From a virus: a DNA stretch of 31,674 bases. Location: positions 1 through 31,674 of IMG/VR virus record IMGVR_UViG_3300030450_004028; one strand, written 5' to 3'. The notes under the pieces were generated by a model. It searched no databases, had not been told where the DNA came from, and saw only the letters and a program-made list of their open reading frames with translations. Shown piece by piece: positions 1 through 31,674 of this stretch. Position numbers and translations under genes: made by a program. Numbering within the stretch: the first letter of the stretch is position 1; every line of letters starts with the position of its first letter.

Positions 1-2
1 CA

Positions 3-2861
3 ATTGAAAAAGGTGGTGGTAAGAAATCGATACAAACAAAAGATGGAAAGATTGATGTTACTGAAATACCGATAGAGCGCTTAGTTACTGATATTATAGA
101 ACCACTTACTTCTCCTGGTGCTCTCGTCAATAAGAAAACAAGGCGTATTACTCTTGAAGAAGCTCATTTTTTTGGTAGGATGACAGACATAAAGCTTCAT
201 TCCCAAGAGGCTTGGAATAATAAAACTAAAAAATCGGTAGATATCCCAGAATATGATGCAGACTACGCAAGGACTATAAAAGATTTATATACTTTTAAAC
301 ATATTGAACATATGTTTAAAGATGATAAGGGTAAAAGAATATCATTGTTTGATAATTTTAAAAACCCAAACGGAAGAAGAATACCAAAAGAATATATAGA
401 AAAGTATTTAAACAATTTATTATACATGTTTAATACAGATAAGCTAGACCGAGGTTGGGAAAAACAATGGGAATCAGATTATAAGAATGCTTTAAAAAGC
501 AGAAGGGGTCCATCTAGGGCTATGGAGATTATGCAAGAATCTTATTTAGCTTATAAAAAGTATAATAAAGATAATCCTGATTTAGTATTTAATGATGTTG
601 TTTCTGATATATTAGCTCCAGTTAAAAATTACTTTTCTTTTGAAAATGTTCCTGGGAGAAAAGGGTTTGTTCCGTGGAAAAAAGGAAGAGTGGATAATGT
701 TCAGGAAGGTGAAAAATATAGTCAATTTTTACATGACTTAGCCTTGGCTGAAAGAAAAATATCAATGCCTGTTTATATTAGACAAAAAAGAATCCATGAT
801 CCTTGGACTGGATTTCAGCCTATTGGGTTTAGAGAAAACTATATGCCACACTCTGGCTGGGATTTACCTATTCTAAAGAAAGAATTATTAGGATATGCTG
901 ACCAAATAAACAAAACTAAAAACTCTCCAGAAGAAAGAGCTAAGGCTCATGATCAAATAATAGATAGAATGACTAGACTTGTAGAAGATTCTAAAAAAGA
1001 TGATGCTGGTATTGCTGACCATGCTAGAGATTCCTTATTACTTAGAAATCTTGCTGGAGACAGAGGGATAAAACATCTTTCTGCTTTAGGAGCAGGTAAT
1101 AGGCCTGGTAATATGATGAGTAGAGATTTAAATGTCGATGGATATATGAGGCATTTGTCATCTTTAGGTAATTATACGGGTTCGATCCAGCAAGCCATTG
1201 GGACAGAATTAACTGCTGTATTATCTAAAAAGCATATAAGAAACTTTACAAAAAAGAATCCAATGGGTCCGCATACGCAAGATTGGGCTGATTTTATGAG
1301 AATATATGCTCGAGATATCTCAGGAGCACCTTCTACGGTCTCAAAAGAAATGCTAGATAGTGAAACATTAAGAATAAAGAATACGCCATGGTGGTATACT
1401 AGCGATCAGTATCTTTATAGTAAAAAAAGTGTGTATAAATTAGTTGATAAATTGTCTGGGAGATCTAAAGAAAGTCCTTTTATAAGAGAACTTTACAATA
1501 AAAGGCTACAAGGCCTTACAACTAATGGGCAAATGGATCTTTTTGACCCCAGGCAGCAACTTTCTTATGAACAGTGGTGGGACAGACAAAAAGAATTATT
1601 TGCAGTTAGGTATGATGCTGAAGGAAACCCAATTAAAGAGAATATGAACTTTTTTTCAGGTAAAATGAAGCAATATTCTCAAGCTGAAGGTAAGTATCAA
1701 TTAGCAACTCTTTTAGCTCGGATGAAAGTTGTTGTTAACAATGTGTTTGGCGGTGGAACAAATGCATGGGTTTATAATGGAGCTAGGCCTATGAGAGATG
1801 CAAGAAAAATTGAAATTTGGCAATCAATTGACAAAAGATTTAAAAAGATGTCTGATGTGAATGATTGGGTTTATGAGCTTGGTGTTGTTCCAGAAATGAT
1901 ACGTTATGAATTAGGTTATATGGGAATGAAAAGAGATCCAAATTGGGAAGCGTTTTCAAAAGACCTAGGAAAACTGGCTATTGAAAAGATTCGTGATACA
2001 AAAAGAGACCAAAAGAAGGATTTCTATGATACTAAATTTACTGATCTTGTCAGAAAATATTCCATTGGATCCGTTGCTATGGAAAAAGCTGCTTGGTTTA
2101 TGCAATCTTCTGAGCTTCTATTAAGAACAAACACATTCAAAGCTGGGTATCTTGCTATTAGAGATAGCATGAGTCCTGTAGAATATTCATTAAACGACCC
2201 TTATTTAATACAACAAGCTAAAAAAGCTGTTAAAGCTAGTCAGTTTTTATATAGCGCTCCTTTCAGACCTTCTTTTGCAAGAACTTCTGCTGGTAAAATA
2301 TACTCAAGATTTAAACTTTGGGCTTGGAATTCAGTTAAATTTAGAAAAGATGTTTACAAAGAAGCTAAATATAGAGGATTTAGACCTGGATCTACAGAGT
2401 TTGAAAGATTGCAAAGAATGGCTATAGCTGATCTATTTATAATTGGAATGGCTAAATTACTTCCATATACAATGTTCGACTATTCATTACCAGCTCCATA
2501 CTCTTATTTCCAAGACACCTCTGATTGGTTGTTTGGAAGTGACCAGCAAAGAGAAAGAGCTTTCTATGGTGCCCTTCCAAGAGCAATTGCTCCTTTACAT
2601 GAAGTTATGCCATCTTTTTTAAGAGGACCTGAAGCTATTCTCGGTAATATTTTTACTGGGAATTGGGAAAGATTTGCTAATTATACTCTTCTTAGTTACT
2701 TCCCATTCGGCTTATTGGGCAGAGATATATATAACGGTGTACAAAGCCCAGCTTTAGCTACTGAGTTTATGACAGGAATACCGTTACATAAGATAAACAG
2801 AATGAAAGATGATGTCTTAAAAGATAAAAAAGCGCCCGCTTATGCGCCTGGGTTCTTTTAA
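3..2861 (+). CDS. Very large probable virion protein, C-terminal part (5'-truncated by window edge)
   Basis: The frame is open without a stop from base 3, so the first ATG at 180 is internal: only one base separates the AGG before it from the codon and there is no spaced Shine-Dalgarno. The visible part is 952 residues. It is rich in aromatic and charged residues, mostly helical in appearance, and lacks recognisable catalytic motifs. Hydrophobic stretches lie near the C-terminus (around IADLFIIGMAKLLPYTMF and YTLLSYFPFGLL). Very large proteins of this kind, encoded late in marine podovirus-like genomes, are often internal virion or ejected proteins or large polyvalent proteins. That role is inferred from size, strand and position, not from a motif. 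It reads in the same direction as the structural genes at the other end of the window, which fits it being the end of the late operon in a circularly permuted map. Its stop lies within the stop region of the convergent 44-aa gene. Confidence 0.8.
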   Translation: MEKGGGKKSIQTKDGKIDVTEIPIERLVTDIIEPLTSPGALVNKKTRRITLEEAHFFGRMTDIKLHSQEAWNNKTKKSVDIPEYDADYARTIKDLYTFKHIEHMFKDDKGKRISLFDNFKNPNGRRIPKEYIEKYLNNLLYMFNTDKLDRGWEKQWESDYKNALKSRRGPSRAMEIMQESYLAYKKYNKDNPDLVFNDVVSDILAPVKNYFSFENVPGRKGFVPWKKGRVDNVQEGEKYSQFLHDLALAERKISMPVYIRQKRIHDPWTGFQPIGFRENYMPHSGWDLPILKKELLGYADQINKTKNSPEERAKAHDQIIDRMTRLVEDSKKDDAGIADHARDSLLLRNLAGDRGIKHLSALGAGNRPGNMMSRDLNVDGYMRHLSSLGNYTGSIQQAIGTELTAVLSKKHIRNFTKKNPMGPHTQDWADFMRIYARDISGAPSTVSKEMLDSETLRIKNTPWWYTSDQYLYSKKSVYKLVDKLSGRSKESPFIRELYNKRLQGLTTNGQMDLFDPRQQLSYEQWWDRQKELFAVRYDAEGNPIKENMNFFSGKMKQYSQAEGKYQLATLLARMKVVVNNVFGGGTNAWVYNGARPMRDARKIEIWQSIDKRFKKMSDVNDWVYELGVVPEMIRYELGYMGMKRDPNWEAFSKDLGKLAIEKIRDTKRDQKKDFYDTKFTDLVRKYSIGSVAMEKAAWFMQSSELLLRTNTFKAGYLAIRDSMSPVEYSLNDPYLIQQAKKAVKASQFLYSAPFRPSFARTSAGKIYSRFKLWAWNSVKFRKDVYKEAKYRGFRPGSTEFERLQRMAIADLFIIGMAKLLPYTMFDYSLPAPYSYFQDTSDWLFGSDQQRERAFYGALPRAIAPLHEVMPSFLRGPEAILGNIFTGNWERFANYTLLSYFPFGLLGRDIYNGVQSPALATEFMTGIPLHKINRMKDDVLKDKKAPAYAPGFF
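2826..2849 (-). terminator. Possible leftward rho-independent terminator inside the convergent gene
   Basis: On the minus strand, AGGCGC and GCGCTT can pair (six base pairs including one G-T) around an 8-nt loop and are followed directly by TTTTTT. It starts about 10 bases past the stop of the last leftward gene, where a terminator for the early operon is expected. It lies in the last codons of the large rightward gene because the two gene sets abut. The stem is short. Confidence 0.45.
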
Positions 2862-2992
2862 GTCCCTATTCCGACTTTGCCAGCTTTTCTTTTTTTTCTT
2901 GCTATTTGAGCTGGCGTTCTTCCTTCTCTTTTCAGCTTTATATTCAATAATATTCTAGCCCTTTTTCTTTGCTTTGCCCTTTTGTTTGGCAT
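2858..2992 (-). CDS. Small highly basic protein, 44 aa
   Basis: ORF of 44 residues beginning MPNKRAKQRKRARILL and ending KAGKVGIGT. About one third is Lys or Arg, and it contains a segment GRTPAQIARKKRK. Its ATG overlaps the stop of the upstream gene as TAATG, a sign of translational coupling. It is the last gene of the leftward operon, and its stop shares TTAA with the stop of the convergent large gene. Small basic proteins like this are common in marine phages; nucleic-acid or ribosome binding is a guess from charge. Function unknown. Confidence 0.75.
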   Translation of the reverse strand: MPNKRAKQRKRARILLNIKLKREGRTPAQIARKKRKAGKVGIGT

Positions 2993-3477
2993 TATTTACC
3001 CCATTTGCCCTTTTTTACTATAGTTGCCATGATACCATAATTAGATAGATCTAAAAAAGCATCTTCTAATGGTTCATTAACGGCTGTCTTCCTTTCGCCT
3101 AATAACATATTTTTTGCTCTTTGGATTTTATCGTTCATTCTAAACCATAATCCAGTTAAGGCGACCCTAACTTCATTTATAGTTCTTAAATCTGTACCAA
3201 CAGATATATTCTTAGGACCATAATCATGCTGCTTATGACAAAAGAGTACATATTGCTCTCTTTGTATCTCCTTAAAGGCTTCTGTTGTTATTGGATAGTC
3301 TTTTTCCATTAGAGCAACAATTTCATCTTCATCAATTTTTATTTCAGTAGCATCTGCCATACTAATTTTCATTTCTTTCTCCTTATTCTTGCAGTCGGGG
3401 CACTGTCGTGCCCCTCCTGCTACTGGTTTATCGCAATCTATGCAATGTATAGGTAACGGCATCGGGAATGGACTCAC
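2992..3477 (-). CDS. Zinc-ribbon plus DUF1599/Nmad1-like protein
   Basis: Read from a GTG at 3477 that overlaps the upstream stop as TAGTG and has GGAGG six bases before it, giving 161 aa. Residues about 12-29 form a CxxC...CxxC zinc ribbon (CIDC and CPDC). The rest carries a pattern like the phage DUF1599/nucleotide-modification-associated family: a QHDYGP segment, then a helix with Arg and Lys residues, then LEDAFLDLSNYGIM near the end. Family members occur in phages beside nucleotide metabolism genes, and their biochemical role is not well established. An in-frame ATG at 3372 has a stronger site (AAGGAG) and would give a 126-aa product lacking the zinc ribbon, so two products may be made. 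A strong hairpin lies between the two starts. The family call is by eye. Confidence 0.7.
   Translation of the reverse strand: MSPFPMPLPIHCIDCDKPVAGGARQCPDCKNKEKEMKISMADATEIKIDEDEIVALMEKDYPITTEAFKEIQREQYVLFCHKQHDYGPKNISVGTDLRTINEVRVALTGLWFRMNDKIQRAKNMLLGERKTAVNEPLEDAFLDLSNYGIMATIVKKGKWGK
3391..3420 (-). promoter_or_regulatory. GA-loop hairpin 1, upstream of internal start at 3372
   Basis: On the mRNA strand: outer stem GCAG/CTGC, symmetrical internal loop GA/GA, inner stem GGGGCAC/GTGCCCC, loop GACA. It is followed within a few bases by AAGGAG and an in-frame ATG at 3372. It lies inside codons for the zinc ribbon. Two other hairpins in the window (6100-6141 and 12810-12841) share the layout with different stem sequences. 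A tandem G-A internal loop normally forms sheared pairs in RNA, so this probably acts in the transcript, for example in processing or in control of the internal start. The role is inferred. Confidence 0.55.
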
Positions 3478-3719
3478 TAATTGTCCTCCCACTCCATTTC
3501 TTTGTTACATTCTTTACACCAAGCACCTTGCGTTATATTGTTTTCAGGTTCATTTGATTGATAATTAATATCTTCATGGTCACATAAAGCATCCCTAAGC
3601 ATGCTTATATTGTCTTCCATTGATCTTTCTAATATGAAATCTGTTTGAAACAGGATCTCTTTAGCGTTATCAATCTTCTCTTCTAATTCTTCAACTAATA
3701 TTTCTGATAAACTCCTCAT
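3477..3719 (-). CDS. Hypothetical protein, 80 aa, with C-terminal Cys/His residues
   Basis: Begins MRSLSEILVEELEEKIDNAKE with GGAGG well placed before the ATG, and overlaps the upstream stop as ATGA. The N-terminal half looks like a charged amphipathic helix. The C-terminal half has LCDHEDI and WCKECNKEMEWED, so Cys and His residues could bind one metal ion. No family recognised. It is one link in a chain of overlapping small leftward genes. Confidence 0.75.
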   Translation of the reverse strand: MRSLSEILVEELEEKIDNAKEILFQTDFILERSMEDNISMLRDALCDHEDINYQSNEPENNITQGAWCKECNKEMEWEDN

Positions 3720-3982
3720 ATTGGCAACCTCCTATCTGCCCAAGTTGCATCCAAGTAATCACACCAATCATTTATATCCCATTCTTTACATAAATCCTTT
3801 GATGGCATAGGCATTTTATAGCTATTATCCATTTTCTTACAGAAAATGAGAATTTTAACAAGATAGTTAATCTGAGTTATTCCTAAGTTTTCACCACTAT
3901 ACTCATCTAATACTTGTCCCGCTCTTACTTCAAACTCTTCTAGCTCTTTTTTCATTTCTCTTTTTTCTTCTGTTTTGGTCAT
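3716..3982 (-). CDS. Hypothetical protein, 88 aa
   Basis: The ATG at 3982 was chosen because AAGGAG lies four bases before it; the longer open frame to 4051 overlaps the upstream gene without a site. The protein starts MTKTEEKREMKKELEEFEVR, a charged helix, and has a Trp- and Asp-rich C-terminus (EWDINDWCDYLDATWAD). It overlaps the 68-aa gene by 53 bases in another frame and ends ATGA onto the next gene. No known family seen. Confidence 0.7.
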   Translation of the reverse strand: MTKTEEKREMKKELEEFEVRAGQVLDEYSGENLGITQINYLVKILIFCKKMDNSYKMPMPSKDLCKEWDINDWCDYLDATWADRRLPI

Positions 3983-4136
3983 ACCACTCCTTCCATAGAG
4001 TTGTACCTTGATACCACCACCAACCATTACCATTTTCTTTAAATAGTGCATCTCGGTCTTTTATATATTTAGGATCATCTATCCCTTTGTATGGAAAACC
4101 TTTCTTAATGACCTTCCAATCGTACGGATTCTTCAC
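3930..4136 (-). CDS. Hypothetical Trp-rich protein, 68 aa
   Basis: Starts with GTG at 4136; the only upstream in-frame alternative is cut off by a TAA. The ribosome site is weak (AAAGG about seven bases away). The sequence has GNGWWWYQGTTLWKEW in the middle and a basic tail (NRRKKRNEKRARRV). The tail codons overlap the start of the 88-aa gene. Composition looks like a real protein rather than random reading. Function unknown. The 85 bases between this gene and the upstream one show no feature I can name. Confidence 0.6.
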   Translation of the reverse strand: MKNPYDWKVIKKGFPYKGIDDPKYIKDRDALFKENGNGWWWYQGTTLWKEWYDQNRRKKRNEKRARRV

Positions 4137-4221
4137 AGAATAGCCTTTATTCCTTTCTATTTGCCCTTATTTCAAGGTTAAGTGAAATATTCAACTATCT
4201 ATTCGAATATGTCTCTTTTTA

Positions 4222-4458
4222 TTATAAACTGTCTTTATCGCTGCCTTTTCCAGCAAATTGGATTGTATCTCTATATCGCTGAATAGCAGATTTATACTGT
4301 CTATAATCTGGGTGATCTTCCCGATTAACACCTGGAATCACTGCCTGTTCAAAATATGCGCATCTCTCTTCTGAAACCCAGCATTTCTTTCTAGCAATAA
4401 GACAATTTCCTTCAAAAAAATTAGCACATTCCTTTCTTGCTAATACTTTTATTTTCAA
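4222..4458 (-). CDS. Small four-cysteine protein, 78 aa
   Basis: Starts with TTG at 4458, overlapping the upstream stop as TTGA; no in-frame ATG exists. Four cysteines lie in the first 35 residues (ECANF, NCLIA, KCWVS, RCAYFEQAV), a spacing that suggests a small zinc site. The remainder is helical and charged (YRQYKSAIQRYRDTIQF). Cys-rich proteins with a terminal CxYFE-type segment are frequent in phage and bacterial genomes without assigned roles. Function unknown. Confidence 0.7.
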   Translation of the reverse strand: MKIKVLARKECANFFEGNCLIARKKCWVSEERCAYFEQAVIPGVNREDHPDYRQYKSAIQRYRDTIQFAGKGSDKDSL

Positions 4459-4664
4459 GCTTGCCCCGTGATCTCTTTTCCCATATCATAATTAGTAATA
4501 GCACTTACAGATTTAATCCAGACATCTTCTGGATTTACATTCATAGACAATGCTATTTGCTGTCTTACGATTTCAAACAAATGTTGAGTGTCTAACTCAA
4601 CCATTTGGTCTTCTAATGGAAATTCAACTGTTATCGTAGTTCGAGTATTTTCATTTAGTTCCAT
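4455..4664 (-). CDS. Hypothetical acidic protein, 69 aa
   Basis: ATG at 4664 with only a weak purine tract (AAAGATAA) before it. The sequence begins MELNENTRTTITVEFPLED and looks like alternating beta-strands then a helix (HLFEIVRQQIALSMNV). It overlaps the next gene by TTGA. No family recognised. It is the first gene after a structured non-coding segment, so it may be read from a processed transcript. Confidence 0.65.
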   Translation of the reverse strand: MELNENTRTTITVEFPLEDQMVELDTQHLFEIVRQQIALSMNVNPEDVWIKSVSAITNYDMGKEITGQA

Positions 4665-4869
4665 TTTATCTTTCGTTTAAATGAGGCTCCGAACGCCAAC
4701 CCAGAGCCTCATTATCACTTTTTCATTGCCACCCTCTTCATAAGAGAACGACGCTTTTATCACGACCTCCCACATTACCTGTTTAAGGTCGTAATTATTT
4801 TTAGGGAGCTATGCCTATAAAGGCATCGGTTAACAGAAGGGCTATCTGCTATGTATTTACCTTAGCTCC
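4665..4869 (-). other. Structured non-coding segment
   Basis: No convincing gene lies here. It holds three inverted repeats in a row: AATGAGGCTC/GAGCCTCATT at 4680-4713 (10 bp, 14-nt loop), ACGACCT/AGGTCGT at 4762-4792, and the larger fold at 4801-4873. A 32-codon minus-strand frame at 4677-4775 exists but its only purine tract abuts the ATG, and it runs through the first hairpin, so it is not called. The segment separates the resolvase gene from the small genes that follow. Confidence 0.6.
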
Positions 4870-4873
4870 CTAA
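4801..4873 (-). ncRNA. Candidate structured RNA, tRNA-sized multi-branch fold
   Basis: An 11-bp closing stem, TTAGGGAGCTA with TAGCTCCCTAA, encloses about 50 bases that contain two more small stems: ATGCC/GGCAT (6-nt loop) and GCAGA/TCTGT (7-nt loop, one G-T pair). Size and layout resemble a tRNA without a D-arm, but position 33 is not T and the T-loop is not canonical, so I do not call a tRNA. The last bases of the closing stem overlap the stop of the resolvase gene. It could be a processing signal or 3' protective fold. Confidence 0.4.
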
Positions 4874-5184
4874 TCCTTCGATAAAATGCCTATCAGGTCC
4901 ATAAATGGCATTAAAACCATTGGAACCTCTCTATCCTCTCTAATAACTACAGCATCACAGTTACCAAGCTTTAAATACGCAGGTAATGCAGCACGTCTTT
5001 TAGCTTGGATCTTAAAGTTTTCAAGATATCCAAATTTCTCCACGAGGATGTCAACGTCTTCTTCAAGACCCAATGATTTACCATTGCTACCCCAAGCACG
5101 CTTAGCCTTAATACCATTTTCATTAAGGATTTGAACAATTTCATTTTCGAATCTTGTTCCTTTTCTTTTAGATTTATTTGCCAT
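4870..5184 (-). CDS. Holliday-junction-resolvase-like nuclease (PD-(D/E)xK fold)
   Basis: Starting at the ATG at 5184 gives 104 aa beginning MANKSKRKGTRFENEIV. The pattern KGTRFENEIV near residue 10, a central EDVDILV near 43 and an FKIQAKRR segment near 58-64 match the E...D...QxK layout of archaeal Hjc-like and related phage resolvases in the restriction-endonuclease fold. Such enzymes cut branched DNA in replication and packaging. A TTG at 5199 would add five residues but is less likely. The start overlaps the end of the 57-aa gene by 11 bases. Being next to recombination and replication genes supports the call. Confidence 0.7.
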   Translation of the reverse strand: MANKSKRKGTRFENEIVQILNENGIKAKRAWGSNGKSLGLEEDVDILVEKFGYLENFKIQAKRRAALPAYLKLGNCDAVVIREDREVPMVLMPFMDLIGILSKD

Positions 5185-5347
5185 TATACACTCTGTCAAT
5201 TTCTCTTTCTGGCATCTTATCTATAATTTGTTGCAATTTTTGTATCCTAGATGTTTTGCCATTATTTATTTTTAAATTTACAAGATAGTCCATTAAGGCA
5301 ATCTTAATAATTTCTGTTTCTTCAAAATCATAGCTAACTTTATCCAT
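5174..5347 (-). CDS. Hypothetical protein, 57 aa
   Basis: A short ORF beginning MDKVSYDFEETEIIKIALMDYL and ending EIDRVYNGK, preceded by GGAG seven bases before the ATG. It overlaps the 61-aa gene upstream by eight bases and the resolvase start downstream by eleven, so it fills what would otherwise be a gap. It is predicted to be mostly helical. No family recognised; it could be a partner of the nuclease that follows. Confidence 0.65.
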   Translation of the reverse strand: MDKVSYDFEETEIIKIALMDYLVNLKINNGKTSRIQKLQQIIDKMPEREIDRVYNGK

Positions 5348-5525
5348 TTACACTCCAAATACTTAACTGAGTTGATATCTCAAATGGTGTTATTCCAACA
5401 CCAATATTCAAATGAGAACCATTATTACTATTGTGGGTTAAAGTTACTGAGAATAACCACAGGAATACAAATCGTATTCCTGTTATATCTCCTTTTGTGT
5501 ATTTAGTTAAATTGAAGAATTGCAT
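5340..5525 (-). CDS. Hypothetical protein, 61 aa, beta-rich
   Basis: ATG overlaps the stop of the Gp157-like gene as TAATG. The sequence begins MQFFNLTKYTKGDITG, has a hydrophobic stretch FVFLWLFSVTLTH and a Gly- and Ile-rich second half (IGVGITPFEIS). The hydrophobic part is too short and too interrupted for a clear membrane helix, so a small beta-fold seems likelier. Function unknown. Confidence 0.6.
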   Translation of the reverse strand: MQFFNLTKYTKGDITGIRFVFLWLFSVTLTHNSNNGSHLNIGVGITPFEISTQLSIWSVNG

Positions 5526-6082
5526 TATGATATTTTTAACCTCTTTACTTTCGGGATCTTAGCATAATCGGTATCACCGTTTGCTAAAATATCCTTTCTT
5601 AAACGGGCCTTATCGACCTCTACTTTTATTCGTGTATATTCCTGAGGAACCTCTGTTTCATCTGGAATTTCTAATGGACCAGGTGCTTCATAAGAAGTAT
5701 ACTTAAATCCATTCTTCTCAATTGTTGTTTTACCTTCGGATCCTTTTCCGACATTATCAACAAGCATAATTATTAGCTCTTCAAGACGTTTCCAGCCGTT
5801 ATCTGTGGCTGCTAATTTTCTTTTTAAACTAGTTAAAACATCTTGATATACTTTGATTTGACTTTTTAATTGCTCTTTCATCAGATCTTTTTTGACCATA
5901 ACATGTTCAATGTTTTCAACTTTCTCCATTATTGTACCTGTTATGTCCTCGACTTTATCTTCTAATTCTGCTTTCTTATCTTCGTCATCTTCCATTTGCA
6001 TATCTAGATGAGCATCAAAGTATTCTTCGAGCAATTGATAGGATGTTAATCTATCTTCTTTTTTATCAGGTAATGTTTCCAT
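5525..6082 (-). CDS. Siphovirus Gp157-like protein
   Basis: The ATG at 6082 was chosen because AAGGAG lies seven bases before it; the longer frame to 6259 runs into the helicase gene. This gives 185 aa beginning METLPDKKEDRLTSYQLLEEYFDAHL. The layout matches the Gp157 family: an acidic N-terminal helix pair, a long coiled coil (about residues 40-95), a short beta hairpin with an FKYTSYEAPGPLEIP-like segment, then IP/VP-x-EYTR, a charged helix DKARLRKDILANG and a basic end KVKRLKI. The founding member is from Streptococcus thermophilus phages, and bacteria carrying the gene were suggested to be more phage resistant. A molecular function is not established. It sits beside replication genes, as is usual. 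Confidence 0.75.
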   Translation of the reverse strand: METLPDKKEDRLTSYQLLEEYFDAHLDMQMEDDEDKKAELEDKVEDITGTIMEKVENIEHVMVKKDLMKEQLKSQIKVYQDVLTSLKRKLAATDNGWKRLEELIIMLVDNVGKGSEGKTTIEKNGFKYTSYEAPGPLEIPDETEVPQEYTRIKVEVDKARLRKDILANGDTDYAKIPKVKRLKIS

Positions 6083-6099
6083 TACTTGCTCCTTCTTTC

Positions 6100-6141
6100 G
6101 GGCTCGCTCGCTCCGCTCGCTATTGGCTCGCGAGCTCGCCC
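6100..6141 (-). promoter_or_regulatory. GA-loop hairpin 2, upstream of the Gp157-like gene
   Basis: On the mRNA strand: outer stem GGGC/GCCC, internal loop GA/GA, inner stem GCTCGC/GCGAGC, 18-nt loop. It overlaps the last codons and stop of the helicase gene and ends five bases before the AAGGAG of the Gp157-like gene. The segment is far more GC-rich than its surroundings. Other pairings among the repeated GCGAGC units are possible. It shares its layout with the hairpins at 3391 and 12810. Confidence 0.55.
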
Positions 6142-7901
6142 TGTATTTCATTAAACTGAAAGTATAAAGGATTATACTCCAGTGTTGTTTCAAAGTTATT
6201 AGCGTCTCTTGATTTAAGAGATCTAAAAACTCTAAGCTGCGAATCTCTATCCCCTTCAATAGCCATTACTTTATCAGCTTTTTGTGCTATTGAAGACGAA
6301 TGCTTTGCAGCGTGAACGTCAAGTCTACCATCTCTACTACCAGATTTAGTAATATGAGAAACTCCTATTATAATAATATCTTGCGCGGATACTATTTGTC
6401 TCAATCCTTGAATGATATGGTCTGTTTTAACCATACTATCTGAGATATATTGAGTAGATCCAAGACCATCAATAGTATCAATGACAAGAATCTTAGGCAT
6501 TGTTTCTGCTACTAAATGTTTTACCCCTTCAATTGTAGGTGGTACTGTAAGACATTGAATATAATCAATGTCTTTACTCCAGGAATTGCTATTGTGCATA
6601 TAGTGTTCATCAACTTCTTGAGAGGTTTTAGACTTATCTATTTGTAAGAATCTTCTATACATTAAATAATCGTCAAACTCTAAAGATAACCATAATGTTT
6701 TTAGCTTAGCTCTTAATACAATATTTTGCATAAGACCTGTTTTTCCTAATCCAGTATCTCCCATTAAAATGGATAATTCATTAGGTAGAAACCAATAGTC
6801 TGATCCAATAGATGGATACAGATCCTTTAAGTTAAACCCATGTTCATGGAGATTGTTTCGGATACGCTCAACGTATCTTTTCTCCATATCTTCTGCAGAT
6901 AAAACTGCAACCATTGGGTCATTACCTTTTGCTTTACTTGGATAGTAAATGCATTTAGGATCACAATATTCGTCCATTATTTTATCATGACAACCATAAC
7001 GATATGAACCAGCATAAGAAGAAGCTACCATATTTTCTCTTTCTTTGAGATCCATGTTTGGAGCCCAACCAGATACAATAGAGGTAACAGCTTCTTGAGG
7101 AATACCATGTCTTCTATAATAAGAAATCATTCTTAAAAGAGTAATATGGCGTCTTCCTACTTTCGGTCCTTCGTTATACATTTTCTGAACACAAGGCGCT
7201 ATTGAACTAACTTCAACTTGCCTTGTTCCTTGAGATCCAACATCTTGGTCATTAGAACGAGTAGGAATTACAGGATCAAACATCTTTGTAATTTCTACAT
7301 CTTTTTGTTCTATGTCTCTAAAAGGATTTTCAGCTTCTTTGTGAATTTCCTTCCAGTTCAATGTCATTATCTCCCTTACAGTAAAGGGAGTTTTATATAA
7401 TCCAGTTTTGCTATTTTTAGTATAGCCAACACGGATTATTCTTGTTCTGTCATAGATACTTGGATCTGCTTCTGGAAAATATCTAGTTAATGTTTCTTTA
7501 ACTATTTGCGGTAGGTTTTTAGATGGTTCAAAACCAAAGATATTTGGTAAATGAATATGATAACCTGTACCAGAAAACCAGGGTTGAATCCAATCTTCTG
7601 GTATCTCTAGGCCATCTAGCATATTTCTAATGCATTCTCTTGTTCTTTCTAGAACATATTCATCTGTGTTGCCACCTTTATCAATATCTAAGATAATTCT
7701 ATCTAGATAGCATTTACCTTTAAAGGATTTAACAGTTTTGAATGTTTCGAGATGCTTTGGAAAGTCTGAATTAAATGTATAGTAAGATCTATACAATTCA
7801 TCGCCATTTAAATATTCTTTTAGACTATCTAATGGTATTGCTTGATTCCTGTTCACAGTAGAGCCAACGGCAACTTCTATGTACCTTTTGGTTTCAAACA
7901 T
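6120..7901 (-). CDS. AEP-type primase fused to RecA/DnaB-fold helicase
   Basis: A 593-aa replication protein. The N-terminal part looks like an archaeo-eukaryotic-type primase: LDID at 71-74 supplies metal-binding acidic residues, SGTGYHIHLP at 110-119 matches the conserved His strand, and DRTRIIRV at 151-158 the following basic strand. A middle domain has Cys237, Cys304, Cys313 and Cys317, spaced like the zinc or iron-sulphur segment seen after AEP domains. The C-terminal part has Walker A GDTGLGKT at 381-388, Walker B ILVIDTID at 471-478 and a SH sensor-like strand near 516. It would unwind the fork and make primers. No DNA polymerase gene lies in the window. Start ATG at 7901; the ribosome site is weak. 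Strong call for both domains, weaker for the metal type. Confidence 0.88.
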   Translation of the reverse strand: MFETKRYIEVAVGSTVNRNQAIPLDSLKEYLNGDELYRSYYTFNSDFPKHLETFKTVKSFKGKCYLDRIILDIDKGGNTDEYVLERTRECIRNMLDGLEIPEDWIQPWFSGTGYHIHLPNIFGFEPSKNLPQIVKETLTRYFPEADPSIYDRTRIIRVGYTKNSKTGLYKTPFTVREIMTLNWKEIHKEAENPFRDIEQKDVEITKMFDPVIPTRSNDQDVGSQGTRQVEVSSIAPCVQKMYNEGPKVGRRHITLLRMISYYRRHGIPQEAVTSIVSGWAPNMDLKERENMVASSYAGSYRYGCHDKIMDEYCDPKCIYYPSKAKGNDPMVAVLSAEDMEKRYVERIRNNLHEHGFNLKDLYPSIGSDYWFLPNELSILMGDTGLGKTGLMQNIVLRAKLKTLWLSLEFDDYLMYRRFLQIDKSKTSQEVDEHYMHNSNSWSKDIDYIQCLTVPPTIEGVKHLVAETMPKILVIDTIDGLGSTQYISDSMVKTDHIIQGLRQIVSAQDIIIIGVSHITKSGSRDGRLDVHAAKHSSSIAQKADKVMAIEGDRDSQLRVFRSLKSRDANNFETTLEYNPLYFQFNEIQGELASQ

Positions 7902-7908
7902 ATTTTAC

Positions 7909-8184
7909 CTAACTTAGTACTAGTTTATGATTTCCTCTAACTTCTAAGATTTTCCAAGTCATTTGTTTTCTGCCAGGTATCTTTTCCTCGCGTACTTTCA
8001 CAATGCCCTTTTCCCTTAGAAGTCTCCATGCTCTACTTATAGAATCAACAGTATGCTGCTTGTCATATTTAGCTTTGATCCAATCTCTTGCCGATTCCAT
8101 TTCGTGGCTACTTATGTAACCTGCGTTAAGCGATAAACGATAACGCAGGTATGAAGTTAGAGAGTCTTCTATTGTGAGTTTCAT
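7909..8184 (-). CDS. Winged-helix DNA-binding protein, 91 aa
   Basis: Begins MKLTIEDSLTSYLRYRLSLNAGYISS and overlaps the upstream gene as TAATG. Residues about 20-75 look like a winged helix: a helix ending in YDKQHTVDSISRAWRLLREKGIVKV, where SISRAWRLLREKG resembles a recognition helix, then a basic beta wing with PGRKQMTWKILE. Sitting between the single-strand binding candidate and the primase-helicase, it could be a helicase loader or origin-binding protein, or a regulator. Position and fold are seen; the role is inferred. Confidence 0.65.
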   Translation of the reverse strand: MKLTIEDSLTSYLRYRLSLNAGYISSHEMESARDWIKAKYDKQHTVDSISRAWRLLREKGIVKVREEKIPGRKQMTWKILEVRGNHKLVLS

Positions 8185-8783
8185 TACAACGCTTCAGTTG
8201 AAACTGAAGACATTGCTTTAGCAACCGATTCTTTAACAGGTTGTGCTTCTGAATTAGGAGCCTTATAGTTCTTAGGATATCCTTTAGCTACTTGACTCAT
8301 AAAATATTCAGCAAATTTCGCTGAATCTCTTTCAGCTGAAGTAACACTATTCCAAGTGCTATATTTCAACTTGTCACTTGTACTGTTTTTATTAGTATAG
8401 GTTAAAGTTTTGATCTTTTTACCAATACATCCAGTAAGTAGTTTAGGAGATGGGATACCATTTGAATTTAAACCTTCTTGAACGTCTTTATCTGTCATGC
8501 CACAAGCAACGAACAGGTCCTTTAGTTTAAATGCACCACCCCAATCTTCAATCTCTTTTGTGATAGGATCCTTTTTATAATTCCCACCAATTGTTACTGT
8601 TCTATCCCAATCGTTCTTTAATACAAGAACTTCTAGCTTAATAGAAACATCACGGGAAAATCCGCTGGATTTTTCCTGTTCAGTAACATCACTAGCTTTT
8701 TTAATTTCTACCTCATCAACGTATATTCCGTTGCCCATGTAACCTTCTGCGGAGTTTCCTCCACCTGATAATGATAAAGCCAT
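8184..8783 (-). CDS. Possible single-strand DNA-binding protein
   Basis: 199 aa, begins MALSLSGGGNSAEGYMGNG, with GGAG before the ATG and a TAATG overlap with the ATPase gene. The middle is beta-rich (VSIKLEVLVLKNDWDRTVTIGG), compatible with an OB-fold, followed by KIKTLTYTNKN and a low-complexity tail. In many phages the gene after a Sak4-like ATPase encodes an SSB-like protein, which is the main reason for this call. No acidic C-terminal tail typical of bacterial SSB is present. It may be another DNA-binding protein. Confidence 0.5.
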   Translation of the reverse strand: MALSLSGGGNSAEGYMGNGIYVDEVEIKKASDVTEQEKSSGFSRDVSIKLEVLVLKNDWDRTVTIGGNYKKDPITKEIEDWGGAFKLKDLFVACGMTDKDVQEGLNSNGIPSPKLLTGCIGKKIKTLTYTNKNSTSDKLKYSTWNSVTSAERDSAKFAEYFMSQVAKGYPKNYKAPNSEAQPVKESVAKAMSSVSTEAL

Positions 8784-9460
8784 TATTTAGCTCCTTTCTT
8801 AATATAGATTCTATCCCATTCAAAAGGCATTATCTGACCTTTTAAATGCTCACATCGTGAACCAGCTTCTAAAGCTGAACCACCTTTAAACGAAACCATT
8901 AGCTCATCGGTTTCATCATCTCTGAACATATACCCAATGGCATCACAATGAGCCATTATCATGTTCTTAAGCTTTCCTGAAATATCTAAACTTTCTGGAT
9001 CAACTTGAGTAGTATTCTCAATTTCTCTAGCTATTTTCCTATGCCCAACAATAATGACATTATCACATAGCTTTAGAAGAGTTTTAACATTATTCATTAC
9101 ACGATCCCTAACTAATTGCCATCCCAATCCGAAGTTTCCAACGTCTTGTATTTTATCAACATTATGTTCTGCACATACTGCTTTTTCTGTCCATTCGATA
9201 AGCTTATCAATAGTATCTAAAGCAAAGTATTTATAATCGTGACCTTCATTAGCTTCATTGTAAAAGCTAATTAATTCTTCCTTTGAATTCACTTCAAAGA
9301 AATGACCTTCTAACAAATGAGAACCTTGTTCTGTATCAATTGTAAGACAGTTATTAAGTTTAGATAGTATTGTAGTTTTCCCAACTTTGGGCGGACCATA
9401 CAATAATAAAGTTCTTGGATTGACCTCTTTGATTCCTCTTTTTTCTTTACTTAAAGCCAT
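8783..9460 (-). CDS. Sak4-like RecA-fold recombinase ATPase
   Basis: 225 aa. Walker A GPPKVGKTT at 22-30, Walker B FALDTID at 79-85, and a strand ending in VIIVGHRK around 135-142 match phage Sak4-type single-strand annealing ATPases, which are RecA-core proteins that act in phage recombination with an SSB partner. The following gene is an SSB candidate and further along is a resolvase, so a recombination set is plausible. The ATG at 9460 has AGAGG 13 bases away, which is far; a second copy of the same purine motif lies just upstream of that. Confidence 0.78.
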   Translation of the reverse strand: MALSKEKRGIKEVNPRTLLLYGPPKVGKTTILSKLNNCLTIDTEQGSHLLEGHFFEVNSKEELISFYNEANEGHDYKYFALDTIDKLIEWTEKAVCAEHNVDKIQDVGNFGLGWQLVRDRVMNNVKTLLKLCDNVIIVGHRKIAREIENTTQVDPESLDISGKLKNMIMAHCDAIGYMFRDDETDELMVSFKGGSALEAGSRCEHLKGQIMPFEWDRIYIKKGAK

Positions 9461-9588
9461 TCTTTAACTATTTCCTCTCTTGCGTATTTCCTCTAACGCA
9501 GTTACTTATTATTACTTAAAGCGAAACGGATTAAGGTATGCATAAACCTCTATATGAGTCAAGAGATTTATGCAACCTTACCGTCTAG
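9461..9588 (-). promoter_or_regulatory. Intergenic hairpin and repeated purine motif before the Sak4 gene
   Basis: 9532-9580 is a long imperfect hairpin: TAAGGT/ACCTTA, then TGCATAAA/TTTATGCA, then CTCT/AGAG, with single-base bulges or mismatches between and a 10-nt loop. It lacks a T-run on either strand, so it looks like an mRNA processing or blocking site more than a terminator. It separates the E1-like gene from the Sak4 gene. The motif AGAGGAAATA (minus strand) occurs twice, 16 bases apart (9469-9478 and 9485-9494), and could serve as tandem ribosome sites. Confidence 0.45.
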
Positions 9589-10383
9589 TTATTGTGATTT
9601 TCTCAAATCATTTGCAAACTTGGTATAGTCTATTTCTGCATCCAATAATAAACTCGGAAATCCGAATAATATCTTTTCTGCGACCATACCTCCAGTTGTA
9701 CATTTTTTGACTTCTGATGCAATGATACTTCCTGCAAATGTACTGCAATATGCAGTTGATCTTGCTGAGCAAGGTTCAGGATCACCATCTTCATCAGAAT
9801 ACCAAGTTTTCAAATAGTCATCAGTAGTAAATGGCATTTTGAATTTATACAATTGGAAAGTTTCACTACCCATTCTAGCATCAAAGAAATATGCGTTTTC
9901 ACAAAACGTACTATTACTTTGATCTAATCCTTCACATACTGTTCTAAAGGCAGGATGTTGTATAATATCCATACGAGCTTCCATAGAGTCTACTGCCATT
10001 ATACAAACATCTGTAGGTGGACCATCTTCGTCAGTTCGACTAGCATAAATTCCTTCTGTAAGGAATCGTCCTCCATCTCTTGTAACATTGCGATTAATTG
10101 ATCTAACATGTGCTAGTGGATTTATGGACTTAATGTTTTGTTCTACACAATGAACTTTATTATCATTAAGCTGGTGAATAGTGAAGTCTTGAACTCCAAT
10201 ATTCTCAGGGGCAACAACATCTTCATCGTATAAAGAAAATCTCATTACACCCATTCTAGCTAAAGTAGATGCAGTAAAAGAACCTATAGATCCACAGCCA
10301 ATTATGCTAACACGAGTCCTGGTTAAATTGAATATACCACTATTTCTAGATCTAATAGTATTCATATCAACAGCTTCTCTCAT
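9589..10383 (-). CDS. E1/ThiF-like ubiquitin-like-protein-activating enzyme
   Basis: 264 aa, one adenylation domain. GCGSIG at 29-34 is the nucleotide-binding loop; YDEDVV at 52-57 gives the ribose- and magnesium-binding aspartates; Asn61 and Gln65 match the NxxxQ segment; Lys76 and AVDSMEAR at 130-137 match other conserved sites. Cys205 in a PEPCSARS segment, just before a final helix, is where ThiF/E1 enzymes place a catalytic cysteine. The arginine usual in the NLxRQ motif is Val64 here, which is unusual. E1-like enzymes adenylate the C-terminal glycine of a ubiquitin-like protein and pass it to a thiol. GAGGAG precedes the ATG, which overlaps the JAMM gene stop as ATGA. Its partners lie directly upstream. 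It could instead serve sulphur transfer. Confidence 0.85.
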   Translation of the reverse strand: MREAVDMNTIRSRNSGIFNLTRTRVSIIGCGSIGSFTASTLARMGVMRFSLYDEDVVAPENIGVQDFTIHQLNDNKVHCVEQNIKSINPLAHVRSINRNVTRDGGRFLTEGIYASRTDEDGPPTDVCIMAVDSMEARMDIIQHPAFRTVCEGLDQSNSTFCENAYFFDARMGSETFQLYKFKMPFTTDDYLKTWYSDEDGDPEPCSARSTAYCSTFAGSIIASEVKKCTTGGMVAEKILFGFPSLLLDAEIDYTKFANDLRKSQ

Positions 10384-11291
10384 AACATTAGCTCCTCTGC
10401 ATTTTTGATTTTCTGTACTTCTTCAGGATTTGGTACTTTTAACCATTCATTGCCAAAGACTTTATTCATTTTCTCAACATCATCTATAACTTCTTGTGGC
10501 GTAACATGACCTTCGCTTAATGCTTCTAATTGATAATCAATATCAATTAGCGCAGCGTCAATGTTTTGATCATATTCTTCATCAAGCTCAACAGCTTTAG
10601 TAACATCGTCTTTCTTAAGACCAAAACTCTCATTCCAACCTTCTTCATCTAAAATATTATCGTATAGATCGTTATTATAGAGAGTAAGTTGATTTGTTGG
10701 AGTGTCTTTAGAGTCAGATATAGTATCACGAAGAGATTTGAATGGCTTCTTACCCCATCCATTGTAATAGCTTGTTGCCTTTTCTTTAACAACACAAGCT
10801 TTTATCTCATCTTCCATGCCACTAATTTCTTCAACTTGACTGATATTTTCTAAATCACATTCAATTTGAAGTGGTGTTGGTTTATTAATAGATAATATTA
10901 ACTGATATTCTCCTTTGTTATTAACAACTAAAGAAAGACCAGTTTTAGTATCACCTATAGTTCCCCAATCAGTAGCGCTCATTGTCGCTGTCATGTTATG
11001 GTGAGAATGCCACCAGCAATACATTAGTTTATCTTCAGTAACTTCTGCTTTGTATTTTTCTGTTACCTCAGCATACCAATCTGCTAATGCTTGTTTTTCT
11101 AAATGACAAACAGTTGAAGTAACTTCTTGTTTCATTATTGCAGGATCCTGAATAACCCAACGATCTTCATCGTCTTTAATTGCTACTGCCATACCTCCGA
11201 TTTCTGTATTTAGTAATTCGTAGGTTTTTCTTGCATAGCCTAGAATTTTATTCCAGGCTGTGTCTTCGATATGTATTGTATTATGTTCCAT
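10380..11291 (-). CDS. JAMM/JAB-domain metallopeptidase with extra C-terminal region
   Basis: 303 aa. The JAMM motif is complete: Glu30 (NTEIGG), then His95-Ser-His97, seven residues, Ser105, two residues, Asp108. These are the zinc ligands and catalytic residues of ubiquitin-like-protein deconjugases and processing peptidases. Residues about 150-303 are a helical, acidic extension of unknown function. The ATG overlaps the stop of the E2-like gene as TAATG and has GGAG about 11 bases ahead. Next to a ubiquitin-like protein whose Gly-Gly is followed by three residues, the likely jobs are trimming the precursor and removing the modifier from targets. JAMM proteins fused to phage tail proteins or hydrolysing cell wall exist, but context argues against that here. 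Confidence 0.87.
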   Translation of the reverse strand: MEHNTIHIEDTAWNKILGYARKTYELLNTEIGGMAVAIKDDEDRWVIQDPAIMKQEVTSTVCHLEKQALADWYAEVTEKYKAEVTEDKLMYCWWHSHHNMTATMSATDWGTIGDTKTGLSLVVNNKGEYQLILSINKPTPLQIECDLENISQVEEISGMEDEIKACVVKEKATSYYNGWGKKPFKSLRDTISDSKDTPTNQLTLYNNDLYDNILDEEGWNESFGLKKDDVTKAVELDEEYDQNIDAALIDIDYQLEALSEGHVTPQEVIDDVEKMNKVFGNEWLKVPNPEEVQKIKNAEELML

Positions 11292-12781
11292 TATAATGCT
11301 ACTCCATTAATTGGATGAGGTTCTTGATTAGGTTGAACAGATCTATCTGAAAGAAGATCATCTCTATATTTAAGAAGATATGCTAACAATTCATGAGGTA
11401 AAGATTGAACAAAAGGTATATTTGTACTATCATTCCATAAAGTTGCTGATCTTCCTAATATTTCATCATTGCTCATATTGTCTCTATTTTCCAAATATCC
11501 CGAGTTAGCTAAATGCAAACCTACTTCTTCTGTCAAGTGATCATAATCAGCTTCGCCTAAAGAATATATAGTTGCTAATTCAGATACATATTCAGTTCTA
11601 ACGGTATCAACAGAAGAGTCTAGATTGTATTGTATTTCAGGCTCTTCGATTGTATTATCATTATACTTGATACATGTATTAATAAATGCACAATCTCTGT
11701 TCTCACAAATAACCTTAGATTGATGTTCACTCCAACATTGTTCAGCCTGGTTTTCACCATGACGCATAAGCTCTACACCTGTTCCTGCACTAGATGGTAA
11801 CCAATTATAGAATTGATAAATATATCTATGAGGATTAGTGCGATTAAAATCATATGATGTTAACCACCGATGTGTAGACAATGCGATATCTGTGATATTC
11901 ATTGAGGCAAATGCTCGCTCAAGTTCTGTTCCTAGCTCACCTTCACACCAATTTGTACCATCAAAATAAGGATGAAGACTTGCTCCTCTAAGAAATTTTC
12001 GAGCATTATTTCGATAACTAATTCTTCGGTCATTAGCGCTCATTAAATCTTTTATAAAAAGATTTATATCTTTACTGTAGTCATCTAATTTTTCAATTGA
12101 GGTAATAAAGAACTCTGTAAAAGAATCAAATTCATAGCATATTCTTATATCTAGCCAGACATAATCATCACTATGATTGCTTTCTGTGATTTTGTACGGA
12201 ACTCTAACATCAATTTCTTCTCCATCGCTTTCACCCGTAACTCTAATGTCAGGAATTGGTATCTTTAGATCAACATTCCATTGAGGTGCTTTTGTTGACT
12301 TATTATACCAATTTCTTGTCGTAGTAACTTCATCACCTTTTGTTTTGTTTTGCAACCTATAAGATTTGGCATTTTCTTTTCCATATTCACTTGATCTTCG
12401 AACAGTTGCTTCAATATTGAATTGATCTAATATTTCTTTATTAATACTAGATCTAAGGGTTTTATCAAATTTATTCATTATTGATTTAATGGATTTCTCA
12501 CTACCTTCATATTGTTTAACAAAATTGAAGGCTTTCTCAATACTATAAAGCGTTAATGTATCTTCAGAAACAAAATCATTAATTACATTCATAATCTCTG
12601 TGATAGTAACTAATCTTTTTGTTCTTAAGTTTTTACGGAACTCAACAACTTTATCTTTATAAGCTTCTTCTTTGTGAAACTCATCAGGATTTTCTAACTC
12701 AATAGCTTGAGCTATACCATTATATTTTTGCAATGCGCTATCTAAAACGCTAGTAAAATTATGTAAGTAATTAACTCCCAT
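11291..12781 (-). CDS. Unknown 496-aa protein of the Ubl operon, candidate E2-like
   Basis: The ATG at 12781 was chosen since AAGGAG lies just before it; a TTG at 12799 would add six residues. The N-terminal 150 residues are helical. Next comes a beta-rich part (around 165-235), then HPYF at 270-273 and Cys279 in a TNWCEGE segment, followed by helices. E2 enzymes have a beta-meander, an HPN motif, the catalytic Cys about 10 residues later and C-terminal helices, so this region could be an E2-like or RWD-like domain; here His-to-Cys spacing is nine. A cluster Cys349, Cys359, Cys364, Cys370 looks metal-binding. It lies between the Ubl and JAMM genes, where an E2 would fit. I see the motif; the fold is inferred and unproven. 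It might instead be the target or an adaptor. Confidence 0.45.
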   Translation of the reverse strand: MGVNYLHNFTSVLDSALQKYNGIAQAIELENPDEFHKEEAYKDKVVEFRKNLRTKRLVTITEIMNVINDFVSEDTLTLYSIEKAFNFVKQYEGSEKSIKSIMNKFDKTLRSSINKEILDQFNIEATVRRSSEYGKENAKSYRLQNKTKGDEVTTTRNWYNKSTKAPQWNVDLKIPIPDIRVTGESDGEEIDVRVPYKITESNHSDDYVWLDIRICYEFDSFTEFFITSIEKLDDYSKDINLFIKDLMSANDRRISYRNNARKFLRGASLHPYFDGTNWCEGELGTELERAFASMNITDIALSTHRWLTSYDFNRTNPHRYIYQFYNWLPSSAGTGVELMRHGENQAEQCWSEHQSKVICENRDCAFINTCIKYNDNTIEEPEIQYNLDSSVDTVRTEYVSELATIYSLGEADYDHLTEEVGLHLANSGYLENRDNMSNDEILGRSATLWNDSTNIPFVQSLPHELLAYLLKYRDDLLSDRSVQPNQEPHPINGVAL

Positions 12782-12809
12782 TTTTACTCCTTTCTTCAAG
12801 ACTTTTATT

Positions 12810-12841
12810 GCACTTCGGGCTCCTTGCGGAGCCCTCCGTGC
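12810..12841 (-). promoter_or_regulatory. GA-loop hairpin 3, between the Ubl and E2-like genes
   Basis: On the mRNA strand: outer stem GCAC/GTGC, internal loop GGA/GAA, inner stem GGGCTCC/GGAGCCC, and a GCAA tetraloop of the stable GNRA class. It begins 11 bases past the Ubl stop and ends 18 bases before the AAGGAG of the next gene. No T-run follows, so it is not a standard terminator. It could set a processing or attenuation point that makes the small Ubl more abundant than the three enzymes. It shares its layout with the hairpins at 3391 and 6100. Confidence 0.6.
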
Positions 12842-12852
12842 TACCGAGGTGG

Positions 12853-13065
12853 TTATCTAGTATATCCACCAGTTTTTCTGCGAGTAACGAATGTTACAAC
12901 ATCGTTATCTTGCAAAACCATATCGTCAGTTGCATCTCTCTGTCCCACTTTAGCAGTATAATTGCTAATACCTTGAGATGATGCGAAACTAGCAACACTA
13001 GTCCCTTGTGCAACATCAACGAATTCATGGCCTGAGCCATCTAGAACTTTTATGACTTTTATCAT
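12853..13065 (-). CDS. Ubiquitin-like (ThiS/MoaD/PRTRC-C-like) protein, 70 aa
   Basis: 70 aa starting MIKVIKVLDGSGHEF, with AAGGAG seven bases before the ATG. The order is strand, turn, strand, a helix around TSVASFASSQGI, then VLQDNDVVTFVTRR, consistent with a beta-grasp fold. It ends RRKTGGYTR: a Gly-Gly pair followed by Tyr-Thr-Arg. Ubiquitin-like proteins are often made as precursors with residues after Gly-Gly that a peptidase removes, and a JAMM peptidase is encoded two genes on. The F-x-x-RR-x-x-G end also recalls PRTRC system protein C. It is the first of four consecutive genes of a putative conjugation pathway. The domain call rests on length, pattern, the tail and neighbours. Confidence 0.75.
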   Translation of the reverse strand: MIKVIKVLDGSGHEFVDVAQGTSVASFASSQGISNYTAKVGQRDATDDMVLQDNDVVTFVTRRKTGGYTR

Positions 13066-13076
13066 TAGAGTACTCC

Positions 13077-13256
13077 TTAATTAGTTCTAGTTATGGGTTG
13101 AATTACATACTCACCAATAGTTCCATTATGTTTTTCAGCGTGAACCTTGGCTTTTTGCATTATGAATTTGGCCTGGTGAATACTTTCATACTCACCAACC
13201 AACTGAATTAAATTAGGTAATTTACGAACTACCATAAATTTTGTAAGATCAGCCAT
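13077..13256 (-). CDS. Hypothetical protein, 59 aa, upstream of the Ubl gene
   Basis: Begins MADLTKFMVVRKLPNLIQLVGEY and ends YVIQPITRTN. Its ATG overlaps the previous stop as TAATG, and it stops two bases before the AAGGAG of the Ubl gene, so it is in the same transcript. The middle is a charged helix (IHQAKFIMQKAKVHAEKH) flanked by likely strands, a small alpha/beta protein. No family recognised. Its place in the operon makes it a candidate accessory or substrate of the Ubl pathway, but this is only context. Confidence 0.7.
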   Translation of the reverse strand: MADLTKFMVVRKLPNLIQLVGEYESIHQAKFIMQKAKVHAEKHNGTIGEYVIQPITRTN

Positions 13257-13426
13257 TATAAACGACCTTTCTTAGCATTGATTTTGTTGCATGTTGCAAC
13301 GATCATAGCTCTTTCATCGGTTCGCATAGTCACATTGACGGATTGAACCACGCCACGCTGATCTATATAACGAACTAGAGCTTTTTCATTATCTGATTTA
13401 ACAGATTGTTTAGGTGACTTTATCAT
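13256..13426 (-). CDS. Hypothetical protein, 56 aa, first gene of the Ubl operon
   Basis: Begins MIKSPKQSVKSDNEKALVRYID and ends NKINAKKGRL, with GGGAGG six bases before the ATG. It follows a promoter candidate at 13478-13506 and a leader that is nearly identical to that of the phosphatase gene. It contains two likely strands (ALVRYIDQRG, VQSVNVTMRT) and a C-terminal helix. No family recognised. As the first gene it should be strongly expressed. Confidence 0.7.
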   Translation of the reverse strand: MIKSPKQSVKSDNEKALVRYIDQRGVVQSVNVTMRTDERAMIVATCNKINAKKGRL

Positions 13427-13432
13427 AGTCTA

Positions 13433-13449
13433 CCTCCCGTGTTAGTTAA
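13433..13449 (-). promoter_or_regulatory. Repeated leader motif, copy 1
   Basis: The 17 bases CCTCCCGTGTTAGTTAA (plus strand) differ by one base from 15098-15114. On the mRNA strand the motif is TTAAC, then AACACGGGAGG, ending in the Shine-Dalgarno of the following gene. Both copies sit directly before a leftward gene that follows a long non-coding stretch, so the motif marks the start of two transcription units. Confidence 0.6.
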
Positions 13450-13477
13450 ACAAATTTAAAAGTGGAAATAAATTTCT

Positions 13478-13506
13478 ATTATAATTTGCTATTTTCCCTC
13501 TATAAA
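13478..13506 (-). promoter_or_regulatory. Sigma-70-type promoter candidate for the Ubl operon
   Basis: On the minus strand, a perfect TATAAT (13478-13483) lies 17 bases after TTTATA (13501-13506), which matches four of six bases of the -35 consensus. It lies about 50 bases upstream of the first gene of the operon. AT-rich DNA produces such matches by chance, so the evidence is the perfect -10 element, correct spacing and position. Confidence 0.5.
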
Positions 13507-13610
13507 TAGCATTTTAATACATCTTAAGTCTCATAGACGCTGATGAAGTAATTTCAAACCATTCATCATTTAAAACAGGAAATAAATTGTGTTACGTCTA
13601 ATAATACAAA

Positions 13611-13670
13611 TAGCGCTCAGCGTAGGCGTTTATTCGCTGTCCGCAAGTTCTGCAGAACAACTGAGCGCTA
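13611..13670. repeat. Inverted repeat with internal palindrome
   Basis: A 10-bp closing stem (TAGCGCTCAG with CTGAGCGCTA) encloses 40 bases, which include GCG/CGC around six bases and a perfect 12-base palindrome GTTCTGCAGAAC at 13647-13658. It can form a branched fold as RNA or a cruciform as DNA. Confidence 0.55.
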
Positions 13671-13678
13671 ATAAATAA

Positions 13679-13816
13679 TTGAACCTCTGAGATTGATGTT
13701 TTACGACAATGTCAACCTTAGACCGCGAATCTGTGGACAGCTCGGTTCTCTCCGAGACCCTAATGAATAGTTTCCACTATATCTGTTTGCTTTTCATTAG
13801 GGCTTTAGAGGTTCAA
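13679..13816. repeat. Large branched inverted repeat, 138 bases
   Basis: The outer stem TTGAACCTCT/AGAGGTTCAA (10 bp) encloses two further perfect stems: CTCGG/CCGAG with a 6-nt loop at 13741-13756, and CCCTAATGAA/TTCATTAGGG (10 bp) at 13758-13802. Two long perfect stems, one inside the other, are hard to explain by chance and suggest a structured RNA. The transcribed strand is not known; flanking genes read leftward. Confidence 0.55.
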
Positions 13817-13953
13817 GTTAATTAAGTATTAGTCCCTGAGGTCATTGACCTGTCAACCGTGTGCGTTTATAGATAGGGATCAACATATTTTATTAAAGCA
13901 ATGTCGCGTTACATAAAGACATTATTACGCAAGCTCTAATTCACTCGGTGTAC

Positions 13954-13968
13954 TTAATTATATATAAA
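13954..13968. repeat. 15-base AT-rich direct repeat, copy 1
   Basis: TTAATTATATATAAA is found here and again at 15223-15237, each within non-coding DNA upstream of leftward genes. The minus strand reads TTTATATATAATTAA, which contains a TATAAT-like element, so it could be a promoter core. Because of the low complexity, chance repetition is possible. Confidence 0.4.
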
Positions 13969-14138
13969 TCTGGCAGATAAGCAAGTAATTGATTTTACAA
14001 CATGTTAACTTATCTGCATTTCACATTGTCCTGTTAATAGATAATATCCAGTAATCGACACTCAATTAAGATGTCTCAACAATGCTACAAAGAAATAATC
14101 AGAGATAGAGAGTTTCACGGGTTCTATATATACAATGA

Positions 14139-14333
14139 TTATTTCTGATCATCAATATTTAACCCATTATTAAAAGCATAGTCTTTAGACCTATCCCATT
14201 CAGGCTCACCTAAATGTGGAATGCTACGCTCTATATCTGATTCATTTGTTGAATCAGAGGAAGGTGGACCTTCTTCTTCACGAAAAATGCCCATCTCTTC
14301 CTCTTCAATCAACTGTTTTTTATGGCTTCCCAT
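14139..14333 (-). CDS. Hypothetical acidic protein, 64 aa
   Basis: The ATG at 14333 was chosen because GGAG lies four bases before it; the longer frame to 14363 has none. The sequence begins MGSHKKQLIEEEEMG and is strongly acidic and Ser/Pro-rich in the middle (REEEGPPSSDSTNESD), so probably disordered. It overlaps the upstream 59-aa gene by 14 bases. It is last in a four-gene leftward unit, and an inverted repeat spans its end (14092-14145). Function unknown. Confidence 0.65.
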   Translation of the reverse strand: MGSHKKQLIEEEEMGIFREEEGPPSSDSTNESDIERSIPHLGEPEWDRSKDYAFNNGLNIDDQK

Positions 14334-14499
14334 TATACTCCAGTCCCAATGCTTTTTGTGCATTGTTACAGTAGACAGCTATACTTCTTTTAATAGTAAA
14401 GTTCCGATATAAATCTGAATCTTTACCATATTTAGATTCTATCCATTTCTTCCATTCGCGTTGTTTCCATCTTGGATAGTATACTGTCTGTCTAAACAT
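14320..14499 (-). CDS. Hypothetical protein, 59 aa, Trp/Arg-rich N-terminus
   Basis: Begins MFRQTVYYPRWKQREWKKW and ends ALGLEYNGKP. Its ATG overlaps the stop of the membrane peptide gene by eight bases. No Shine-Dalgarno is visible; a hairpin (ATAGCAAC/GTTGCTAT, 14506-14530) sits just upstream, so translation probably depends on the preceding gene. It looks like a small basic helical protein. No family recognised. Confidence 0.55.
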   Translation of the reverse strand: MFRQTVYYPRWKQREWKKWIESKYGKDSDLYRNFTIKRSIAVYCNNAQKALGLEYNGKP

Positions 14500-14611
14500 T
14501 AGAGAATAGCAACCATATACAAGTTGCTATCCCTACTGTTATTATTGTGTATTTAATAGTATTGAATACTATAAATATCATAGCATCATAGATATATCTT
14601 CTGTTTTTCAT
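14492..14611 (-). CDS. Small single-span membrane peptide, 39 aa
   Basis: Begins MKNRRYIYDAMIFIVFN and continues as a hydrophobic stretch (roughly residues 10-36, with IITVGIATCIWLLF), with a positively charged N-terminus. The ATG overlaps the phosphatase stop as TAATG. It resembles the small membrane peptides common in phage early regions. It is too short to assign to holins or to host-membrane modifiers, but the topology is clear. Confidence 0.65.
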   Translation of the reverse strand: MKNRRYIYDAMIFIVFNTIKYTIITVGIATCIWLLFSNV

Positions 14612-15093
14612 TAGAAGTTACCTTCTGCTACTTGAAAGCATCTTAAACCCTGTTTTCTCCACATATCAACTACTGGACATTTGTCAGAGTTTCTATCGTC
14701 TAAAACAAATAGTACATCATATTCATCCATAATATGCTCTTCATAGATTTCCTGCTTAATAATATGATCAGGTCTATTATCTTTGTTTTTACGCATAAGC
14801 AATAAACAGTCCTGTAAAAGATATCTCTCTAAGAACCTTAAGGTTGGTTCTCTAAATCTTTCTTCACGACCAGATACAAAGATAACATGTCTGTCATCAT
14901 TTAAAGCCCAGCGTAAAACAGTTAATACAGCTAAGTTTACTGCATCTTTATCACAGTCCGTTGCATCAAAGTAATCTCTGCCATGATTGTTAATTGCTAA
15001 TGTACCATCAAGGTCACAAATAATGACAGAATTATCATCATTAAAGCCATATTCATTTAATCCATATAGCTCTCTTTCACTTTTTATAGGCAT
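14611..15093 (-). CDS. Stand-alone polynucleotide 3'-phosphatase (T4 Pnk C-terminal domain-like, HAD fold)
   Basis: 160 aa. HAD motif I CDLDGTLA (Asp27, Asp29), motif II VSGRE (Ser74), Lys113 in a VVKEEI-like IIKQEI segment, and motif IV LDDR (Asp132, Asp133). The order and the end VVDMWRKQGLRCFQVAEGNF closely follow the phosphatase domain of T4 polynucleotide kinase as I remember it ([20 protein letters not shown]). The 5'-kinase domain, which lies before it in T4, is missing, so this should remove 3'-phosphates from DNA or RNA ends but not phosphorylate 5' ends. In T4 this activity repairs host tRNA cut by anticodon nuclease. No RNA ligase is seen nearby. GGGAGG precedes the ATG. Confidence 0.85.
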   Translation of the reverse strand: MPIKSERELYGLNEYGFNDDNSVIICDLDGTLAINNHGRDYFDATDCDKDAVNLAVLTVLRWALNDDRHVIFVSGREERFREPTLRFLERYLLQDCLLLMRKNKDNRPDHIIKQEIYEEHIMDEYDVLFVLDDRNSDKCPVVDMWRKQGLRCFQVAEGNF

Positions 15094-15097
15094 ATTG

Positions 15098-15114
15098 CCT
15101 CCCGTGTTTGTTAA
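15098..15114 (-). promoter_or_regulatory. Repeated leader motif, copy 2
   Basis: CCTCCCGTGTTTGTTAA (plus strand), one mismatch to 13433-13449. On the mRNA strand it ends in the GGGAGG ribosome site of the phosphatase gene. A shorter relative, GTTTGTTAA, lies before the 114-aa gene near 15690. Confidence 0.6.
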
Positions 15115-15327
15115 TAAAAAGATTTGAGGTACCTACATATTATCATTACATTCGTAGGTTCGTGTCCATTATCCCTCTTTAGGTGCTTATAGTTAAGCTT
15201 AGTCACTCTATTGTATAAGTGATTAATTATATATAAAAAGATCTTGCGCTTTTAGACGCCAGGTTTTACCAACAGAAAGAATAATGCCATTGCTGACATC
15301 ATTCTTTCACTCCACATCGTATCAATA
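15115..15327. other. Non-coding stretch upstream of the phosphatase gene
   Basis: No credible ORF. It contains ACCTAC/GTAGGT at 15131-15159, TAGTCACT/AGTGATTA with one G-T at 15200-15225, the second copy of TTAATTATATATAAA at 15223-15237, and GAAAGAAT/ATTCTTTC at 15275-15308. The last lies just past the stop of the 114-aa gene and may be its 3' processing or stop signal, though it has no T-run. The AT-rich element at 15223 could be the promoter of the phosphatase unit. Confidence 0.5.
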
Positions 15328-15672
15328 CTATGCTTGAGTTGAGCCCTTCACAGATGCAATAAAGGAATTCATATCATCCTCTGTTGCCTTAGGCTCGACA
15401 AACTCTTTCATAACGTTGATAGCATAACCTTTGCCATAAGTTTCTGAATCAAATGGTTTGTAAGTAACATCAGATTTCCAACCCACGATATCACGGAGCT
15501 CTGTCATCTGCTTTACTAATCTATCGCGTTCAGATTTATCATCACTAACAAAGGCTGTTAATGAGAATGTTGAACTATCCTTCAGTACGTCCACAGTCAA
15601 TTCTTTAACTGTTAACTTGAATGATTTCAACTCACCAAAGATTATACGAGTGATTTTATATATAGTATTCAT
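15328..15672 (-). CDS. Hypothetical protein, 114 aa, first leftward gene
   Basis: The ATG at 15672 was chosen because AAAGGA lies upstream and the longer frame to 15777 would run through the promoter. The sequence begins MNTIYKITRIIFGELKSFKL; the first 50 residues alternate like beta strands, then a helix ERDRLVKQMTELRDIVGW, and an acidic, helical C-terminus. No family recognised. As the first gene behind a good promoter, next to divergent transcription, it may act very early. Confidence 0.65.
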   Translation of the reverse strand: MNTIYKITRIIFGELKSFKLTVKELTVDVLKDSSTFSLTAFVSDDKSERDRLVKQMTELRDIVGWKSDVTYKPFDSETYGKGYAINVMKEFVEPKATEDDMNSFIASVKGSTQA

Positions 15673-15754
15673 TTCAATTAGTCCTTTCTGTTTGTTAATT
15701 GGTAAATACATAGATATACAGGGGCTACTGCCGTCAGGGCATAGACCTCCCAAC

Positions 15755-15784
15755 CTTATAGTGTTACGCAACACCAATTTTCAA
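15755..15784 (-). promoter_or_regulatory. Leftward promoter overlapping an inverted repeat
   Basis: On the minus strand TTGAAA (15779-15784) is followed after 18 bases by TATAAG (15755-15760), a good sigma-70-type match. The spacer holds the inverted repeat GTGTT/AACAC (15761-15774, four central bases), placed where a dimeric repressor would block polymerase. It should drive the 114-aa gene and perhaps the rest of the early region. Promoter call moderate, operator call inferred. Confidence 0.55.
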
Positions 15785-15797
15785 CGGAAAAAGGTGG

Positions 15798-15812
15798 GTA
15801 CACAAGGTGTAC
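15798..15812. promoter_or_regulatory. Perfect inverted repeat, possible operator
   Basis: GTACAC, three bases AAG, then GTGTAC. It lies 14 bases upstream of the -35 element of the leftward promoter, a usual place for an activator or second repressor site, and could also affect rightward transcription. No regulator gene is identified in the window. Confidence 0.45.
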
Positions 15813-15912
15813 TGACGGGGGTAGGATAGGTATATATCATGTACGCACATTCTAGATAAAATTTTAGAAATTCTATTTTGAAAATACCCTATTTAAAGTT
15901 TAACTTGAGATT
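15813..15912 (+). other. Divergent intergenic region before the rightward genes
   Basis: An AT-rich stretch with TAGAA/TTCTA around one base at 15865-15875 and an AAAATTTT at 15858-15865. I see no rightward promoter with both elements well matched; the best is TTGAAA near 15889 with a poor -10. A phage-specific or alternative promoter for the late genes is possible. Confidence 0.35.
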
Positions 15913-16092
15913 ATGGCTTCAAATGTTAAATCGGAGAGAACGGTCAGTTGGAACAATGTCGAGCCGATCTACGTTAAAGCCCGTGATAGGTATCGTAGCT
16001 TCATTGCACCAGCATGGATAGCCTCGATAGCGATAGCTTTAAATACCTTGTTATATTTTATGGTTGTAATGATTCAATATGGCAGTAAGTAA
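15913..16092 (+). CDS. Small membrane protein, 59 aa, possible holin-like
   Basis: Begins MASNVKSERTVSWNNVEPIY and has one clear membrane span around residues 33-55 (AWIASIAIALNTLLYFMVVM), ending YGSK. The N-terminus is hydrophilic with a basic patch just before the span. It is the first rightward gene. In T7-type phages a small holin gene comes shortly before the small terminase, as here, which suggests but does not prove a lysis role. The ribosome site is weak (TTGAG). No endolysin is seen in the window. Confidence 0.65.
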   Translation: MASNVKSERTVSWNNVEPIYVKARDRYRSFIAPAWIASIAIALNTLLYFMVVMIQYGSK

Positions 16093-16240
16093 ACATCATC
16101 GGAGGAAGCGATCCAGTAACGCAAGGCGTAAATTGATGAACACATTAAAAGCATATAGAAAGTGGGTACAGTCTCCAAAAAGGCTTAAAGACCCATTATT
16201 AAAAATTAACAATATTTACTCGAAACAAGGTGATGAGTGA
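16079..16240 (+). CDS. Small highly basic protein, 53 aa
   Basis: Begins MAVSKHHRRKRSSNARRKL and ends YSKQGDE; about one third of residues are Lys or Arg. It overlaps the end of the membrane protein gene by 14 bases in another frame. No good Shine-Dalgarno is present, so translation may depend on the upstream gene. Nucleic-acid binding is likely from charge only. Function unknown. Confidence 0.55.
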   Translation: MAVSKHHRRKRSSNARRKLMNTLKAYRKWVQSPKRLKDPLLKINNIYSKQGDE

Positions 16241-16245
16241 CTAAT

Positions 16246-16343
16246 AGTACTAATACTCTTATAGTACTAAGTACTTATTGCATAAGTAGTCTTAAATGCT
16301 AGGGCATTTAAGACCTAGTACTAATAGTCTTGTTTAGAGTACT
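16246..16343. repeat. Cluster of AGTACT palindromes and hairpins
   Basis: AGTACT occurs five times in 98 bases (16246, 16263, 16270, 16317, 16338). The unit TAGTACTAATA, one variable base, TCTT, then TACTAAG-like sequence appears twice (16245 onward and 16316 onward). Between them lie two perfect hairpins: TACTTAT/ATAAGTA with a 3-base loop (16272-16288) and an 11-bp stem GTCTTAAATGC/GCATTTAAGAC with a TAGG loop (16289-16314). The cluster is upstream of the terminase genes and overlaps the first codons of the 72-aa gene. It may be a packaging (pac/cos-like), regulatory or origin element. Confidence 0.6.
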
Positions 16344-16548
16344 AAAGAATTTCCTCAGTAGAAAGCCCATTCTACATGAACCTCAAACGGAGCCAGCCAA
16401 GACCTCTGAGCTGGCTCCACCTCTCAATTATTTTTCAATGGACGTAGTTGCCAATGATGGTGATTATGATGATAACTCATTTTATAACGATTTAGATAAG
16501 ATAGAAAAGCCGTATGAAGTACCGAAAGACTACGAAGAAGTCCAGTAG
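16330..16548 (+). CDS. Hypothetical protein, 72 aa, Pro- and Asp-rich
   Basis: Read from TTG at 16330; no ATG is available before residue 37 and no ribosome site is visible, so the start is uncertain. The sequence has basic N-terminal residues, a Pro/Glu segment (HEPQTEPAKTSELAPP) and an acidic part (DGDYDDNSFYNDLDKIE), and is probably disordered. The gene ends with TAGTG overlapping the GTG of the next gene. A 9-bp hairpin, GGAGCCAGC/GCTGGCTCC, lies within it (16389-16418). Function unknown. Confidence 0.45.
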   Translation: MFRVLKNFLSRKPILHEPQTEPAKTSELAPPLNYFSMDVVANDGDYDDNSFYNDLDKIEKPYEVPKDYEEVQ

Positions 16549-17330
16549 TGGATATAATAAGAAGAAAACACCTAAAAAACGGAAGGTTAAGAAAAGGTGA
16601 GCGAAGAGAATACATCGAACGAGAGTACAGAGTCTACAGAAGAGAAGAAGCCGCAGAGCGGGACATACAGTTCGTCGATTGGCGTTCCGTGGAACCAGGG
16701 CAATGGGGACTCACAGACGACGGATGGGTCGGAGAATGCACAGATAAACGACAATATAAGGAGAAAGACAACATAGTCTTCTCATTTGGACAGTTTTGGT
16801 ATACTCCATCTACTAAGTATGGTAGTTGTGAGTACGAACCTCGCAGGGATTCGGAGAGTTATACGATGACATCTCCAAAACAACCCTGGGAAACTTATAA
16901 AGGTAAGAAAAAGTATAAAGATTTTGTTAAAGTTTATGTTTCTCAACTACTAAATGGGACTATCGATTATACAATACTGGGGAAAGTATTCGGAGATAAG
17001 AAGAATCATGAGATTAAAGCACGGGCACTACTAAAGAAGGAGTATGTGAAAGAAATGATAGATAAAGAGCTACGAGAAGTCTTTACTGAAAAAGGAATTG
17101 ACGAAGGAACAGTCGTTGATATGATCAGCGATGCGCATATGGTCGCAAAAGAGAAGAATGATGCCTCCAATATGCTTAGGGCAGCAGAAAATTTTGTAAA
17201 AATTTTAAAGATGGATGCTAAAAACGAGGGAAAAGACACTTTTGATACAGAATTGAGTTCATTGGAGCGAATTCAAGATGCAATGGCATTAGATCCTGCG
17301 GATGATGTTACACCTAAGCTGAAAAAATGA
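16548..17330 (+). CDS. Probable terminase small subunit
   Basis: 260 aa from a GTG that overlaps the upstream stop. Residues about 44-105 (WRSVEPGQWGLTDDGWV, then FSFGQFWYTPS and a Tyr-rich stretch) resemble the DDGYV segment seen in marine phage small-terminase-like proteins. The C-terminal half is helical: a basic region KNHEIKARALLKKEYVKEMI, then a long helix pair ending in ASNMLRAAENFVKILKMD, like the oligomerising part of small terminases. It would bind phage DNA and recruit the large subunit, encoded just after. The first 40 residues are unusually Arg-rich, and another open frame of 59 codons overlaps them (see findings), so the start could be later. Confidence 0.65.
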   Translation: MDIIRRKHLKNGRLRKGERREYIEREYRVYRREEAAERDIQFVDWRSVEPGQWGLTDDGWVGECTDKRQYKEKDNIVFSFGQFWYTPSTKYGSCEYEPRRDSESYTMTSPKQPWETYKGKKKYKDFVKVYVSQLLNGTIDYTILGKVFGDKKNHEIKARALLKKEYVKEMIDKELREVFTEKGIDEGTVVDMISDAHMVAKEKNDASNMLRAAENFVKILKMDAKNEGKDTFDTELSSLERIQDAMALDPADDVTPKLKK

Positions 17331-17461
17331 GAAAGACTCATCCAATAGTACATATTAACATAGCAACCTTGTATGCAAATATAAACAAAAAGGTATCTGT
17401 TAAGTCTAATATGGATAAATGGGTGTTATTGCCTAAAAAGAGAGTATATGGCAAAAGCTAA
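17327..17461 (+). CDS. Hypothetical protein, 44 aa, between terminase genes
   Basis: The ATG overlaps the small terminase stop as ATGA, and the ORF ends 14 bases inside the large terminase gene. The sequence begins MRKTHPIVHINIATLYANIN and ends KKRVYGKS; it is basic. Its fit between two genes with overlaps at both ends suggests that it is translated, at least to couple the terminase genes. No family recognised. Confidence 0.5.
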   Translation: MRKTHPIVHINIATLYANINKKVSVKSNMDKWVLLPKKRVYGKS

Positions 17462-18947
17462 ACAAGTTCGCAATAAGATAGTAAAGGCAATGTCGAAAGA
17501 TATGTTGCAATTTGGTAAGATCACTATGCCAAATATGTTTACGGTACCATCTCCTCCGTTCCACGCAACCATGGCAAAGTCTTTTTTAAATCAAGAAGTA
17601 AAAAAACTAAACATTATAGCGCCTCGCGGTCACGCTAAGAGTTCTATAGCAGCTTGTGTATTTCCTATTCATCATATATTTTTTGATGATGGACCTAAAT
17701 TTATTGTTCTATGTAGTAAGACCCAGGGACACGCTATTGACTTACTTCAGTCAATAAAGGACGTACTTGATTATTCTTTGGAGCTTCGTTCTATTTTTGG
17801 ATACTATGGACAACACTCAGCAAAGGTATGGACAAAGGATCGTGTTGTACTAAAAGATAATACGATTATTGTATGTAAGGGTACGGGACAACAGGTTCGT
17901 GGTTTAAAGCATGGAAACCAACGACCAACTCTTTTTATATTAGATGACCCTGAAGATGAGAATAATACGAAAACAAAGGAAGCAATGGAATATAACCTCA
18001 GATGGTTATTACAAGGTTGCGAACCTTCTCTTGACGCAAAGCGTGGAAGAATAGTTGTGATTGGTACACCGCAGCATGAAACCTGTATGATAGAGACACT
18101 TGCTTCTATGAAAGGCTGGAAGACCTTTAAGTATCAAGCGTTAATGGATGAGGGTAGAAAAGCCTTATGGCCTGAGCAATGGAGCGTGAAAGCTTTAAAT
18201 CAGAAGAAAGAGGAACTTGAGTCAATCAACCGATTGTCAGTTTTTTATAGAGAATATCAATGTGAGGTTGTAGGAGATGAGGATCAATTATTTAAAGAAG
18301 AGTATATTCAATGGTGGGATGGAGAATTAGAGCAAGGTGACGAAGAATACCACATTCTTAACATTAAAGAGGTAAATGGCGTCAAATACAAAAAACCAAA
18401 GAGGGTTCCCGTATATGTATTTATGGGTGTTGACCCAGCTTCCTCAACAAAACAAACTGCGGACTATTCCACAATAGTTTCAATTGCAGTAGATGCGGAT
18501 AACAATAGATATGTACTTCCATATTACCGAAGACATGCCAAGCCAATGGCCTTAGCAGAGGCAATATTAACTCAGCATAAGAAGTATAATCCTAAGCGAA
18601 CACATATAGAAAGTGTCGGTTATCAGGAAATGCTTCGAGATTACCTTCGAAATCAAGAAAGATATATTGTAGGTCTTGAGAAGAAGATTAATCCTCGCAC
18701 AATGAAATCTGTTCGATTAGAGACAATGGAACCTTATTTCTTTAATAAGCGCGTTTTTCTAAAGAATGGGATGGAAGAGTTGCGATCAGAGCTTTTAATG
18801 TATCCAAGAGGAAAACATGATGATCTTCTTGATGCGTTATATTATGCGATGTTAAATCTATATAAACCGTACATAAAAAGCGCGGAAGATATAGCAAAAC
18901 CCGAAGCTAATCAGCCATTACAGTACTTTGATTGGGCAGTTCTATAA
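17448..18947 (+). CDS. terL: Terminase large subunit
   Basis: 499 aa. ATPase part: Walker A variant APRGHAKSS at 58-66, Walker B LFILDDPEDE at 162-171 and a later IGTP coupling-like segment at 205-208. Nuclease part: GVDPASS at 327-333 supplies the first acidic residue (Asp329), Glu388 in THIESVG the second, and HDDLLDALYYA at 457-467 the last (Asp458 or Asp459). This is the complete motor and RNase H-fold nuclease that cuts and packages concatemeric DNA through the portal. AGAGAG lies before the ATG. The order small terminase, large terminase, portal, scaffold, capsid is standard. Confidence 0.95.
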   Translation: MAKAKQVRNKIVKAMSKDMLQFGKITMPNMFTVPSPPFHATMAKSFLNQEVKKLNIIAPRGHAKSSIAACVFPIHHIFFDDGPKFIVLCSKTQGHAIDLLQSIKDVLDYSLELRSIFGYYGQHSAKVWTKDRVVLKDNTIIVCKGTGQQVRGLKHGNQRPTLFILDDPEDENNTKTKEAMEYNLRWLLQGCEPSLDAKRGRIVVIGTPQHETCMIETLASMKGWKTFKYQALMDEGRKALWPEQWSVKALNQKKEELESINRLSVFYREYQCEVVGDEDQLFKEEYIQWWDGELEQGDEEYHILNIKEVNGVKYKKPKRVPVYVFMGVDPASSTKQTADYSTIVSIAVDADNNRYVLPYYRRHAKPMALAEAILTQHKKYNPKRTHIESVGYQEMLRDYLRNQERYIVGLEKKINPRTMKSVRLETMEPYFFNKRVFLKNGMEELRSELLMYPRGKHDDLLDALYYAMLNLYKPYIKSAEDIAKPEANQPLQYFDWAVL

Positions 18948-19017
18948 ATTATTTAAACAAATACTCGAAACTCTCGGAACTTTGTTCGCATTATCCTCGT
19001 TTAACGGAATTAAGTAA
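18928..19017 (+). CDS. Possible 29-aa peptide coupling terL to portal
   Basis: A short frame from TTG at 18928 that ends in TAA overlapping the portal ATG as TAATG. The translation looks amphipathic (FYKLFKQILETLGTLFALSS). It fills most of the gap between the terL stop and the portal gene. There is no clear ribosome site and no ATG, so it may be only a coincidence or a leader that carries ribosomes to the portal start. Confidence 0.3.
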   Translation: MIGQFYKLFKQILETLGTLFALSSFNGIK

Positions 19018-21266
19018 TGCCTACTAGTTATAACCAGAAAAAACAATCAATCCTTATGTCTGGAAAGATGAAGGACATGCTTGGCTATAAGGAAGGTTCC
19101 GTTCCAAACGACAAGACTGTTCATCCTGAAGTTATAAAATCATTAGAGCTTCTTGAGCATTATATGAATATGCGAAATGAGTGGGCAACTAAGTTTCGGG
19201 AAGCGGAAGAATTTAGAAATGGGATCCAATGGAACGCGAATCAGGTTAATGAACTAAAGAAGCGCGGTCAGACTCCTATTGTAGTAAACCGTATCCATCC
19301 AGCAGTAGAGACTGCTAAAGCAATGCTTACTTCTCGTAAGCCAGAATTCAGAGCAACTGCTAGAGAAGACAGTGACCGTAAGGTCGCTGATGTCTTTTCT
19401 CAGTTATTTCAATGGATGTTTGATATTAGTGCAGCTGAAGTAGAGCTTAAGAGAATGATTGATGATTACTATGTTGGTGGAATGGGAGTTCTTCAAGCAT
19501 ATCAAGACCCAAACGCAGATATGGGGAATGGTGAGGTTATATTAAAAGCTTTATATCCATTAGACGTTTATATAGATCCTAATGCTAGAGATCCTTTTTG
19601 CAGAGATGCAGCTTCTATTATTGTAGCAAGGTTAATGACAGATGAAGAGGCGTTTAAGCAATGGCCTGAATATAAGAAAAAGATTGAGAACGCTGAGATA
19701 TCTGATCATGTAAGATACCCAAGAACTTCTTTAGAGAAGCTAGATGGGCAAATAATGCCTGGAGATTTAGATACCCAGGACAATGCTCATCATAAAAAAC
19801 GTGAATATATTGAACGTTATACGAGAATTAAGCAAGATGTTTATAAGATATATGATACGACAACTAAATACCAAGCCTTGTATACTAATGAAGAGTATCA
19901 AAAATATCGCAATGAACCAGCAATAGAACTTCTTCCTCTCCAAGGAGAAATAACATATGTAACCGATCTATTGGAGGTCGAAGAATATATGACTATTAAT
20001 GAAGCTGGAAATGGATATTTCCATATGGTAATGGATCAAATGACAGGACAGCCAGTTATGCAGCCAGGAATGGAATCTCAAGGAGCTATTCCTAACAGTA
20101 CTGTAGAAATAAATATTATTCCAAAACAGCAGTTGATTGATAAAGATATTATCATGTCAAATAAGATTGTTAGGAATAGAGTGCAGATGGTCGTTTCCGT
20201 TGGAAGTGTTTTACTTTATACTAGAATTCTACCTGTTGAGGATTATCCGATAGTTCCCATGATGAATGTTCATAATAGGAATCCTTATCCTGAGAGCGAT
20301 GTTCGTATATATAGACCATTGCAGGAATATATTAATAAAATTAGAAGTTTAATAGTTGCGCACGCATCTACAAGTACAAATGTAAAACTATTAATACCGA
20401 GAGGAGCTGTAAATAAAAAAGAAATAGAGCAAGAATGGGGAAGAGCAGGTACTGCTGTAATAGAATTTGACGGGGAGCTTGGAGCTCCCGTTGTCGCTGG
20501 TCCAATTCCGCTACCGAATGAACTATATAAAAACGAAGCGGATGCCAAACATGATCTTGAATACGGATTTGGGATTTTTGAGTTAATGCAAGGGGGTAGC
20601 CAAGGAGCACCCAGCACCTATAGAGGTACAATTGCCATAGATGAATATGGTCAAAGACGAATAAAATCCCGACAAGACGATCTTGAGTCAGTCCTGAATC
20701 AGTTGGCTAAAGTCACGATTCCTCTAATGCAGCAGATATATACAGAAGAAAAAGTTATCAGACTCGTTCAACCTTCAGGACTGATCAAAGAAGCTAGATT
20801 TAACTATAATAATGAAGATTTAACTGGTAAGATCAATGATATTACCACAGGTGCTTACGACATAGTTGTCGTAACAGGTTCTACCTTACCATCTAACAGA
20901 TGGGCACAATTCGAATTTTACATGCAAATGTATGAAAAAGGGCTAATAGATCAAGTAGAAACACTTAAGAAAACCGAAGTTGTCGACATAGAAGGTGTTC
21001 TTGAAAGAATGAATACTATAAAGATGTTGGAGCAACAATTAGCCCAGCAAGAAGAAGAGATTAAAAACTTAAAAGGCGACCTTCAAACAGCAGATAGAGA
21101 AACTGTTGGAGCAAGGAAGCGCCTTGAAGTCGAAAAGTTTAAATCAGATTTGTCCGACCAAGCGAGCAAAGCTCAAGCTGCTACTAGCTTGTTTGACGCG
21201 CGCTTAAAGGACACTCTTGCGATGCAAAAACAATCGGTTAAACCTGAAAAAGGAGATCGTAAATGA
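19017..21266 (+). CDS. Portal protein, P22-type
   Basis: 749 aa, close to the size of the P22 portal. An early stem-forming helical part has KFREAEEFRNGIQWNANQV and LKKRGQTPIVVNRIHPAVETAKAM, the typical start of P22-like portals, followed by a YVGGMGVLQAY segment, a central PLDVYIDP strand and a late TYRGTIAIDEYGQRRI region. The C-terminal 100 residues are a long charged coiled coil (IKMLEQQLAQQEEEIKNLKG onward), as in the extended barrel of P22 portals. It forms the dodecameric DNA channel at one capsid vertex. The start overlaps a possible leader stop as TAATG. Confidence 0.92.
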   Translation: MPTSYNQKKQSILMSGKMKDMLGYKEGSVPNDKTVHPEVIKSLELLEHYMNMRNEWATKFREAEEFRNGIQWNANQVNELKKRGQTPIVVNRIHPAVETAKAMLTSRKPEFRATAREDSDRKVADVFSQLFQWMFDISAAEVELKRMIDDYYVGGMGVLQAYQDPNADMGNGEVILKALYPLDVYIDPNARDPFCRDAASIIVARLMTDEEAFKQWPEYKKKIENAEISDHVRYPRTSLEKLDGQIMPGDLDTQDNAHHKKREYIERYTRIKQDVYKIYDTTTKYQALYTNEEYQKYRNEPAIELLPLQGEITYVTDLLEVEEYMTINEAGNGYFHMVMDQMTGQPVMQPGMESQGAIPNSTVEINIIPKQQLIDKDIIMSNKIVRNRVQMVVSVGSVLLYTRILPVEDYPIVPMMNVHNRNPYPESDVRIYRPLQEYINKIRSLIVAHASTSTNVKLLIPRGAVNKKEIEQEWGRAGTAVIEFDGELGAPVVAGPIPLPNELYKNEADAKHDLEYGFGIFELMQGGSQGAPSTYRGTIAIDEYGQRRIKSRQDDLESVLNQLAKVTIPLMQQIYTEEKVIRLVQPSGLIKEARFNYNNEDLTGKINDITTGAYDIVVVTGSTLPSNRWAQFEFYMQMYEKGLIDQVETLKKTEVVDIEGVLERMNTIKMLEQQLAQQEEEIKNLKGDLQTADRETVGARKRLEVEKFKSDLSDQASKAQAATSLFDARLKDTLAMQKQSVKPEKGDRK

Positions 21267-22324
21267 GCGAAGAAGCAAGACCCCAAGAAGCACAAGTAGA
21301 AGAACAGCAGCCAGTAGCTGAAGAAGTTCCTCAGGAAACAGCAAATCCTAATGATATAGATCCTTTTGCTGCTCAACCTGATGCACTTTTAGATGAAGCT
21401 GATGCAGATCCTTTTGCTGAGCTTATGGAAGCAGACCCACAGGAGACGGAATTACCCGTTGAGCCTGCTGGTGAGCAAACAATAGAAGAGGCGCAACAGG
21501 TAAATCCTGATGTACCTAAAGAAGATCAAAACCAGTATCAATACTGGCAAAGTCAGGCGGATATAAGGTCCAAGGAGCTTGGCGATGTACTAAATAAGTT
21601 TGGAGTTGAGTCGGTGGATGAATTGCAGGCAAAATATGGAGATATCCAGGATATTGCACCTATTGCCCGTTATATAAAAACCAACCCTTCTGTTTTAGAC
21701 AACGTTGAAGCCTCTCTTTCCAATGGACAACCTCAGAGTCAGCCGCAAGGAGACCCTCAGGCTTCATTGAAGCAACCAGAGAAACCTACAAAGCCAAGTA
21801 ATTATGATGCTCTTGATGCCTATTCGGATCCCAATTCCGATTCTTTTAAATACAATGAAGCTATGGATGAGTACAGAGATCAGATGATTGATTATGCTCG
21901 TTCAGAGAATGAAGCGTTAAGGAATCAGATGATTCAAGAACAGGAAATGCAGAAACGACAGCAAGAAGATGTTAAATTGAGAAATGACTTACATACAAAA
22001 TACAATATGCCCGTTGAAGAGGTAGATCGTTTTGTTAATTATATGTCATCTCCCGAAAGCGTCTCTGTTGATAATCTAGTCGCATTATGGAAAACACAGC
22101 AGAATCCAACCGCTTCTGCACCTACTCAAGCGCCACAGGCGCATGCTGAAGGTCAGGTAGCACCAGATCCAACTGTCGAAGCTATGAAGCGTCAGCGGGA
22201 GAAATTATCTATGCCGCAACCTGTTTCTGTAACACCTGGAGGAGAACAAGGAGCCGATAAGTCACCAGAGAGCACCGTAATGGATGCTATGATCAGTGAT
22301 TATAAAAAACAAAACCCTTGGTAA
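21263..22324 (+). CDS. Capsid scaffolding protein
   Basis: 353 aa between portal and major capsid genes, the usual scaffold position. It is strongly acidic and rich in Gln, Glu and Pro at the N-terminus (AQVEEQQPVAEEVPQ), helical in the middle (YNEAMDEYRDQMIDYARSEN) and has a conserved-looking C-terminus (VMDAMISDYKKQNPW). The ATG overlaps the portal stop as ATGA and has AAGGAG seven bases ahead. No protease motif is seen, so it probably leaves the shell or is cut by others. Confidence 0.85.
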   Translation: MSEEARPQEAQVEEQQPVAEEVPQETANPNDIDPFAAQPDALLDEADADPFAELMEADPQETELPVEPAGEQTIEEAQQVNPDVPKEDQNQYQYWQSQADIRSKELGDVLNKFGVESVDELQAKYGDIQDIAPIARYIKTNPSVLDNVEASLSNGQPQSQPQGDPQASLKQPEKPTKPSNYDALDAYSDPNSDSFKYNEAMDEYRDQMIDYARSENEALRNQMIQEQEMQKRQQEDVKLRNDLHTKYNMPVEEVDRFVNYMSSPESVSVDNLVALWKTQQNPTASAPTQAPQAHAEGQVAPDPTVEAMKRQREKLSMPQPVSVTPGGEQGADKSPESTVMDAMISDYKKQNPW

Positions 22325-22347
22325 AGGGAAAGGAGTAACAAGTAACA

Positions 22348-23703
22348 ATGGCTACTTATTCAGTCGCAGGTTCTACTCCAAGTGGTGTGTCCACCAATAA
22401 TAATCGTCGATTATACAACTTTGGTGAACGCGTTGCTGAATTAGCACCTGAACAATCCCCTCTCTTTGTCTACCTTTCAAAAGTAGCAAAGAAGCCTACC
22501 AATGACCCTGTCTTTAAGTTTTTAGAGCAGCGTCATCAGTGGGCACGTCGAAATTTCGACGTAAAAGGCGCAATTAGCGCTTATGACCCAGACCCAGGTC
22601 AGGTCGCAACTAAAGCAATTGTGGTTGATGTCGGATATGACTTAAACGGCAAAGCCGTTTCAACACCGACACAAGCAGGCTTTTTTGTGGCAGATGGTGG
22701 GCAATTAATCTCTATTCCAGCAACTACTAATGCTTCTGCAGTAGTGGATGTTGTTTTTAGAGTAACTGCTAATGTGGTTTCAAACGCAGCGCAAAACACT
22801 TTAACTTGTGTAGTGCATTCTGTTAATGGAAGCACTGACACTACAGGTTATCCTTCAACAATTGCAATTGCAGACAATGCAAAAGGCCAAGTAATTGGTA
22901 CAGCATTTGAAGAGGGATCTGGAGCTCCAGGTGGTTGGAGAGATACATTATCCGATAGAGAAGGATATACGCAGATTTTTAAAACTGCTATTGATCTCTT
23001 TAGTGGAACATCTCTAGCTACAGAGTATCGTGGCGTAGCTGACGAATATCGTCGAGTATGGCGCGAGAAGTTGATGGAGCATAAAATGGATATCGAGCAT
23101 GCAATGCTTTATGGTGTTGGCTCATCTGATGATGCAGGCACAGCAGCGCCTAAGCGTATGACTCATGGTATCATGCCTTACATTACAGCTAATGGTGGAA
23201 AACTAGCAGATTTTACAGCTGGTAGCTCTACTTATGATGATTTCATTGATTACATGGAAGACTTTTTCGCACCTGAAAAAGGCAATAGCGGTGACAAGCT
23301 TTGCTTAGCATCTCGCCCTGTAATTGCATGGATGAATAAGCTTGGAACATCATCATTCTTAGAGAATTCTATTGGTGGTGTATCTCAGTACTCATTAGAT
23401 GTGCAAAGCATACCTGGATCATTTGGACATACAGTTATGAAGATTAATACCGTTTTCGGTAATCTTCATGTAGTTCAAGAACCATTATTCCGCGGTTCAA
23501 ATAGTGGAAAATTGGCTCTAATTGATCTTAAGAATGTGGCGTATCGTCCATTAGTAGGTAATGGCAAGAATCGTGATACTCATATCATGACGAATGTTCA
23601 AGCCAATGATGTAGATGGAAGAAAAGATATGATCATGACCGAAGCTGGTCTTGAGATTTCACTTCCTGAAACTCATGGTATCATAACCTTCACAGATCTG
23701 TAG
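22348..23703 (+). CDS. Major capsid protein, SU10-like HK97 fold
   Basis: 451 aa. The segment REGYTQIFKTAIDLFSGT at about 204-221, followed by EYRRVWREKLMEHKMDIEHAM around 233-253 and MLYGVGSSDD, matches the SU10-type capsid family (DUF5309), where a long spine helix is followed by a glycine turn. Residues about 85-190 look like an inserted beta-rich domain. AAGGAGT precedes the ATG. A strong hairpin follows the gene and may stabilise its mRNA. Position after the scaffold supports the call. Confidence 0.88.
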   Translation: MATYSVAGSTPSGVSTNNNRRLYNFGERVAELAPEQSPLFVYLSKVAKKPTNDPVFKFLEQRHQWARRNFDVKGAISAYDPDPGQVATKAIVVDVGYDLNGKAVSTPTQAGFFVADGGQLISIPATTNASAVVDVVFRVTANVVSNAAQNTLTCVVHSVNGSTDTTGYPSTIAIADNAKGQVIGTAFEEGSGAPGGWRDTLSDREGYTQIFKTAIDLFSGTSLATEYRGVADEYRRVWREKLMEHKMDIEHAMLYGVGSSDDAGTAAPKRMTHGIMPYITANGGKLADFTAGSSTYDDFIDYMEDFFAPEKGNSGDKLCLASRPVIAWMNKLGTSSFLENSIGGVSQYSLDVQSIPGSFGHTVMKINTVFGNLHVVQEPLFRGSNSGKLALIDLKNVAYRPLVGNGKNRDTHIMTNVQANDVDGRKDMIMTEAGLEISLPETHGIITFTDL

Positions 23704-23714
23704 AGATCATTAAT

Positions 23715-23742
23715 TTGGTGGGGCTAATAAAAGCCCCACCAA
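23715..23742 (+). terminator. Perfect 11-bp hairpin after the capsid gene
   Basis: TTGGTGGGGCT, loop AATAAA, then AGCCCCACCAA. It lies 12 bases past the capsid stop and before the next gene. No T-run follows (GCTAAAGG instead), so it is more likely a 3' stabiliser, processing site or partial terminator that raises capsid output relative to downstream genes than a full terminator. Confidence 0.6.
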
Positions 23743-23756
23743 GCTAAAGGAAGAAT

Positions 23757-25433
23757 ATGAGTCAATCAGTAGAAACAAAAATTGAAGATCTAATCGGGGA
23801 GGTCCCTGATAATAATGCAACTGCAGTAACACAGTGGGCTACTGATGTTGCTAGAGAGGTTATTAATCTTTTACCAACAGAGATGCTTTGGCAGGTATCT
23901 GAAACGATCACAGATTCAAGTGGAGGCTCTGGGGCTGCTATAGCAATCGGAAGTATTACTAATGGGTCTTTAGCTGCCGCAGGAACGGAATTAACCGTAT
24001 CAGCTGGAGGATCTGGATATGGTTCTGACCCTAAAGTGGTTATTAATAAATCTGGTGGAGGACTTTCAGATGGTTCAGGAGCTGTTATAAGAGCAGTATC
24101 AAATGGAAGTGCTGTGATTGCCGCTTATATAGTAAGTTCAGGTACTGGTTATGCTGGTACAGATGTGGCAGCTGTAGTTGGAGATGAAGGAGTAGCAGTA
24201 ACAACAGCAAAATTTTTATATGCACACAATCAAGGCTATAGAGCTTTAGAGATTGATGCAGCAAATAAACAGCGAGCAGAGGATTCTGATTCTATCTATA
24301 AGGCGACAACTCAAAATCCAGTATTTTATAGAGAAGGTGGTAGAATTTACATAGAACCTGCTGGCGGTTCAGCGGTAGTAGTTAAATATCCTACAATCAA
24401 TTATAATGATACAGATGTAACTGGAGTACCTGATGACGTAAAACATTTAGTTATTATGGGAGCTGCGGTTAAAGGAAGATTATATCAATTAGATGTTTTA
24501 AGAAGGTCAGTAGATGATGTTGGTGCTCCTAGCTATGCTGAGGAATCATTATCACTATTGCCATTACCATCAATCGCAGATTTATCAACATCAGAATCAG
24601 CCCCTACTTTAATATTAAGCCCTGAGCCTACTTTATCTGATTTAACTATTGGTGCTACTTCCCCAATACCACCAGTACCACCATCATATACAGATATTAC
24701 GGTAGTGATGACCGAAGCAAGCGCACCTACTTATGATGCCCCCGCTTTAGTAACAAACTTTTCAAATGCGACTACGCAGATAGAAACAAATGAAGATGTA
24801 GAGTTAGCAAATGCTGAATTGTCTAAAATAAATGCTCAATTGAATGAGTATAAATCAAAAGTAGATAATGAGTTAAATAAATTCAACGAAGCGCAAGTCA
24901 AATACCAGGCTGAGGTAGGTATAGCAACTCAAGAAGCTCAAATGAAGCAAGGTAAAGAATTTCAAGATTATTCTTCTAAGCTTGAAAGATATCAGGCTGA
25001 ATTAGCAAAGTTTCAGCAAGATGTCAATAAGGAAGTAACTGAGTATACAACAAATACACTTCAAAAAGATTTAACTGTATGGCAGCAAAAAAGAAGTGAC
25101 GATATGAGAGAGTATGTTGCCAAATTAGATCTTTATAAAACAAATTTAACAAATGAAAAAGAAATTTATACTATTAACGAGATACAGAAGGAGATTGGTC
25201 TCTGGCAAGCTGAGCAAACACAGAAAATACAGAAGTATGGACAAGACCTTCAGCAAGCAGCGACCAAATTCGGAAGTGAATTCCAAAAGTATCAAACAGA
25301 TTTAAGTAATATTTTTCAAAAACACCAACAAATGGTTCAAGAATTACAAGTCTTAGACGCGCAATATCAAAGAGGACTACAAACTTTTGTAGCCTCTTAT
25401 CAAGAGCCACAACAAAATGCCAAAGGAGTATAG
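23757..25433 (+). CDS. Virion structural protein with long coiled coil
   Basis: 558 aa. Residues 1-60 look like a small helical head-proximal domain. About 60-165 are glycine-rich strands with GGSGYGSDPKVVI and SSGTGYAG repeats. About 180-250 resembles phage neck proteins (NQGYRALEIDAANKQRA, FYREGGRIYIEPAGG, VPDDVKHLVIMGAA). Residues about 270-320 are Pro/Ser-rich. From about 340 to the end is a long coiled coil rich in Gln and Lys. In marine phages similar proteins lie just after the capsid gene and are thought to be at the head-tail junction. The exact role is unknown. Confidence 0.7.
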   Translation: MSQSVETKIEDLIGEVPDNNATAVTQWATDVAREVINLLPTEMLWQVSETITDSSGGSGAAIAIGSITNGSLAAAGTELTVSAGGSGYGSDPKVVINKSGGGLSDGSGAVIRAVSNGSAVIAAYIVSSGTGYAGTDVAAVVGDEGVAVTTAKFLYAHNQGYRALEIDAANKQRAEDSDSIYKATTQNPVFYREGGRIYIEPAGGSAVVVKYPTINYNDTDVTGVPDDVKHLVIMGAAVKGRLYQLDVLRRSVDDVGAPSYAEESLSLLPLPSIADLSTSESAPTLILSPEPTLSDLTIGATSPIPPVPPSYTDITVVMTEASAPTYDAPALVTNFSNATTQIETNEDVELANAELSKINAQLNEYKSKVDNELNKFNEAQVKYQAEVGIATQEAQMKQGKEFQDYSSKLERYQAELAKFQQDVNKEVTEYTTNTLQKDLTVWQQKRSDDMREYVAKLDLYKTNLTNEKEIYTINEIQKEIGLWQAEQTQKIQKYGQDLQQAATKFGSEFQKYQTDLSNIFQKHQQMVQELQVLDAQYQRGLQTFVASYQEPQQNAKGV

Positions 25434-25435
25434 AA

Positions 25436-25945
25436 ATGGCAAGTAGAGTAGAATATTCTGTTAGCATGACTCCAGTCAGAACTGTTTCTGGATCAGGAGC
25501 AGATTATGACGATCATGATGTTATTGCTACCGATATAGGAAAATCATTAGGAGGATCTGGGGAAGTTGCCACAGCTGCAGCAGATCATACAACGGTAGGA
25601 TATGGAACTGCTACAAAAGGAGTAGTAGCTTATAAAGAAGCAGTTGATGATGCTTATACTGTTTTAGGAGCAGATAATACTGCTTACAATATGATATTTA
25701 TAAAAAATACAGGAAAATTGTATGGAGCAAATGCTACGACCTTAGGAGCAACACCAGGCACACCAGTTGATGTTAATGTTTGGTTAAAAGTCGCATCAGC
25801 TCCCACTTATAAACAAATCGCTGCCCTTTCTGCAGGCGAGGCAATAGTATTGCCTGGATTTACTCAGAAAGCTGACTGCGGTATATATGTTAGACCCGCA
25901 TCAGGGACAGATCATTATGCAATTGAGTATGCTTTAATAGTATGA
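25436..25945 (+). CDS. Virion protein of unknown function, 169 aa
   Basis: Begins MASRVEYSVSMTPVRTVSG and has AAAGGAG upstream. It is beta-rich with Gly, Ala and Thr (VGYGTATKGVVAYKEAVDD, YNMIFIKNTGKLYG, IYVRPASGTDHYAIEYALIV). The last segment, with a strand ending EYALIV, suggests a compact beta-sandwich, as in head-decoration or fibre-base proteins. It lies between the neck coiled-coil gene and the adaptor genes. No family named. Confidence 0.65.
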   Translation: MASRVEYSVSMTPVRTVSGSGADYDDHDVIATDIGKSLGGSGEVATAAADHTTVGYGTATKGVVAYKEAVDDAYTVLGADNTAYNMIFIKNTGKLYGANATTLGATPGTPVDVNVWLKVASAPTYKQIAALSAGEAIVLPGFTQKADCGIYVRPASGTDHYAIEYALIV

Positions 25946-26250
25946 CGCAGAAACAGATTATAGAACAAATTCAACAAGTTCACCCAGAAATTGGTGAGAC
26001 GCAATTACGCATTATGCTAAATAATGCGTTAGATGAGTTTGTTAGTGAGGCGCGTACAAATGTCCATATGGATACAGTAACAAGTTCTCCTACTGCAGAT
26101 AAACGTTATTATGACTTTACAGATATATCGGGAATATCCGACGCAGAGGATGTTTTAGAAGTTATTCAAGTAACTTATGGAAATTCAACAGATGGAGAGA
26201 AGATAGTAAGTCATCTTTCTAGCGATATAGAACCATTGGATGTAACATAA
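25942..26250 (+). CDS. Probable head-tail adaptor, N-terminal-half-like
   Basis: 102 aa overlapping the previous stop as ATGA. It begins MTQKQIIEQIQQVHPEIGETQLRIMLNNALDEFVSEAR in two helices, then a strand segment KRYYDFTDISGISDAEDVLEVIQVTYGN. This is the pattern of the first half of podovirus-type adaptors, where an alpha-helical bundle is followed by a strand pair; the second half seems to be encoded by the next gene. The call is by pattern and position. Confidence 0.55.
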   Translation: MTQKQIIEQIQQVHPEIGETQLRIMLNNALDEFVSEARTNVHMDTVTSSPTADKRYYDFTDISGISDAEDVLEVIQVTYGNSTDGEKIVSHLSSDIEPLDVT

Positions 26251-26624
26251 TGGCAAGTTCAAGTAAATATAAAGTATGGTGGGTAAAATTAGGAAAATTA
26301 GGAATTGGATATTGGGATGATATTGAAGGAGAGGTTAAATCATTTGGATCTGATGATATATCAGCAGGTGATACAATTCGAATCTTATACAGAAGAAAGC
26401 CTACAAAGCTTACTTCGACTCTTAGTGAGAAACCAGATGTTCCAGAACAATTTCATAAGGCTATTATGTATCGCGTTATGGAACAATTAAGTGCTCGAAA
26501 AGGAGACTTTAAGGGAGCTCAGTATTATATGAAAGAATATGAAAAGTGTGTTATCATGGCAAAGAAATATACAAATAAAGGAAGAGACGGCAGTCACATT
26601 GCGATTGCTCCTCACGAGTTCTAA
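26250..26624 (+). CDS. Probable head-tail adaptor, C-terminal-half-like
   Basis: 124 aa overlapping the previous stop as TAATG. It begins with strands (YKVWWVKLGKLGIGYWDD, IRILYRRKPTKL), then VPEQFHKAIMYRVMEQL, GAQYYMKEYEKCVIMAKKY, a helical end common to phage adaptor proteins. Together with the 102-aa product it covers about 226 residues, near the size of a single adaptor. The split may be natural or a frameshift. The first half ends cleanly at TAA and the second begins on the overlapping ATG. Confidence 0.55.
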   Translation: MASSSKYKVWWVKLGKLGIGYWDDIEGEVKSFGSDDISAGDTIRILYRRKPTKLTSTLSEKPDVPEQFHKAIMYRVMEQLSARKGDFKGAQYYMKEYEKCVIMAKKYTNKGRDGSHIAIAPHEF

Positions 26625-26968
26625 TGGCAGCAGGTACTTATAATATAACAATAACAAAAGGTACTGATTATGCCCTAGGAATGACATTAAAAGATTCTGA
26701 TGGAACTGCTATAAATATTACAAATTATACATTCAAATCTGAAATCCGAAGAAAAGAAAGCACTGGTGTGGCTGCCACCTTTACTGTAACAAAAACAAAT
26801 GCTTCTGCTGGAGCAATAAAACTGGCTTTAACTCAAGCTCAAACAGAGACTTTGCCAGTTGGTAAATTAAAATATGACTTGGTTGCTAATGATGGTACCG
26901 AAGTAGATCAATACGTAAAAGGAACAGTAACTGTTGTTGATACAGTAACTGATACTACGAGTTTATAA
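26624..26968 (+). CDS. Ig-like beta-sandwich protein, BppU-N-like
   Basis: 114 aa. The sequence GTYNITITKGTDYALGMTL then DGTAINITNYTFKSEIRRKES and TQAQTETLPVGKLKYDLVAND fits the beta-sandwich repeat found in phage baseplate upper (BppU N-terminal) and tail tube-associated proteins: a strand ending in T-x-G-x-D, a dG-x-x-i-n-l-T strand, an IR segment and a YDL strand. Such domains anchor fibres to the tail. The stop overlaps the next ATG as TAATG. Confidence 0.6.
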   Translation: MAAGTYNITITKGTDYALGMTLKDSDGTAINITNYTFKSEIRRKESTGVAATFTVTKTNASAGAIKLALTQAQTETLPVGKLKYDLVANDGTEVDQYVKGTVTVVDTVTDTTSL

Positions 26969-27276
26969 TGCCAGATAATGTAACAATTACAATAGACCCA
27001 GATGATTCAACTAATATAACCGTATCTGATGCTACTTCAGCTGCTCAAACAACTTTTGATGCAAGTACTAGTGATCTAACTGCTACGGATCTACAAACAG
27101 CTATTGCTGCATTGGCTAATGAAAAATTTGCACAAGATGGTACTCCAAGTAGTGCTAATGAAGGCTCTATTTGGTACGATACTGATGATGACATATTATA
27201 TGTAAGAAGAAATTCAACATGGACCAAGTTAATTCAAGAAAATTTAGATGGTGGGATTGATGGAGGGACATATTAA
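26968..27276 (+). CDS. Small fibre-associated protein, 102 aa
   Basis: Begins MPDNVTITIDPDDSTNITV. The C-terminal segment FAQDGTPSSANEGSIWYDTDD, then ILYVRRNSTWTKLIQ is a motif common in phage tail fibres and collar proteins (a short strand with a WYDT turn). The N-terminal half is Thr/Asp-rich and has a helix DLQTAIAALANEKF. It lies between the Ig-like protein and long fibre genes, so it is probably a tail-fibre connector. Confidence 0.55.
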   Translation: MPDNVTITIDPDDSTNITVSDATSAAQTTFDASTSDLTATDLQTAIAALANEKFAQDGTPSSANEGSIWYDTDDDILYVRRNSTWTKLIQENLDGGIDGGTY

Positions 27277-27297
27277 TGAAAATAAAAGGAATACCTA

Positions 27298-28449
27298 ATG
27301 GCTAATACAATCAGAATAAAGAGAGGTAATGATAGTTCGTTACCTGGTTCTTTTGCTGGGTCGGGTGAGCCACTTTGGAGTGAGGATCTCTACAAGTTAT
27401 ATGTAGCTATTAACGGTTCCTCTGCAAAGTGGGTAGGAGCCGAGATTGACAATACAAACACTCTTGGAACTTCTCAAACTAAGTTAGCAACACAAAATGC
27501 TATTAAAACTTATGTGGATACCCAACTAACAGCACAAGACCTTGACTTTACTACAGATACTGCTGGAAATAGTGCAGTAGATCTTGATAGTCAAGTATTA
27601 ACCTTCGCTGGAGGCGAAGGTATGGATGTAACGCATAGTGGACAAGCTATAACAGTTGCAGGAGAAGATGCTACTACTACAAATAAAGGAATAGCAAGTT
27701 TTTCTGCAGATAACTTTGCAGCAAGTTCAGGCGCAATTACAATTAAAGATGGTGGCGTTGCTAATGCAGAATTAGTAAATAGCTCATTAACAGTTACAGC
27801 TGGTAACGGATTAAAAACTGGCGGTGCAGTATCACTGGGCGGATCTGTTACTATAGATATAGATTTAAATGAGGTATCTTCAGCTACAGTTGATGTAGCA
27901 GCGGATAGCATAGCGATCATAGATGCGGGAGATAACTCTACCAAAAAAGAATCAGTAGCAGATTTAATAGCTGCTATAGACGGAACTGGGCTTACGGCTA
28001 CAAGCGGAGTTTTAGCGGTCGATGCTACTCAAGCAATTACTAATATTAGTGGAAATTTAACGATTGCGGGAAATTTAACAGTTGAAGGCGACAATGTAGT
28101 TACGGAAGTAGCTACAATGCAAGTTGAGGATGGATTGATCCAGCTTGCTAAAAGATCTAGCGTGAATAGCGATGACATTGACATAGGAATCTATGGAGCA
28201 TACAGTGATGACTCTGGAAGTTCTGTAGAATATGCTGGAATTTATAGAGATGCGAGCGTTGGAGACGGTGTATGGACTTTCTTTGATAGCTTAACTGCAG
28301 CGCCAGGTACAGGAGCTAATGCAGTAAATGTCAGTGGGGCAGGCTATAACTATGCAGCGATAAAGTGTGCGGATATTACTGGGATTGACGACGATGGTTC
28401 AGGAAATGCTGAACTAAGTGGATTCAATATTGACGGAGGTGACTATTAA
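27298..28449 (+). CDS. Tail fibre protein, 383 aa
   Basis: AAAAGGAA precedes the ATG. The N-terminus (MANTIRIKRGNDSSLPGSF, then GEPLWSEDLYKLYVAINGSS) is the IKRG...LYvg motif of phage tail-fibre attachment domains. The middle is low in complexity with repeated Gly, Ala, Thr and Asp, like trimeric beta-fibre shafts. Residues about 250-285 (ITNISGNLTIAGNLTVEGDN, then MQVEDGLIQLAKRS) are a common fibre element. It ends SGFNIDGGDY. It is part of a set of at least six tandem fibre-type genes. Confidence 0.7.
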   Translation: MANTIRIKRGNDSSLPGSFAGSGEPLWSEDLYKLYVAINGSSAKWVGAEIDNTNTLGTSQTKLATQNAIKTYVDTQLTAQDLDFTTDTAGNSAVDLDSQVLTFAGGEGMDVTHSGQAITVAGEDATTTNKGIASFSADNFAASSGAITIKDGGVANAELVNSSLTVTAGNGLKTGGAVSLGGSVTIDIDLNEVSSATVDVAADSIAIIDAGDNSTKKESVADLIAAIDGTGLTATSGVLAVDATQAITNISGNLTIAGNLTVEGDNVVTEVATMQVEDGLIQLAKRSSVNSDDIDIGIYGAYSDDSGSSVEYAGIYRDASVGDGVWTFFDSLTAAPGTGANAVNVSGAGYNYAAIKCADITGIDDDGSGNAELSGFNIDGGDY

Positions 28450-28679
28450 TGGCTAATAAAATAATACTAAGAAACAGAAGTAATACATCTAATCCTGCTC
28501 CAACACATTCTACCGATGCAGCTACGGATGTTGATTATGGAGAAGTAGTAGTTAATTATCATGCAGATGTAGCTTCTCTTTACTTTAAAGATTCCAGCAA
28601 TACAATAAGACAAATCAAGGATTCGACTCAATCTGCTACAACTGCAGATGCGACGGCCTTAGCGATTGCGTTAGGATAA
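28449..28679 (+). CDS. Short fibre-type protein, 76 aa
   Basis: Begins MANKIILRNRSNTSNPAPTH and has VDYGEVVVNYHADVASLYFK, the same attachment motif (IxxR...GElavNy...LYfkd) as the N-terminus of longer fibres, but it ends soon after with an Ala/Thr-rich tail. It looks like a stand-alone fibre head domain that may cap or join a longer fibre. The start overlaps the previous stop as TAATG. Confidence 0.6.
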   Translation: MANKIILRNRSNTSNPAPTHSTDAATDVDYGEVVVNYHADVASLYFKDSSNTIRQIKDSTQSATTADATALAIALG

Positions 28680-28683
28680 TATC

Positions 28684-29016
28684 ATGGCAAATACCTTTAA
28701 ACTAACTTCAAATGCAGGATTAACTACTAGCTTAGTCGATCAGTATACAGTTCCTAGCTCTACAACAAGTATTGTTGTTGGAATGTCGGTTTCTAATACC
28801 TCTGCGAATTCAATTACAGTTGATATTAAGATTGTTTCAGATACGGGTAGTAATGAAAATGCTTATTTAGTGAAAGGTGCGCCAGTACCTTCTGGAAGTT
28901 CTTTGGAAATAATGTCTGGAAACAAATTAGTTTTACAAACTACAGATAAAATACAAGCATTAGCTAGTACTACAGGAGTTGCTGATTTACTAATCTCATA
29001 TATGGAGATCACTTAA
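28684..29016 (+). CDS. Small beta-rich virion protein, 110 aa
   Basis: Begins MANTFKLTSNAGLTTSLVDQ and has several strands (TSIVVGMSVSNTSANSITVD, IKIVSDTG, LEIMSGNKLVLQTTDKIQAL) ending DLLISYMEIT. Similar small proteins with the SxxNLVLQ-t-DkiqA pattern occur in fibre regions of marine phages. It is probably a tail or fibre accessory protein. Its stop overlaps the start of the long S74 fibre gene. Confidence 0.6.
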   Translation: MANTFKLTSNAGLTTSLVDQYTVPSSTTSIVVGMSVSNTSANSITVDIKIVSDTGSNENAYLVKGAPVPSGSSLEIMSGNKLVLQTTDKIQALASTTGVADLLISYMEIT

Positions 29017-30827
29017 TGGCTTATTGGGGAAATGAACCAGCTAAAGTTGCAGTAAAAGTTGGAGCCAATGTTATTACTACAGCTGAAATCCAAGATGGGC
29101 AAGTATATACTGCCGATATCTTAGATGATGCAATAACTGCTCAAAAAGTAGATGATGATGGAACTGGATTCCGTATGGGATCTCTTGGTCTTGGTGCTGC
29201 AGTTTCAGGATCAGAAAAGTTAACAGTCGGAGGTACAGCAAGTTTCTCTGGAGCAATCACTGGTAACTTAACTGGTAACGCGAGTGGTACTGCAGCTACA
29301 GTAACGACTGCAGCTCAACCTAATATTACTTCATTAGGTACTCTTTCAGCATTAGCTGTAACAGGAACTAGTACCTTTACAGGAAGTGGTGATTTTGTAA
29401 GAGCAAACTCTAATGCATCAAATGCCAATTGTGCTTTTGCACTTTCTAATCAGACAACTCTTAAATGGTCAATGTATAATAATGCAAGTGATAATTCTTG
29501 GAATCTTTATGACCATAATGGGTCGGCTAATGCTATAACAGTAGCAACTGGTGGAAACGCTACTTTTGCAGGTGCTACTACAATAAATACTTCAGATTCA
29601 GAACAGTTAATGTTTAAAGGTGCGACAAGCCCATATTTAAGATTTTACGAAAGCACTACAGCAAAAGCCTACATGCAATGGCACTCTGACGGATATTTAA
29701 ATTTAGAAAATTCAGAGGCAAGTACAAATTTAGCAGTCGGAGCAAATGGTATCGGGATTGGAACTACAAGTCCAACAGATAAATTCCAAATAAATTACGA
29801 TGCTGATTTTTATGAAGTTTTTGATGGTGCAGGTACTTGGACAACTAAAAGAGGTAATGGTTCAACTGGTGGTAAGCGTATTGTTACTGATTTATCAAGT
29901 GGTTCTTGGGGTACTGATGGTGGTTATATTGAATTTAAACCAAGAAATAGTACTGCAATGACAATACAAGCAGGTGGAAATGTTGGTATAGGAAGTTCTT
30001 CAGTAACAGATATTACTACTGTTTGGGCAACAGGTACAGTTTTAGATGTTCACGAATCAAGTGGCTCAGATACTGGTGCTATTATACTTTCTGGTGATAC
30101 TACAACAAATGGTGGTGGTGTCGGGAGTTTAGTGTGGGCTAATAGAAATAATTCTGGACAAGCATCAGAAGAAGCTGGGGCTGAAGGTAAAGGAATAGGT
30201 ATAATAGTAACTAACGTAGTAACATCAGATAGTAACAGTGGAGATGATTCTGGTGGAGATATGAAATTCTTTACTAAACCAGAAGCTGGTACTATTGCTG
30301 AAAGGATGCGTATTACATCTGCTGGAAAAGTCGGAATTGGAGAGACTGGTCCATCTACTTCATTTCATCTAAAAGGAGCGGGTGTATCTAATTGTGGTAT
30401 AGCTTTATTCCAAACAACTCAAACAAGCGCTGATAATCACGAGCTTCTTACTTTTTATGACGGAGGTGGTGCTCTTTGTGGTGAGGTTTATGTTCATGCG
30501 ACAAATCATACGACTGTTTTTTCTACTTCATCTGATTATAGGTTAAAAGAAAATGAAACTGCAATCTCTGATGGATTAACAAGATTAAATCAGCTAAAAC
30601 CATATAAGTTTAATTTTAAATCAAATGTAGATAAAACAAAAGTAGATGGATTTTTTGCGCATGAAGTATCAAGTATTGTACCTGAAGCTGTTGTTGGTGA
30701 AAAAGATGCAGTAGATGACGATGGAGAAATAAAAAAACAAATGATTGACCATTCTAAGCTTGTACCTTTACTTGTAGCGGCAGTACAAGAATTATCAGCA
30801 AAAGTAGAAGCACTGGAGAACGCATAA
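29016..30827 (+). CDS. Tail fibre with C-terminal S74 auto-processing chaperone
   Basis: 603 aa. The N-terminus (MAYWGNEPAKVAVKVGANVI) is an attachment domain. The shaft has repeated motifs such as AAQPNITSLGTLSALAVTG and LTGNASGTA. The last 100 residues are a Peptidase_S74-type intramolecular chaperone: SDYRLKENETAI supplies the Ser506 and Lys511 pair, then NQLKPYKFNFK, GFFAHEV, and a final helix KLVPLLVAAVQELSAKVEAL. This domain helps the fibre trimerise and cuts itself off afterwards. The gene stops as TAATG overlapping the next fibre gene. Confidence 0.87.
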   Translation: MAYWGNEPAKVAVKVGANVITTAEIQDGQVYTADILDDAITAQKVDDDGTGFRMGSLGLGAAVSGSEKLTVGGTASFSGAITGNLTGNASGTAATVTTAAQPNITSLGTLSALAVTGTSTFTGSGDFVRANSNASNANCAFALSNQTTLKWSMYNNASDNSWNLYDHNGSANAITVATGGNATFAGATTINTSDSEQLMFKGATSPYLRFYESTTAKAYMQWHSDGYLNLENSEASTNLAVGANGIGIGTTSPTDKFQINYDADFYEVFDGAGTWTTKRGNGSTGGKRIVTDLSSGSWGTDGGYIEFKPRNSTAMTIQAGGNVGIGSSSVTDITTVWATGTVLDVHESSGSDTGAIILSGDTTTNGGGVGSLVWANRNNSGQASEEAGAEGKGIGIIVTNVVTSDSNSGDDSGGDMKFFTKPEAGTIAERMRITSAGKVGIGETGPSTSFHLKGAGVSNCGIALFQTTQTSADNHELLTFYDGGGALCGEVYVHATNHTTVFSTSSDYRLKENETAISDGLTRLNQLKPYKFNFKSNVDKTKVDGFFAHEVSSIVPEAVVGEKDAVDDDGEIKKQMIDHSKLVPLLVAAVQELSAKVEALENA

Positions 30828-31674
30828 TGGCATATATAGGACATTCACCGACTAACGCAGGAAATTTCTATATTCTAGACGATTTCAATGGATTAGGTCA
30901 AGATGGTAGTTCTTCTACTTATGACCAAAATGCCAATGGTACAATAGTAAATTATAAATTAATGGTAGCAGGAGTAGCGATTACTCCTAATGTTGACAAT
31001 CTGTTTGTTACAATAGATGGTGTAGTTCAACATCCTACCGATGCATATTCAATAAGTGGCTCAATATTAACATTTACTGAAGCACCCGCTAGTGGTGTTG
31101 ATTTCCATTGTTTTATAATGGGACAATCTGCAACTGTTGGAGAAGGTTCAATAGGAGCTGATGAGTTAAAAGTCTCAGGAGATGGAACTAGTGGTCAATT
31201 ATTAAAGTCTGATGGCGATGGTACTATGTCATGGATAAATCAAAACACAGTTACTGCTTCTACTGCAGTTACATTAGCTACTGCAAGAGCAATTAATGGT
31301 GTAAACTTTGATGGCTCAGCAGCTATTACAGTTACAGCTGATGCAAATACTTTATCAAATACAACCCTTAAAAGTACAGTCGTTTCAAGTTCATTGACTT
31401 CAGTAGGTACTCTTAGCTCTTTAAATGTAAGCGGTGTTGCAAGTTTAGGGAACAATAGTAAAGCAACAAGCTCATCTGCTGACACAACTTTTAAAATAGA
31501 AACAACTTCAGGTTCTACTATATTTCCAGTTCTTGATTTTGTTAGTAGCCATAGTTCTGTTGGTGGAAAAATTAGACAAGATGGTTCAGATGTAATAAGT
31601 TTTGATAACTCACAAAATTCTACTTTTGCAGGTAATGTTACTATTAATCAACTTGTAAATGTTAATGAAAGTGG
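30827..31674 (+). CDS. Tail fibre protein, N-terminal part (runs off window)
   Basis: Open from the ATG at 30827 to the window end (282 codons plus two bases), so it is 3'-truncated. It begins MAYIGHSPTNAGNFYILDDF, like the attachment head of the previous fibre, then has an early globular part (YDQNANGTIVNYKLMVAGVA, VTIDGVVQHPTDAYSISG). From about residue 125 come shaft repeats including AINGVNFDGSAAITV and SLTSVGTLSSLNVSGVA, related to the shaft of the preceding gene. The start overlaps the stop of the S74 fibre gene as TAATG. The end and any receptor-binding tip are not visible. Confidence 0.82.
   Translation, partial: MAYIGHSPTNAGNFYILDDFNGLGQDGSSSTYDQNANGTIVNYKLMVAGVAITPNVDNLFVTIDGVVQHPTDAYSISGSILTFTEAPASGVDFHCFIMGQSATVGEGSIGADELKVSGDGTSGQLLKSDGDGTMSWINQNTVTASTAVTLATARAINGVNFDGSAAITVTADANTLSNTTLKSTVVSSSLTSVGTLSSLNVSGVASLGNNSKATSSSADTTFKIETTSGSTIFPVLDFVSSHSSVGGKIRQDGSDVISFDNSQNSTFAGNVTINQLVNVNES

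Follow-up and report, generated by a model that had tools for sequence, protein, structure and literature searches.

Ubiquitin-like gene sets and the phage locus

Conjugation of ubiquitin-like proteins (Ubls) in bacteria is known mainly as an antiphage defence. The Bil genes BilA-B-C-D follow the order Ubl-E2-JAB-E1 (PMC11354881), and the type 6d operon of Iyer et al. (2006) encodes a Ubl, a JAB peptidase, an E1-like protein, an E2-like protein and an alpha-helical protein (PMC1779556). Among phages, the Lambda TAPI/TAPK tail cluster pairs a Ubl bearing a C-terminal Gly with a JAB peptidase (PMC1779556), and Crassvirales and Flavobacterium phage Fpv1 carry an E1-JAMM cluster annotated as 'thiamine biosynthesis protein' and 'metalloprotease'. 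In the open-access literature that we searched, we met no account of a complete set encoded by a phage.

We analyzed a 31,674-nucleotide stretch of viral DNA (IMG/VR record IMGVR_UViG_3300030450_004028), referred to here as the window. Four neighboring genes on its minus strand, already read as a leftward Ubl, E2-like, JAMM, E1 series in an earlier note made from the sequence alone, were found as open reading frames: a 70-aa Ubl of the ThiS/MoaD beta-grasp type (12853-13065), an E2-like protein (11291-12781 as 496 aa from an ATG, listed as 11291-12799 and 502 aa from a TTG), a 303-aa JAMM/JAB metallopeptidase (10380-11291) and a single-domain, ThiF/UBA5-like E1 of 264 aa (9589-10383). The E2-like and JAMM frames overlap by 1 nt, and those of JAMM and E1 by 4 nt.

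As in Bil, the Ubl, E2, JAMM and E1 are separate proteins in the order Ubl-E2-JAB-E1. The earlier note gave that order correctly (PMC11354881), but the family features of Bil that could be tested are absent. The window Ubl is one domain of 70 aa, whereas BilA has two tandem Ubl domains; the 264-aa E1 is a single ThiF domain, whereas BilD has an inactive and an active adenylation domain together with a Cys domain; and the E2-like protein, at about 500 aa, lacks the CEHH of BilB, reading EGELGTELERAF after Cys285 with no conserved His. Moreover, the window set is carried by phages, in their replication region. With tandem Ubl, two-domain E1 and CEHH E2 all failing, we rejected membership of Bil. 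Membership of PRTRC was rejected as well, PRTRC_ThiF scoring 25.5 against a cutoff of 144.75 and the JAMM protein having no PRTRC_A match.

Other known systems differ in different ways. CBASS Cap2/Cap3 and 6A-MBL have E1 fused to E2, whereas the two are separate genes here; the 6A-MBL model scored 54.5 against a cutoff of 320, and the PADLOC E1-E2 models match the E1 segment only. Unlike type 6d, the window set is viral, shows no alpha-helical fifth gene and has an E2-like protein with HPY before its Cys. The Lambda cluster lacks E1 and E2 and lies in the tail-assembly region. The best matches of the E1 and the JAMM protein, UBA5 and a Caldiarchaeum Rpn11-like protein, point to the UFM1 pathway and the Caldiarchaeum Ub operon, but this is distant sequence similarity only, without a RING protein and with an E2 that is not recognizably UFC1.

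The crAss-like cluster shares several features with the window set. In the crAss genomes examined, an E2-like protein (YMHSH..CLGSG), JAMM and E1 are adjacent, in the same order and in the replication region; the E1 signature DGR..xE is common to both, and the E2-like proteins match structurally. However, E1 identity is only about 25%, and the crAss candidate Ubl (L003:2448-3230) lies inside a larger protein without GG. It was set aside because its beta-grasp could not be confirmed.

The Ubl, E1 and JAMM peptidase

Profile and PDB searches bore out three of the identities proposed in the earlier note, with the E1 as ThiF/UBA5, the JAMM protein as Rpn11-like and the Ubl as ThiS/MoaD, and the catalytic residues are intact. 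All the residues named for the E1 are there: the GCGSIG loop (29-34), Lys76 and Asp132, to which we add Asp53, Asp55, Asn61 and the candidate catalytic Cys205 (9769-9771, minus strand). Residues G29, D53, K76, D132, C205 and C213 are invariant in 116/116 distinct sequences, and the protein matches ThiF at E=1.9e-19. By sequence it thus has what we asked of an E1, namely the motifs for adenylation together with a cysteine that could be catalytic, its activity being inferred. It has no Cys domain, no UFD and no Arg of the N-x-x-R-Q motif. UBA5 is itself a compact E1 whose cysteine lies within the adenylation domain, and it is the best PDB match (1e-16). MccB and PaaA are also among the PDB matches, which would suit non-canonical small-molecule or peptide chemistry, with a P-N or amide bond formed by the E1, the Ubl serving as aminoacyl carrier and JAMM as peptidase. 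We find this hard to credit, since UBA5 matches better, Cys205 is invariant, a Ubl stands in place of a short peptide substrate and the E2-like partner is always present.

The JAMM motif had been claimed as Glu30, His95, His97, Ser105 and Asp108, and every residue is present (HSH at 95-97), so that the pattern E, HxH, SxxD is satisfied. The H, H, S and D occur in 106/106 sequences and the E in 103/106, with gaps in the other three. These counts and those for the E1 were repeated without motif filters, which could bias them. The JAMM family profile is closest to the Caldiarchaeum Rpn11-like protein (E=2.6e-4); the C-terminal half of the protein is of unknown fold.

The Ubl ends, as the earlier note stated, in Gly-Gly plus three residues, with Gly66-Gly67 at 12865-12870 followed by Tyr-Thr-Arg (YTR). 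Pfam ThiS matches 9/31 family members (best 6e-4) and the family profile matches MoaD 1fm0 at E=0.003; these matches identify the 70-aa protein as a beta-grasp and, with its C-terminal Gly, as meeting the description of a modifier. The Ubl matches obtained for loci L141 and L151 proved to be false positives. Most tails in the family stop exactly at GG, and the rest run 1-11 or about 60-126 residues longer; such variation behind GG is what would be expected of a modifier that is matured. Between the Ubl and E2-like genes lies an RNA hairpin (12810-12841, minus strand; GGGCUCC-GCAA-GGAGCCC with an outer GCAC/GUGC stem; z=-4.5) that possibly sets the ratio of Ubl to enzyme. We do not regard it as a special element of this position, as hairpins are common in that gap and equally so after E1.

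A Ubl closest to ThiS/MoaD also raises the possibility of a sulphur carrier, in which the E1 would thiocarboxylate the Ubl in the style of ThiS/ThiF, MoaD/MoeB or CysO/Mec, JAMM would recycle the Ubl, the large protein would be the sulphur acceptor and the product would be a thio-modified base, cofactor or amino acid. Sulphur operons of the JAMM-Ubl-E1 kind have been described (PMC1779556), and the top NCBIfam score of the E1 is ThiS adenylyltransferase ThiF. However, that equivalog score falls below its cutoff (72.8 versus 159), and no rhodanese, desulfurase or cysteine-synthase-like gene was found among the scanned window proteins, so a ThiS/ThiF relay failed our test. The large protein, moreover, is E2-like, with an invariant Cys and a match to a crAss E2-like protein. 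We therefore consider a sulphur carrier improbable.

The candidate E2

No ribosome-binding site precedes the TTG at 12799, whereas the in-frame ATG at 12781 is preceded by AAAGGAGTAAAG and aligns with the starts in relatives. The ATG is therefore the likelier start and gives 496 aa; depending on the start, the protein is 496-502 aa long. Residue numbers used here are counted from the TTG. The candidate catalytic Cys285 (11945-11947, minus strand) is invariant in 84/84 distinct sequences, counted without a motif filter and with duplicate contigs excluded. It is preceded by HPY276-278 (11966-11974, minus strand), but only 48/84 sequences have His at position 276, the others having Phe or Tyr; the histidine of an HPN motif is thus not conserved. 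A four-cysteine, Zn-knuckle-like segment follows (11672-11737, minus strand), its Cys355, 365, 370 and 376 kept in 68, 67, 80 and 73 of the 84, and it is missing from some long variants.

An AlphaFold (AF2) model of the window protein built from only two sequences (pLDDT 36.6) was set aside. The model of a relative, L069, which is only 13% identical to the window protein, reached pLDDT 91.7 and runs helix, beta-meander, HPY, Cys, helices. Against the PDB, Foldseek gave this model only weak UEV matches (TSG101/Vps23, E 1.4-4.4, target TM 0.33-0.41). It also matched a crAss-phage cr128_1 protein (prob 0.90) and a 420-aa viral protein (prob 0.99) whose length fits the E2-like gene of Fpv1; the cr128_1 protein and the Fpv1 gene both sit beside JAMM and E1. 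No E2 appeared among the Pfam and PDB profile matches of the family, which shows no significant sequence similarity to any E2 family, and hhalign against the crAss E2-like proteins was not significant, leaving the structural search as the only link. The earlier proposal of a candidate E2 therefore stands on motif, AF2 topology and crAss structural match, but lacks a significant sequence or PDB fold match, and it is the weakest link of the set.

A conserved set in the replication region

Our family sample comprised about 140 related IMG/VR loci, mostly from uncultivated phages, and adjacency was counted only where enough DNA flanked E1. JAMM adjoins E1 in 102/102 testable loci and the E2 candidate does so in 71/71, while a GG-ending Ubl lies upstream in 74/75, an end seen in 0.7% of other small ORFs. 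The set is therefore not a chance cluster: the fixed order was observed directly, the dispersal that the earlier note had named as refuting its reading did not occur, and the genes are co-inherited (Spearman 0.77-0.83). No bacterial copies were seen in genome scans, and tblastn against 50,697 phage records returned no relatives of the E2 candidate and JAMM. A Sak4-like ssDNA-annealing ATPase gene next to the set (8783-9460, minus strand) was detected downstream of it in 73/98 testable loci, and the primase/DnaB-like helicase fusion at 6120-7901 (minus strand) has a homologue in 136/151 searched stretches, comprising the window and related loci. The tie to replication genes may be operon packing.

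We think it probable that the set is a complete phage-encoded cycle of Ubl conjugation and deconjugation acting during replication, its chemistry, order of transfer and substrates being inferred. JAMM would trim the tail behind Gly-Gly where one is present; the E1 would adenylate the C-terminal Gly and then hold the Ubl as a thioester on Cys205, as in UBA5; the E2-like protein would next accept the Ubl on Cys285 and move it onto lysines of target proteins. As no separate E3 was seen, the E2-like protein perhaps selects targets itself, through its helical and four-cysteine regions. JAMM would also take the tag off. The fixed place of the set beside the Sak4 and primase-helicase genes suggests phage or host proteins of DNA replication and recombination as its likeliest substrates.

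Only this last part is opposed by a role in counter-defence or host takeover, for which there are no test data. With the same conjugation chemistry, the set could tag host proteins (e.g., immune proteins or RNA polymerase), or compete with and strip a Bil/CBASS-type modification of the host. Known bacterial Ubl pathways do serve antiphage defence (PMC10097602; PMC11354881), and the gene order equals that of Bil. However, genes of defence and counter-defence usually vary from one relative to the next. This set, by contrast, is kept by all testable members, where it lies in the replication region, and crAss-like phages, which are unrelated, also have it next to primase and UDG; no host is known. 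On balance, we regard such a role as unlikely, though not negligible.

Phages themselves appear to own a whole Ubl pathway here, built into the replication region as a constant component and not as an accessory. It is possible, and we suggest it only tentatively, that a self-sufficient viral Ubl pathway is at the core of DNA replication or recombination in a large uncultivated group of phages, with a divergent crAss-like form; if so, it would be a phage counterpart of the modification of PCNA and SSB in eukaryotes. The related, unexplained E2-like/JAMM/E1 cluster in cultured crAss-like phages means that the question can be put to the test in a laboratory host. If active, the set would have implications for how ubiquitin signaling arose, and it would be a minimal ubiquitin-like system, with a 70-aa tag, an E1 of about 220-264 aa, one E2-like protein and one peptidase.

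Conservation of the four-gene set

The earlier note had proposed a survey of other phage loci for the order of the four genes, and the genes were found to be kept together: JAMM adjoined E1 in 102 of 102 testable loci, and the E2 candidate came next in 71 of 71, all on distinct contigs. Two IMG/VR scans with different centres gave overlapping sets of 273 and then 355 E1 relatives, and the loci analysed were the best 80 of each. The recurring order in these was Ubl, E2 candidate, JAMM, E1, Sak4-like, primase-helicase. Evolutionary distances of E1, JAMM and the E2 candidate are correlated (Spearman 0.77-0.83), and shared phage ancestry accounts for part of this correlation. All locus counts rest on contigs assembled from metagenomes and picked by E1 similarity, cultured relatives are distant, and function is inferred throughout the set. 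No bacterial genome copy was found by two non-exhaustive pattern scans.

In the window itself, the positions of the four ORFs and every residue named in the earlier note are confirmed. The genes are packed, with overlaps of 1 nt (E2 candidate/JAMM) and 4 nt (JAMM/E1); ATG 12781 is a more probable start for the E2 candidate than TTG 12799. The record, a 31,674-base virus contig, carries genes for terminase, portal, major head protein and tail fibre. It also has replication genes (Sak4, primase/DnaB helicase, Gam-like), which run leftward. The same leftward region encodes, on the minus strand, a PNKP-type phosphatase (14611-15093), a Mu Gam-like end-protection protein (5525-6259), a DUF1599 nucleotide-modification domain (2992-3492) and, weakly so, an Hjc-like nuclease (4870-5199). 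A strong hairpin with a GCAA loop (z=-4.5) lies between the Ubl and E2-like genes (12810-12841, minus strand); relatives have other strong hairpins in this gap, unlike that of the window, and strong hairpins also follow E1.

E1, JAMM and known systems

The window E1 (9589-10383, minus strand) matches Pfam ThiF (E=1.9e-19), and UBA5 is the best PDB match to its family profile (1e-16). Recounted without motif filters and in distinct sequences only, E1 Cys205, Lys76, Asp132 and Gly29 are each present in 116/116, and JAMM HxH/SxxD in 106/106. The canonical ThiF/MoeB E1 motif is N-x-x-R-Q; all family members have N-I-G-V-(Q/S) in the Ile62-Gln65 region. The family E1s lack the ATP-site Arg and have a second invariant cysteine, Cys213, and we have no explanation for either. 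As a single sequence the window JAMM matched only Prok-JAB (0.011); the family profile (41 members) matched the Rpn11-like entry of Caldiarchaeum at 2.6e-4, and aligned with the crAss JAMM at 97% probability.

The likeness to Bil operons that had been suggested holds for gene order, which is common to both, and fails for three other Bil features (PMC11354881). Scores with the PRTRC and ThiF models fall far under their cutoffs. Iyer et al. 2006 (PMC1779556) describe tail clusters of phages that include Ubl and JAB, and bacterial operons made up of Ubl/E2/JAB/E1; the parts consulted contain no complete set in phages. We found no report of a complete phage-encoded set in the open-access library searched; subscription papers and preprints were outside the search.

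The E2 candidate and its relatives in other phages

Sequence and Pfam/PDB profile searches found no relatives of the E2 candidate beyond its own family, in which Cys285 is present in 84/84 sequences although their median pairwise identity is 18%. An AlphaFold2 model of the relative L069, built with 64 aligned family members (pLDDT 91.7), runs from a helix (133-157) through strands (161-212 and 225-230) to FPY237-239, Cys253 and two helices, the last motif aligning with window HPY276-278 and Cys285. Such an order of helix, strands, motif, cysteine and helices is that of the UBC domain. Foldseek of the whole L069 chain against PDB gave no significant match; five TSG101/Vps23 UEV entries recurred weakly (E 1.4-4.4). 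We regard the E2 assignment as likely. A separate E3 was not seen. At loci L035, L038, L049, L056, L058, L068, L078 and L080 the E2-like ORF is longer, at 593-738 aa, and has insertions, and several of the long variants inspected have lost a four-cysteine segment; that this segment chooses targets is speculation.

Cultured and uncultured crAss-like phages have E2-like, JAMM and E1 genes in the window order between primase and UDG (L003:2448-6696; L004:2535-6666; L005:2611-6663), annotated merely as 'metalloprotease' and 'thiamine biosynthesis protein'. Upstream is a candidate Ubl fusion with an NKKIKSGA junction, as yet unconfirmed. Related genes of Flavobacterium phage Fpv1 (L006:3569-7660) are rearranged. 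The L069 model also found matches by Foldseek in BFVD. One (prob 0.90, E=0.017) belongs to crAss-like phage cr128_1, is 435 aa long and agrees in length and phage with the gene adjoining JAMM and E1 in L005. Another (prob 0.99, E=4.7e-4), a viral protein of 420 aa, is inferred from its length to be the Fpv1 counterpart in L006. Therefore, two separate phage groups keep a like protein beside JAMM and E1.

Ubl and its C-terminal tails

The window Ubl by itself matched no profile; 9 of 31 family members matched Pfam ThiS (best 6e-4), and the family profile reached MoaD at 0.003. A GG-bearing Ubl lies upstream in 74 of 75 loci, eleven duplicate contigs included, and a GG-type end is found in only 0.7% of other small ORFs. 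Ten loci at first scored as lacking Ubl all have one: in nine, each inspected, it either lies further upstream or is fused or frame-extended, while the gene layout of the tenth, L083, is shared with L075, one of the nine.

Most Ubl C-termini end exactly at GG, and others continue for 1-11 or ~60-126 residues. Because exact and extended tails are thus mixed, a step in which JAMM would trim the Ubl tail beyond GG is supported. At three loci (L021:2677-3297; L022:2333-3016; L027:2210-2875), Ubl is one partner of a fusion, and a K-T-G-G junction (NKTGG or GKTGG) links it to the second domain, of ~115 aa (KYPF...AAMR); such fusions offer the adjacent JAMM, whose function is inferred, a natural substrate.
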